This document shows, piece by piece, positions 1 through 51,373 of a stretch of DNA of 51,373 nucleotides. This stretch comes from Schumannella soli (lineage in GTDB: Bacteria > Actinomycetota > Actinomycetes > Actinomycetales > Microbacteriaceae): NCBI RefSeq assembly GCF_006517435.1, contig NZ_VHQG01000001.1, positions 247,983 to 299,355 of the forward strand, given 5' to 3'. The position numbers and the translations under genes are program-made. The notes beneath the pieces were generated by a model that saw only the letters and a list, made by a program, of their open reading frames with translations, was not told the DNA's origin and made no database searches. Positions within the stretch are counted from its first letter, which is position 1. Each line of letters opens with the position of its first letter.

Positions 1-1406
1 GCGCTCTGCCCCGCGGCCGAGGCCGCCGCAGCAGCCGCAGCCGCCTTGGCGCGCGGCGACGCCGCGCGCATCGCCGCGATCCCGGTGAGACCGGACTCCG
101 TGGGCGGCACGTCGCCCGACGAGCCCGCCGAAGCCGACGTGCCGGCCGAACCGCCAGGGCCCGATGCGGAGCCGGAGGCCGAACCCGATGCGAGGGCCCC
201 CGACGCCGGTGCCGCACCCGACGCCCCCGACCCGGTCGCATCCGCGATGCCGACCCGGCGCTCGAGACGCTCGACGCGCGCCAGCGCCCCGCGCTCGGTC
301 GCGTCGGCGGCCGGCACGAGCAGGCGGGCGAGCAGCAGCTCGAGGTGCAGGCGCGGCGAGGTGGCGCCCGACATCTCGGTCAGGGCGCTGTTCGCGATGT
401 CGGCGGCACGCGACAGGGCCGCGGTGCCGAAGGCGCCAGCCTGGCGGCCCATGTGCTCGAGCTCGTCGGCGGGCACGCCGCGCAGCACGGCCGCGGCGCC
501 CTCGCGGGTCGCCGCGACGACGATGAGGTCGCGCAGGCGCTCGAGCAGGTCTTCGACGAAGCGGCGCGGGTCCTGACCGGTCTGGATGACGCGGTCGACC
601 CCGGCGAAGGCGCCCGGTGCGTCGGCGACGGCCAGGGCATCCACGATCTCGTCGAGCAGCGCGCCGTGGGTGAAGCCGAGCAGCGCGACGGCGCGCTCGT
701 ACTGCACGAGGGCGCCCTCGCTGCCCGCGATGAGCTGGTCGAGCAGGGAGAGGGTGTCGCGCACCGAGCCGCCGCCGGCCCGCACGACGAGCGGCAGCAC
801 GCCGGGCTGCACCTCGACGCCCTCGCTCTCGCACAGCTGCTGCAGGTAGTCGAGCATCGTCGCCGGGGGCACGAGCCGGAACGGGTAGTGGTGGGTGCGC
901 GAGCGGATCGTGCCGATGACCTTCTCGGGCTCGGTCGTCGCGAAGATGAACTTGACGTGCTCCGGCGGCTCTTCGACGAGCTTGAGCAGGGCGTTGAAGC
1001 CGGCGCTCGTGACCATGTGGGCCTCGTCGAGGATGAAGATCTTGAAGCGGTCGCGGGCCGGCGCGAAGGCGGCGCGGTCGCGCAGGTCGCGGGCGTCGTC
1101 GACGCCGTTGTGGCTGGCCGCGTCGATCTCGATCACGTCGAGCGATCCGCCGCCGCCGCGGGCGAGCTCGACGCAGCTCGGGCACACGCCGCAGGGGGTG
1201 TCGGTGGGGCCCTCGACGCAGTTGAGGCAGCGGGCGAGGATGCGCGCGCTCGTGGTCTTGCCGCAGCCGCGCGGGCCGCTGAAGAGGTAGGCGTGGTTGA
1301 CCCGGTCGGTGCGCAGCGCGGTGCGCAGCGGATCGGTCACCTGCGACTGCCCGATCAGCTCGGCGAAGTTCTCCGGTCGGTACCGGCGATACAGGGCTGT
1401 GACCAC
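1..1406 (-). CDS. dnaX: DNA polymerase III subunit gamma/tau, 5' part (gene runs off the left edge)
   Basis: This is the clamp-loader ATPase of the replicative DNA polymerase. About 468 residues are visible and the C-terminus lies outside the window. The protein opens with VTALYRRYRPENFAELIGQ, typical of DnaX. A Walker A motif (GPRGCGKT) lies near residues 44-51. Zinc-binding cysteines lie near residues 60-78 (CLNC, PCGVCPSC), and a DEAH Walker B motif near 127-130. After the AAA+ core (about residue 370) the chain turns into a low-complexity Ala/Ser/Gly/Pro region, as expected for the start of the tau extension in actinobacteria. The GTG at 1406 was chosen because it gives the family's usual N-terminus; another GTG lies two codons upstream. 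The gene is not in an operon with the IPT/TIG gene behind it, because a terminator hairpin separates them. Confidence 0.96.
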   Translation of the reverse strand, partial: MVTALYRRYRPENFAELIGQSQVTDPLRTALRTDRVNHAYLFSGPRGCGKTTSARILARCLNCVEGPTDTPCGVCPSCVELARGGGGSLDVIEIDAASHNGVDDARDLRDRAAFAPARDRFKIFILDEAHMVTSAGFNALLKLVEEPPEHVKFIFATTEPEKVIGTIRSRTHHYPFRLVPPATMLDYLQQLCESEGVEVQPGVLPLVVRAGGGSVRDTLSLLDQLIAGSEGALVQYERAVALLGFTHGALLDEIVDALAVADAPGAFAGVDRVIQTGQDPRRFVEDLLERLRDLIVVAATREGAAAVLRGVPADELEHMGRQAGAFGTAALSRAADIANSALTEMSGATSPRLHLELLLARLLVPAADATERGALARVERLERRVGIADATGSGASGAAPASGALASGSASGSASGPGGSAGTSASAGSSGDVPPTESGLTGIAAMRAASPRAKAAAAAAAASAAGQS

Positions 1407-1628
1407 CCGCACAGACTACCCGCGACCACCGACGCCGACCGGCCCGGCGGAGGGCCGCATCCGCCCTCGCGCGCGTCGCGCCGGCGCCCGTCGACGCGAC
1501 GCAGACGACCGGCGCGGACGACCGCTGAAAGAGGGGATGCGATCGTCCGCGCCGGAAGTGCCTGTTCAGTCATGAGGGAGATAGAGCTCGAGTGCCGGGC
1601 CACCCGGTGGCGAGAGGCCGGCGAAGCG

Positions 1629-1653
1629 GGGGAGCCCACCCGAAGGGCTCCCC
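1629..1653 (-). terminator. Hairpin downstream of the IPT/TIG gene
   Basis: A perfect GC-rich stem (GGGAGCCC/GGGCTCCC, extended by flanking G/C pairs) lies within 35 bases after the stop codon of the giant surface-protein gene. There is no clear U-tract, which is common for high-GC actinobacterial terminators. The rest of 1407-1660 holds nothing else recognisable apart from the dnaX upstream region. Confidence 0.6.
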
Positions 1654-1660
1654 CGCCCGG

Positions 1661-4600
1661 TCACCGTGCGGAGAACCGCCGGCGGCGTGCACCGCGGAGG
1701 AGGAGGGCTGCACCCGCGAACAGCATCGCGAGAGCCCCGAATACCCACCGACCTCCATCGGTGCCGGTGGCCGCGAGGCCACCGCTTCCGGCGGCGCTGG
1801 ACGACGGACCCGAACCGTCGCCCGGCGTGCCGGGGTCTGCTGCGACGTAGACCATCTCCCAGGGGAGCGATCCGCCGGTCGCGGTGAGGATGCGCACCTG
1901 CACGCGGCCGGGCGCGTGCGGCGGGGCGATGACCTCGATGGTGTTGTCGTCGATGACGGTGAAGCCCGAGCCGAGCACGCCGTCGAAGGTGACGCCGGTC
2001 GCGTTCGCGAAGTTGCGTCCGAAGATGCGGATGCGCACACCGCCGGTGGGCAGCTGATCGTGGCTGACGTCGGTGACGATCGGGTCGTTCGGTCCGACGT
2101 AGCCGTAGCCGTCGGTGACGGTGACGTCGCCCTTCGGGTTGCGGACGACGATGTTGATGTTGCCGGGAGCGTGCGGCGGCGCGACGACGGTGACGGTGCT
2201 GTCGTCGACGACGGTCACGTTCGTGCCCGGGGTGCCGCCGAATTCGACGCCGGTGGTGCCGGTGAGGCCGGTGCCGCCGAGGGTGACGGTGGTGCCGCCC
2301 GCGGCAGGACCGGCGCTCGGCGAGACGGTGCCGACGCTGGGGGCGACCCCGGCGAAGGTGAACCCGCCGACGCTGGTGAGCGTCACGGTCGGCAGCGTCA
2401 CGACCACGTCGGCGGCGCCGGGCGCGTGGGCCGGGTTGACGACGGTGATGGTGTTCGCGTCCACGACGGTGAGTCCGGTGGCGGGGGTGCCGCCGATTGT
2501 CACCGCGGTGGCGGAGCCGACCGAGGGGCCGCTGATCGTGACGACGGTGCCGCCGTCGGCCGGGCCCGCGTTCGGCGAGACCGACTGGATGCTGGGCGCC
2601 GCGGCCACGTAGGTGAAGCCGCCGGGCACGGTCGCGGTGCCGTCGGGGTGCTGCACGAGCACGGGCACGCTGCCGGTCGCGTGGGCCGGCGCCGCGACGG
2701 TGATCGTGGTGTCGTTCACGACGGTGAACGAGCCGCCGGCCACGCCGTCGAAGGTGACTCCGGTCGCGCCGGTGAAGCCGGTCCCGGTGATCGTGACGGT
2801 GGTGCCGCCCGCGGTGCCACCCGTGGTGGGCGTCAGCGAGGTCGCGGTCGGCGGCACCGGGGCTCCGGTGTAGGTGTATCCGCCGGTCGAGGTGAGCGTC
2901 GTGCTCGGCAGGGTGACGACCACGTCGACGGCTCCGGCGGAGTGCGCCGGGGCGGTGACGGTGACGGAGTCCGCGCCGTTCGAGACCAGGGCGGTGCCGG
3001 CGGCGCCGCCGAAGGTCACGCCGGTGGCCGCGCCGATGCCGGGGCCGGTGATCGTGATGCTCGTTCCGCCCGCGGCGGGGCCGCTGTTCGGGGCGATGGT
3101 CTGGATGGATGCCGGCGGCGCGGTGTAGGTGAAGCCGCCGGGCACGGTCGCGTCGCCGTTCGGGTGCTGCACGATCACGGGCGCGTTCCCGGCGGTACCG
3201 GCGGGCGTGGTGACCGTGATGGTCGTGTCGTTCGTCACGGTGAACGAGGTGCCGGCGGTGCCGCCGAAGGTGACCCCGGTGGCGCCGGTGAAGCCGGTGC
3301 CGTCCACGACGACGGTGGTGCCGCCGGCCGTGGCGCCGCTGCTCGGGTCGAGCCCGGTGGCGGTGGGCGCGACGGGGGCGCCCGTGTAGGTGAAGCCGCC
3401 CGTGGAGGTCAGCGGCCCGGTCGGCAGGGTGACCACCACATCCACCGCACCGGCGGAGTGCGCGGGCGCGGTGACGGTGATGCTGTCCGCGTCGCCGTCG
3501 AGGTTCGTGCCCGGGGTGCCGCCGAAGGTGACCCCCGTCGCCTGGCCGATGCCGGGGCCGGTGATGGTGACGGTGGTGCCGCCGGCTGCGGGGCCGCTGT
3601 TCGGCGTGATCGCGGTGATCGACGGCGCGGTGCCGGTGTAGGTGAAGCCGCCCGGAACGGTCGCGGTGCCGTTCGGGTGCTGCACGACGACCGGGACGTC
3701 ACCTGCCGTTCCGGCGGGCGAGGTCACGACGATCGTGGTGTCGTTCGTCACCGAGAACGAGGTTCCCGGCGTGCCGTCGAAGGTGACGCCGGTGGCGCCG
3801 GTGAAGCCGGTGCCGGTGATCGTCGTCGTCGTGCCGCCGGCCGTGCTGCCGGTGGCCGGGGCGATCGAGCTCGCGGTGGGTGCGGTCGGCGCTCCCGTGT
3901 AGGTGAACCCGGCCGTCTTCGTCAGCGTGGCGGTCGGCAGGGTGACCACGACATCCACCGCTCCGGCGGAGTGCGCCGGGGTGTGCACGGTGATCGTGTC
4001 GGCGTCGACGCGCACCAGCTGCGTGCCGGACAGGCCGCCGAAGGTGACGCCGGTGGCGTCGCCGAGTCCGGATCCGCTGATCGTCACCGTGGTGTCGCCG
4101 GCGGCCGGTCCGCTGTTCGGCGTGATCGTGTCGATCGCAGCCGGCGGGGCGACGTAGGTGAAGGAGCCCGGGACCGCGACGTTCCCGTTCGGGTGCTGCA
4201 CCTCGAGGCCGACGGGGCCGGCGGCGTGCGCCGGGCTCGTGACGGTGACGGTGGTGTCGTTCACGACCGTGGCCGGCTGCACGACGCCGTCGACGGCGAT
4301 GCCGGTCGTGCCGGTCAGTCCGGTTCCGGTGATCGTGATGACCGTGCCGCCGGCGGTGCCGCCGCTGGCCGGTGCGAGGCCGGATGCGGTGGGCGGCACG
4401 GGCGTGCCGCCGGTGTAGGTGAAGCCGTCCGTCGAGGTCAGGGTCGTCGTCGGCAGGGTGACGACGACATCCACCGCTCCGGCCGCGTGGGCCGGGGTGA
4501 CGACGCTGATGCTGTCGTCGCTGAGGCGGGTGACCGCTCCGGCGTCCGTGCCGCCGAAGCTGACGGCGGTCGCGGCGCCGAGGCCCGGACCGCTGATCGT

Positions 4601-7600
4601 CACCGCGGTGCCGCCGGCCGCGTCGCCCGTGTTCGGGGCGATCGTCTGGATCGACGGCGGGATGGCCGTGAAGGTGAAGGGATCGGCGAGGGTCACGTCG
4701 CCGTTGGGGTGCTGCACGACGACCGGCACGTCGCCGGCGGCGTGCGCCGGGGTGGTGACGGTGATGCTCGTGCCGTCGGCGCTGACCGAGAAGCCGACGC
4801 CGGCGGTGCCGCCGAAGGTGACGCCGGTCGAGCCGGTGAAGCCGGATCCGCTGATCGTGACGGTGGTGCCGCCCGTGGCCGATCCGCTCGTCGGCGTGAA
4901 GCCGCTCGCGGTCAGCGGGGCGGTGCTGATGAACGAGTAGGCGCCGGTCAGCGTGCTGTCGCCCGCTGGGTGCTGCACGACGACGTCGACGGTTCCGGCG
5001 GCGTGCGCCGGGGTGGTCGCGGTGATGTGCTCGGCGTCGACGACCGTGACGTTCGTCGCGGCGGTGCCGCCGATCGTCACGCCGGTGGCGCCGGTGAAGC
5101 CGGTTCCGGTGATCGTGACGGTCTGCTGGCCGGTGTCGGGGCCGGATGCGGGGCTCACGCCCGTCGCGGCGGCCGGCGGCAGGTAGGTGAAGCCGCCCGT
5201 GCTCGTCGTGCCGCCGAACGGCGTCGTGACGACCACGTCGACCGCGCCCTGCGCGTGGGCCGGGGCGACCGCGGTGATCTGCGTGTCGCTGTCGACGACG
5301 AAGCTCGTCGCGGCCACGCCGCCGAAGCTGACGGCGCCGGTGTCGGTCAGGCTCGAGCCGATGATCGTGACGCTCGTGCCGCCCGCGGTGGGCCCGCTGG
5401 CCGGGGTGAGCCCGACGATCTCGGGGCCGGGGCGGAAGCTGTAGCCGTTCGCCTGGGTGGCCGTGCCTCCCGGTGCGGTGACGACGACATCCACCGCGCC
5501 CGCGGCGTGCGCCGGGGTGACCGCGCTGATCTGGGTGTCGCTGACGACGGTGTAGCTCGCGGCGGGGGTTCCGCCGAAGGTCACCGCGCCCGACCCGGTC
5601 GTGCCGGTGAATCCGGTTCCGGTGATCGTGACGGTCGTGCCGCCGCCGGTCGGGCCGGAGACCGGCGTGAGCGAGCCGATGGTCGGCTGCGGCGCCGGCT
5701 GCAGGAAGGTGAAGCCGCCGGCGAGGGTGAGCGAGGTGCCGCCCGGCGTGGTCACGGTGACCCCGACCGCGCCGGCCGCGTGGGCCGGGGTGGTGACGTC
5801 GATCGTGTCCGCGTCGACGCGGGTGATCGAGGTGCCCGCGCTGCCGCCGAAGGAGACGGCGGTCGCGTCGCCGAGCGCCGTGCCGGTCACGCGCACGACC
5901 TCGCCGCCCTCGGTGGAACCGGTGTTCGGGGTCAGCGCGCCGATGACGGGCGTCGCGACGGTGTAGGTGAAGGCGAGCGGAGCCGACGCGCCGTCGGGGT
6001 GCTGCACCACGACCGCGACCGGGCCGGCCGCGTGGGCGGGCGAGGCGACGGTGATCTGGGTGTCGCTGACGACGGTGAACGAGGTGCCCGCGACGCCGCC
6101 GAAGGTAACGCCGGTGGCAGCGCTGAAGCCGGTGCCCGTGATCGTGACGTTCGTGCCGCCGGCGGTGGGGCCGGTGAGCGGCGTCAGGCCCGCGGCGGTC
6201 GGCGCCTGCGGGTCGCGGAACAGGAAGCCGTCGGCGATCGTGACGTCGCCGGCCGGGTCGCGCAGCACCAGGTCCACCGAGCCGGCTGCGTGCAGCGGGC
6301 TCGTGACCACGATCTGGGTCGCGGTCGTGCTGACGATCGTGCCGTTCGTCGTGCCGAACTGCACGGCGGTGACGCCGTCGAGGTCGGTTCCGGTGATCGT
6401 CACGTCGGTTCCGCCGGCGGTCGGGCCGGTGACGGGCGTGTGCGTCACCACGACGGGCGCGCCGTCGGGGATGAACGTGAAGCCGCGGGTGACGTCGCCG
6501 CCGGGCGCCTGCACGATCAGATCGACGAGCCCCGGAGCGTGGGCGGGCGTCGTGACGGTCACCTGGGTCGGGGTGACGACGAGACCCGTGCCGGCGGTGC
6601 CGCCGAAGGTCACGCCGGTGGTGCCGCCGAGGTCGGTGCCCGTGATGGTCACGACGGTCCCGCCGAGCTGCGTGCCGCTCGCCGGCGCGACGGTCGTCAC
6701 GTTCGGCACGGCCGGGGGCTGGAAGGTGAAGGCGCCGGTGAGCGTGGCGTCGCCGCTCGGGTGCTGCACCACCACATCCACCGGGCCCGCCGCGTGGGCC
6801 GGTGCGGTGACCGTGATCTGCGTGGGCGAGACGACCGTGAACGCGGTTCCGGCGGTGCCGCCGAAGGTCACGCCGGTCGCGCCGGTGAAGCCGGTGCCGG
6901 TGATCGTCGTCGCCGTGCCGCCGGCGGTCGGGCCGACGACCGGATCGATCGAGGCCTCGGTCGGTGCGGGCGGCGGCGTGTACGTGTAGCCGCCGTCGAT
7001 CGTCGTGTCGCCGTTGGGGTGCTGGATGACGATGCTCACCTGGCCGGGCGTGCGGGCCGCGGTGGTGGCGCGCAGCGCCGTGTCGCTGATGACCTGCACC
7101 CCGGTGGCGGGCACGCCCCCGAACTGCACACCGGTGGCGCCGGTGAAGCCGGTTCCGGTGAAGAGCACCGTGGTGCCGCCCGTGCTCGGGCCCTGCTGCG
7201 GCGTGTAGCTCGTCACGGCCGGCTTCTGCGGGGCGATGTAGCTGTACGCGCCGACCGCGGTGGCGTCGCCGCCGACGGCCGCGGTGCCGTGCACGACGAC
7301 GTTCGCCGGGCCGGTCGCGCCGGCCGGGGTGGTCGCCGTGATGCGCGTGTCGCTGACGACGGTCACGTTCGTCGCCGGGGTGCCGCCGATGTCGACACCC
7401 GTCGCGCCGGTGAAGGCGCGGCCGTCGATCGTGATCGGGGTGCCGCCCGCGGCAGGACCGGAAGCGGGGGTCACGGTCGTGATCGCGATGACCGGGTCGT
7501 AGACGTAGGGGCTAGTGCCCGAGGTGCCCACGGCGGTCGTGACGGCGACGCCGACGGTCGCCGCGGTGTGCGGCGGGGCCGTGGCGGTGACGACGGTTCC

Positions 7601-9787
7601 GGCGAGGTTGACCGAGACCGAGGTCGCGGGGATGCCGTCGAAGGTGACGCCGGTGGTCCCGGTGACGCCGAGGTTCACGCCGCCGATCGTGACGACCGTG
7701 CCGCCCGTCTCCGGTCCGTGGTTCGGGGTGATGGTCGCGATGGCCGGCGTCAGCGGCAGCGGGTTCGCGTAGGTGAAGCCGCCGGGCAGGGTCGCGGTCG
7801 TGCCGCAGGAGGCGGCGCTGGTGACCCCGACATCCACCGTTCCGGCGATGTGGGCCGGCGTGGTGACGGTAAGCTGCTGGGCGGAGTCGCGGCTGACGAT
7901 CGTGCCGGCAGTGCCGCCGAAGGTCACGCCGGTGACGGTGTCGAGGCACGAGCCGGTGAGGATCACCGTGGTGCCACCCGCGAGCGGACCGGTGTTCGGC
8001 ACCGCCGAGGTCAGCGCCAGCGCGGGCACGTAGGTGAAGCTGCCGGGCAGCGAGGCGCCCGCCGCCGTGGTGACGATCACGGGAACGGCACCCGCGACGT
8101 GGTACGGCGTCTTGACGGTGATCTGGGTGTCGGTGACCGACTGGATGATGCCGGGCGTGCCGCCGAAGGTCGCGCCGGTCGCTCCGGTGAATCCGGCGCC
8201 CGTGATCGTGACGACGGTGCCGCCGGCCTCCGGGCCGCTGGACGGACTGATCCCGTCGACACGGGGCGCGACCGCCTTGGCGTTGCCGTCGACGGCCCCG
8301 CCGACCTCGCCGTTCGCGAGGTTGAGCGTGAGCACGTCGCCGCCGCCGGCGGAGAAGTTGAGCAGGCGCAGCTGCAGCGCGGTCTCGCTGAACGGGCGGC
8401 CGGCCTGCGCGGGTGACGGGCTCTGCACGTTGGCGCGCAGCGACAGCACCGTGTTCACGAGGGCGAGCACGGGCTGCAGGGTGTTCGTGACCGGGGTGAT
8501 GAGCAGCGGCCGCAGGGCCGTGATGGCGGTGTTCACGCTGCCGGTCGTCTGCGTCAGCAGGGTGCCGAGCGTGCCGGTGAGGAGCCCGACGACCTGGCCG
8601 ACCGAGAGCGTCAGGCCGACGGCGGTGACCTTGACCGCGGTGGGAGCGTAGGTGCCGTCGAGCAGCTGGCCGAGCGGCGCGGCCACGTTGACCGTGATCG
8701 CCGGCGTGCCCGCGACCGCGATCTGCACGTTCAGGTTCACAGCGGCGGAGCGGATCGCGGTGATGAGGTTCGCCTGCAGCTGGTCGACCGCCGAGCCGAC
8801 GAGCGTGAGCACCGATCCCGAGATCGCCTGCAGCGCCTGCGCCGACAGGATCTCGGTGTTCGGGTCGAGGTTGTTGAGTCCGCCGTTGATCTTCGACAGG
8901 TCGGCGGTGATCTCGCCGGTCGTCAGGTTGATGCTCACGCTGCCGTCGGAGGTGGTGAGCGTCTGCGGCAGGGTCACCGACGTCAGATCGACGGTGATCG
9001 AGGAGTTGTTCGTCGCTGCCGGAGTGCTGATCAGCCCGGGCAACACGTTGAGCAGCCCCTTGAGGCTGTTCTGGGTGTTCGTCAGCAGGGTGCCGGCGCC
9101 GGTCGTCAGCTGGCCCTGCACGGTGGTCTGCAGCGCGCTCACGCGCGGGGTGACGATGCTGTTGAGACTCTTGAGCGTGTTGCTCGTGAGGCGGAGCTTG
9201 CCGCCGGCGATCTCGTACTTGCCGACCGGCGTGCCGCCCTGGCTGCTCGAGGCGCTCGCGCTGAGGGCGCCGAGGTCGAGGTGCGCATCCGCCAGCTCGC
9301 CGGTGAGCTGAGCACCGAGGATGTCGTGCAGATCGAAGGTGAGGTTGCCGGGCACCTGACTGGGGGGAACGGTGCCGACGCCGATCACGCCGTCGTTGCC
9401 GACGAGGCCGGAGGCGCCGACCGAGCTGGCGTCGGGGTCGGACCTCGCGTAGGAGGAGAGCGCGCCGGCGTTGGTCAGATGCACCGGGATGCCCAGGTTG
9501 CCCGGCAGCGAGATGGTGAACCCGTTCAACACCGACGCGTTGAGGTTGTGCCGGTCGATCTGCGTCGCCGTCGTCCCCAGGTTCTGCGTCGCCGAGGTGT
9601 TGAGCGCGCCGTCGATAGCGCTGACCAGCGAACCCGAGAGGAAGGTGCCGCTCGCGCTGGAGCGGTCGCCAGGGCTGGCGTCGCTCGGGGCGATGCCGAC
9701 GAGGAAGACCCCCGTCATCACCGCCGCGACGAGAGCCAGCCCCCGGCTCCCCCACGTGCTGAACTTCTCGGCGCGCGTCGGCGCCAT
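1661..9787 (-). CDS. Giant secreted choice-of-anchor G family protein with about 25 IPT/TIG repeats and an LAATG cell-wall anchor
   Basis: This is a probable cell-surface adhesin or structural protein of about 2,708 residues. It has a signal peptide (residues about 14-38), then a region of about 470 residues resembling the choice-of-anchor G family. About 25 IPT/TIG immunoglobulin-like domains follow, each about 85 residues and built on variants of SGPxAGGTxVTITGxGFTGATGVTFGG. The C-terminus has LAATG 38 residues from the end, a hydrophobic segment and RRRR, so it is a sorting signal of the LAxTG type recognised by class E sortases. The 25th domain is degenerate. Neighbouring domains in the C-terminal half alternate between two types with a period near 516 bp. 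I chose ATG 9787 because GGGGGA lies 7 nt upstream; a longer reading starts at 9811. Function is inferred from architecture only; no catalytic motif was seen. Confidence 0.9.
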   Translation of the reverse strand: MAPTRAEKFSTWGSRGLALVAAVMTGVFLVGIAPSDASPGDRSSASGTFLSGSLVSAIDGALNTSATQNLGTTATQIDRHNLNASVLNGFTISLPGNLGIPVHLTNAGALSSYARSDPDASSVGASGLVGNDGVIGVGTVPPSQVPGNLTFDLHDILGAQLTGELADAHLDLGALSASASSSQGGTPVGKYEIAGGKLRLTSNTLKSLNSIVTPRVSALQTTVQGQLTTGAGTLLTNTQNSLKGLLNVLPGLISTPAATNNSSITVDLTSVTLPQTLTTSDGSVSINLTTGEITADLSKINGGLNNLDPNTEILSAQALQAISGSVLTLVGSAVDQLQANLITAIRSAAVNLNVQIAVAGTPAITVNVAAPLGQLLDGTYAPTAVKVTAVGLTLSVGQVVGLLTGTLGTLLTQTTGSVNTAITALRPLLITPVTNTLQPVLALVNTVLSLRANVQSPSPAQAGRPFSETALQLRLLNFSAGGGDVLTLNLANGEVGGAVDGNAKAVAPRVDGISPSSGPEAGGTVVTITGAGFTGATGATFGGTPGIIQSVTDTQITVKTPYHVAGAVPVIVTTAAGASLPGSFTYVPALALTSAVPNTGPLAGGTTVILTGSCLDTVTGVTFGGTAGTIVSRDSAQQLTVTTPAHIAGTVDVGVTSAASCGTTATLPGGFTYANPLPLTPAIATITPNHGPETGGTVVTIGGVNLGVTGTTGVTFDGIPATSVSVNLAGTVVTATAPPHTAATVGVAVTTAVGTSGTSPYVYDPVIAITTVTPASGPAAGGTPITIDGRAFTGATGVDIGGTPATNVTVVSDTRITATTPAGATGPANVVVHGTAAVGGDATAVGAYSYIAPQKPAVTSYTPQQGPSTGGTTVLFTGTGFTGATGVQFGGVPATGVQVISDTALRATTAARTPGQVSIVIQHPNGDTTIDGGYTYTPPPAPTEASIDPVVGPTAGGTATTITGTGFTGATGVTFGGTAGTAFTVVSPTQITVTAPAHAAGPVDVVVQHPSGDATLTGAFTFQPPAVPNVTTVAPASGTQLGGTVVTITGTDLGGTTGVTFGGTAGTGLVVTPTQVTVTTPAHAPGLVDLIVQAPGGDVTRGFTFIPDGAPVVVTHTPVTGPTAGGTDVTITGTDLDGVTAVQFGTTNGTIVSTTATQIVVTSPLHAAGSVDLVLRDPAGDVTIADGFLFRDPQAPTAAGLTPLTGPTAGGTNVTITGTGFSAATGVTFGGVAGTSFTVVSDTQITVASPAHAAGPVAVVVQHPDGASAPLAFTYTVATPVIGALTPNTGSTEGGEVVRVTGTALGDATAVSFGGSAGTSITRVDADTIDVTTPAHAAGAVGVTVTTPGGTSLTLAGGFTFLQPAPQPTIGSLTPVSGPTGGGTTVTITGTGFTGTTGSGAVTFGGTPAASYTVVSDTQISAVTPAHAAGAVDVVVTAPGGTATQANGYSFRPGPEIVGLTPASGPTAGGTSVTIIGSSLTDTGAVSFGGVAATSFVVDSDTQITAVAPAHAQGAVDVVVTTPFGGTTSTGGFTYLPPAAATGVSPASGPDTGQQTVTITGTGFTGATGVTIGGTAATNVTVVDAEHITATTPAHAAGTVDVVVQHPAGDSTLTGAYSFISTAPLTASGFTPTSGSATGGTTVTISGSGFTGSTGVTFGGTAGVGFSVSADGTSITVTTPAHAAGDVPVVVQHPNGDVTLADPFTFTAIPPSIQTIAPNTGDAAGGTAVTISGPGLGAATAVSFGGTDAGAVTRLSDDSISVVTPAHAAGAVDVVVTLPTTTLTSTDGFTYTGGTPVPPTASGLAPASGGTAGGTVITITGTGLTGTTGIAVDGVVQPATVVNDTTVTVTSPAHAAGPVGLEVQHPNGNVAVPGSFTYVAPPAAIDTITPNSGPAAGDTTVTISGSGLGDATGVTFGGLSGTQLVRVDADTITVHTPAHSAGAVDVVVTLPTATLTKTAGFTYTGAPTAPTASSIAPATGSTAGGTTTTITGTGFTGATGVTFDGTPGTSFSVTNDTTIVVTSPAGTAGDVPVVVQHPNGTATVPGGFTYTGTAPSITAITPNSGPAAGGTTVTITGPGIGQATGVTFGGTPGTNLDGDADSITVTAPAHSAGAVDVVVTLPTGPLTSTGGFTYTGAPVAPTATGLDPSSGATAGGTTVVVDGTGFTGATGVTFGGTAGTSFTVTNDTTITVTTPAGTAGNAPVIVQHPNGDATVPGGFTYTAPPASIQTIAPNSGPAAGGTSITITGPGIGAATGVTFGGAAGTALVSNGADSVTVTAPAHSAGAVDVVVTLPSTTLTSTGGYTYTGAPVPPTATSLTPTTGGTAGGTTVTITGTGFTGATGVTFDGVAGGSFTVVNDTTITVAAPAHATGSVPVLVQHPDGTATVPGGFTYVAAAPSIQSVSPNAGPADGGTVVTISGPSVGSATAVTIGGTPATGLTVVDANTITVVNPAHAPGAADVVVTLPTVTLTSVGGFTFAGVAPSVGTVSPSAGPAAGGTTVTLGGTGLTGTTGVEFGGTPGTNVTVVDDSTVTVVAPPHAPGNINIVVRNPKGDVTVTDGYGYVGPNDPIVTDVSHDQLPTGGVRIRIFGRNFANATGVTFDGVLGSGFTVIDDNTIEVIAPPHAPGRVQVRILTATGGSLPWEMVYVAADPGTPGDGSGPSSSAAGSGGLAATGTDGGRWVFGALAMLFAGAALLLRGARRRRFSAR
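1850..8270. repeat. Tandem IPT/TIG-domain coding repeats, about 255 bp each, with a 513-516 bp higher-order unit
   Basis: Domain boundaries recur about every 255 bp. In 2613-4419 equivalent points fall at 2613, 3129, 3642 and 4158, and at 2874, 3390, 3903 and 4419. This gives a dimer period of 516, 513 and 516 bp. A-type domains start with (V/T)xPTAxx(L/I)xP, and B-type domains with PxSIQTIAPNSGPAAGG-like sequence. Confidence 0.85.
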
Positions 9788-9895
9788 CGTCATTTCCCCC
9801 ATGTCACACATCCCCGTGTCCTGATCCGACTAGACGGAGATCGAACTCGGGTGGTTGGTCCGGGTTTCGGGTTCCCCGTCGGGTGACTGTGTTTC

Positions 9896-9923
9896 AGATT
9901 ACGCGCGCACTGCTCGTTTTCAA
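9896..9923 (-). promoter_or_regulatory. Predicted promoter of the IPT/TIG gene
   Basis: On the minus strand there is a TTGAAA -35 box (9918-9923), a 16-bp spacer and a TAATCT -10 box (9896-9901). It predicts a leader of about 100 nt before the start at 9787. The rest of 9924-10225 holds no gene that I can see. Confidence 0.6.
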
Positions 9924-10225
9924 CCCCCCGTCGGACTCGGTCGGGCATCCCCCGGTCGCACCGAGGCGGTCGGAATCGGGCAAACGGGGGCGCCAAACGG
10001 ACATCGTCCGGTCGGAAACAGACTCCGCTCCCCGAAAAGACGGGCGAGACGACAGTGCCGGCGCGTGCCGGACGGCCGGCGTCGGCACCGCACGGCGACG
10101 ATTCCGCGGGCCCGGGCGCGTCCCGACGCGCCCCGGGGGGATTGCGCCCGGCGTGAAGCCGGGCTATGTGCGGGCGCGGTCAACAGGAGGTACGGCCCGG
10201 GAACGAGGGATCCGTGCGCGCCCGC

Positions 10226-10231
10226 TAGACT
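10226..10231 (+). promoter_or_regulatory. -10 box of the SRP RNA gene
   Basis: TAGACT lies 7 nt before the predicted first base of the 4.5S RNA. No convincing -35 box is visible. Confidence 0.5.
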
Positions 10232-10237
10232 GAGGCC

Positions 10238-10332
10238 CGGCTCCCCGCGTGGCGCCATCCAGGCCAACTCCCCCAGGGCGGAAACGCAGCAAGGGTAACC
10301 GGGCTCTGGCGGGTGCGCGGGGGGTCCTTTTT
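10238..10332 (+). ncRNA. ffs: Signal recognition particle RNA (4.5S, small bacterial type)
   Basis: This is the RNA core of the signal recognition particle, which pairs with Ffh to target nascent membrane and secreted proteins. The roughly 95-nt sequence has the conserved apical region (CCAGG, then GGCGGAAACGCAGCAAGGGTA with the GGAA-type tetraloop context). Its 5' end (GGCTCCCCGCG) pairs with its 3' end (CGCGGGGGGTCC), and a run of six T residues follows as terminator. It lies near dnaX, though here the IPT/TIG gene lies between them. Confidence 0.93.
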
Positions 10333-10434
10333 TGTGCCCGGTGGATGCCGTCTCCGCCCGCGCGTTCCTCCTCGCCGCCTGAGCGATCGGGCGCGCCCCG
10401 GCACCCGGCACCCCGGATGCGATGGACTGGACCC

Positions 10435-11082
10435 ATGGACATCGCGATCGCGGGCGGTCACGGCAAGATCGCCCTTCTGCTCTCTTCTCTGCTCAGCGCC
10501 GACGGGCACCGCGTGCGCGGGCTCGTGCGCAACCCGGATCATGGCGACGATCTGCGCGCCGTCGGCGCCGAAGCGGTCGTGCTCGATCTCGAGACCGCCG
10601 ACGACGCGGAGGTCGCCGAGGCGATCAACGGCGCCGACGCCGTCGTCTTCGCGGCCGGCGCCGGGCCGGGCAGCACCGCCGAGCGCAAGCTGACCCTCGA
10701 CCGCAACGGCGCGATCCTGCTCGCGGATGCGGCCGTGCAGGCGGGCGTGCGCCGATACCTGCTCGTCTCGGCGATGAACGCCGACGCCTTCGACCCCGAC
10801 TCGGACGACGTGTTCCAGATCTACCTGCGGGCGAAGAGCGAAGCGGATGCGGCCGTGCGCGAGCGCGACCTCGACTGGACGATCGTGCGCCCCGGCGGTC
10901 TGCGCGACGACGCCGGCACCGGATCCGTCAGCGCGGCCCCCGAGCTGCCGCGGGGCGACATCCCCCGCGCCGACGTGGCCGCCGTGCTCGCGGAGCTGCT
11001 GCGCTCGGGCGGCGCCGTGCGCACGCAGTTCGACCTCACGACCGGTGGGACCCCGATCGCGGAGGCCGTCGCGGCGCTCTGA
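10435..11082 (+). CDS. NAD(P)-binding Rossmann-fold protein (atypical SDR, NmrA/HSCARG-like)
   Basis: This 215-residue soluble protein starts with MDIAIAGGHGKIALLLSSLL, a GxxGxxG-like dinucleotide-binding motif adapted as GGHGKI. It continues with an ARxxG-less atypical SDR pattern (ADAVVFAAGAG, VRRYLLVSAMNA, YLRAKSEADAAVRERDLDWTIVRPGGL). These segments match the YhfK/YtfG-like NAD(P)H-binding group, whose members act as redox sensors or small reductases. The substrate cannot be told from sequence. An in-frame reading extends upstream to 10249 through the SRP RNA, so ATG 10435 was chosen. The gene converges on ackA, and a hairpin at 11117-11144 lies between them. Confidence 0.85.
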   Translation: MDIAIAGGHGKIALLLSSLLSADGHRVRGLVRNPDHGDDLRAVGAEAVVLDLETADDAEVAEAINGADAVVFAAGAGPGSTAERKLTLDRNGAILLADAAVQAGVRRYLLVSAMNADAFDPDSDDVFQIYLRAKSEADAAVRERDLDWTIVRPGGLRDDAGTGSVSAAPELPRGDIPRADVAAVLAELLRSGGAVRTQFDLTTGGTPIAEAVAAL

Positions 11083-11116
11083 GGGTCGACGCGAGTCGGC
11101 GCTGCTCAGCCCGCGC

Positions 11117-11144
11117 GCTGATCGACCCGAGAGCGCCGATCAGC
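11117..11144. terminator. Hairpin between convergent genes
   Basis: GCTGATCG (11117-11124) pairs with CGATCAGC (11137-11144) across a 12-nt loop. The stem includes the ackA stop codon and could end transcription from either side. Confidence 0.4.
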
Positions 11145-12264
11145 CGGCGAGGGCGAGCGCCTGCTTGGCGATCTCGAGCTCTTCGTCGGTGGGGATGACG
11201 AGCACCTCGACCGGCTGCCGGTCGGGCGAGATGCGGCGTTCGGCGCGCGAATCGAGTTCGTTGCGGTCGTCGTCGATACGGATGCCGAGGAACTCGAGCC
11301 CCGTCATCGTGCGGCGGCGCAGCAGCGGATTGTTCTCGCCGATGCCGGCCGTGAACACGACGACGTCGACCCCGCCGAGGATCGCCGCGTAGGCGCCGAC
11401 GTAGTGCTTCACCCGGTGCCGCCAGATAGCGAGCGCCTGCTCGGCGTGCGGCTCGCTCTCGGCGGCGGCGCGCTGCACGTCGCGCATGTCGCCCGTGCCG
11501 GTGAGGCCGAGGAGTCCGCTGCGCTTGTTGAGCAGCGCATCGAGCTCACCGAGGTCGAGGTCGGCGACGCGGCCGAGGTAGGGCACGATCGCCGGGTCGA
11601 GGTCGCCCGAGCGCGTGCCCATGACCAGTCCCTCGAGCGGCGTGAGGCCCATCGAGGTGTCGACGCTGCGGCCGCCGTCGACCGCGGTGATGCTCGCGCC
11701 GTTGCCGAGGTGCAGCACGATCTGCTTCAGCTCGCCGAGCGGTCGGCCGAGGAACGCGGCCGCCCGCTCGGTCACGTACTTGACGCTCGTGCCGTGGAAT
11801 CCGTAGCGCCGCACCGCGTGCCGATCCGCCAGCTCGCGATCGATCGCGTATCTCCATGCCTCTTCCGGCATGGACTGGTGGAATGCGGTGTCGAAGACGG
11901 CCACGTGCGGCACATCGGGGAAGGCGGCACGGGCCGCGCGGATGCCGTCGAGGTTCGCCGGGTTGTGCAGCGGAGCGAGTTCGTTGAGCTTCTCGATCTC
12001 GGCGATCACGGCGTCGTCGACGACGACCGCGCGATCGAATCGGGCGCCGCCGTGCACGACGCGATGGCCGACCGCGGCGACCTCGGCATCGGGGCCGAGA
12101 CGCTCGAGCACGATGCGCATCCCTTCGTCGTGGTTCGCGGCGTCACCACCCGGCTCGCCCAGTCGTTGCAGCGTTCCCGAGAGGATCGTCTCGCCGGCGA
12201 CCGGGTCGACGAGCTGGTACTTGATGGATGACGAACCGGAGTTGACGACGAAGACGCGGCTCAC
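11140..12264 (-). CDS. ackA: Acetate kinase
   Basis: It interconverts acetyl phosphate plus ADP and acetate plus ATP, the second step of the Pta-AckA pathway. The 374-residue protein is slightly shorter than the usual 395-400. It has the family motifs: the N-terminal phosphate-binding NSGSSSIKY, HRVVHGG, YGFHGTSVKYV, LGNGASITAV and the C-terminal TAGIGENN. The start is GTG within a GTGA overlap with the pta stop codon (4 nt), and GGGAG lies just upstream. Translational coupling with pta is therefore likely. Confidence 0.97.
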   Translation of the reverse strand: MSRVFVVNSGSSSIKYQLVDPVAGETILSGTLQRLGEPGGDAANHDEGMRIVLERLGPDAEVAAVGHRVVHGGARFDRAVVVDDAVIAEIEKLNELAPLHNPANLDGIRAARAAFPDVPHVAVFDTAFHQSMPEEAWRYAIDRELADRHAVRRYGFHGTSVKYVTERAAAFLGRPLGELKQIVLHLGNGASITAVDGGRSVDTSMGLTPLEGLVMGTRSGDLDPAIVPYLGRVADLDLGELDALLNKRSGLLGLTGTGDMRDVQRAAAESEPHAEQALAIWRHRVKHYVGAYAAILGGVDVVVFTAGIGENNPLLRRRTMTGLEFLGIRIDDDRNELDSRAERRISPDRQPVEVLVIPTDEELEIAKQALALAG

Positions 12265-14408
12265 TGAGCACTCCCCTGGGCCTGGATCGCGGTGATCGCG
12301 ACCGTGTTGACGATGTCGCGCACGAGGGCTCCGCGCGAGAGGTCGTTGATGGGCTTGTTGAGGCCCTGCAGCACGGGCCCGATCGCGACCGCGCCGGCGC
12401 TGCGCTGCACGGCCTTGTAGGTGTTGTTGCCTGTATTCAGATCGGGGAATACGAAGACCGTCGCGCGCCCGGCGACGGCCGAATCCGGCATCTTCGCGGC
12501 CGCCACCGTGGGGTCGGCGGCGGCGTCGTACTGGATGGGTCCCTCGACCAGGAGGTGCTCGGCGCGCTCGCGCACGAGCGCGGTCGCGGCGCGCACCTTG
12601 TCGACGTCGGCGCCCGATCCCGACTCCCCCGTCGAGTAGCTCAGCATCGCCACGCGCGGGTCGATGCCGAACTGCCGGGCCGTCGCCGCCGAGCTGACGG
12701 CGATGTCGGCGAGCTGCTCGGAGGTGGGGTCGGGGATGACCGCGCAGTCGCCGTAGACGAGCACCCGATCGGCGAGCGCCATGAGGAACACGCTCGAGAC
12801 GACGGAGACGCCGGGCTTGGTCTTGATGATCTCGAAGGCGGGCCGGATGGTGTGCGCCGTCGTGTGCTTCGCACCCGACACCATCCCGTCGGCGAGCCCG
12901 AGGTGCACCATCATCGTGCCGAAGTAGCTGACGTCGGTGACCGTGTCGGCGGCCTGGCCGACGGTGATGCCCTTGTGGGCGCGCACGCGCGCGTACTCCT
13001 CGGCGAAGCGCTGCCGCAGCTGCTCGTCGAAGGGGCTGATGACGGCCGCGTCGCGCAGGTCGACGCCGAGCTCGGCCGCCCGAGCGCGGACGGTCGCTTC
13101 CTCGCCGAGGATCGTCAGCTGCGCGGTCCCGCGCTGCAGCAGCGTTCCCGCGGCCTGCAGCACACGGTCGTCGTCACCCTCGGGCAGCACGATGTGCTGG
13201 CGATCGGCCCGCGCCCGGTCGAGCAGGCCGTGCTCGAACATGAGCGGCGTCACCGCCGACGGCGGCGCCAGGTCGAGGCGCGAGGCGAGCGCCTCGCCGT
13301 CGACGCTGCGCTCGAACAGGGCGAGCGCCGCATCCTGCTTGCGCGGGGAGTCCGCGGCGAGACGGCCGCGGGTGCGGGTGATGCCGACCGCCGTGTCGAA
13401 GGTGCCGGTGTCGACCGCGGCGACCGGAAGGGGCGAGCCGAGGCCGTCGAGCAGGCGGGTGATCGATGCGGCGGGCTCGAAGCCGCCGTTGAGCAGCACG
13501 CCCGCGAGCGACGGGAAGGTGTCGGAGGCGTGGGCGAGGATCGTGCCGAGCAGCACATCCGAGCGGTCCCCCGGAACCACGACGACGGCGCCCTCGAGCA
13601 GGCGCGGCAGCACGTTCTCGAGCGACATGGCCGCGATCACGGTGCCGAGCACCTCGCGGTCGAGCAGAGCGTCGTCGCCGCGGATGAGCCGCGCATCCAG
13701 CGACTCGACCAGGGTGCGGAACGACGGCGCGACGAGCAGCGGATCTTCGGGGATCGCCCAGACCGGGATGTCGCTCGCGCCAGGCCTGCCGGCGCCCGCC
13801 GCTGCTCCCGCTCCGGCGACGACCGCGCCGTGCTCGGCCGCCTCGACCGCGGCGACGATCTCGTTCAGCTGATCGGGATCGGCGCGGTTCACGACGACAG
13901 CCAGCAGCCCGGCATGCTCGGCGCGCAACTCGGCGCGGGTGACCTCGGCGACCTGACGCAGCTCGGCCGGAGTGCGCGCGGCCGTGCCGTCCTGTCCGCG
14001 GCCGCCGAGCACGAGCAGCACCGGCGCGCCGAGGTTCGCTGCGACGCGCGCATTGAAGCTCAGCTCGGTCGGGCTGCCGATGTCGGTGTAGTCGCTGCCG
14101 ACGATCACGACCACGTCGCTCGCCGCCTCCACCGCGGCGAAGCGCGTGACGATCTCGTCGAGCGCCCCGTCGGGATCGTTGTGCACGCGCTCGTAGGTCG
14201 TGCCGACGCAGGTGTCGTAGTCGAGGTCGGCCGTCGAGTGGGCGAGCAGCAGCTCGAGCACGTAGTCGCGCTCCTGCGTCGTGCGGGCCACCGGCCGGAA
14301 CACGCCGACGCGCGTGGCGCGACGTTGCAGCAACTCGACGACGCCGAGGGCGACGGTCGACTTGCCGGTGTGACCTTCTGCTGAGGCGATGAAGATGCGA
14401 GTCGTCAC
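12261..14408 (-). CDS. pta: Phosphate acetyltransferase (long form)
   Basis: It converts acetyl-CoA plus phosphate to acetyl phosphate. This is the long, 715-residue type. It has an N-terminal BioD-like P-loop domain (EGHTGKSTVALG near residue 10), a central DRTGG domain (around residues 220-330) and a C-terminal PTA_PTB catalytic domain (from about 390, LPEGDDDRVLQAAGTLLQRG, then SGAKHTTAHTIRPA and MLSYSTGESGSG). I chose GTG 14408, which gives MTTRIFIASAEGHTGKST. It is preceded by GGAGG, and TACGCT lies 7 nt upstream. A longer in-frame reading through the tRNA is not credible. The gene is first of the pta-ackA operon. Confidence 0.96.
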   Translation of the reverse strand: MTTRIFIASAEGHTGKSTVALGVVELLQRRATRVGVFRPVARTTQERDYVLELLLAHSTADLDYDTCVGTTYERVHNDPDGALDEIVTRFAAVEAASDVVVIVGSDYTDIGSPTELSFNARVAANLGAPVLLVLGGRGQDGTAARTPAELRQVAEVTRAELRAEHAGLLAVVVNRADPDQLNEIVAAVEAAEHGAVVAGAGAAAGAGRPGASDIPVWAIPEDPLLVAPSFRTLVESLDARLIRGDDALLDREVLGTVIAAMSLENVLPRLLEGAVVVVPGDRSDVLLGTILAHASDTFPSLAGVLLNGGFEPAASITRLLDGLGSPLPVAAVDTGTFDTAVGITRTRGRLAADSPRKQDAALALFERSVDGEALASRLDLAPPSAVTPLMFEHGLLDRARADRQHIVLPEGDDDRVLQAAGTLLQRGTAQLTILGEEATVRARAAELGVDLRDAAVISPFDEQLRQRFAEEYARVRAHKGITVGQAADTVTDVSYFGTMMVHLGLADGMVSGAKHTTAHTIRPAFEIIKTKPGVSVVSSVFLMALADRVLVYGDCAVIPDPTSEQLADIAVSSAATARQFGIDPRVAMLSYSTGESGSGADVDKVRAATALVRERAEHLLVEGPIQYDAAADPTVAAAKMPDSAVAGRATVFVFPDLNTGNNTYKAVQRSAGAVAIGPVLQGLNKPINDLSRGALVRDIVNTVAITAIQAQGSAQ

Positions 14409-14415
14409 GCCCTCC

Positions 14416-14421
14416 AGCGTA
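14416..14421 (-). promoter_or_regulatory. Possible -10 box of pta
   Basis: TACGCT on the minus strand ends 7 nt before the GTG start, so the mRNA may be leaderless or nearly so. A GGAGG in the same interval offers an alternative translation signal. Confidence 0.4.
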
Positions 14422-14576
14422 GGAGTGAGGATGACCTCACGACCTGGGAATCGGTGCGGGTTCGGAGGGTCGGATGCGCCGTCGCCGCGCGCCGCGAGAC
14501 GGCGGCGCACGCCCACGGACGGCGGCGCCCCGAATGCCCGGTAGGATGGGCGACGGCTTCGCCTCGGCGAGTGCCA

Positions 14577-14661
14577 GGAGGATTCGCCTAGTGGCCTATG
14601 GCGCACGCTTGGAAAGCGTGTTGGGTGAAAGCCCTCGGGGGTTCGAATCCCCCATCCTCCG
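14577..14661 (+). tRNA. tRNA-Ser (anticodon GGA)
   Basis: The acceptor stem GGAGGAT pairs with ATCCTCC, and the discriminator base is G. The anticodon stem CACGC/GCGTG encloses the loop TTGGAAA, giving anticodon GGA, which reads UCC and UCU. A long variable arm (GGG/CCC around TGAAA) identifies a class II tRNA. The T-arm is GGGGGTTCGAATCCCCC. The 3' CCA is not encoded. Confidence 0.96.
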
Positions 14662-14667
14662 CAATTG

Positions 14668-14699
14668 AGAAGCGCGGCTCCGATCGGAGCCGCGCTTCT
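14668..14699. terminator. Terminator after tRNA-Ser
   Basis: A perfect 16-bp palindromic stem (AGAAGCGCGGCTCCGA and its complement) sits 6 nt after the tRNA. It is followed by TT and flanked by AATT on the other side, so it could act in both directions. Confidence 0.8.
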
Positions 14700-14804
14700 T
14701 ACGTTCCGCGCCCGGCGTTCTCCGAGCATCCTGATTTACGGTCGTCGCATGGACGACTGCCATAGACCCAGCCCGCCCATCCGCGTCGCCGACGGAGGTG
14801 ACGC

Positions 14805-16202
14805 GTGCCCGAGTGGCTCGGCCTGATCCTCGGCACCCTGCTCACCGTCGGAACCGGCGTCTTCGTCGCGAGCGAGTTCGCCCTGGTGAACCTCGACCGC
14901 CACGAGCTCGAGGGCCGGCGCGACCGCGGTGAGAAGCGTCTCGCGCCGGTGATCGGCGCCCTGCGCATCACCTCGACCCACCTCTCGGGCGCCCAGCTCG
15001 GCATCACGCTGACGACCCTGCTGGCCGGCTTCACCTTCGAGCCCGCGATCAGCAGCCTGCTGCGCGGTCCGCTCACTGGACTCGGCATCCCGGATGCGGT
15101 GGTGCCCGGCGTGGGCGCGGTCGTCGCGATCGTGCTGGCGACGCTGTTCTCGATGATCCTCGGCGAGCTCGTGCCGAAGAACTTCGCGCTCGCGCTCCCC
15201 CGCCAGACGGCGAAGGTCGTCGTGCCGCTGCAGGTCGTGTTCACGACCGTGTTCCGGCCGGTGATCGCGCTGTGCAACGGCACCGCGAACGCGATCATCC
15301 GCCGCATGGGGATCGAGCCCCAGGAGGAGCTGTCGGGGGCGCGCACGGCCGAGGAGCTCGGCTTCCTCGTGCGGCGGTCCGCCGTCGAGGGCACCCTCGA
15401 CCCCGACCACGCGACTCTGCTCGACCGCACCCTGCGCTTCGCCCAGCACGACGTCGCCGACGCGCTGACCCCGCGGGTGCGGATGGTGACGGTCGCCGCC
15501 GCCGACTCGGCCGACGCCGTGATCGCCGCCTCGCTCGCCTCCGGCCACTCGCGGTTCCCGGTGACGGGCGCCGACCGCGACGACATCGTCGGGCTCGTGC
15601 ACGTGAAGCAGGCGTTCCGCCTCGACCCGGCCGACCGCGCCGGCGTGACCGCGGGCGAGCTCGCGACGCAGGCGCTGATCGTGCCCGAGACGGCCGCCGT
15701 CGACGGCGTGCTGCAGACCCTGCGCCGCTCGGGCGGGCAGCTCGCGATCGTGCTCGACGAGCACGGCGGCACCGCCGGACTCGTGACGCTCGAAGACCTC
15801 ATCGAAGAGCTGGTAGGCGAGCTGCGCGACGAGCACGATCGCATCCGCCAGGCCGTCGTGCGCGACGGTGCGGCCTGGATGCTCGACGCGGGCCTGCGCC
15901 CCGACGAGCTGCGTCAGCTCACCACGACGGGCAGCGGCGCCGCCGCGGTCGTTCCCGAGGGCGACGACTACGACACGGTCGGCGGGTTGGTGCTCGACCG
16001 GCTGGAGCGGGTGCCCGAGGTCGGCGACACGGTCGAGCTCGAGCACGGCACCCTCACGGTGGCGCGGATGGACGGGGTACGCGTCACGCGCCTGCGCTGG
16101 ACGCCCGGGGCCGAGAGCACCGACGCCGAGCGACCGGAGGCCGCATCCGCCGACGCGGATGCCCGCGACCGACAGGAGGTGAGCGCTCATGGCGAGCAGT
16201 GA
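14805..16202 (+). CDS. CorC/HlyC-family membrane protein with DUF21 (CNNM) and CBS domains
   Basis: This is a probable Mg2+ (or Co2+) exporter of the CorC/MpfA/CNNM group, older name hemolysin family. The 465-residue protein has four hydrophobic segments in the first 170 residues, with the DUF21 signatures SEFALVNLDR near 24 and ILGELVPKNFAL near 120. Two CBS motifs span about 215-345 (ending DEHGGTAGLVTLEDLIEELVGEL). A CorC_HlyC C-terminal domain spans about 350-440 (YDTVGGLVLDRLERVPEVGD). The GTG start has GGAGGTGA upstream. It overlaps the next gene by 14 nt, so the two DUF21 proteins are probably co-translated and may form a heteromer. Mg2+ efflux is known for family members but only inferred here. 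Confidence 0.9.
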   Translation: MPEWLGLILGTLLTVGTGVFVASEFALVNLDRHELEGRRDRGEKRLAPVIGALRITSTHLSGAQLGITLTTLLAGFTFEPAISSLLRGPLTGLGIPDAVVPGVGAVVAIVLATLFSMILGELVPKNFALALPRQTAKVVVPLQVVFTTVFRPVIALCNGTANAIIRRMGIEPQEELSGARTAEELGFLVRRSAVEGTLDPDHATLLDRTLRFAQHDVADALTPRVRMVTVAAADSADAVIAASLASGHSRFPVTGADRDDIVGLVHVKQAFRLDPADRAGVTAGELATQALIVPETAAVDGVLQTLRRSGGQLAIVLDEHGGTAGLVTLEDLIEELVGELRDEHDRIRQAVVRDGAAWMLDAGLRPDELRQLTTTGSGAAAVVPEGDDYDTVGGLVLDRLERVPEVGDTVELEHGTLTVARMDGVRVTRLRWTPGAESTDAERPEAASADADARDRQEVSAHGEQ

Positions 16203-17262
16203 CATCGCCGGCCTGATCTGGCTGTTCGTGCTGCTGATCGTGAACGGTTTCTTCGTCGGCGCCGAGTTCGCCGTCATCTCGGTGAAGCGCTCCCAGATCG
16301 AGCCGCGTGCCGCCGCCGGCAGCCGGGCCGCGAAGACGACGCTATGGGCGATGGAGCACGCGACGCTCATGCTGGCGACGAGCCAGCTGGGCATCACGGT
16401 CTGCTCGCTCGTGATCCTCAACGTCAGCGAGCCGGCCATCAAGCACCTGCTCGAGGTGCCGCTCGGCGCGACCGCGCTCAGCGGCGACGCGATCGCGGTG
16501 ATCGCCTTCGTGGTCGCGCTGCTCGCGGTCACCTTCCTGCACGTCGTGTTCGGCGAGATGATCCCCAAGAACCTCGCGTTCTCGGTTCCGGATCGCGTCG
16601 CGCTGCTGCTCGCGCCGCCGCTCGTGCTCGTCGCGCGCATCCTGCTTCCCGTCATCGGGTCGCTGAACTGGCTCGCGAACGGCATCCTGCGGCTGTTCAA
16701 GGTGCAGCCGAAGGACGAGGCGACGAGCGCGTTCACGCTCGACGAGGTCGCCGGCATCGTCGCGGTGTCGACCCGCGAGGGCGTGCTCGACGACCGCTCG
16801 GGCGCACTGCAGGCGGCGTTCGAGTTCACCGACAAGCGGGTGCGCGACATCGAGGTGCCGACCGATCGGATGCGCACGCTGGCTCGCGACGCGACGCCCG
16901 CCGACGTGCGGGCCGCGGTGGCGGAGACCGGCTGGTCGCGCTTCGTGCTGACCGACACGGATGCGTCAGGTACCGCCGAGCCCGTCGCCGCCGAGCCCAT
17001 CGCGTACTTGCACCTCAAGGACGTGCTCGACCTGACGGGCGCCGCGGATGCGGAGCCGGTTCCGGGGAAGCGGATGCGCCGCCTCGTCACGCTCTCGCGC
17101 GACGCCGAGCTCGAGGACGCCCTCGACCGGATGCGCCGCGACGGCGTGCACGTCGCGCGCACGGCCGACGCCCAGGGGCGCATCCACGGCGCGGTGTTCC
17201 TCGAGGACATCCTCGAGGAGCTCGTCGGCGAGATCGACGACAGTGCGCACGCGGTGGCCTGA
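16189..17262 (+). CDS. Second CorC/HlyC-family DUF21-CBS membrane protein
   Basis: A 357-residue paralogue of the preceding gene. It has DUF21 signatures (GAEFAVISVKRSQIEPRAAAGS near residue 22, VFGEMIPKNLAFS near 120) and three or four membrane segments. The paired CBS region spans about 205-350 and ends with DAQGRIHGAVFLEDILEELVGEI. Unlike its partner it lacks the C-terminal CorC_HlyC domain. This asymmetric tandem pair is common in actinobacteria. The 14-nt overlap with the upstream gene suggests coupling. Transcription probably stops at the strong hairpin 17263-17295 directly after the stop codon. Confidence 0.9.
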   Translation: MASSDIAGLIWLFVLLIVNGFFVGAEFAVISVKRSQIEPRAAAGSRAAKTTLWAMEHATLMLATSQLGITVCSLVILNVSEPAIKHLLEVPLGATALSGDAIAVIAFVVALLAVTFLHVVFGEMIPKNLAFSVPDRVALLLAPPLVLVARILLPVIGSLNWLANGILRLFKVQPKDEATSAFTLDEVAGIVAVSTREGVLDDRSGALQAAFEFTDKRVRDIEVPTDRMRTLARDATPADVRAAVAETGWSRFVLTDTDASGTAEPVAAEPIAYLHLKDVLDLTGAADAEPVPGKRMRRLVTLSRDAELEDALDRMRRDGVHVARTADAQGRIHGAVFLEDILEELVGEIDDSAHAVA

Positions 17263-17295
17263 CTCGAGCAGGATCGCCGCGCGATCCTGCTCGAG
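17263..17295. terminator. Strong hairpin after the DUF21 operon
   Basis: CTCGAGCAGGATCGC and its exact complement form a 15-bp stem with a CGC loop. It contains the 19-nt palindromic core AGGATCGCCGCGCGATCCT, which recurs at 18817-18835. Confidence 0.75.
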
Positions 17296-17317
17296 CGGCG
17301 GCCTGAGCGTCGACGCG

Positions 17318-18004
17318 TCAGGCGCGCTGCGAGCGCAGCGGGTGCGGCGACCAGGCGTAGATCTGCGAGGCCGCGCGGGCGAGCCAGGCGAACTGCGCGA
17401 GCACGGCGATCCAGAGCAGCGCGGTGCCGAGCGACACGAGCGGGCCGTTCGAGAGGGCGGCCCCGCCGACGAAGCCGACGAGCACGAGCACGCCGAGCAG
17501 GATGCTGAGCCCCGCGAGGCGCGGACGCCCGAGCGAACGCACCCATCCGGCGTAGGAGAAGGCGGCGACGGCGATCGCGACGAATCCGAGCGCGCCGAAC
17601 AGCAGGTGCAGGATGCCGGAGAGACTGAACTCGCCGCCCGCCGATCCGGGCGGGAAGCCGGCGACCGGGTCGGGAGCGAACACCGCACTGAGCGCGAGTC
17701 CGCCGCCGTAGACGATCGTGAGCACGCCGATCGCGAGGCCGCGTCCGCTGCGGATCGCGCGCAGGATGCCGACGGCTGCGGCGATGACCATGAGCGCGGT
17801 GAGGCCGAGGTTCACACGCTGCAGCCAGCCGAGGTCGCCGAGCATGAGCAGCGAGAGCGCGTGTCGGGTCAGATCGAAGCCGGGTCGGGTCAGGGCGAGC
17901 ACGAGGCCGACGACGACGTAGAACGGTCCGGCCACGACGCCCCAGCCGAGCAGGCTGCGGGTGACGGCGGCGGCGCCGTCGAGATCCGGGTTCTTCTCGG
18001 CCAT
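17318..18004 (-). CDS. DUF998 family membrane protein
   Basis: A 228-residue integral membrane protein with about six hydrophobic helices (for example WGVVAGPFYVVVGLVLAL, VNLGLTALMVIAAAVGIL, LSILLGVLVLVGFVGG). Its layout GPFYVVVG...TRPGFDLTRHALSLLMLGDLGWLQ is the DUF998 signature. The role of the family is unknown. I chose ATG 18004 because AGGAGA lies 8 nt upstream; an in-frame upstream start at 18073 would read through the palindromic operator. It is divergently transcribed from the TetR gene and is probably its target. Confidence 0.82.
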   Translation of the reverse strand: MAEKNPDLDGAAAVTRSLLGWGVVAGPFYVVVGLVLALTRPGFDLTRHALSLLMLGDLGWLQRVNLGLTALMVIAAAVGILRAIRSGRGLAIGVLTIVYGGGLALSAVFAPDPVAGFPPGSAGGEFSLSGILHLLFGALGFVAIAVAAFSYAGWVRSLGRPRLAGLSILLGVLVLVGFVGGAALSNGPLVSLGTALLWIAVLAQFAWLARAASQIYAWSPHPLRSQRA

Positions 18005-18014
18005 CTCGTTCTCC

Positions 18015-18040
18015 TGCACTCGTGAGTGCATTAGTGCACT
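18015..18040. promoter_or_regulatory. Candidate TetR operator between the DUF998 and tetR genes
   Basis: TGCACTC-GT-GAGTGCA (18015-18030) is a 16-bp inverted repeat. It is followed after two bases by the palindrome AGTGCACT (18033-18040), so AGTGCA appears twice, 8 bp apart. The cluster lies 10-36 bp before the DUF998 start codon. This arrangement fits two TetR dimers binding side by side. Confidence 0.6.
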
Positions 18041-18125
18041 GGGCGGTACGGTAGCGAGATCCCTGCTGCGCACGCAAGCGCCCTCCGCTCACCGCCGACG
18101 GCCGGGGCTTCGCGAGAGGACGACG

Positions 18126-18752
18126 ATGACCGAGCACGAGGACCCGCGCGTGACCCGGTCGCGCGCGCTCATCCTCGACGCCGCGGCCGCGGTTTTCCTC
18201 GAACACGGCTACGTCGACGCGACGGTCGACCAGATCGCCGCGGCCGGCGGCATCGCGAAGCGCACGATCTACAACCTGTTCGGCGAGAAGGATGCGCTGT
18301 TCCGCGCCACGATCCTGCGCTCGATCGCGACCGCCGACCGCTTCAGCGCGTCCCTTGCCGCCGAGGTACTGGCGGTCGACGACCCCGCCGTGGAGCTGCC
18401 GGATGTCGCGGTGCGACTCGCCGAATCCGTGCTGCTCGGTCCCGTGCTGCCGCTGCGGCGGCTGCTCGTGACCGAGTCGCGACGCTTCCCCGACCTCGCC
18501 GAGGAGTACCGCGACCGGGCCCCGGAGGCGGTCATGCGCGCGCTTGCCGCGCTGTTCGTGCGTCTCGCCGAGCGGGGGCTGCTGCGCGCCGCGCCGGGTC
18601 GACTCATGGCCGAGCACTTCGCCTTCCTCGTGATGGGCGCCGACCTCGACCGCGGCACCTTCCTGCCGCTCGACGTCACCGCCCGCCGCGTGCGCACCGC
18701 GGCCCGAGCCGGCGCCGCCGCGTTCCTGCGCGCCTACGCACCCGGGGCGTGA
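18126..18752 (+). CDS. TetR/AcrR family transcriptional regulator
   Basis: A 208-residue repressor-type regulator. The N-terminal helix-turn-helix is clear at residues 10-56 (RALILDAAAAVFLEHGYVDATVDQIAAAGGIAKRTIYNLFGEKDALF). The C-terminal ligand-binding part (LLVTESRRFPDLAEEYRDRAPEAV) resembles the AefR-like/TetR_C_11 subgroup. The ligand is unknown. ATG 18126 was chosen over an upstream in-frame reading because GAGAGGA lies 8 nt before it and the family N-terminus fits. It is divergent from the DUF998 gene, with a palindrome cluster in between, so it probably controls both genes. Confidence 0.9.
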   Translation: MTEHEDPRVTRSRALILDAAAAVFLEHGYVDATVDQIAAAGGIAKRTIYNLFGEKDALFRATILRSIATADRFSASLAAEVLAVDDPAVELPDVAVRLAESVLLGPVLPLRRLLVTESRRFPDLAEEYRDRAPEAVMRALAALFVRLAERGLLRAAPGRLMAEHFAFLVMGADLDRGTFLPLDVTARRVRTAARAGAAAFLRAYAPGA

Positions 18753-18770
18753 CGCGGATCCCGACCTGAT

Positions 18771-18811
18771 CGCCGCACGATCTGGGCCCCGCCGCGGGAT
18801 ATCGTGCGGCG
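18771..18811 (+). terminator. Hairpin after the tetR gene
   Basis: CGCCGCACGAT (18771-18781) pairs with ATCGTGCGGCG (18801-18811). A second palindromic hairpin with the core AGGATCGCCGCGCGATCCT follows at 18817-18835. The interval 18753-18885 contains only these structures. Confidence 0.55.
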
Positions 18812-18816
18812 CGGCC

Positions 18817-18835
18817 AGGATCGCCGCGCGATCCT
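18817..18835. repeat. Second copy of a 19-nt palindromic repeat (first at 17270-17288)
   Basis: AGGATCGCCGCGCGATCCT is identical to the core of the hairpin at 17263-17295. The two copies flank the DUF998/tetR pair. They may be small REP-like elements or simply favoured terminator stems. Confidence 0.6.
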
Positions 18836-18963
18836 CCCTGAGGCCGCGCCCTGATTGACGGTGCGCCCGGGCCGCCGAAGAGGCGTATCCTTGCCGAGGC
18901 CCGCGCCCGGCGCGGCGCCACGAGACCCGCAGGACGAACCGCGAGAGGCAGGTGACGCGCACG

Positions 18964-19026
18964 ATGATCGGCGATCATGATCCGCAGAAGCGCCGTCGCT
19001 CCTGCCTCGGCGCTTCTGCGTCCTGA
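18964..19026 (+). CDS. Possible leader peptide of corA
   Basis: The frame encodes MIGDHDPQKRRRSCLGASAS and stops with TGA. An in-frame GTG at 18952 would add four residues. AGGTG lies 9 nt before the ATG. The terminator-like hairpin (18983-19020) lies inside the frame, and the stop codon comes 3 nt after it. A ribosome reading to the end would therefore prevent the hairpin from forming. Arg-Arg-Arg near the middle could be a pausing site. There is no homology support, so this is a structural inference. A leader peptide (CorL) is known for Salmonella corA. Confidence 0.4.
   Translation: MIGDHDPQKRRRSCLGASAS
18983..19020 (+). terminator. Terminator-like hairpin (attenuator candidate) in the corA leader
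   Basis: CGCAGAAGCGCCG and its exact complement form a 13-bp stem with a 12-nt loop containing CCTGCCT. The downstream sequence TCCTGATCTTCCTCCC is pyrimidine-rich but is not a true U-tract. Confidence 0.6.
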
Positions 19027-19132
19027 TCTTCCTCCCTCGTCCCGGCACGAGGCGGGTGGATGCCCGCGTCCGCGGCTGAATCAGCTCGCGCCCGCGCATC
19101 CCCTCGCCTGACTCCGGGTCTGCGCACGCCTG

Positions 19133-19152
19133 CCTCCTGACACCTCAGGAGG
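19133..19152 (+). promoter_or_regulatory. Hairpin sequestering the corA Shine-Dalgarno sequence
   Basis: CCTCCTGA (19133-19140) pairs perfectly with TCAGGAGG (19145-19152) around the loop CACC. The 3' arm is the corA ribosome-binding site, 4 nt before ATG 19157, so the folded state should block initiation. Confidence 0.65.
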
Positions 19153-19156
19153 AGTG

Positions 19157-20242
19157 ATGACTCTCATCGACACCGGCATCTACCGCGACGGCGCACGCCT
19201 GGCCGCCCCTCCCGAGGCCCGCCTCACCTCCGAGACGCTCGAGGGCACGCACGACCTCGCCTGGATCGGCCTGCTGCGCCCCACCGCCGCCCAGCTGGCC
19301 GAGCTGGCCGAGGAGTTCGACCTGCACCCGCTCGCCGTCGAAGACGCGCAGAAGGGCCACCAGCGCGCCAAGCTCGAGCGCTACGACCACACGCTGTTCC
19401 TCGTGCTGCGGCCCGCGTGGCTGGCGGCGGCGCCGGCCGCGGCCTCCGCCGACGGCGTCACCGTCGAGTCGGGCGAGATCCACGTCTTCGCCGGTCCGCA
19501 CTTCGTGATCACCGTGCGGCACGCCGACCGCCCCTCGCTCGCCGGCGTGCGCGCACGGCTCGAGGCGAACCCGCAGGCGCTCTGCGGCGGCTCGGAGGCC
19601 GTGCTCGCAGCGATCCTCGACGAGGTCGTCGACGGCTACGCACCCGTCGTGCACGGCCTGCAGGAGGGCGTGGATGCGCTCGAGGACGAGCTGCTGCTGG
19701 GCAAGGCCGACCCCGCCGCATCCCAGCGCATCTACCACCTGCTCTCGCAGGTGATCGACTTCCAGCGGGCGATCGGACCGCTGCCCGACATGCTGCACGG
19801 GCTGCTGCGCGGCTCGAGCAAGTACGGTGCCGACGATGAGGTGCAGAACCAGGTGCGCAACGTGCTCGACCACGCGCTGCGCATCACCGAGCGCGCGGAT
19901 GCCTTCCGCGCACTGCTCGAGAGCCTGCTCACCCTGCACTCGACCCTGGTCACGCAGGAGCAGAACGAGGGGATGCGGCGCATGACCCGCGCGAGCCTCG
20001 CGCAGGGCGAGGAGAGCCGGCGGCTCGCGCAGATCCAGCTCGAGCAGGGCGAGCAGACGAAGAAGATCACCTCGTGGGCGGCGATCCTGTTCGCGCCGAC
20101 GCTCATCGCCGGCGTCTACGGCATGAACTTCGACGCGATGCCCGAGCTGCACTGGGCGTGGGGCTACCCCTTCGCGATCGCGCTCATGCTGGGGCTCGGC
20201 GCGGGGCTGTGGTTCGTGTTCAAGCGCAAGCGCTGGCTCTGA
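19157..20242 (+). CDS. corA: CorA family magnesium/cobalt transporter
   Basis: It forms a homopentameric channel that imports Mg2+ (also Co2+ or Ni2+) across the cytoplasmic membrane. The 361-residue protein has the typical long N-terminal cytoplasmic domain (LHPLAVEDAQKGHQRAKLERYDHTLFLVLRP). Two C-terminal membrane helices follow, with the signature YGMNFDAMPELHW at the end of the first. The C-terminus FKRKRWL is basic, as usual. The reading also contains a GTG one codon earlier, but ATG 19157 has the better distance to AGGAGG. The gene is monocistronic, and the hairpin 20278-20309 follows. Together with the two DUF21 genes it suggests Mg2+ homeostasis as the local theme. Confidence 0.95.
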   Translation: MTLIDTGIYRDGARLAAPPEARLTSETLEGTHDLAWIGLLRPTAAQLAELAEEFDLHPLAVEDAQKGHQRAKLERYDHTLFLVLRPAWLAAAPAAASADGVTVESGEIHVFAGPHFVITVRHADRPSLAGVRARLEANPQALCGGSEAVLAAILDEVVDGYAPVVHGLQEGVDALEDELLLGKADPAASQRIYHLLSQVIDFQRAIGPLPDMLHGLLRGSSKYGADDEVQNQVRNVLDHALRITERADAFRALLESLLTLHSTLVTQEQNEGMRRMTRASLAQGEESRRLAQIQLEQGEQTKKITSWAAILFAPTLIAGVYGMNFDAMPELHWAWGYPFAIALMLGLGAGLWFVFKRKRWL

Positions 20243-20277
20243 GCGCCGGCTCCGAACGCCGGCTCTGGGAACACGGC

Positions 20278-20309
20278 GGGGTGGATGGGCGGCGGCGCAC
20301 ATCCACCCC
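20278..20309 (+). terminator. Terminator after corA
   Basis: GGGGTGGATG pairs with CATCCACCCC over a 12-nt loop, 36 nt after the stop codon. Confidence 0.65.
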
Positions 20310-20444
20310 GTCCGGCTCTCCGGTCACGGTGCGCCCTGATCCCGCCCGGCAGCGCCCCCGAACCGGGGTGCCCCGAACTGGGATGACGCGCGGATCCGGC
20401 AGAGTTGTCACCATCGGAACAGCAGACCCGAGGAGGAGGACGGG

Positions 20445-21065
20445 GTGACGACCATGACGACGCCGACGACGCTCGTCTACGCGCGCCTGCGCCGATCCAT
20501 CCTGGTCGGCGCGATCACGGCGCTCGTGCTCGCGCTCGTGCCGGTGACCGTCGCCCTCGTCGTGCTCGGCGACGGTCTGCTCCCGACCGTGCTCATCGAG
20601 TCGGCGATCGTGATCGCCTGCGTCGTCATCGGGCTCCGCCAGCTGACGATCCACGTGCGGCTCACCGATCGCGAGCTGAGCGGCAACGGCATCTTCAGTC
20701 CGATGGTCCGCGTCGATCTCGACGACGTGCACGAGGTGCTGCTGGTGCCGACCTTCGTCGGCTCGGCGCCCGAGCCGGTGCTGCAGCTGCTCGTGCGCGA
20801 CGCGACCGGGCGCCGGCTGTTCCGCCTGCGCGGCAACTTCTGGGATGACGGCCTGCTCGAGAAGCTCGCCGCGGCCCTGCCCGTTCCGGTGCAGACCATC
20901 GCCGAGCCGGTGACGTCGAAGTCGTTCTTCGAGACCTACCCCGGCAGCGAGTACTGGTTCGAGAACAAGCCGTGGCTGCGGGTCGCGGCGATCCTCGGCG
21001 TCGGCCTGCTCGTGCTCGGCGTCGCCGCGGGGGCGATGCTCGCGCTCGGCGGCGGGATGCACTGA
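20445..21065 (+). CDS. Membrane protein of unknown function, PH-domain-like
   Basis: This 206-residue protein has two N-terminal hydrophobic segments (residues about 20-70), a soluble middle and one C-terminal helix (VAAILGVGLLVLGVAAGAMLAL). The middle part (LTIHVRLTDRELSGNGIFSPMVRVDLDDVHEVLLVP...LLVRDATGRRLFRLRGNFWDDGLLEKLAAAL) has the beta-strand pattern of bacterial PH-like domains. I do not recognise a specific family. The GTG start is well supported by AGGAGGAGGA upstream; an ATG three codons later is an alternative. It seems to be transcribed alone. Confidence 0.8.
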   Translation: MTTMTTPTTLVYARLRRSILVGAITALVLALVPVTVALVVLGDGLLPTVLIESAIVIACVVIGLRQLTIHVRLTDRELSGNGIFSPMVRVDLDDVHEVLLVPTFVGSAPEPVLQLLVRDATGRRLFRLRGNFWDDGLLEKLAAALPVPVQTIAEPVTSKSFFETYPGSEYWFENKPWLRVAAILGVGLLVLGVAAGAMLALGGGMH

Positions 21066-21131
21066 TCCGGCCCGAGCACCCGCTCGTCGACGCGCTGATC
21101 GCGACGCGCGACCCCTCGCGCCTCCTCGCGG

Positions 21132-22970
21132 CTACTTGCGCTTGAGCGTGCCGAAGATGCCGCGCACGATCTCGCGGATGACGGCGCGGCCGGTCGTCGA
21201 GCCGAGGATCTCCTCGGCCACCGACTTCTCGCGCTTCGTGGATGCGCGGCTCGACGACGTGCGGGTCGTGGTCGTGCGCCCCTGACTGCGTCGGGCCTCG
21301 GCGAGCACCTTCTCGTAGTCGCGCTGGGCCTGGGCCTTCGCCTTGGCCTCGTCCTTCGCGCGCTTCTCGTCGTCCTTGACCTTCTGCGCGGCGGCGGCTT
21401 CGGCCTGGGCCTGCTCCTCGGCGGCGCGGTCGGCCGCGGCGGCGGCATCCATCTTCGCGGCCAGGATCTCGCGCGCCGACTCGCGGTCGATCGCGATGCC
21501 GTACTGGGCGAGCAGCGGCGAGGCGGTCACGGTGGCCTGGATCTGCTCGAGCGGCGTCGGCGACATGGATCCCTGCGGCGCGCGCAGGCGGGTCCACGCG
21601 ACGGGCGACGGCGCGCCCTTCTCGTTCATGACGGTGACGATCGCCTCGCCCGTGGCGAGCGACTGCAGCACTTCGCCAAGCTGGTAGCCGCTGTTCGGGT
21701 AGGTGGTCACGGTCGCCTTGAGCGCCTTCGCGTCCTCGGGGGTGAAGGCGCGCAGCTGGTGCTGCACCCGGCTGCCCAGCTGGGCGAGCACATCCGAGGG
21801 CACGTCCTTCGGCGTCTGGGTGACGAAGAAGATGCCGACGCCCTTCGAGCGGATGAGACGCACGGTCTGGGTGATCTGCGCCACGAAGTCCTTGGATGCG
21901 TCCTTGAACAGCAGGTGCGCCTCGTCGAAGAAGAAGACGAGCTTCGGCTTGTCGAGGTCGCCGACCTCGGGCAGGTCGTTGAACAGGTCGGCGAGCAGCC
22001 ACATGAGGAAGGTCGAGAACAGCGCCGGCTGGTCGGCGACGCTCGGCACCTCGAGCAGGCTGACGATGCCGCGGCCGTCGGTCGCGGTGCGCAGGAACTG
22101 CGCCGTGTCGATCTCGGGTTCGCCGAAGAAGACGTCGGCTCCGGCGTCGGCGAAGCCGATCAGCTCGCGCAGGATGACCCCCGCGGTCGCCTTCGACAGA
22201 CCGCCGAGCTGGCTCAGCTCATCCTTGCCGTCGTCGCTCGTGAGGAAGGTCAGCACCGCCCGCAGGTCGCTGAGGTCGAGTAGCGGCAGGCCGGCCTGGT
22301 CGGCGTAGTGGAAGACGAGCGCGAGACTCGACTCCTGCGTCTGGTTGAGGCCGAGCACCTTGCTGAGCAGCAGCGAGCCGAAGCTCGACACGGTCGCGCG
22401 GATCGGGATGCCGGTGCCGAGACCGCCGAGTGTGTAGTACTCGGTCGGGGCGGCCTGCGGCGTCCAGTCCTGGCCGATGCCGCGGGTGCGGGCGAGCAGC
22501 TTCTCGTTGCCCTCGCCGGGGCTCGCGATGCCCGAGAGGTCGCCCTTGATGTCGGCGGCGAACACGGGCACGCCGTTGGCGCTGAGCTGCTCGGCGAGCA
22601 CCTGCAGCGTCTTCGTCTTGCCGGTTCCGGTGGCGCCGGCGACGAGGCCGTGGCGGTTGGTCATGCCGAGCGGGATGCGCACGGGCACGTCCGCGAGCGC
22701 GTCGCCGTTGACGAGGGCGCCCATCTCGAGCGCGGGGCCGTCGAAGGCGTACCCGGCGCGGATCGCGTCGACCTGGGGCGCGGTGAGCGGGCCGGTCGGG
22801 GCGGCCGGGGGCGTGGTGAGCGGGCCGGTCGGGGCGGCCGGGGGCGTGGCATCCGCGGGTGCGGCGGCCGCCGGCTCGGATGCATGCTCCGCCTCGGCGG
22901 CGGCGAGGGCCGCCTGCGCCTCCTCCAGCGCGCGACGTGCAGCAGCGACCTTGTCCTCGGCGTCACTCAT
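21132..22970 (-). CDS. HerA-like helicase/ATPase (DUF853, YjgR type)
   Basis: A 612-residue P-loop ATPase of the HerA/FtsK superclass. It has an N-terminal coiled coil (residues 5-30), then an Ala/Pro-rich linker. Walker A GATGTGKT is near 112-119 and Walker B KLVFFFDEAHLLF near 345-357. Family signatures are QSSLALVFHYADQAGLPLLDL and VFFVTQTPKDVPSDVLAQLG-like sequence (here IFFVTQTPKDVPSDVLAQLG). A charged coiled coil (EEQAQAEAAAAQKVKDDEKRAKDEAKAKAQ) precedes the C-terminus, which ends GRAVIREIVRGIFGTLKRK. The biochemical role of the YjgR/DUF853 group is not established. The linker contains a perfect 33-bp tandem duplication. Translation is probably leaderless (TAGGGT 6 nt before ATG). Confidence 0.9.
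   Translation of the reverse strand: MSDAEDKVAAARRALEEAQAALAAAEAEHASEPAAAAPADATPPAAPTGPLTTPPAAPTGPLTAPQVDAIRAGYAFDGPALEMGALVNGDALADVPVRIPLGMTNRHGLVAGATGTGKTKTLQVLAEQLSANGVPVFAADIKGDLSGIASPGEGNEKLLARTRGIGQDWTPQAAPTEYYTLGGLGTGIPIRATVSSFGSLLLSKVLGLNQTQESSLALVFHYADQAGLPLLDLSDLRAVLTFLTSDDGKDELSQLGGLSKATAGVILRELIGFADAGADVFFGEPEIDTAQFLRTATDGRGIVSLLEVPSVADQPALFSTFLMWLLADLFNDLPEVGDLDKPKLVFFFDEAHLLFKDASKDFVAQITQTVRLIRSKGVGIFFVTQTPKDVPSDVLAQLGSRVQHQLRAFTPEDAKALKATVTTYPNSGYQLGEVLQSLATGEAIVTVMNEKGAPSPVAWTRLRAPQGSMSPTPLEQIQATVTASPLLAQYGIAIDRESAREILAAKMDAAAAADRAAEEQAQAEAAAAQKVKDDEKRAKDEAKAKAQAQRDYEKVLAEARRSQGRTTTTRTSSSRASTKREKSVAEEILGSTTGRAVIREIVRGIFGTLKRK
22783..22848. repeat. Perfect 33-bp tandem duplication inside the HerA-like gene
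   Basis: Units 22783-22815 and 22816-22848 are identical. They encode PPAAPTGPLTT/A twice in the disordered linker and preserve the frame, so the repeat should vary in copy number between strains. Confidence 0.9.
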
Positions 22971-22976
22971 GCCCTC

Positions 22977-22982
22977 ACCCTA
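22977..22982 (-). promoter_or_regulatory. -10 box of the HerA-like gene (leaderless)
   Basis: TAGGGT on the minus strand lies exactly 6 nt before ATG 22970, which puts the transcript start at the start codon. Confidence 0.5.
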
Positions 22983-23072
22983 TTGAGCGCGCCTTCCCGA
23001 TTCCACGGCCGGGGATCGTGCGTTCCCGTCGGTATGGCGTGCTGATTTCGACGGGGTGGCACGATCCTCGGT

Positions 23073-24398
23073 TCAGCTCGCGGGAGTGGGGGTGCGTTCC
23101 TCGTGGCCGAAGGGTTGGCCGTAGCCGCCGTCGGCGACGGGGCGGGACATGAGCTCGAGGAAGGGGCGGGCGTCGAAGGCTTCGGGGCCGAGGACACCGG
23201 ATCCCGTCCACACGCCGGTGGCGAGGAGTTCGAGGGCGATGACGGGGTTGAGGGCGGTCTGCCAGACCACGCACTGGGTGCCGTACTCGGACATCGTCCG
23301 CTCGTTGTCGGCGACGTGGAACAGATACACCTCCCGGCGCTTCCCTTCCCAGTCGGTGCCGGTCGCGCCGGTGCCGGTGACGAGGACGCCCGCGCAGGTC
23401 TTGCCCGTCATGCGGGGGCCGATCGTGGCGGGGTCGGGCAGGGATGCTGCGACGACATCCCGCGGCGCGACCTCGACCGGGCCGTTAGCCGAGCGGACCC
23501 GAACCGGGGTGGTGCGGTCGAGGCCGAGCAGGTTGAGGGTCTTCAGCACCCCGATGAACTCCGCCCCCAGCCCGTACTTGAACGTGACCCGCTTCGCGTC
23601 GAGCCAGCGCGGCATGAGCAGCACCTCCTCGTGCTCGACGTTGACGCACTCGACCTCCCCGATCCCCTCCGGGAAGACGAACGTCTCCGGTTCGCTGAAC
23701 GGGGGCGTGGTGAACCAGCCCTTCTCCTTCTCGAAGATCACGGGCGGGTTCAGGCACTCCTCGATCGTGGTCCAGATCGAGAACGAGGGCGCGAAGATCT
23801 CGTTGCCGGCCTCGTCGCGCACGACGAGGTTCGCGCCATCCCGCACCCCGAGCTCATCGATCGACTCGAACAGCACATCCGACGCGTAGCGGGCGAGCAC
23901 ATCCGACAGCCCCGGCTCCACACCGATCCCGACCAGAGCCAGACGGCCCGCGCTCTCCCAATCCGGCGCCTGCGCGAACTGGTCATCGCCTAGCTTCACC
24001 CCGGTCTGCGAGTGCGGGTCCGTGGGATGCGGCTCCGACAGACTCATCGCCATATCCAGGTAGTCAGCACCCGCATCCAGCGCTCCCCGGAAGATCGTCG
24101 GCACGAACCTCGGCTCGACCGCGTTCATGACGTGCGTCACCCCGTGCTCGGTCGCGACACGGGTGACGTCAGACGGGTCGGAGGCGTCGATGCGCGCCGC
24201 CGCGAAGCGCGACGCGACCTCGTCGCCGTGCCGCTCGCGGATCCACGCGACCGTGCGCTCCGCTCGCGCCGGGTCGTAGTCGGTCACGACGATGCGCTCG
24301 TAGAAGGAGCGACGGGCGGCAATGCGCGCGAAGGCGTCGCCCACACCGCCCGCCCCGACGAGGAGGATGCGCATGGCGGGGGCGGCGGCGTCGTTCAT
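23073..24398 (-). CDS. Saccharopine dehydrogenase family NAD(P)-dependent oxidoreductase
   Basis: A 441-residue soluble enzyme with an N-terminal Rossmann fold (MRILLVGAGGVGDAFARIAARRSF from residue 9). It also has the Sacchrp_dh_NADP and C-terminal domains (VTHVMNAVEPRFVPTIFRGALDAGADYLDMA, GVEPGLSDVLARYASD, VALELLATGVWTGSGVLGPEAFDARPFLELM-like ending). Characterised relatives act on saccharopine or carboxynorspermidine; the substrate here is not known. ATG 24398 is favoured because TAGCCT lies 6 nt before it, consistent with a leaderless transcript. The internal Met at residue 9 is the alternative. The neighbouring PAP2 gene has its own promoter, so no operon is implied. Confidence 0.9.
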   Translation of the reverse strand: MNDAAAPAMRILLVGAGGVGDAFARIAARRSFYERIVVTDYDPARAERTVAWIRERHGDEVASRFAAARIDASDPSDVTRVATEHGVTHVMNAVEPRFVPTIFRGALDAGADYLDMAMSLSEPHPTDPHSQTGVKLGDDQFAQAPDWESAGRLALVGIGVEPGLSDVLARYASDVLFESIDELGVRDGANLVVRDEAGNEIFAPSFSIWTTIEECLNPPVIFEKEKGWFTTPPFSEPETFVFPEGIGEVECVNVEHEEVLLMPRWLDAKRVTFKYGLGAEFIGVLKTLNLLGLDRTTPVRVRSANGPVEVAPRDVVAASLPDPATIGPRMTGKTCAGVLVTGTGATGTDWEGKRREVYLFHVADNERTMSEYGTQCVVWQTALNPVIALELLATGVWTGSGVLGPEAFDARPFLELMSRPVADGGYGQPFGHEERTPTPAS

Positions 24399-24404
24399 GG
24401 CGTG

Positions 24405-24410
24405 AGGCTA
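24405..24410 (-). promoter_or_regulatory. -10 box of the saccharopine-dehydrogenase-like gene
   Basis: TAGCCT on the minus strand lies 6 nt before ATG 24398. It overlaps the 3' end of the upstream PAP2 gene, whose stop is at 24408-24410. Confidence 0.5.
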
Positions 24411-25229
24411 GCGCGCACCCCCGTCGCCCGGCGAGGGATCGCGTGACGGACGTTCGGCGGAAGCATCTGCCGTGCGTCCCGCGCCGCGGTCGGGATCCGC
24501 GAATCGGGCGGAGGCGAGCTCGCGCCGGCGCTGCCGCTCGCGCTCGACCGGTCCGGCGAGAGCCGCCCATCCCAGCAGCCCGACCGCCACGCCGATGAGA
24601 AGGCCGCCGAGGGTGTCGGTCATCCAGTGCGCGCCGAGGTAGGTGCGGCTCAGCATCATCGCGACGACGTAGATCACGCCGAGCACCCAGACCCAGCGGC
24701 GGGCGAGCAGCACGCCGAGCACGACGGCCAGCGTCGCGGCGTTGGCGGTGTGGCCCGAGGGGAAGGATCCGGGGTCGACGGCGACGAGGATGTCGTTCGG
24801 CCGTGCCCTCCCGAACAGCGCCTTGAGCAGCTGAACGAGCCCGGCGCTCGCCCCGCAGGCGAGAGCCCAGTAGAGCGCCGCCCAGGGTCGCCGCAGGATC
24901 AGCAGCACCGCCAGCACCCCGAGCGGCACGACGAAAACGGCGAACCACCCTCCGCCGATCGCGTTGAAGAGCAGCGACGGCACCTCCCAGATCGGGTTGC
25001 GGTGCTCGATGATCTCGGCCATCCACTCGCGGTCGATGCCCGGCGGCTGGCTTCCGCGCACGGCCAGCAGCGCGCCGAGGCCGAAGGCCGCCGCGAGCAC
25101 GATCAGCGCGGCGAACAGCGCCGGGCGACGACGTGCGGCGGCGACGGGATGCGCGGCCGCCTCGCGCGGGGTCAGGGATCGATCGGCGCTCCGACGTTCG
25201 TCGTCAGCGGGCGTCGGCGGAACGGGCAT
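24408..25229 (-). CDS. PAP2 family phosphatase (membrane)
   Basis: A 273-residue membrane phosphatase of the PAP2/undecaprenyl-diphosphatase-like superfamily. The three catalytic motifs are intact: KALFGRARP (KX6RP), PSGH with the catalytic His, and SRTYLGAHWMTD (SRX5HX3D). About six membrane helices surround them. A hydrophilic C-terminal tail of about 50 residues is rich in Arg and Glu. The substrate is probably a lipid phosphate or diphosphate. ATG 25229 is preceded by TAGCGT at 6 nt, so the mRNA is probably leaderless. Confidence 0.92.
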   Translation of the reverse strand: MPVPPTPADDERRSADRSLTPREAAAHPVAAARRRPALFAALIVLAAAFGLGALLAVRGSQPPGIDREWMAEIIEHRNPIWEVPSLLFNAIGGGWFAVFVVPLGVLAVLLILRRPWAALYWALACGASAGLVQLLKALFGRARPNDILVAVDPGSFPSGHTANAATLAVVLGVLLARRWVWVLGVIYVVAMMLSRTYLGAHWMTDTLGGLLIGVAVGLLGWAALAGPVERERQRRRELASARFADPDRGAGRTADASAERPSRDPSPGDGGAR

Positions 25230-25235
25230 CCCGTC

Positions 25236-25241
25236 ACGCTA
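25236..25241 (-). promoter_or_regulatory. -10 box of the PAP2 gene (leaderless)
   Basis: TAGCGT on the minus strand lies 6 nt before ATG 25229. The stretch 25242-25463 has no gene that I can see. Confidence 0.5.
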
Positions 25242-25463
25242 GGCCATGGCCTCGGGCGGGCATCGCCGATCGAGCCGCCGCACAGCATCGTGGCGTTCGC
25301 GCGGCGGTCGGGATGTGACGGCGACGCCGCGGACAGGCGGCGGTCGAGGGGCGCGGCGCGACGTGGCGGTGGGAGACCGGGATCGCATCCGGCTCGACTC
25401 GGGGTCGGTGTGCGGGTGATCGGTACCGGTGCCCTCAGTCGCTGTACTGGATCCCTGCGCGGG

Positions 25464-25719
25464 GTGTCGGTGAAGGGTGCATCCGATCCGCTGTCCTGGT
25501 CAGCGGACGGGTCCAGGTCGATGTCGGTGGAATGTGCCTCTGATGCGCCGCGCGGGTGGCTGGAACGGCCCGTCCCATGTCGGTGGAATGTGCCTCTGAT
25601 GCGCGGTTCCGGTAGACGGAAGAGTTCTGGCCGATGTCAGTGGAATGTGCATCTGATCTGCGATTCTACCTCGCGGTCGAGTGCCGCTGAATGTCGGTGG
25701 TGACTGTCACAGTGCAGGT
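25464..25719 (+). repeat. Direct-repeat array with 56-57 bp period leading into the DUF222 gene
   Basis: Copies start at 25464, 25521, 25577, 25634 and 25691. The conserved part of each is about 24 bp and begins RTGTCRGTGGAATGTGC, continuing (A/C)TCTGAT. The 32-33 bp between copies are unrelated. Copies at 25521 and 25577 agree over 28 bp; the first (25464) and last (25691) are diverged. The last copy lies at the promoter of the DUF222-HNH gene and runs into GTGACTGTCAC. No cas gene is present, so it is not scored as CRISPR. Confidence 0.85.
25708..25713 (+). promoter_or_regulatory. Possible -10 box of the DUF222-HNH gene
   Basis: CACAGT lies 6 nt before ATG 25720, a leaderless arrangement like that of several neighbours. 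The last repeat core (25691-25702) would sit in the spacer of this promoter. Confidence 0.35.
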
Positions 25720-27066
25720 ATGGAGAATCCCACGACGACACCCGGAAGCGACGATCCTGCGCCGTTCGACGACGGTGTTCTCGACGGCGGCACGACCCCG
25801 GCCGGTGGCCGTGCTGCGGACGCGGTCGTGTGGTTGCCGCGGTTAGTGGGTGAGGCGGAATCGGCGCTCGCGTTGCTGACGGCGGGTCAGGTGGCGGAGG
25901 TGCGGATGCTCGCCCGCGCCGGCCAGCTCGCCGAGACCGAAGCAGCCGGTTCGCCCGCGAACGTGCGCGCGCACAACATGGCTCTGCGGTCGATCGCGGC
26001 AGAGATCGGCGGGGTGCTGCGTTCCCCGGACCGGACCGTGCAGCGCCGCATCGGGGAAGCGCGGGAGATCGTGGAGTTCTACCCGGCGGCGTTGTCGGCG
26101 TGGGAGCACGGATTCATCACCCGCGCCCACGTGACGGTGATCGTCGATGTCGGTCGTGTGGTTCCGGTGGATCGGCGGCCCGAGTTCGAACGGGAGGCGA
26201 TCGACCGCAGCCTGAACGACACCCCGAACCGGGTCCGGGCCGGGCTGGAGCTCTACGCGGAGAAGCTCACCGAACAGTCGTTCACCGAACGACACCAGGA
26301 CGCCGCTCGCCAGCGCGCGGTGCGCCTGGTCCCGGGCCGGGACGGGATGTGCGAGGTGATCGCGACGGTCCCGACGGTGATCGGCGACGGGATCCTGGAC
26401 CGCCTCACCCGCATGGCCCACGCGGTGCAGGACGCCGACGTCGCGCACGAGGGGATGACACCCTCGGTCGGCACGGCGGGCACCGATCGTCGCACGGCCG
26501 ATCAGATCCGCGCGGACCTGTTCGCGGACCTGATCCTCGCCGAGTCGCCCGCGCTCGACCCGACCGTGCACGGTGACGGGGCCGGTGCGCTCCGCGCGAT
26601 TCGTGCGCAGGTGCAGGTCACCGTCTCGGCGTTGACGCTCCTCGGTGACAACGAGAACCCCGCCGACCTCGTCGGCCGAAGCCCGATCGACGCCGGGACG
26701 GCGCGCTACCTCGCCGGCGAGACCTCGTCGTGGACGCGACTGCTCACGAACCCGGTCGACGGCACCACGATCGCGATCGACCGGTACAGGCCGAGTCTCG
26801 AACAGCGTCGCCACCTGCGTGCCCGGGATCTGCACTGCCGCTTCCCCGGATGCCGGCAGGCCGCGATCCGCTGCGAACTCGACCACACCGTCGACCACGC
26901 CCTCGGCGGCCCCACCGCTCTGACCAACCTCGCTCACCTGTGCCAGCGACATCACTCGATGAAGCAGCTCACCCCCTGGCGAGTGGAACAACATGCCGGC
27001 GGGGTCCTGGAATGGACCTCCCCGACCGGACGCGTCTACCGCGAAGACGCCCCGCCCCACCCGTAG
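25720..27066 (+). CDS. DUF222 / HNH endonuclease-domain protein (13E12 repeat family)
   Basis: A 448-residue protein typical of high-GC actinobacteria. The DUF222 domain covers about residues 60-330 (ARAGQLAETEAAG, DRTVQRRIGEAREIVEFYPAALSAWEHG, RAHVTVIVDVG). The HNH nuclease domain is C-terminal (DLHCRFPGC, CELDHTVDHALGG, NLAHLCQRHHSMKQ) with the metal-binding cysteines and histidines intact. Family members occur in many copies per genome and behave like selfish or homing-type genes, but their biochemical role is not settled. ATG 25720 was chosen over GTG 25681 because the earlier start reads through the repeat core. It is flanked by a 10-bp inverted repeat and preceded by a repeat array. Confidence 0.92.
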   Translation: MENPTTTPGSDDPAPFDDGVLDGGTTPAGGRAADAVVWLPRLVGEAESALALLTAGQVAEVRMLARAGQLAETEAAGSPANVRAHNMALRSIAAEIGGVLRSPDRTVQRRIGEAREIVEFYPAALSAWEHGFITRAHVTVIVDVGRVVPVDRRPEFEREAIDRSLNDTPNRVRAGLELYAEKLTEQSFTERHQDAARQRAVRLVPGRDGMCEVIATVPTVIGDGILDRLTRMAHAVQDADVAHEGMTPSVGTAGTDRRTADQIRADLFADLILAESPALDPTVHGDGAGALRAIRAQVQVTVSALTLLGDNENPADLVGRSPIDAGTARYLAGETSSWTRLLTNPVDGTTIAIDRYRPSLEQRRHLRARDLHCRFPGCRQAAIRCELDHTVDHALGGPTALTNLAHLCQRHHSMKQLTPWRVEQHAGGVLEWTSPTGRVYREDAPPHP

Positions 27067-27389
27067 CGTTCGTGCCCCTCGGACACCCCATCCGCCACCA
27101 CCGACGGACATCGAACAGCGAGTCGCACGACCCACCCGACTCGGTCGGCGATCTGCCCGACCTCGCCGGTCTCGGCGACCGCCTCGATCCAGTCGCCGGG
27201 TCGGCCGGTTCCGGCATCGATCAGATCGGAGCTCCGGATCGTCGGATCCGAACCCTCATCGACGACCACGCGCCCTTCTGACCAGAGCAGGGTCAGCCCG
27301 GTCGCGACCCGCGCGCGATTCACCACGCATGCCCGCGCGCCCGTCGACCGCTCCGTACGCGGCCCGAGCTCGATGCCCGCGACCGCCAC
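27036..27389 (-). CDS. Possible small hypothetical protein behind the DUF222 gene
   Basis: This 117-residue frame has balanced composition (VTLLW-like core ATGLTLLWSEGRVVVDEGS, then WIEAVAETGEVGQIADRVGWVVRL) rather than the Arg/Pro/Ala excess of shadow frames. Its codons end mostly in G or C, as in real genes here. It overlaps the last 31 bp of the DUF222 gene on the opposite strand. I do not recognise a family, and it may be a relic. Without it, 27067-27452 would be an empty 386-bp interval. Confidence 0.4.
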   Translation of the reverse strand: MAVAGIELGPRTERSTGARACVVNRARVATGLTLLWSEGRVVVDEGSDPTIRSSDLIDAGTGRPGDWIEAVAETGEVGQIADRVGWVVRLAVRCPSVVADGVSEGHERYGWGGASSR

Positions 27390-27430
27390 CCGGCCTCCGG
27401 CACCCCGACGCCCGACACCCGCCGCCAGCG

Positions 27431-27452
27431 CCCGGCGCCCGGCGCCCGGCGC
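27431..27452. repeat. Short tandem repeat of a CGCCCGG heptamer (3 copies)
   Basis: GCGCCCGG-type heptamers repeat directly just downstream of the MFS gene stop codon. They may form a GC-rich hairpin but have no clear terminator shape. Confidence 0.4.
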
Positions 27453-28679
27453 CTACTCGATCGGCGGCACCGTCCGCGGCCGCACGACCGTCCACATGAC
27501 GACGTTCGCGACGACGTGGCAGCCGATCATGACGGCCGCCATCGGCAGTGCCGACGAGATGCCGAGCACGCCGACGAGGGGCGAGATGATGCCGGCGAGC
27601 CCGAAGTTGACGGCGCCGAGCAGCGACGCCGCCGTTCCGGCCTCGCTGCCGTGGTGGGCGAGCGCGAGCACCTGCACGCTCGGGAACGCCAGCCCGCACG
27701 CCGACAGCATGATGAACAGGGCGACGAGGATCGGGATGAGCGCCCCGCCGAGCAGCGCGGTGATCGCGATCGACACCGAGGCGAGCAGCATGATGCCGAT
27801 GGCCGCGGCCAGGATCCACTGCGGTCCGATGCGGCGCATGAGCCGCGACGAGAGCTGCGAGCAGACCGTCAGCCCGAGCGAATTGATGCCGAACATGAGC
27901 CCGAACTCCTGCGGACTCAGGCCGTAGACGTTCTGCAGCAGCAGCGACGAGGCCGAGAGGTAGGCGAACAGTCCCGAGAACTGCATGCCGCCGATGACCG
28001 CGACCCCGATGAACACGCGGTCGGTGAAGAGCGCCCGATACCTCTGCCGCGCGGTGGTGGTGGCCGACGGGATGTGCGCCCCGCGCGGCCGCGTCTCGGC
28101 GATGAGGAACGCCGACACCACGACCGCGATGAAGCCGTAGACCGCGAGGGCGACGAAGATTCCGCGCCAGTCGACGAGCAGCAGCATCTGCGAGCCGATG
28201 AGCGGCGCGAGGATGGGCGCGAGCCCGGTCACGAGCGCGAGCCGCGACAGCATGCGCACGAGCGCGTGCCCCGAGAACAGGTCGCGCACCATCGCCATCG
28301 CCACGACGCCGCCGCCGGCCGCGCCGATGCCCTGCAGCACACGGAACACGCCCACCCAGATCACGTCGGGCGCGACGGCCACGCCGATGCTCGCGGCGAC
28401 GTGCACGGCGGTGGCGAGCAGCAGCGGGAGGCGGCGGCCGACCCGGTCGCTCCACGGTCCGACGACGAGCTGCCCGAGGCCGAAGCCGACCGTCGTGGCG
28501 GTCAGGGTCAGCTGCACCGCCGCATCCGTCGTCGACAGCTCGTCGACGACCTTCGGGAAGGCGGGCAGGTACAGGTCGATCGTGAAGGGGCCGAGGCCGA
28601 CGAGGGCGCCGAGCAGGATGATGTGCAGGATGCGCTGGCCGCGCGACATGGCGTCGCCGGGGTGCACGAGGGCGGTCAT
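27453..28679 (-). CDS. Bcr/CflA family multidrug efflux MFS transporter
   Basis: A 408-residue, 12-helix proton-driven exporter. The N-terminal signature GPFTIDLYLPAFPKVVDELSTTDAAVQLTLTATTVGFGLGQLVVGPWSDRVGRRLPLL contains the Bcr/CflA DLYLPAFP motif and the MFS motif A (GPWSDRVGRR). The drug-specific H+-antiporter motif is visible as RVLQGIGAAGGGVVAMAMVRD. The natural substrate is unknown; relatives export bicyclomycin, chloramphenicol or small metabolites. An internal ATG (residue 11, MSRGQRIL) is an alternative start. No local regulator is present. Confidence 0.92.
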   Translation of the reverse strand: MTALVHPGDAMSRGQRILHIILLGALVGLGPFTIDLYLPAFPKVVDELSTTDAAVQLTLTATTVGFGLGQLVVGPWSDRVGRRLPLLLATAVHVAASIGVAVAPDVIWVGVFRVLQGIGAAGGGVVAMAMVRDLFSGHALVRMLSRLALVTGLAPILAPLIGSQMLLLVDWRGIFVALAVYGFIAVVVSAFLIAETRPRGAHIPSATTTARQRYRALFTDRVFIGVAVIGGMQFSGLFAYLSASSLLLQNVYGLSPQEFGLMFGINSLGLTVCSQLSSRLMRRIGPQWILAAAIGIMLLASVSIAITALLGGALIPILVALFIMLSACGLAFPSVQVLALAHHGSEAGTAASLLGAVNFGLAGIISPLVGVLGISSALPMAAVMIGCHVVANVVMWTVVRPRTVPPIE

Positions 28680-28770
28680 GGGTGAGCGCTCCGGAAGCGG
28701 TCGAGATGCGGTGGTGGTGTGGTGGAACCGCCCGATCCTCGCAGATGCGACAGCTGTCGCGCACGACCGA

Positions 28771-28805
28771 GCGGGCCTCGATCGCTCTTCGCGATCGAGG
28801 CCCGC
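28771..28805 (-). terminator. Terminator after the GT39 gene
   Basis: GCGGGCCTCGATCG pairs exactly with CGATCGAGGCCCGC over a 7-nt loop. It starts 20 nt beyond the stop codon of the glycosyltransferase gene on the minus strand. Confidence 0.75.
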
Positions 28806-28824
28806 CCGGGTGAAGCCGCAGGAC

Positions 28825-31020
28825 TCAGCTCAGGTCATAGAGCGTGACCCCGTCGACCGTGGTCGACTCGTAGTTCTCGTCGACCCAGCTGGAGATCGCG
28901 CTGGCCGCATCCGAGCCGCCGTTCGAGCGCCCGCTGACGCCGCTGGCGATGAAGTAGTGGATCTCGCCCTTCTTCACGAGAGCCTGGAACTCCGCGAGGG
29001 TCGGCGACGGGTCGCTGCCGTTGAATCCGCCGATCGGCATGACCGGCAGCTCAGTCGCGAGCTGGTAGCCGGCGGCGCTGTTCGACCCGATGGTGGCGGC
29101 AGCCCAGGTGTACGCGCTCGCGTTCTTCTTCAGCAGCGCCTCGACCTCCGAGCTGACGTTGCTCGCCCCGAGCAGGCCGCCCGCTCCGCCGCCGCCGAAG
29201 CCGCCGCGCTCACCCGACGCGGTGCCGCCCCCGGGGAACCCGCCCGTCGAGGAGCCGCCCGTCGACGAGCCGCCGCCCGTGGTCGACCCGGAGCCGGTGC
29301 TGCCCGGCCCGAAGCCCTGCGGCGGGGTGCCGCCGAAGCCCTGCGAGCTCGACGATCCGTTCGAGGTGCCGTTCTGGCTCGATCCGGGGAACCCGCCCGT
29401 GCTGCCGCCGGGTCCGCCCTGCCCGCCGCCGAAGCCGCCGCCATTGCCGCCGCCGCCTCGACCGCCGCCGAAGCCCCCCATCCCGCCCTGCACGCTCGGG
29501 CCGGCCGTGACGATCGAGCCGGTGTGGCCCTCCGACACGGTCTGCAGCGAGTACGCGGCCGGGGCCGCGAGGGCTCCGATCAGCGACACCGCGGCGGTCG
29601 CGATGGCGATGCGGCGTCCGAGCGGCGGCAGCACGAGCAGCACCGCGCCGATCACGGCGAGGCCGACGACGACGAACTTGAGCCAGGGCATCCAGTCGCT
29701 CGCCCGGGTGAGCAGCGCGTAGGCCCACGCGGCGGTGCCGAGCAGCACGGCCGCGAGCACGATCCGCGCCCAGATCGCCGAGCGGCGCTCCCACAGCATC
29801 GTCGCGCCGATCGCGACGACCGCGGCGATCGCCGGGGCGAGCGCGACCGTGTAGTAGGCGTGGAAGATGCCGGCCATGAAGCTGAAGGCGAGTCCGGTGA
29901 CGAGCATCCAGCCGCCGAAGATGACGAGGATGGCGCGGCGCACCGAGGTGCGCGGAGCGCGGCGCAGCAGCACGAGGGCGATGACGCCGACGACGAGCGC
30001 GGCGGGCAGCAGCCAGGTGATCTGACCGCCGATCTCGCCGTCGAACAGGCGCGTGATGCCGGTCGAGCCCCACATCCCGCCGCCGGTGTTGCCACCGCCG
30101 CCGCCGGTCACGCTGCCGGTCTCGTCGCCGGTCAGCCGGCCGAAGCCGTTGTAGCCGAAGGTCAGCTCGAGGAAGCTGTTCGTCTGCGAGCCGCCGATGT
30201 AGGGCCGCCACGACTCGGGCACGAGCTCGACGATCGCGACCCACCAGCCGGCCGCCACGATCACGGCCCCGAGCGCGGCGAGCGAGTGCAGCAGGCGCAC
30301 GCGGAAGGTGCGCGGCGCGGCCCACAGGTAGACGAGCGCGAGCGGGGGCAGCAGCACGAAGGCCTGCAGCTGCTTCGTCAGGAAGCCGAAGCCGATCATC
30401 GCGCCCGCCCAGAGCACCCAGCGGATGCGGCCGTCTTCGACGCCGCGGATCGTGAAGTAGGTCGCGAGGCTCAGCAGCAGCACGAGCAGCGCGTCGGGGT
30501 TGTTGAAGCGGAACATCAGCGCCGCGACGGGCGTGATCGCGAGCACTCCCCCGGCGAGCAGCGCGGTGGGGGCGCTGAAGCGGCGGCGCACGGTCGCGTA
30601 GACGACCGCGACCGTCACGACGCCCATGATCGCCTCGGGCAGCAGGATGCTCCACGAGCTCAGCCCGAACAGGCGCACCGAGAGGGCCATGAACCACAGG
30701 CTCGCCGGCGGCTTGTCGACCGTGATCGAGTTGGCGGCGTCGCTGGATCCGTAGAAGAAGGCCTCCCAGTTCACGCTGCCGGCCTGCACCGCCGCGGAGT
30801 AGAAGGAGTTGGCGTAGCCGCTCGCGCCGAGGTTCCAGATGTAGAGCACGGCGGTGACGGCGAGCAGGCCGAGCAGCGCGGGGCGCTCCCAGACGAGGGC
30901 GCCGCGGCGACCGAGCACGAGGGCGCGGCCCCATTCGCGCAGGCGCGCGGCAGGAGGCAGATGGGTCGAGCCGGCGGGGATGCGTCCCGTGCCGGTGGTG
31001 GTCGTGGTGGCGGCGCTCAT
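28825..31020 (-). CDS. GT39/ArnT-like polyprenyl-dependent glycosyltransferase with a long Gly-rich segment
   Basis: A 731-residue membrane glycosyltransferase of the PMT/ArnT type, which moves a sugar from a polyprenyl-phosphate donor outside the membrane. It has about 12 helices. Early motifs fit the family (ANSFYSAAVQAGSVNWEAFFYGSSDAANSITVDKPPASLWFMAL), including the catalytic-type acidic DKPP region. After the last helices (about residue 490) comes a glycine-rich stretch of about 120 residues (GGFGGGRGGGGNGGGFGGGQ and similar). A small C-terminal domain ends TVDGVTLYDLS. ATG 31020 overlaps the stop of the upstream GT2 gene (ATGA), so the pair is coupled. The acceptor is not known; it could be a wall glycopolymer or surface protein. 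Confidence 0.88.
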   Translation of the reverse strand: MSAATTTTTGTGRIPAGSTHLPPAARLREWGRALVLGRRGALVWERPALLGLLAVTAVLYIWNLGASGYANSFYSAAVQAGSVNWEAFFYGSSDAANSITVDKPPASLWFMALSVRLFGLSSWSILLPEAIMGVVTVAVVYATVRRRFSAPTALLAGGVLAITPVAALMFRFNNPDALLVLLLSLATYFTIRGVEDGRIRWVLWAGAMIGFGFLTKQLQAFVLLPPLALVYLWAAPRTFRVRLLHSLAALGAVIVAAGWWVAIVELVPESWRPYIGGSQTNSFLELTFGYNGFGRLTGDETGSVTGGGGGNTGGGMWGSTGITRLFDGEIGGQITWLLPAALVVGVIALVLLRRAPRTSVRRAILVIFGGWMLVTGLAFSFMAGIFHAYYTVALAPAIAAVVAIGATMLWERRSAIWARIVLAAVLLGTAAWAYALLTRASDWMPWLKFVVVGLAVIGAVLLVLPPLGRRIAIATAAVSLIGALAAPAAYSLQTVSEGHTGSIVTAGPSVQGGMGGFGGGRGGGGNGGGFGGGQGGPGGSTGGFPGSSQNGTSNGSSSSQGFGGTPPQGFGPGSTGSGSTTGGGSSTGGSSTGGFPGGGTASGERGGFGGGGAGGLLGASNVSSEVEALLKKNASAYTWAAATIGSNSAAGYQLATELPVMPIGGFNGSDPSPTLAEFQALVKKGEIHYFIASGVSGRSNGGSDAASAISSWVDENYESTTVDGVTLYDLS

Positions 31021-32363
31021 GCTGCGGCGTCCTCCTTGGTCAGCGCGGCGGCGAGCGCGCCGGTCCGCGGGGTCGTGGCGGCCGAGGCCGAGTGGATGGG
31101 GTCCGCACCTGAGCGGGCGGCGGTCGACGTGCCGGCGGCCGGGGCCGTGGAGGCCCGACGCGTGCGCCGGAACACCCAGGCGCGCAGCAGCGCGAACCGC
31201 AGCACGGTCGCGACGAGGTTGGCGACGGTCAGCACGACGAGCTCGGCGACCGGACCCGACTCGGGCCGGGCGGTGTGCAGCGCGAGCAGCGAGCCGGAGG
31301 TGAGGCACCAGGCGAGCAGGAACACGAGCAGCCCCTTGACCTGGTCGCTCACGAGTCCCGCCCGGCCGCGCACCCCGAAGGTGATGTGCCGGTTGGCCCA
31401 GGTGTTCGCGATCGCCGTCAGCAGCAGCGCGACGAAGTTGGCGACCTGCGGCGCGATCACGAGCTGCAGGCCGAGGTACAGCACGGCGTAGGCGATCGTC
31501 GAAGCGCCGCCGATCAGCCCGAAGCGCAGCACCTGGCCGAAGAAGCCGGGCCGGTGGACCTGCTCGAAGGGGCGGCGGCCCAGCTCGGCGTAGATGGCCT
31601 CGACGGGGATGCGGCGCGAGGCGATGCCGCGCAGCACGCGCGCGACGCCGCGCAGGTCGGCGAGCGCGGTGGCGACGATGTCGACCTTGCTGTCTTCGTC
31701 ATCCACCCAGTCGACCGGCACCTCGTGGATGCGCAGACCCGAGCGCTCGGCGATCATCAGCACCTCGGTGTCGAAGAACCAGCCGGTGTCCTCGACGAAC
31801 GGCAGGATGCGCCGGGCGACGTCGCTGCGCATGGCCTTGAAGCCGCACTGGGCGTCGGAGGCGCGCAGCCCGGTCGCCCGCAGCAGCGTGTTGTAGCCGC
31901 GGGAGACGAGCTCGCGCTTCGCCCCGCGCACCACCCGCGAGTCGGCCGAGAGGCGGGTGCCGATCGCGAGATCGGAGTGTCCGGAGAGCAGCGGAGCGAC
32001 GAGCGGCGCGAGCGCGGCGAGGTCGGTCGAGAGGTCGACGTCGAGGTAGCCGACGACCTCGGCGTCGCTCGTCAGCCAGACGTGCTTGAGCGCGCGACCG
32101 CGGCCCTTCTCGGCGAGGTGGACGGCCCGCACCCGCTCGAGCTCGGCGGCGAGCGCGTCGGCGATGCGCCCAGTGGCGTCGGTCGAGGCGTTGTCGGCGA
32201 TCGTGACGAGCCAGCGGTCGCCGAACTGGCCGGCCAGTGCGGCGTGCAGGGTGCGGATGCTCGTCTCGAGCGAGCGCTCCTCGTCGTAGACGGGCACGAC
32301 GATCTCGAGCAGCGGCGGCAGGATGCCGGGAGGGACGGCGGGACCGGTCGTGTCGGGGCTCAT
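31017..32363 (-). CDS. Dolichol/polyprenyl-phosphate-sugar synthase (GT2) fused to a GtrA-like membrane domain
   Basis: It probably makes the polyprenyl-phosphate sugar used by the coupled GT39 enzyme. The protein has about 448 residues. It has a DPM1-like GT2 domain (EIVVPVYDEERSLETSIRTL near residue 20, then the metal-binding YLDVDLSTD, and VARRILPFVEDTGWFFDTEVL). A C-terminal GtrA-like domain of about 130 residues has four helices (QVLRFGLIGGASTIAYAVLYLGLQL). I place the start at ATG 32363 (MSPDTTGPA); in-frame starts at 32375 and 32447 are possible, and the choice is not firm. The ATGA overlap with the next gene indicates an operon. Confidence 0.88.
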   Translation of the reverse strand: MSPDTTGPAVPPGILPPLLEIVVPVYDEERSLETSIRTLHAALAGQFGDRWLVTIADNASTDATGRIADALAAELERVRAVHLAEKGRGRALKHVWLTSDAEVVGYLDVDLSTDLAALAPLVAPLLSGHSDLAIGTRLSADSRVVRGAKRELVSRGYNTLLRATGLRASDAQCGFKAMRSDVARRILPFVEDTGWFFDTEVLMIAERSGLRIHEVPVDWVDDEDSKVDIVATALADLRGVARVLRGIASRRIPVEAIYAELGRRPFEQVHRPGFFGQVLRFGLIGGASTIAYAVLYLGLQLVIAPQVANFVALLLTAIANTWANRHITFGVRGRAGLVSDQVKGLLVFLLAWCLTSGSLLALHTARPESGPVAELVVLTVANLVATVLRFALLRAWVFRRTRRASTAPAAGTSTAARSGADPIHSASAATTPRTGALAAALTKEDAAA

Positions 32364-32445
32364 GCGGATGAGCATCCGGTCGCCCGCTATGGCGGCTGTT
32401 TCCCGATCCTGTGCTGATCCTGTGAGTACCGCGCCGGCCCCGGGC

Positions 32446-32488
32446 ACGACGGAGGCCGCCCGGGAGCGTTCCCGAGCGGCCTCGTCGT
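32446..32488 (-). terminator. Terminator after the sugar-binding-protein gene
   Basis: ACGAC/GTCGT, GAGGCCGC/GCGGCCTC and CGGGA/TCCCG stack into one long interrupted stem. It lies 35 nt beyond the stop codon of the ABC substrate-binding protein gene. Confidence 0.7.
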
Positions 32489-32522
32489 GGTGACGCGAGC
32501 GGTGCAGCGCCCGCGTCGGGGA

Positions 32523-33617
32523 TTACTTGGTGAGCGGAGCGAGCTTGTCGTCGTCCTTGTAGACCTCGGCGGCGTTGTCCTTGGTCACGACGATCGGGTC
32601 GAGGTAGAAGGTCGGGACCTTCACCGCGCCGTTGTCGGTCGTCGTGGTCGTGGTCGCCTTGTCGCCCTTCGAGAGCTCGGTCGCCATGTCGATCGCCTGC
32701 TTGACCAGCTTGCGCGTGTCCTTGTAGATCGTCATGTACTGCTCGCCCGACATGATCAGCGGGATCGAGGCGGCCTCGGAGTCCTGACCGGTCACGACGA
32801 TGGCGGGCTTGCCGGCGCTCTTCACCGAGGTGAGGATGGCGCGCGCGAGGGTGTCGTTCGGCGAGAGGACGCCGTCGAGCTCGGCGCTGCCGTAGCTGCC
32901 CTGCAGGATCGTGTCCATGCGGTTCTGGGCGTTCTGCGCGAGCCAGTCCTTCGTGGCGGTCTGCTTGATGTCGGTCTGACCGGAGACGACCTTCAGGGTG
33001 CCGTCGTCGATCTTCGGCTGCAGGATGTCCATCGCGCCCTTGAAGAACACGGGGGCGTTGGCGTCACCCGGGTCGCCGGAGAAGAGCTCGATGTTGTAGG
33101 TCTTCTTGTCCGGGAACTTGGCCTTGAGGCCGTCGAGCAGAGCCTGGCCCTGCAGCTGGCCGACCTTGAAGTTGTCGAACGCGACGTAGTAGTCGATGTT
33201 CTTCGTGTCGGTCAGGATGCGGTCGTAGGCGATGACCTTCGCGCCGGCCTCCTGGGCGTCCTTGACCTGCGTGCCGAGCTGGCCGCCGTCCTTGGCGCCG
33301 ATGATGATGACCTTCGCGCCCTTGGTGGTCATCGAGCTGATCTGGGCCTGCTGGTCCGGAACCGGGGTGCTCTGACCGGCGTACTGCACGTCGGCCTTGA
33401 AGCCGGCCTCCTCGATCGCGCTCTTGAAGAGGTCACCCGCGAGAACCCAGTTCTCCGAGGTCTTGTCGGGCAGGGCGACGCCGATGAGCGAGCCCTTCTC
33501 GAAGCCCTTCGACGCTCCGTCGCCGGAGGCGTCGTCGCCGCTGCGGCTGGAGCAGCCAGAGAGCGCGAGCAGCGCGACCGCGGCGACCGCGGTCGTGGTG
33601 ATGACGAGCTTTCGCAT
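32523..33617 (-). CDS. chvE: Multiple-monosaccharide ABC transporter, substrate-binding lipoprotein
   Basis: This is the extracytoplasmic binding protein of a ribose/xylose-class sugar importer. The 364-residue protein has a lipoprotein signal peptide with lipobox LSGC (Cys 22). The periplasmic-binding fold of the ChvE/XylF group follows (LIGVALPDKTSENWVLAGDLFKSAIEEAGF, VIIIGAKDGGQLGTQV, VIAYDRIL, LSPNDTLARAIL, VVTGQDSEAASI). The YDR and GQDSE segments fit sugar-contact regions of this group. ATG 33617 is preferred over GTG 33629 because it gives a normal signal peptide. It is the last gene of the mmsA-mmsB-chvE operon, 85 nt after the permease gene. Confidence 0.93.
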   Translation of the reverse strand: MRKLVITTTAVAAVALLALSGCSSRSGDDASGDGASKGFEKGSLIGVALPDKTSENWVLAGDLFKSAIEEAGFKADVQYAGQSTPVPDQQAQISSMTTKGAKVIIIGAKDGGQLGTQVKDAQEAGAKVIAYDRILTDTKNIDYYVAFDNFKVGQLQGQALLDGLKAKFPDKKTYNIELFSGDPGDANAPVFFKGAMDILQPKIDDGTLKVVSGQTDIKQTATKDWLAQNAQNRMDTILQGSYGSAELDGVLSPNDTLARAILTSVKSAGKPAIVVTGQDSEAASIPLIMSGEQYMTIYKDTRKLVKQAIDMATELSKGDKATTTTTTDNGAVKVPTFYLDPIVVTKDNAAEVYKDDDKLAPLTK

Positions 33618-33702
33618 GTGTTCCGTCACTTTCGTTGTGATGTGTGGTGGTGCAGGGTTCCGGAGCGACGCTGCGATCCGGGGATGGCTACGACGGGCGC
33701 CG

Positions 33703-35069
33703 TCAGGCGTTCGGCGTAGTGCTCGAGGGCCGGCTGGACTGCTCGGCGGAGGTTCCGTCGGGCTCGACCAGGGGGCGGTTGAGGGGGTAGGTCATGTTCT
33801 CGTCGGCGGCGCTGACCTTCTTGGGGCGCGAGAAGCGCGACATGATCGAGCGGCCGCCCGAGCGCTTCGACAGCACGTCGATGCCGACGGCGAGCAGCAG
33901 CACGAGGCCCTTGATGATCTGCACGCGGTCCGACGAGACGCCGAGCAGCTGGAGCCCGTTGTTCAGCACCGCGATGACGAGACCACCGACGATCGAGCCG
34001 ATCACGGTTCCGATTCCGCCGGAGACCGCGGCGCCGCCGATGAAGACCGCCGCGATCGCGTCGAGCTCCCATCCGGTTCCGTCACCGGGGCCCGACGAGA
34101 CCGAGCGCGAGATGAACACCATGCCCGCGACGGCGGCGAGCACCGACATGTTCATCATGACGAAGAAGTTGATGCGCTTGATCTTCACGCCCGACAGCTC
34201 GGCCGCGTGCCAGTTGCCGCCGACCGAGTAGATGTGGCGGCCGGTGACGGTGTTGTTGGTCACGAAGGCGTAGATGATGACGAGCACGACGAGGATGATG
34301 CCCGGGATCGGGAAGCTCGTTCCGACGCGGCCGCCGGCGAAGAGGAACGCGGCGACGATGAGCACGGCGGCGAGCAGCACGACCTTGACGAGCGAGACCC
34401 AGAGCGGGGCGCTCTCCGCGCCGACCTTGCGCTGGCGGGCGCGGGTGCGGAACTCGAGCACGACGACCAGGATCGCGGCGATGAAGCCGAGCACGAGCGT
34501 CGGCACGTTGTAGTCGATGCCGAGGTTCGGGTCGGGCAGGTAGCCGCCGCCGATCTCGAGGAAGGTCTCGTCCTTGACGGGCTCGGTGGTGGCGTTGCCG
34601 ATGAACTGGTTGAGTCCGCGGAAGACCAGCATGCCCGCGAGGGTCACGATGAACGCCGGCACTCCGACGTAGGCGACCCAGAGGCCCTGCCAGGCGCCGA
34701 CGAGGGCGCCGATGCCGAGACCGATCAGCACGCCCGCCCACCACGGCACTCCGCCGCGGTTCATCGCGATCGCGACGACGATGCCGGTGAACGCGGCGAC
34801 CGATCCGACCGAGAGGTCGATGTGGCCGGCGATGATCACCATGACCATGCCGATCGCCAGGATCAGCACGTAGGCGTTCTGGTTGACGATGTTGATCACG
34901 TTGCCCGGCTGCAGGGTCTGCCCGCCGGTCGCGATCTGGAAGAACACGATGATCACGATCAGGGCGCCGAGGATGCCGAACTGGCGGAGGCTCGACTGCC
35001 CTCCGCCGAACATCTTGCCCAGGTCGCGGATGCCGCCCGACTTCTTCGGGGCTGCTGCGGTGTCGGTCA

Positions 35070-35070
<1 letters not shown>
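33703..35070 (-). CDS. mmsB: Multiple-monosaccharide ABC transporter, permease
   Basis: The membrane channel subunit of the sugar importer, of the GguB/XylH type. It has 455 residues with about ten hydrophobic helices. It carries the BPD_transp_2 features (GMVMVIIAGHIDLSVGSVAAFTG, VPAFIVTLAGMLVFRGLNQFIGN, GWELDAIAAVFIGGAAVSGGIGTVIGSIVGGLVIAVLNNGLQLLGV). The ATG is in a one-base overlap with the ATPase stop codon (TGATG), which indicates translational coupling. A hydrophilic C-terminal tail of about 45 residues follows the last helix. Confidence 0.94.
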
Positions 35071-36626
<1,556 letters not shown>

Positions 36627-36724
36627 GGGGTGTCCTCCTCGGGAGCAGCGGCGGTGATGCCGGCGTGTCCGAGGGTGCGGACGACGCCGTCGCGGGTGGT
36701 GGTGGTGCGGGTGATGCGCGCACT

Positions 36725-36770
36725 ACTGTAACGCGCATTCGACCGTCGTCGTCAACTTGTGAACGCAACG
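36725..36770 (-). promoter_or_regulatory. Promoter of the sugar transporter operon with a ROK operator candidate
   Basis: The minus strand has TTGACG (-35, 36750-36755), an 18-19 bp spacer and TACAGT (-10, 36725-36730). The motif GTCAACTTGTGAACGCAACG (36751-36770, read on the plus strand) covers the -35 box. It recurs with one change at 38050-38069 before the ROK gene. Confidence 0.65.
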
Positions 36771-36823
36771 GTTCGGTCACGAAAGCCGTAACGGCATCCG
36801 CGGCCGCAGATCCGCCCTCGAGA

Positions 36824-38017
36824 TCAGACGAGCGCGAGCGCGTCGACGTGCCGCAGGGCGAGGGATGCGCCGCCCAGCGCCTCGGCGCGATCGCCGAGCG
36901 AGCCCATCGCGATCGTCGTCGAGTCGCCGACGCGCGGCACGGCATGTCGCGAGAACGATCGGGCGATCGGCTCGAGGAAGGGCTCGCCGATCGGGGCCAG
37001 GGGGCCGCCGATGAGGATCACCTCGGGATTGATCAGGTTGGCCATGTTGCCGAGGGCGGCGCCGATCGCCGAGCCGGCATCCTGCAGCACCCGCAGCGTG
37101 CCCGGGTCGCCCTCGACGGCCCGGCGCACGATGTCGGCCGTCCCGTGGTTGCCCGGCTGGCGGCGGTAGAGCAGCTCGAGCATGACGACCGTCGACGCGA
37201 CGGTCTCGAGACAGCCCCGGTTGCCGCAGTGGCACACGGCGCCCTGCTCGTTGATGGTCGTGTGCCCGATCTCGCCGGTGACGCCGATGTTGCCGTAATA
37301 GGGCTTGCCGTTGATGATCAGCCCCGAGCCGATGCCCGAGCCGATCTTGACGAACATGAGGTTCTCGACCTCGCTGTAGGCGCCCCACGTCACCTCGGCG
37401 AGCGCCCCGAGATTGGCGTCGTTGTCGAGCAGCACGGGCAGGTCGAGCTGCTCGCTGAGGTCGTCGGCCGTGACGCCGATCCACTCGGGCAGGATCGTGC
37501 CCTGCACGACGGTTCCGCTGCGGCGGTCGATCGGCCCCGGCATGCCGAGGCCCGCGGCCAGCACGGCCGAACGGCGCACGCCGCGCTCGGCCATGAGCTC
37601 GTCGAGCACGTCGCGCACGGCGCGCACGCCCTCGAGGGCGGGATAGCCGCGGGGCAGCTCGATCGCCCGCTCGGCGACGACCTCGTAGCCGGGGGTGACG
37701 AGCACGATCCGCGCGTGGCGGCGGCCGAAGTCGAGGCCGACGACGAGGCGCCCGTCATCCGAGAGGCGCACCGAGGTCGCGCGACGGCCGGAGCTCGTGG
37801 TCGTGTCGGTGCTCACGGCGCCCTCGTCGGCGAGCAGGCGCACGATGTTCGAGATCGTCGCGGCGCTCAAGCCGGTGCGACGCGACAGCTCGGCCTGCGT
37901 CAGCGGCCCGGCCTCGCGCAGGGCGTCGACGATGCGCTGCCGATTCCGGCCGCGCAAGGCGCTCTGTGACCCGGGACGCGGGCGTCGCTCTGCCTCAGAG
38001 AGCCCCGTCGTCCTCAT
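36824..38017 (-). CDS. ROK family transcriptional regulator (sugar-operon repressor)
   Basis: A 397-residue regulator of the XylR/NagC type. It has an N-terminal winged helix (residues about 20-75, NRQRIVDALREAGPLTQAELSRRTGLSAATISNIVRLLADEGAV) and a ROK sugar-kinase-like domain. The zinc motif CHCGNRGCLE and the phosphate-loop-like VVGLDFGRRHARIVL are visible. The kinase catalytic aspartate context DNDANLGALAE is present, so weak kinase function cannot be excluded. It lies directly upstream of the monosaccharide transporter operon and on the same strand. A shared motif in both promoters supports control of the transporter and of itself. The mRNA is probably leaderless. Confidence 0.92.
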   Translation of the reverse strand: MRTTGLSEAERRPRPGSQSALRGRNRQRIVDALREAGPLTQAELSRRTGLSAATISNIVRLLADEGAVSTDTTTSSGRRATSVRLSDDGRLVVGLDFGRRHARIVLVTPGYEVVAERAIELPRGYPALEGVRAVRDVLDELMAERGVRRSAVLAAGLGMPGPIDRRSGTVVQGTILPEWIGVTADDLSEQLDLPVLLDNDANLGALAEVTWGAYSEVENLMFVKIGSGIGSGLIINGKPYYGNIGVTGEIGHTTINEQGAVCHCGNRGCLETVASTVVMLELLYRRQPGNHGTADIVRRAVEGDPGTLRVLQDAGSAIGAALGNMANLINPEVILIGGPLAPIGEPFLEPIARSFSRHAVPRVGDSTTIAMGSLGDRAEALGGASLALRHVDALALV

Positions 38018-38024
38018 GGCGTTC

Positions 38025-38069
38025 AGAGTGCCCCACCTGTCGTCTTGTCGTCAACTCGTGAACGCAACG
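38025..38069 (-). promoter_or_regulatory. Promoter of the ROK gene with operator candidate
   Basis: The minus strand has TTGACG (-35, 38049-38054), an 18-bp spacer and CACTCT (-10, 38025-38030), 7 nt before ATG 38017. GTCAACTCGTGAACGCAACG (38050-38069) overlaps the -35 box and differs at one base from the copy before mmsA, which suggests autorepression. Confidence 0.65.
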
Positions 38070-38127
38070 ATCGCATAACCACCGACGCCCGCGCCGACTC
38101 GCGCACTCGGATCGCGCAGCGGGGCAT

Positions 38128-38162
38128 CAGCGCCGCGACGATCCGGAACCGCCGCGGCGCTG
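38128..38162 (-). terminator. Terminator after metB
   Basis: CAGCGCCGCG (38128-38137) pairs with CGCGGCGCTG (38153-38162) over a 15-nt loop, 11 nt beyond the stop codon of the minus-strand gene. Confidence 0.6.
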
Positions 38163-38172
38163 ACGAGGAGGA

Positions 38173-39339
38173 TCAGATGCGGTCGAGAGCGCCCAGCAGG
38201 TCGGCGGCGAGGTCGTCGATGTTCTCCAGCCCCACCGACAGACGCACGATGTTCTCGGGCACCTCGAGCGCCGTGCCCTTGACCGAGGCGTGCGTCATCT
38301 CCGTCGGGTAGCCGATGAGCGATTCGACGCCGCCGAGCGACTCCGCGAGCTGGAACAGCCCCGTCGACTCCGCCAGCGTGCGCGCCGCGGCGCCGCCGCC
38401 GCTCAGCGCGAGCGAGATCATGCCGCCGAAGCTGCGCATCTGCTTCGCCGCGATGTCATGGCCGGGGTGCTCCGGCAGCCCCGGATAGTAGACGCGGTCG
38501 ATCTTCGCGTGGCCGACAAGACGCTCGGCCAGGGTCTGCGCGTTGCTCGAGTGGCGATCCATGCGCACCGGCAGGGTCTTGATGCCGCGCATCGTCAGCC
38601 AGGCGTCGAAGGGCGACGACACCGCGCCCACGCCGAACTGGATGAAGCCGACCTTCTCGGCCAGTTCCCGATCCTTGAGGATGACGGCGCCGCCGAGCAG
38701 GTCGCTGTGGCCGCCGAGGTACTTCGTGGTCGAGTGCACGACCACATCGGCGCCGAGGGACAGCGGCTGCTGCAGGTATGGCGAGGCGAAGGTGTTGTCG
38801 ACGACGACGATCGCGCCGGCCTCCCGGCCGATCGCCGCGAGGCCCTCGATGTCGGTCACCTTCATGAGCGGGTTGCTCGGGGTCTCGACCCAGAGCACGC
38901 GCGTCTGGCCGGCCTTCACGGCGGCGCGCACCGCATCCAGGTCGCCCATCTCGACGGTGTCGAGGTGCGCGCCCCACGGCACGAACACCCGATTCACGAG
39001 ACGGTGGGTGCCGCCGTAGACGTCGTTGCCCATGACCACGTGGTCGCCCGGCTTCAGCACGGCGCGCAGCAGGGCGTCCTCGGCGGCGAGTCCCGAGGCG
39101 AAGCTGTAGGCGACCTCGCCGCCCTCGAGCGACGCCAGCAGCTCCTGCAGGTGGTCGCGGGTCGGGTTGCCGCCGCGCGCGTACTCGTAGCCGCCGCGGA
39201 AGCCGCCGATGCCGTCCTGCACGAAGGTCGAGCTGAAGTGCACAGGCGGGTTGACCGCGCCCGTCGCCGGGTCGAAGCCCTGGCCGGCGTGGATGGCGCG
39301 GGTCTCGAGGGCGGAGTCGGGCGTGAGGAAGTCGGACAT
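38173..39339 (-). CDS. metB: Cystathionine gamma-synthase / gamma-lyase family PLP enzyme
   Basis: A 388-residue fold-type I PLP enzyme of transsulfuration. Family motifs are intact: ETRAIHAGQGFDPATGAVNPPV, SFASGLAAEDALLRAVLKPGDHVVMGNDVYGGTHRL, ETPSNPLMKVTDI, and the cofactor lysine in HSTTKYLGGHSDLLGG. Sequence alone cannot cleanly separate synthase (homoserine ester plus cysteine) from lyase (cystathionine to cysteine) activity. Its position 58 nt behind the cystathionine beta-synthase gene, on the same strand, would fit reverse transsulfuration equally well. The start has a GGAG ribosome-binding site. Confidence 0.92.
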   Translation of the reverse strand: MSDFLTPDSALETRAIHAGQGFDPATGAVNPPVHFSSTFVQDGIGGFRGGYEYARGGNPTRDHLQELLASLEGGEVAYSFASGLAAEDALLRAVLKPGDHVVMGNDVYGGTHRLVNRVFVPWGAHLDTVEMGDLDAVRAAVKAGQTRVLWVETPSNPLMKVTDIEGLAAIGREAGAIVVVDNTFASPYLQQPLSLGADVVVHSTTKYLGGHSDLLGGAVILKDRELAEKVGFIQFGVGAVSSPFDAWLTMRGIKTLPVRMDRHSSNAQTLAERLVGHAKIDRVYYPGLPEHPGHDIAAKQMRSFGGMISLALSGGGAAARTLAESTGLFQLAESLGGVESLIGYPTEMTHASVKGTALEVPENIVRLSVGLENIDDLAADLLGALDRI

Positions 39340-39397
39340 GGTGCTCCGGTGGTGTCGGTCGGGTCGGACGAGGAGTTCGGCGAGCTCGGCGCGCCGC

Positions 39398-40759
39398 TCA
39401 GGCGTCGCGGAAGTCGAGCAGGTCGGCGCGGGTCAGCACCGTGACGGGCAGGCCCTCGTCGAGCACGAGCAGCGCATCCGTCTCGCGGAGCGCCGCCGTC
39501 GCCGTCTCGACCGGCTGGCTCAATCCCACCGAACGGAGGGCGGGGCCGGTGAATTCCCGGATCGGGGTATCGAGCCCGGCGCCGTCGGCGAGTGCGGCGA
39601 TGATGTGCCGCTCGTCGATCGAGCCGACGATCTCGCCCAGCACGAGCGGCGGCTCGGCCGTGATGACCGGCATCGTCGAGACGCCGAACTCGCGCAGGAT
39701 CTGCACGGCCGCGCCGAGCGTGTCGTCGGGGTGCACGTGCACGAAAGCGGGGATCGCGTCGCCCTTGCGCGCGACGACCTCGCCGACCGTGGGACCCGGC
39801 TGGGCGGGCAGGAAGCCGTGGCTGCCCATCCAGTCGTCGCTGAAGATCTTCGCCAGGTAGCCGCGGCCGCCGTCGGGCAGCAGGATCACGACCGTGTCGT
39901 CGGGACCGAGGCGGCGCGCGAGCTTGAGCCCGGAGGCGACGGCGAGGCCGCTCGAGCCGCCGACCAGCAGTCCCTCCTCGCGGGCGAGGCGGCGCGTGTA
40001 GTCGAAGCTCTCGGCGTCGGAGGAGGCGATGATCTCGTCGACGACGCTGCCGTCGTAGGCGGTCGGCCAGAAGTCCTCGCCGACGCCCTCGACCAGGTAG
40101 GGCCGCCCGGTTCCGCCCGAGTAGACCGAGCCCTCGGGGTCGGCGCCGACGATCTGCACGCGGCCGTCGCTGACCTCCTTGAGGTAGCGGCCGACGCCGC
40201 TGATCGTGCCGCCGGTGCCGACGCCGGCCACGAAGTGCGTGACCTTCTGGTCGGTGTCGCGCCAGATCTCGGGGCCGGTGGTCTCGTAGTGGCTGAGCGG
40301 ACCGTTCGGGTTCGAGTACTGGTCGGGCTTGAACGCGCCCGGGATCTCGCGGGCGAGCCGGTCGCTCACGTTGTAGTACGAGCGGGGGTCTTCGGGCGCG
40401 ACCGCGGTCGGGCAGACGACGACCTCGGCGCCGTAAGCCTGCAGGGTCGCGCGCTTGTCGGCGCTCACCTTGTCGGGGCAGACGAAGACGCAGCGATAGC
40501 CGCGCTGCTGCGCGACCAGCGCGAGGCCGATCCCGGTGTTGCCGCTCGTGGGCTCGACGATCGTGCCGCCGGGCTTCAGCCGCCCCTCGCGCTCGGCCGC
40601 GTCGATGATGCGCACGGCGATGCGATCCTTCGACGAGCCGCCGGGGTTCACGTACTCGACCTTGACGAGCACGGTGGCCTGGATGCCGTCGGTGACGCTG
40701 TTGAGCTTCACGAGCGGGGTGTTGCCGACGAGGTCGAGCACGGACTCCGCGTATGCCAT
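39398..40759 (-). CDS. cbs: Cystathionine beta-synthase
   Basis: It condenses serine (or an activated derivative) with homocysteine to form cystathionine. The 453-residue protein has the fold-type II PLP domain (LVGNTPLVKLN, the cofactor lysine in GGSSKDRIAVR, EPTSGNTGIGLA, GVGTGGTISGVGRYLKE). A C-terminal pair of CBS motifs (about 345-450) gives the full beta-synthase layout rather than a cysteine synthase. The start is ATG 40759 (MAYAESVLDLVGNTP), preceded at 6 nt by TACCCT, so the mRNA is probably leaderless. It forms a likely operon with metB. Confidence 0.93.
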   Translation of the reverse strand: MAYAESVLDLVGNTPLVKLNSVTDGIQATVLVKVEYVNPGGSSKDRIAVRIIDAAEREGRLKPGGTIVEPTSGNTGIGLALVAQQRGYRCVFVCPDKVSADKRATLQAYGAEVVVCPTAVAPEDPRSYYNVSDRLAREIPGAFKPDQYSNPNGPLSHYETTGPEIWRDTDQKVTHFVAGVGTGGTISGVGRYLKEVSDGRVQIVGADPEGSVYSGGTGRPYLVEGVGEDFWPTAYDGSVVDEIIASSDAESFDYTRRLAREEGLLVGGSSGLAVASGLKLARRLGPDDTVVILLPDGGRGYLAKIFSDDWMGSHGFLPAQPGPTVGEVVARKGDAIPAFVHVHPDDTLGAAVQILREFGVSTMPVITAEPPLVLGEIVGSIDERHIIAALADGAGLDTPIREFTGPALRSVGLSQPVETATAALRETDALLVLDEGLPVTVLTRADLLDFRDA

Positions 40760-40765
40760 GGTCCG

Positions 40766-40794
40766 AGGGTACCGGCGCGATCCGGGGCTGTTAC
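40766..40794 (-). promoter_or_regulatory. Promoter of cbs (leaderless)
   Basis: The minus strand has GTAACA (-35, 40789-40794), a 17-bp spacer and TACCCT (-10, 40766-40771), 6 nt before ATG 40759. Confidence 0.55.
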
Positions 40795-40938
40795 GTCGCG
40801 GGGTTCCGGATCCACGCGGGCGCGGCCCGTCCGTGCGCGAAATGGGCGCGGGAGCGGGCGAGTTGCCAGGTTGGTGAGGACAATGTCTATGTCTTCGCAT
40901 ACATCGCGCTCAGCCAGCGCATCCGCCCGAGGAGAATC

Positions 40939-41628
40939 ATGCCCCGCGACGAATCCGCGCCGAGCGCCGACAACGGCACGCCGACGACGAAGCAGGCCCG
41001 CGCCGCCCAGCGCGCCGAGAAGGTCGCGGCCTTCAAGAAGAAGGAAGCCGCGCGCAAGCGCAACCGCCGTCTCGCGATCGGCGGCGGCATCACGGTCGCC
41101 GTCGCCGCGATCGTCGCCGTGACCCTCGCGATCGTGCTGCCGCTGAGCGGCAGCGGGAGCGGAGCGGCCTCGGGGCCGGTCAAGCTGAACACGGTGCAGA
41201 CCTGGGAGGGCCTGTCGTCGCAGCACACCGCGAAGAAGGTCGACTACCGGATGTCACCGCCCGCGGGCGGACCGCACAACGCCACCTGGCTCAACTGCGG
41301 CATCTACGACCAGCCCGTGCCCAACGAGAACGCGGTGCACGACCTCGAGCACGGCGCGCTCTGGTTCACCTACGACCCCGACAGGATCTCGGGAGCGAAG
41401 CTCGAGGCGCTGAAGAAGATCGTGCCCGACGTCTACGCGACGCTCTCGCCGTACCCGGGCCTCGACGCCCCGATGGCCGTCTCCGCCTGGGGTGCGCAGA
41501 TCAAGTTCTCGAACCCCGAGAACGCGAAGGTGCAGAAGTTCATCACCGACTACTACCGCTCCCCCAACGCCCCCGAGCCGGGCGCCCCGTGCACCGGCGG
41601 GCTCGACGCTCCCGGCAAGGTGAGCTGA
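40939..41628 (+). CDS. DUF3105 membrane-anchored protein
   Basis: A 229-residue protein with a charged cytoplasmic N-terminus (AQRAEKVAAFKKKEAARKRNRR), one membrane helix (about residues 45-67) and an extracellular DUF3105 domain. Conserved features include PPAGGPHNATWLNCGIYDQPVPNENAVHDLEHGALWFTY, with His/Cys residues that could bind metal, and a second Cys near the end (GAPCTGG). The family role is unknown. The ATG is preceded by GAGGAGA. It sits directly upstream of a DUF305 gene; this pairing is frequent and hints at a shared extracytoplasmic, possibly metal-related, role. Confidence 0.9.
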   Translation: MPRDESAPSADNGTPTTKQARAAQRAEKVAAFKKKEAARKRNRRLAIGGGITVAVAAIVAVTLAIVLPLSGSGSGAASGPVKLNTVQTWEGLSSQHTAKKVDYRMSPPAGGPHNATWLNCGIYDQPVPNENAVHDLEHGALWFTYDPDRISGAKLEALKKIVPDVYATLSPYPGLDAPMAVSAWGAQIKFSNPENAKVQKFITDYYRSPNAPEPGAPCTGGLDAPGKVS

Positions 41629-41703
41629 CCGCATCCGCGTCGTGCCATCCGCTCTCGGACGGTCATCGACAGCACGACACGACGACAGTGGGAGCATGAC
41701 CCG

Positions 41704-42378
41704 GTGAGAAGCGCCGCGAAGGACCCGTCGACCCCGAGCCGCCGGCCGAGCCGCCCCTGGTGGATCGTCGCCGCTGCCGTCGCGCTGCTGCTGTTCACCT
41801 CGGGCCTGCTGCTCGGCCGCGTCGGCGCCGCTCCGGCTACGCCGACGACCGAGAGCGCGGCCGCCGGGTTCCTGCGCGACATGCAGGTGCATCACGCCCA
41901 GGCCGTGCAGATGTCGCTGCTGGTGCGCGACCGCAGCACCGATGAGGCCGTGCGGCTGATCGCCTACGACATCGCGATCGGACAGGGCGGGCAGGCCGGC
42001 CAGATGTACGGCCTGCTCGACGCCTGGGACCTGCCTCAGGCATCCAGCCAGCCACGGATGACCTGGATGAGCTACCCGACCATCGACGGCAGCGACGGCG
42101 GTCACGGCCACGCCGTCTCGGGTCAGAAGGCGGGAGGCCCGATGCCCGGCATGGCGACCGCGAAGCAGATCGCCGCGCTGACGGCGGCGAAGGGCGAGGC
42201 CGCCGACAAGCTCTTCCTCACGCTCATGATCGCCCACCATCAGGGCGGCCTCGAGATGGCCGAGGCGATCCTGCACCGCACCGATCAGAAGCAGGTCGTG
42301 GCGATGGCGACGCAGATCGAGGCCTCGCAGAAGGCCGAGATCACGACGATGCAGGAGATGCTCGAGAAGCTCGGCTGA
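41704..42378 (+). CDS. DUF305 domain protein
   Basis: A 224-residue exported protein with an N-terminal signal anchor (residues about 20-42) and a DUF305 domain. The two signature His-rich repeats are present: DMQVHHAQAVQMS near residue 60 and MIAHHQGGLEMAEAIL near 175. A Met/His-rich segment near 130-150 (GHGHAVSGQKAGGPMPGMA) separates them. The ferritin-like histidine pattern suggests metal binding, and copper has been proposed for relatives, but no substrate is proven. The GTG start was chosen because the overlapping ATG at 41697 is closed by a stop within three codons; GGGAG lies 11 nt upstream. Confidence 0.9.
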   Translation: MRSAAKDPSTPSRRPSRPWWIVAAAVALLLFTSGLLLGRVGAAPATPTTESAAAGFLRDMQVHHAQAVQMSLLVRDRSTDEAVRLIAYDIAIGQGGQAGQMYGLLDAWDLPQASSQPRMTWMSYPTIDGSDGGHGHAVSGQKAGGPMPGMATAKQIAALTAAKGEAADKLFLTLMIAHHQGGLEMAEAILHRTDQKQVVAMATQIEASQKAEITTMQEMLEKLG

Positions 42379-42380
42379 GC

Positions 42381-44264
42381 TCAGTCAGCCCGCGGGCTCG
42401 AGCCGGCGGCCGCGAGCTGCTCGGCGAACAGCTGCGCGTAGACGCCGCCCGCGGCGAGCAGCTCGGGATGCGTGCCCTGCTCGACGATGCGTCCGCCGTC
42501 GACCACGAAGATGACGTCGGCGCCGACGACCGTCGACAGCCGGTGCGCGATCGCGATCGTCGTGCGGCCCCGGGCGGCCGCGTCGATCGCGTTCTGCACG
42601 ATGCGCTCGCTGACCGTGTCGAGCGCGCTCGTCGCCTCGTCGAGCACCAGCACCGCCGGATCCTTCAGCAGCACGCGGGCGATCGCGATGCGCTGCTTCT
42701 CGCCGCCGCTGAGCCGGTACCCGCGCTCTCCGACGACCGTGTCGTAGCCGTCGGGGAACGAGGCGATGGTGGCGTGGATGTTCGCGGCGCGCGCCGCCCG
42801 CTCGAGCTCCTCGTCGCTCGCGTCCGGCTTCGCGTACCGCAGGTTCTCGGCGATCGTCGCGTGGAACAGGTAGGTCTCCTGGCTGACGAGCCCGATCGAC
42901 TCGGCGAGCGAGCTCAGCCGCAGCTCGCGCACGTCGTCGCCGGCGAACAGCACGCGGCCCCCGGTCGCGTCGTGCATGCGCGGCACGAGATACGACACCG
43001 TCGTCTTGCCGGCGCCCGAGGGCCCGACGAAGGCCGCGTACTGCCCGGGCTCGACGGAGAAGCTCACGCCGCGCAGCGTCGCCGGACTCTCGGCCGGCGC
43101 ATCCGGGTAGCGGAACACCACCCCGTCGAAGGCGATCCGCCCGAGCTTCGTCGTATCGACGGCGCGGGCGTCGGGCCGTTCGGTGATCGCCGGCGTCAGG
43201 TCGAGGTACTCGAAGATGCGGGCGAACAGCGCCTGCGAGGTCTGCAGGTCGAGGGCGACCCGCAGCAGGCCCATGAGCGGCCACATGAGGCGCGCCTGCA
43301 CGGTCGTGAACGCGACGACGGTGCCCGCCGTGACATCCACCCGATCGAGGATGAGCCAGGCGGCGACGAGGTAGACGATGGCCGGGATGATCGACAGGAA
43401 GATGTTGACCAGCGCGAAGAACCACTGGCCGCTCATCGCCTGGCGCACCTGCAGCCGGATCTGGTTCTCGTTCTCGTTCGTGTAGCGCGCGATCTCGGCG
43501 TTCTGCCGGGCGAAGCTCTTGGTCAGCAGGATGCCCGAGACGCTCAGCGCCTCCTGCGTGATCGCGGTCATCTCCGACAGCGACTCCTGCGTCTGCGTCG
43601 CGATGCGGGCGCGCACCTGGCCGACACGGCGCTGGGCGATCACGAGCACGGGCAGCAGCACGACCGCGACGATCGTCATCTGCCAGCTCAGCACGAGCAT
43701 CGAGACGAGCGCGGCGATGACCGTGACCGTGTTGCCGATCACGCTCTGCACGGTGTTGCTGAGCACCCCGGCGACGCCGCCGACGTCGTTCTGCAGGCGC
43801 GACTGGATGATGCCCGTCTTGGTGCGGGTGAAGAAGCCGAGCTCCATCGCCTCGAGGTGCGAGAAGAGCCGGATGCGCAGTCGGCCCATCACGCTGTTGC
43901 CGACCCGGGCGGTGAGCCAGGTCTGCCAGACGCCGAGCGCGGCGGAGGCGACCCAGAGCAGCACCATCCCGAGCACGAGCTCGAGCAGCACCGGCACGTC
44001 GGGGCGGCCGCCGGCCGGGAAGAGCCCGCGATCGAAGGCCTGCTGGGTGAGCAGCGGCGGCAGCACGCTGAGTCCGGCGCCGATCAGCACGAGCACGACG
44101 ATCGTGCCGAGGGCGCGGCGGTGCGGCTGGAACAGCTCGGCGATGCGGCCGATCAGGTGGGGGATGCGCGGGGCCTCGGCGTTGGCGGCGCGCTGCGCTG
44201 CGGCGTCGCTCGACGAGATCCGGCCGCCGCGGCCTCCGCCGCCTCCACCTCCGCGCATGCTCAC
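42381..44264 (-). CDS. ABC transporter, fused permease and ATP-binding protein (exporter type)
   Basis: A 627-residue half-transporter that probably works as a homodimer to export a lipid, drug or peptide. The N-terminus carries a Gly-rich tail (MSMRGGGGGGGRGGR). It is followed by six membrane helices (residues about 50-330) and the nucleotide-binding domain (Walker A GPSGAGKTT near 420, signature LSGGEKQRIAIARVLL, Walker B VLVLDEATSALD, H-loop AHRLST). The substrate cannot be predicted. GTG 44264 is supported by TAGGCT 6 nt upstream; an ATG two codons in is the alternative. Its stop codon lies 2 nt from that of the convergent DUF305 gene. Confidence 0.92.
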   Translation of the reverse strand: MSMRGGGGGGGRGGRISSSDAAAQRAANAEAPRIPHLIGRIAELFQPHRRALGTIVVLVLIGAGLSVLPPLLTQQAFDRGLFPAGGRPDVPVLLELVLGMVLLWVASAALGVWQTWLTARVGNSVMGRLRIRLFSHLEAMELGFFTRTKTGIIQSRLQNDVGGVAGVLSNTVQSVIGNTVTVIAALVSMLVLSWQMTIVAVVLLPVLVIAQRRVGQVRARIATQTQESLSEMTAITQEALSVSGILLTKSFARQNAEIARYTNENENQIRLQVRQAMSGQWFFALVNIFLSIIPAIVYLVAAWLILDRVDVTAGTVVAFTTVQARLMWPLMGLLRVALDLQTSQALFARIFEYLDLTPAITERPDARAVDTTKLGRIAFDGVVFRYPDAPAESPATLRGVSFSVEPGQYAAFVGPSGAGKTTVSYLVPRMHDATGGRVLFAGDDVRELRLSSLAESIGLVSQETYLFHATIAENLRYAKPDASDEELERAARAANIHATIASFPDGYDTVVGERGYRLSGGEKQRIAIARVLLKDPAVLVLDEATSALDTVSERIVQNAIDAAARGRTTIAIAHRLSTVVGADVIFVVDGGRIVEQGTHPELLAAGGVYAQLFAEQLAAAGSSPRAD

Positions 44265-44270
44265 GCGCCG

Positions 44271-44276
44271 AGCCTA
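44271..44276 (-). promoter_or_regulatory. -10 box of the ABC exporter gene (leaderless)
   Basis: TAGGCT on the minus strand ends 6 nt before GTG 44264. No good -35 box is visible. Confidence 0.45.
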
Positions 44277-44410
44277 GAACCCGCCGCCGACCCCGCGCGG
44301 GGTCGTGCGCCCCGGGCGGACGCGCATCCCGCTTCCGCCCCGCGTGCCCTGCACGCGGGAGACCGGAGGCCCCGACCGCGCTGTCGCCCCCGTGCGCGCG
44401 CATGAACGAC

Positions 44411-44464
44411 GAAAGACCGGGGGCCGGGCGCCCTCCGCGGCACCCGACCTCCGGTCGTCTTCTC
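44411..44464 (-). terminator. Second hairpin behind the LASTG surface-protein gene
   Basis: AAGACCGG pairs with CCGGTCgTCTT around a G/C-rich imperfect inner stem (CCGGG/CCCGA region). It lies about 110 nt beyond the stop codon and would back up the nearer hairpin. Confidence 0.45.
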
Positions 44465-44479
44465 ATTCGACGGGGAGCA

Positions 44480-44508
44480 CCGGGAGCGTGAACGGGTCAC
44501 GCTCCCGG
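44480..44508 (-). terminator. Terminator behind the LASTG surface-protein gene
   Basis: CCGGGAGCGTGA pairs exactly with TCACGCTCCCGG over a 5-nt loop, 68 nt beyond the stop codon. The interval 44277-44575 holds only this and the hairpin at 44411-44464. Confidence 0.7.
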
Positions 44509-44575
44509 CCAGCTGATCGTCCCCGTCAGCTGCGGATCCGGGCCTCTCGTCCCATCAGCCCGGATCCGGGTCTCA

Positions 44576-46924
44576 TCAGCCCTGCTGGCGGGCGGCCTTG
44601 CGGCGGCGGATCGCGGCGACGGCGAGCAGGGCGATACCGACCTGCAGCACGAGCAGCGCTCCGATTCCGGGGATCAGTCCGTCGACACCGGTCGACGCGA
44701 GGCCCGTGCCGCCACCGGCCTGCGGCTTGGTCGGCGGGGTGGTCGGCGGCGTGGTGGGAGGCGTGGTCTCCTCGTCGGAGACACCGCAGTCCTTGACGGT
44801 GACGTCGGTGCTCTTCTGCAGGTTGCCGCTCGAGTCGATCGCGGTCACCCGGTACTCGGCGTCGTTCTTGATGCCGGTGAAGACCACCGGGTCGGCGAGC
44901 TCGGCCGAGGTGACGGTCTTCTCGTCGATGACGGTCCAGGCGTCGTCGTCACCCTGGCTGACACGCACGGTCCAGTCGCGGTCCGGCTCCACGCCGGTCA
45001 CGTCGACCTCGAGGCTCGAGGTCTTCGAGTCGGCCTGGCAGGCCACGGCGATCGCCGAGAGTCCCGGGTTCGTCGGGCAGTCGGCCAGAGTGACATCCTT
45101 GGTCACGACGGTCTGGTCGTCGTCCGCGTCGGTCAGAGTCACGCCGTAGGTCGTGCCGGGCTCGAGTCCGGTGAACGGAACCGAGAACGTGGCGGCCTCG
45201 GCGGTGACCGGCTTGGCGTCCACGCCCGTGACGGCCTTGCCGTCGACGGTGAGCGTCACGAGGTAGCTGCGACCCGGAATGGCGCCGGTGACCGTGACGT
45301 CGAAGCTGCCCTTGCCGGTCGGAGCCACGCACTGGGTCGGGTCGATGGCGATCGATGGCACGTCAGGGCAGTCGACCAGCTTCGCGGTGACCTTCGCGGT
45401 GGCGTCGTCGGCCTGGTCGTCGACGACGGTGACCGTGTAGCTCGCGCCCGGCGTCAGCCCGGTGAAGCTCAGCGGGAAGCTGGAGCTCGTCGGGGTCACG
45501 TGGACCGGCGCCTGCACCGCGTCGCCGGCCGACACCAGAGTGACCGTGTACGAGCGACCCGGCACCACCGAGGTCACGGTTCCGGCGAGGCTGCCGGTGC
45601 CGTGCGGGGCGACGCACTGCGTGGCGTCGATCGCGATCTTCGGGGTCGTGGCGCAGGCGACCTGGGTGATCGTCTGCTCGGCGAGCACCGACGTGGCCGC
45701 CGAGTCGATGACGCGCACCGTGTGCTCTCCCGCCGCTGTGTCCGCGGTGACCGTCTTGGTGGTCGCGCCGGTGATGGTCGCCACGGTCGTGCCGTCGACG
45801 ACGACCGTGTAGGTGCGGTCAGCGGAGAGGCCCGAGGCGGTGATGGTCAGCGGAAGGGTCTGCGCGTCGGTCGTGCAGACGGCCAGCTCGACCGTGAGGT
45901 TCGGCGTGACCGGGCAGAGCGCCGGGGTCACCGGTGCGGTCTGGCCGACCTTCACGCCCGCCTCGGTCGTGATGATGATCGTCGAGGGGACCCCGACCGG
46001 CACCTGAATGCGCGCGGTGCCGTCGGCGCCGACCTTCGTCTTCGAACCGGCGTTGCCGTCGACGGTGGCGTAGTAGGTCTGGCCCTCGACGAGACCGGTC
46101 ACGGTCACGGTGGCGCCGACGAGGGTCGAGCCGGGGGCGGTGCACACATCGGCGACGACGTCGGCGGAGTCCACTCCGCGCGGGCACTCGGCCGGGGTGA
46201 CGGCCGCGCTCGTGGCGGAGGCGCCGGTGGTGCTGCTGGTCACGACGGCGGTGTAGCTGCTGCCGGTGGGCCAGCTGCCGAGCGGCACGCTCTGGCTGGC
46301 GGCGTTCGCCGCGAAGTCCTCGGTGCGCAGCTCCTTGGCGCCGGACTTCAGGATGACCGTGTAGTTGGCGCCGGGCTGCAGCGAGCCGAGCTTCGCGGTG
46401 ACGGGCACCGAGGTGGGGCCGCCGGGGGCGACGCAGTCGGCCGCATCGATCGAGATCGTCGGCTTGACCGGGTTGCTCGGCGGGTTCGTCGGCGTGCAGA
46501 GCGGGGTCGTACCCGACTTGTCGAGGTTCCAGTCGGGGTTGCTCGGGTTGTCGCCGGCGACGACCTTGACGCGGTACGCGTGGGTCACACCATCCTGCGG
46601 AACCGGGTAGGTGGCGGCGAAGCTCGACCGGAAGGTCGTGTCGACGAGCTGCTTGCCGTCGAGTTCGACGCGGACCGTGTTGGTCTTGTTCGAGTTGTAC
46701 GCCGTGAGGTTCACGGCGATGCTCGAGCAGGTGACGTTGACGGAGCGGTTGTGCGCCTCGGCCGCCGCGCCGACGAGGGCGATGCCGCCGACGGCGAGAG
46801 CCGCGACGACGAGTCCGGAGACCGCCGTCATGACCTTGGCTCTGAGGGTGCGCGGCCCGCGGCGCGCGAGGCGCGCGAGGGCCCTATCGAGAATCCGGGC
46901 AGGGGACGATGCCGTGGAGCGCAT
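44576..46924 (-). CDS. Secreted surface protein with six cysteine-bounded Ig/FnIII-like repeats and an LASTG anchor
   Basis: A 782-residue protein with a long signal peptide (residues about 30-55, VMTAVSGLVVAALAVGGIALVGAAAEA). A first domain of about 110 residues follows (VTCSSIAVNLTAYNSNKTNTVRVELDG). Then come six repeats of about 85-100 residues. Each opens with a segment such as KIAIDATQCVAPHGTG or SIAIDPTQCVAPTGKG and closes with a (D/A)C or LC pair (DCPDVP, ACATTP), so each domain has two cysteines near its border. A Thr/Pro stalk (TTPPTTPPTTPPTKP) precedes LASTG, a hydrophobic helix and RRRK. The anchor is of the LAxTG (class E sortase) type. Role is unknown. It is divergent from a LuxR-type regulator. 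Confidence 0.87.
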   Translation of the reverse strand: MRSTASSPARILDRALARLARRGPRTLRAKVMTAVSGLVVAALAVGGIALVGAAAEAHNRSVNVTCSSIAVNLTAYNSNKTNTVRVELDGKQLVDTTFRSSFAATYPVPQDGVTHAYRVKVVAGDNPSNPDWNLDKSGTTPLCTPTNPPSNPVKPTISIDAADCVAPGGPTSVPVTAKLGSLQPGANYTVILKSGAKELRTEDFAANAASQSVPLGSWPTGSSYTAVVTSSTTGASATSAAVTPAECPRGVDSADVVADVCTAPGSTLVGATVTVTGLVEGQTYYATVDGNAGSKTKVGADGTARIQVPVGVPSTIIITTEAGVKVGQTAPVTPALCPVTPNLTVELAVCTTDAQTLPLTITASGLSADRTYTVVVDGTTVATITGATTKTVTADTAAGEHTVRVIDSAATSVLAEQTITQVACATTPKIAIDATQCVAPHGTGSLAGTVTSVVPGRSYTVTLVSAGDAVQAPVHVTPTSSSFPLSFTGLTPGASYTVTVVDDQADDATAKVTAKLVDCPDVPSIAIDPTQCVAPTGKGSFDVTVTGAIPGRSYLVTLTVDGKAVTGVDAKPVTAEAATFSVPFTGLEPGTTYGVTLTDADDDQTVVTKDVTLADCPTNPGLSAIAVACQADSKTSSLEVDVTGVEPDRDWTVRVSQGDDDAWTVIDEKTVTSAELADPVVFTGIKNDAEYRVTAIDSSGNLQKSTDVTVKDCGVSDEETTPPTTPPTTPPTKPQAGGGTGLASTGVDGLIPGIGALLVLQVGIALLAVAAIRRRKAARQQG

Positions 46925-47106
46925 ACGGGGGTTGCTCTCTACTTCAAGGCACGCGTCTGACCACCCGCCATTCAGGGGGGACGGGCTGGGCGGAGGGTAA
47001 GACCGACCAGACCTGGCGGGTGCACGGCGCGATGCCGTACTGATCCGACCGCGGGGGACGATCGGCCCTCTGACTACGGGGGTCGCCAGAGTTGTCCTCA
47101 TTATGG

Positions 47107-47136
47107 TGGACACGTTTCGCGGTGCGCAAGTAGCAT
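47107..47136 (+). promoter_or_regulatory. Promoter of the LuxR-type regulator
   Basis: TGGACA (-35), an 18-bp spacer and TAGCAT (-10) predict a leader of about 43 nt before GTG 47186. The divergent interval 46925-47106 shows no other clear element. Confidence 0.6.
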
Positions 47137-47185
47137 CGGGGGTGAGATTCAGACCACCGCGCGGAACTGGGAACCACACGGGGGT

Positions 47186-48928
47186 GTGCATCACTCCGAA
47201 GCGTGCCTGCATCGCGCGCCGGGCCCGAAAACCGGCGCACGTCCGCAGCACCCGACGTGTGGAAGCGACACCGAATTGCCCCGAAGCACCACTCTCGACT
47301 CCCTCCGACGGGAAGTGGACGCCCGACTCGACGCGGGTGATCCCCCCGGTGCCGTCACGCTCGTGCGCAGCGCCTGGCGAGGGCTCTCCGCCGAGTCTCC
47401 CGCGGGACTGCGGGAGCTGATCGAGACCATCCCCGACGAGGCCTGGCGCGACGACCCCGTGATCGCGGCGGCGTTCGGCGCCAGCTACCGCACGGCGCGC
47501 GGCGACCGCTCGCGGTCGGCGCTCGCGTACTTCGAAGCGGCCCTGATGAGCCTGCCCTGCGACGACCCGGATGCCGTGATCGTGCGCCTGCAGTCGGCCG
47601 CCGCCCTGCGCACCCTCGGCCGACTCGATGACGCGGACGACGCCCTCGACCTGGCCGCCGAACAGGCCCAGGCCACCTCGGCGCCCGGCATCGAATGGCG
47701 GGTCACCGTGCGCGCGATGGCCGCCCTCCAGCGCGGCATGGTGCAGCTGCACCGCGGGCGCTACGCCGACGCCGCTCCGCTGCTCGCCTTCGCCGACGGA
47801 CTGGGCGAACGCCACCTGAGCCGCGCCGAGCACGTGGAGTGCCTCGGCGGGCGCGCCCTCATCGCGATCGGCGCCGGCGAGCTGGATGCCGCATCCGGCT
47901 TCGTGCAGCAGGCGCGCTCGATCGCCGAGGGCACCCTGCTGCTGCGCAGCCCCTTCGCGGCGACAGCGCTCATCGCCGAGCTCATGGTCGCGGTCGAGCG
48001 CCTCGACAGCGAGACCGCGCATCGCATCGAGGTCGAGATCGCCGCCGCCGCCGAGGGCAGCGACTGGGAGCCCTTCGGCTGGATCGCCACGGCCCGCCTG
48101 CACGCGCTCGAGCGCGACTTCTCCGGCGCGCTCGAGCTGATCCGACGCGCCGGGGAGAGCTACCGCACGTGGCACCCGGCGGGCAGCGGCGCCGCTCTCG
48201 GCGAGCTGCTGCGCGCCGCCATCCTCATCCGTCACGGCCAGGGCGACGCGGCCTGGCAGGTGCTCTCCGAGCTGCCCTCCGATGCGCGGCACGATCTCTG
48301 CGCCGGCCGCTACGTCGCGCAGCTCCGGCTCGTGAACGGCGACGTGGAGGGCGCGGCCGCCGCCCTCGCCGAGTGCGACGCCCTCGGCGAGGCCCACGCC
48401 GCGCGCACTCTCGCGGAGGTGCAGCTGCTGCGCGCCGCCATCGAGGCCGAGCGCGGCAATCCGGCCGAGTCGGCGCTCTGGTGCGACCGCAGCCTGCACC
48501 ACATGCAGCGCACCGGAACGCGCTCGCCGCTCATCATGGTGCCGCCGCTCATGCTGCGCGAGCTCATGAATCAGGCCTCGTCGCGGCGTCAGGCCCCCGA
48601 GATCGCGGCGCTCGTGGAGCGCATCCGGTCGGCCGTGGATGCGCGCCTCACCGCCGCCGGCGACGAGGGCGGGATGCTCGCGCCGCTCACCAGCCGGGAG
48701 ACGATCGTGCTCGACCAGCTGCGTCAGGGCAAGACCGTCGCGACGATCGCGCAGGAGCTCTTCGTCTCGGGCAACACGATGAAGACGCACCTTCGCAACA
48801 TCTACCGCAAGCTCGGCGTCGGCTCACGCGGCGAGGCGGTGCGCAAGGCGCAGGCCCTCGGCCTCTACGTCACCCCGGGATCACCCCTGGGTCACTCTGC
48901 GTCGCCCGAGCCCGATGCGCTTCACTGA
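47186..48928 (+). CDS. LuxR-family regulator with a TPR/MalT-like N-terminal region
   Basis: A 580-residue transcription factor. The C-terminal LuxR helix-turn-helix (about residues 505-570) reads LTSRETIVLDQLRQGKTVATIAQELFVSGNTMKTHLRNIYRKLGVGSRGEAV. The first 480 residues are helical repeats with TPR character (ALAYFEAALMSLPCDDPDAVIVRLQSAAALRTLGRLDDADDALDLA). The ATPase module of full-length LAL/MalT proteins is absent, so it is a short form. The ligand or partner is unknown. GTG 47186 has no strong Shine-Dalgarno sequence, and the true start may be a little downstream; the promoter at 47107-47136 fits this region. It is divergent from the LASTG surface-protein gene, a likely target. Confidence 0.85.
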   Translation: MHHSEACLHRAPGPKTGARPQHPTCGSDTELPRSTTLDSLRREVDARLDAGDPPGAVTLVRSAWRGLSAESPAGLRELIETIPDEAWRDDPVIAAAFGASYRTARGDRSRSALAYFEAALMSLPCDDPDAVIVRLQSAAALRTLGRLDDADDALDLAAEQAQATSAPGIEWRVTVRAMAALQRGMVQLHRGRYADAAPLLAFADGLGERHLSRAEHVECLGGRALIAIGAGELDAASGFVQQARSIAEGTLLLRSPFAATALIAELMVAVERLDSETAHRIEVEIAAAAEGSDWEPFGWIATARLHALERDFSGALELIRRAGESYRTWHPAGSGAALGELLRAAILIRHGQGDAAWQVLSELPSDARHDLCAGRYVAQLRLVNGDVEGAAAALAECDALGEAHAARTLAEVQLLRAAIEAERGNPAESALWCDRSLHHMQRTGTRSPLIMVPPLMLRELMNQASSRRQAPEIAALVERIRSAVDARLTAAGDEGGMLAPLTSRETIVLDQLRQGKTVATIAQELFVSGNTMKTHLRNIYRKLGVGSRGEAVRKAQALGLYVTPGSPLGHSASPEPDALH

Positions 48929-48962
48929 GTCAGCGCTCGCGCCCGGCCGTCCCTGATCCCGG

Positions 48963-48986
48963 CCGCCCGCTTGCGCCGACGGGCGG
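48963..48986 (+). terminator. Hairpin after the LuxR-type gene
   Basis: CCGCCCG pairs with CGGGCGG over a 10-nt loop, 35 nt beyond the stop codon. Confidence 0.45.
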
Positions 48987-49078
48987 GGAGAACGGCTGGT
49001 TACCTGATCCCCGTCCGTCAACTCGGGTCGAGCGATCGCGCTCCCCCCGGGCCCGACGGATCCCCGCCCGGGAACACG

Positions 49079-49121
49079 ACGACGGCGCCGCCCCCGGACG
49101 AACCGGGAACGACGCCGTCGT
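49079..49121 (-). terminator. Terminator after rplL
   Basis: ACGACGGCG pairs with CGCCGTCGT, with an inner CCCGG/CCGGG stem around TTCGT. It lies about 18 nt beyond the rplL stop codon. Confidence 0.65.
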
Positions 49122-49138
49122 TGAAGTGAGGAAGAACC

Positions 49139-49525
49139 TTACTTGAGGGTGACCGTGGCGCCGGCGCCCTCGAGGGCCTCCTTGGCCTTCTCGGCAGCCT
49201 CCTTGTTGGCGCCCTCCAGAACGGTGCTGGGCGCGCCGTCGACGAGAGCCTTGGCCTCCGAGAGACCGAGGCTCGTGAGGCCGCGCACCTCCTTGATGAC
49301 CTGGATCTTGGCGGAACCGGCCGACTCGAGAACGACGTCGAACGAGTCCTTCTCCTCCTCCTCGGCGGCGGCAGCGCCACCGGCGGCGGGGGCGGCGGCG
49401 ACGGCGACCGGCGCGGCGGCGGTGACCTCGAAGGTCTCCTCGAACTTCTTGACGAACTCGCTGAGCTCGATGAGCGAGAGCTCCTTGAACGCCTCGAGCA
49501 GCTCGTCGGTGGTGAGCTTGGCCAT
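49139..49525 (-). CDS. rplL: 50S ribosomal protein L7/L12
   Basis: The 128-residue stalk protein of the large ribosomal subunit, which recruits translation factors. It has the N-terminal dimerisation domain ([29 protein letters not shown]), an Ala/Gly hinge and the C-terminal factor-binding domain ([27 protein letters not shown]). Length is normal. AAGGAG lies 7 nt before the ATG. It follows rplJ by 39 nt in the same operon. Confidence 0.98.
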
Positions 49526-49564
49526 GCTTTTCTCCTTAGTGCTGAATGTCTAGCCGCGGGCGGG

Positions 49565-50080
49565 TTACGCCGCGGACTCCTGCTTCGCGCGCAGCGCGTC
49601 GACCGTGCGGACGGCCTGCGCGAGCGGCGCGTTGAACATGTACGCGGCACCGAACAGCGAGGCCTTGAAGGCGCCGGCCAGCTTGGCCAGCAGCACCTCA
49701 CGCGACTCGAGATCGGCGAGCTTGTTCACCTCGTCGGCGGTCAGCGGGGCACCGTCGAAGTACCCGCCCTTGACCACCAGCAGAGGGTTCGCCTTGGCGA
49801 AGTCACGCAGAGTCTTCGCGACGGCGACGGTGTCGCCGTGCACGAAGGCGATCGCGGAGGGACCGACGAGGGCGTCGTCGAACGACGTGATGCCCGCTTC
49901 GTTGGCCGCGATCTTGGTGAGCGTGTTCTTCACCACGGCATAGGTCGCGTTCTCGCGGAGGTTCTTGCGCAGCTCCTTGAGCTGAGCAACCGTGAGACCG
50001 CGGTACTCGGTGAGCACGACCGCGTTCGAGCTGCGGAAAGACTCCGTCAGCTCGGCGACCGTTGCTTCCTTGTTCGCCAT
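49565..50080 (-). CDS. rplJ: 50S ribosomal protein L10
   Basis: The 171-residue L10 protein anchors L7/L12 dimers to 23S rRNA and represses its own operon by binding the mRNA leader. Family motifs [43 protein letters not shown] and VKNTLTKIA are present, and length is normal. AAGGAG lies 6 nt before the ATG. The leader of about 220 nt contains a terminator-like hairpin with a U-tract (50151-50182). The usual upstream genes rplK-rplA are not next to it here. Confidence 0.98.
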
Positions 50081-50150
50081 GGCGCTCCTTGTGGTTGGAT
50101 TCGGCGCCGAGGGCCGCGGGCATCCCGAGTGGGATCAGACATCCGCCAAC

Positions 50151-50182
50151 GAAAAGAGCTCCGGCGCAGACGCACGGAGCTC
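50151..50182 (-). terminator. Intrinsic terminator in the rplJ leader (attenuator candidate)
   Basis: On the minus strand GAGCTCCG pairs with CGGAGCTC over an 11-nt loop and is followed by TTTTCGTT, a real U-tract in an otherwise GC-rich window. It lies about 70 nt before rplJ. It could end transcription of the small upstream gene, but it also lies within the predicted rplJ leader. Confidence 0.65.
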
Positions 50183-50304
50183 GAACCACAGAAGGGCTTG
50201 TCACTTCACACACCTGCGCGGGTCTCTTCACGAGGAAGGACTTCGTCCGGGTGACGCCTTCGAGAAGGCGGCACGTCGGAGACCAGCGGTCTTCGGCCGG
50301 GTCC

Positions 50305-50334
50305 AGGGTAACCCGAGAGACGGCGGATGCGCAA
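50305..50334 (-). promoter_or_regulatory. Predicted rplJ promoter
   Basis: The minus strand has TTGCGC (-35, 50329-50334), an 18-bp spacer and TACCCT (-10, 50305-50310), giving a leader of about 219 nt with room for an L10-binding structure. Confidence 0.5.
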
Positions 50335-50349
50335 ACCGGCTCCGGAGTC

Positions 50350-50523
50350 TCACATCTCGGGATCGGTCTCGTCGTCGCCGTCCGACGGGTCGCGGCGCAG
50401 AACGAACGCTCCGATCACGGCCACGGCGGCGAGTGCGATCACGAGGGCGATCGGCACCCAGGGGATGCATGCCGCATCGAAGAGCCCTGCTTCCGCGATG
50501 GAGGGGATCGTGCCGCTGGCCAT
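50350..50523 (-). CDS. Small single-pass membrane protein (57 aa)
   Basis: The frame encodes a 57-residue protein. It has a short N-terminus (MASGTIPSIAEAGLFDAA), one hydrophobic helix (WVPIALVIALAAVAVIGAFV), then RR and an acidic tail (DPSDGDDETDPEM). GGGAGA lies 6 nt before the ATG, and codons end mostly in G or C. I do not recognise a family. It sits just upstream of the rplJ promoter on the same strand. A plus-strand frame of 77 codons (50327-50560) over the same DNA lacks these features and is taken as its shadow. Confidence 0.65.
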   Translation of the reverse strand: MASGTIPSIAEAGLFDAACIPWVPIALVIALAAVAVIGAFVLRRDPSDGDDETDPEM

Positions 50524-50670
50524 GGCGCATCTCCCTTCATCGGAGCGGCGGTCGGGCTGATCGCACGAGCACTGCCGTGCGAGGTTACCTCAGCTCATCA
50601 CCTGCTTCGTAGACCCGCGATCGGGTCGCGCCCGGCTCGCGCGCCGCCCGCCGCTGTCGCCGGCCCGGGA

Positions 50671-50676
50671 GACAAT
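50671..50676 (+). promoter_or_regulatory. Possible -10 box of the YqaJ-type nuclease gene
   Basis: GACAAT lies 6 nt before GTG 50683, consistent with a leaderless mRNA. No good -35 box is seen. Confidence 0.35.
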
Positions 50677-50682
50677 GGACGC

Positions 50683-51294
50683 GTGACCCGCGCCCAGCCG
50701 ATGCTCTCCCTCTGGGAGGCGCCGCCGGTGCACTGGCGCGACCGCGTCGTCGCCGACTCGACCGATCGGCGCGGCTGGTTCATCGCCCGCGCGAACGGCG
50801 TCACCGCGACCGATGCGGCGCGATTCTCGAGCGACAAGCCCCTGCAGGGCATCGCCATGGAGAAGATGCTCGGCACCGGCTTCGGCGGCAACGCCTACAC
50901 GGATCACGGCCGCGCCCGCGAGCCGGAGATCGCCCGCTGGGCGCGCGCCGAGCACGGCATGCAGCCGAGCACCCAGCTCTTCCACGCCGACGGCGAGCGC
51001 GGGCACCTCGCCACCCCCGACGGCGTGCGCGAGCGCGGCGCGGCGCTCGAGCTCTGCGAGATCAAGACGACGTCGAAGGCCTGGCGCAGCATCCCCCGCA
51101 CCTACCTGCGTCAGGTCTGGTGGCAGCAATACGTGCTCGGCGCCGAGCGCACGCTCGTCGTGTGGGAGCAGCACCGCGACTTCGTGCCGGTGGATGCGGT
51201 GCCCGAGTCGCGCTGGGTGGATCGCGACGACAACGAGATCCACCGACTCGTGGTGCTAGCCGATCGGCTGCTCGAGCTGCTGCGCCGACGCTGA
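50683..51294 (+). CDS. YqaJ-type (lambda-exonuclease-like) nuclease
   Basis: A 203-residue PD-(D/E)XK nuclease of the YqaJ/RecE-type exonuclease group. Visible motifs are RRGWFIARANGVTATDAA (substrate-binding start of the fold), HGRAREPEIARWA, LATPDG with the metal-binding Asp, ELCEIKTT as the E-x-K motif, and QVWWQQYV. Relatives resect double-stranded DNA ends for single-strand annealing in phages, or act in chromosomal repair. No annealing protein or phage gene is nearby, so this is probably a chromosomal housekeeping copy. GTG 50683 was chosen because the upstream ATG at 50675 hits a stop at once. Confidence 0.85.
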   Translation: MTRAQPMLSLWEAPPVHWRDRVVADSTDRRGWFIARANGVTATDAARFSSDKPLQGIAMEKMLGTGFGGNAYTDHGRAREPEIARWARAEHGMQPSTQLFHADGERGHLATPDGVRERGAALELCEIKTTSKAWRSIPRTYLRQVWWQQYVLGAERTLVVWEQHRDFVPVDAVPESRWVDRDDNEIHRLVVLADRLLELLRRR

Positions 51295-51373
51295 GCCGGG
51301 CGCGAGCGCATCCGCCGGCTCCGTCACCTCCAGCTCCGCCGCCTCCGGCTCCGCCGCCTCCGGCTCCGCCGCC
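51256..51373 (-). CDS. Possible 3' end of a minus-strand gene with an AAEPE-repeat tail (runs off the right edge)
   Basis: The open minus-strand frame reads AAEPEAAEPEAAELEVTEPADAL and stops with TAG at 51256-51258, overlapping the end of the YqaJ gene by 39 bp. Acidic Ala-Glu-Pro tails of this kind are common in actinobacterial proteins. The identity lies outside the window. Confidence 0.3.
   Translation of the reverse strand, partial: AAEPEAAEPEAAELEVTEPADALAPGSASAQQLEQPIG
51327..51373. repeat. 15-bp tandem repeat at the right edge
   Basis: The unit CTCCGCCGCCTCCGG is repeated about three times, the first copy with one change. In the minus-strand frame it encodes AAEPE. Confidence 0.75.

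Follow-up and report, generated by a model that had tools for sequence, protein, structure and literature searches.

The window analyzed here, 51,373 nt of the Schumannella soli genome, carries a gene of the CorA channel family that is preceded by a short open reading frame (ORF) and by two predicted RNA helices, which we refer to as P1 and P2. The elements of the locus are as follows.

18886 to 18891, + strand: predicted -10 box TATCCT, recognized from its sequence; transcript start placed near 18897-18898
18945 to 18963, + strand: leader Shine-Dalgarno (SD) sequence and spacer, GAGGCAGGTGA..., forming the 5′ strand of P1; SD-like stretch in leader-bearing loci, P1 swap test
18964 to 19026, + strand: leader ORF of 20 codons, MIGDHDPQKRRRSCLGASAS; M-x-G-D-H/S start and a length of 18 to 22 codons in relatives
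18983 to 19020, + strand: genus-specific hairpin of 13 bp within the leader ORF; z = -7.5, identical in the nearest relative, G001
19118 to 19139, + strand: 3′ strand of P1, partner of 18942-18965 (leader SD to start codon); duplex of about -31 kcal/mol, swap test
19133 to 19152, + strand: P2, hairpin over the corA SD; 8 perfect pairs, arm-swap test
19154, + strand: alternative GTG start of corA
19157 to 20242, + strand: corA, CorA family channel; Pfam CorA 2.9e-59, TIGR00383 192 bits

In a profile search, the corA product matched Pfam CorA with 201 bits (E = 2.9e-59), and its translation contains YGMN, which includes the GMN motif of CorA transporters. Against the NCBI equivalog TIGR00383, the product reached 192 bits, 8.7 bits under the cut-off of 200.75. 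We consider corA to be probably the gene for a magnesium channel. Two overlapping CNNM/CBS (CorC-like) genes (14805 to 16202 and 16189 to 17262, + strand) lie 1.9 to 4.4 kb upstream; by tblastn, such genes were near corA at only 1 of 80 corA loci (L037, which is without the leader). At Rfam gathering scores, the whole window yielded SRP RNA and tRNA only. The corA leader gave chance-level matches and no family, which agrees with the first-pass annotation that it is not an M-box, and the covariance models of the other Mg2+ riboswitch families in Rfam did not match it.

The leader frame runs from ATG at 18964 to TGA at 19024-19026 and has 20 codons, or 24 when counted from a GTG at 18952. The first-pass annotation had described this frame together with the 13-bp hairpin, the hairpin over the corA SD, and a repeated octamer with its complement, and all of them lie where it placed them. 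Its leader frame is also conserved before corA: a frame of the M-x-G-D-H/S type was found upstream of 56 of 194 CorA homologues, where a leader was defined as a frame that matches M-x-[G/S/A]-D-[H/S/R], exactly or nearly, and is accompanied by an SD-like stretch. The 194 homologues comprise 80 loci and 114 from further genomes, with some genomes in both sets; L076 contributes no upstream sequence, L180 and L192 contribute only a short stretch, and L086, L089, and L090 were excluded from the set. One false match (L060) was removed before counting, and a Curtobacterium leader that has lost its stop (L014, MSGGH) was added by hand. The 56 regions, 50 of them distinct, belong to part of the Microbacteriaceae, namely, Curtobacterium, Leifsonia, Plantibacter, Glaciihabitans, Microbacterium, and further genomes of this family. 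Among the 49 leaders that retain a stop, 48 have 18 to 22 codons, and L009 has 26. The GTG at 18952 and the ATG share one frame in the window, G001, G297, and the Microbacterium group-C leaders. This GTG is out of frame in Curtobacterium, G167, and the MAGDS-type leaders, and we therefore rejected it as the leader start and took the ATG with M-x-G-D to be the shared one.

In a tree of 100 distinct CorA rows, all 42 leader rows fell within one clade of 52 rows, whose support is weak (83/74) and in which 10 rows lack a recognized leader. At least 8 gains or losses are needed to explain the leader label on this tree, compared with an average of 32 for shuffled labels. The tree omits L027 (leader-bearing), L055, L076, L086, L089, and L090, as well as 80 regions without a protein, three of which bear the leader. 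A motif search that was blind to corA gave 55 matches in 398 genomes of the family, 22 of them directly before corA by coordinates, and a reversed control pattern gave 4 matches. We rejected the idea that the leader also precedes other genes after examining 19 of the 33 non-corA matches, in which the frame was shorter than 30 codons in one case (L162). At the order level, a stricter leader pattern, which the window itself fails, matched 3 of 297 genomes; two of the matches are Microbacteriaceae corA leaders, and the third (G612) is a 5-codon frame in a locus with no corA. A second CorA, with 50 to 51% identity, is present in the window genome and in G001 (L087 and L088), and a scan for short upstream frames found no leader of the M-x-G-D type before this paralogue. 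Our search of the open-licence full-text literature returned no account of this Microbacteriaceae corA leader.

Only the beginning of the leader ORF is constrained. Within each of four groups (4 to 8 distinct sequences each), codons 1 to 5 are invariant, and from codon 6 to the end pN/pS is 1.4 to 3.3; in these groups, which do not include L009 and L014, we found no amino acid constraint after codon 5. The use of dN/dS as proof that the leader is coding thus failed, because constraint is absent beyond that codon. The leaders listed share no common run of regulatory codons of the sort that marks an amino-acid-sensing leader peptide. The SD, the start codon, and codons 3 to 5 (G-D-H/S, GGUGAYMRU) are constrained, mostly even at wobble positions. 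Between groups, codon 2 varies, and among the 50 distinct leaders, which include many close relatives, 43 have GGT as codon 3 and 49 have CAT or AGT as codon 5. These codons are scarce in the corA genes of six of the loci (GGT, 13 of 145 Gly codons; CAT, 10 of 60 His codons; AGT, 1 of 86 Ser codons) although they are favored in the leader, and it therefore seems that nucleotides, and not merely amino acids, are kept at codons 3 to 5. The SD is the complement of the 16S rRNA 3′ end, and GGUGAU of the leader resembles it. At 18964-18978 and its homologues, codons 3 and 5 retain T as the wobble base in genomes of high GC content; this is perhaps a second SD-like pause site. Comparison of the window genome with G001 showed 0 changes in the 82 nt of leader SD plus ORF, 0 in the 41 nt before corA, and 6 in the intervening 89 nt, with substitutions and indels further 5′.

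The leader SD can pair with RNA close to corA. The octamer CCTGCCTC occurs at 19001-19008, in the loop of the 13-bp hairpin, and again at 19129-19136, and its complement GAGGCAGG lies at 18945-18952. The match with the corA-proximal copy is the core of a longer helix, P1 (18942-18965 with 19118-19139, about -31 kcal/mol). The first-pass annotation proposed that GAGGCAGG pairs with either copy. Both pairings do exist, since in an unrestricted search the lowest energy for the leader SD of the window came from pairing with the ORF-internal copy (-35.0 kcal/mol, equaled or bettered by 21 of 200 shuffles), but only the corA-proximal copy showed a fit between clades. GC-rich RNA pairs easily, and in a single-sequence free search over 10 of 200 shuffles reached at least as low an energy for 31 of the 50 leaders; we therefore used a between-clade swap test for P1. 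With 11 representatives, which were chosen after a comparison of the ranks of own P1 partners, own partners gave -28.6 kcal/mol compared with -22.6 kcal/mol for partners from other clades (z = -5.1; 0 of 20,000 permutations). The result was also 0 of 20,000 with 13, 18, and 23 representatives, L103 being absent from the sets of 11 and 13 and included in those of 18 and 23. Controls that used the middle segment, the ORF, other codons, or the corA SD region gave z values of -1.7 to +2.1. When the partner window was slid along the leader, the peak lay at -32/-26 from corA (z = -5), with minor signals at -20 (z = -2.4) and -80 (z = -1.9). The ORF-loop copy of the octamer was rejected as a conserved element, as the leader SD showed no between-clade fit to the ORF (z = -1.4).

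The fit of P1 is not uniform. Of 24 representatives, 14 had their own partner within the first four ranks, and the fit was poor in L103, L093 (G167), L114, and 3 of 5 Microbacterium group-C representatives (L030, L244, and L035). In Curtobacterium, P1 lies at equivalent places and is formed by partly different bases. L014, the Curtobacterium leader without a stop codon, has also lost Asp4 and retains P1. The covariation of pairings that the first-pass annotation had named as a check is seen for P1 and more weakly for P2, but counts of two-sided changes were uninformative: changes counted from free duplexes fell in 23 columns compared with 21.9 in derangements and gave no discrimination.

P2 (19133-19140 with 19145-19152) has 8 perfect pairs and covers the corA SD AGGAGG, just as the first-pass annotation had it. 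Its 5′ arm overlaps the 3′ strand of P1, and the bases common to both in the window are 19133-19139. The P2 region is modestly stable (z = -2.1; 11 of 200 shuffles as low), and an arm-swap test gave z values of -3.8, -2.8, and -1.8 at three cut points (4, 80, and 877 of 20,000 permutations, respectively). On visual inspection, about 14 of 23 representatives show the hairpin clearly, with differing sequences, and its energy is only slightly below that of leaderless upstream regions (-13.5, n = 23, compared with -11.7, n = 140; one-sided p = 0.04). The whole leader (18897-19175) is predicted to fold strongly (z = -5.5; 0 of 200 shuffles as low). When the leader start was held unpaired to mimic a bound ribosome, the predicted accessibility of the corA SD went down in 22 of 33 leaders and up in 6, compared with 9 down and 8 up when a control block was held unpaired; the corA SD of each leader came from an automatic choice, which is questionable in some of the 33. 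For the window, accessibility changed from 0.15 to 0.00. The predicted effect of the switch in the window is nevertheless modest, because in the free fold P1 coexists with a 6-bp P2.

The hairpin inside the leader ORF has 13 perfect pairs (18983-18995 with 19008-19020), a 12-nt loop, and a predicted energy of -31 kcal/mol, and none of 200 shuffles was as low (z = -7.5). Among the leaders listed, it was seen in the window genome and G001 only. The first-pass annotation had likened it to a terminator; as a conserved terminator it does not hold up, being confined to two genomes of this genus, with no T run and no terminator-like site in a scan, and it may merely structure the leader ORF. The same annotation had GCCGAGGC (18893-18900) pair with GCCTCGGC (19004-19011) and thereby disrupt this hairpin. 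We rejected that pairing because the -10-like box TATCCT puts the transcript start near 18897, so that the pairing would begin 5′ of the transcript. A sigma-70 scan found no promoter-like site at this predicted -10 box, and a loose pattern of TAnnnT, 3 to 6 nt, and purines-G lies 5′ of the leader in 18 of the 50 distinct leader regions, a count made without a chance control. The 22-mer at 18887-18908, which is present in many genomes of the family, was set aside as a chance match: the seven matches examined share one stretch, taken as coding, which we presume resembles ilvD.

The locus has a conserved short ORF 5′ of a transporter gene, as is expected of a Mg2+ transporter leader controlled by an upstream ORF (uORF). 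Folds that may be alternatives and would link the uORF to the corA ribosome-binding site are predicted, with P1 strong, P2 weaker, and bases common to both, yet P1 and a shortened P2 coexist in the free fold of the window. We give even chances to the reading that the leader is a uORF-controlled RNA switch in which leader translation represses corA and failed early translation induces it. A ribosome initiating on the leader would keep P1 open, so that P2 closes and corA translation is low. Were leader initiation or early elongation to fail, most plausibly at low intracellular Mg2+, P1 would form, close the leader, take bases from P2, and open the corA SD. What is read would be the act of translating the first codons and not the sequence of the peptide, because the peptide is free to drift after codon 5. 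That Mg2+, or any ion, is the signal is suggested solely by the identity of the corA gene. A narrower proposal, which we hold to be rather unlikely, is that GGUGAYMRU, directly after the start codon, causes ribosomes to pause or drop off depending on their state (e.g., at low Mg2+) and so gates the competition of two ribosome-binding sites on one mRNA, making an actinobacterial, ribosome-made ion sensor independent of corL and mgtL. If the switch were confirmed, uORF control of a probable Mg2+ channel would have arisen separately in Actinobacteria, and sensing of Mg2+ by the ribosome would be a recurrent solution rather than a peculiarity of enterobacteria. The leader lends itself unusually well to testing, as conservation is limited to the SD, a few codons, and a pair of short helices, and the clades supply natural compensatory variants.

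The least certain step of this switch is its sign (P1 as the ON state), because the opposite assignment holds for the corL fold in E. coli and mgtQ translation promotes mgtB. In E. coli, corL translation is inverse to corA expression, and the fold sequestering the corL SD (stem A) is assigned to the OFF state (PMC11552253), whereas we read P1 as ON. The leader, as predicted, otherwise resembles the corL-corA leader of Salmonella and E. coli in having a short ORF before corA, an SD that can be sequestered in a stem, and two alternative folds, and the conserved N-terminal part of corL cited there is a further likeness (PMC11552253). It differs in belonging to another phylum and matching no Rfam family, in starting with AUG in the window where E. 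coli corL is given a UUG start (PMC11552253), and in placing P1 right at the corA SD hairpin, which suggests translational rather than Rho control. As is proposed for the present leader, mgtQ of Salmonella mgtCBRU is a short ORF that chooses between a fold freeing the transporter ribosome-binding site and a hairpin hiding it, and it too has an Asp near the N terminus (PMC8092293). Unlike the present leader, which has about 20 codons, usually with Asp4, and is the first gene of its transcript, mgtQ has 8 codons, with Asp2 and Glu5, and lies inside an operon. Its translation, inefficient through the acidic codons, promotes mgtB; the abstract has uORF translation promoting mgtB, and the Discussion credits its inefficiency (PMC8092293). 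The mgtL-mgtA leader governs a Mg2+ importer from a leader ORF via alternative RNA folds, as would the present leader, but with multiple proline and acidic codons (PMC11552253), a run without a conserved counterpart here. The gamma-proteobacterial corA motif is, like this leader, structured RNA directly before corA; it is reported from gamma-proteobacteria only (PMC6429828), and no Rfam family matches here.

The folds could instead act on transcription, with leader translation deciding whether Rho, or another factor, ends the transcript in the region that separates the leader stop from corA. Regulation of corA in E. coli and Salmonella is partly Rho dependent (PMC11552253), and this region is richer in C than in G, both in the window (0.41/0.30) and in 11 of 12 leaders measured. 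The difference is small in several leaders (Microbacterium T32, 0.33/0.31; L099, 0.35/0.32), Leifsonia shows none (0.32/0.32), and P1 and P2 center on two ribosome-binding sites, which indicates translational control; we consider the Rho version unlikely. We find it scarcely credible that the leader is a classical attenuator in which the 13-bp hairpin serves as the intrinsic terminator: the very stable hairpin (-31 kcal/mol, z = -7.5) does end 3 nt before the leader stop codon, but no T run follows it, the scan found no terminator-like site, the hairpin was not seen beyond two genomes of this genus among the leaders listed, no run of regulatory codons is common to the leaders, and codons 6 to the end are unconstrained.

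The RNA might also sense an ion directly as a riboswitch, the ORF being a passenger or a mere shield for the RNA, and in favor of this are the high degree of structure in the leader and the proposal of gamma-proteobacterial corA leaders as riboswitch candidates (PMC6429828). An ion-binding core would, however, need a common sequence block, and beyond the SD region and first codons we saw none common to all clades; with the ORF length kept while its sequence drifts and no Rfam family matching, we judge a riboswitch very unlikely. As for the nature of the signal, CorA family members carry several metals, the TIGR00383 score is just below its cut-off, and no codon run indicates an amino acid, so the leader may control corA in response to a different divalent ion, to translation stress, or to growth rate. 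Such a signal other than Mg2+ seems to us somewhat improbable, given that the enterobacterial analogue responds to Mg2+ (PMC11552253) and that the window has the two CNNM/CBS genes upstream, though such genes are near corA at just 1 of 80 loci.

In Microbacterium group C (L030, L031, L034, L040, L244, and L248), the leader SD prefers the leader's own codons as a partner, for the most part not beyond shuffles. In most of these leaders, GGCGGCGTC, which lies further downstream, is a potential partner of those codons, a pairing noted without a chance control. Group C thus seems to have the same leader with its pairings wired differently.
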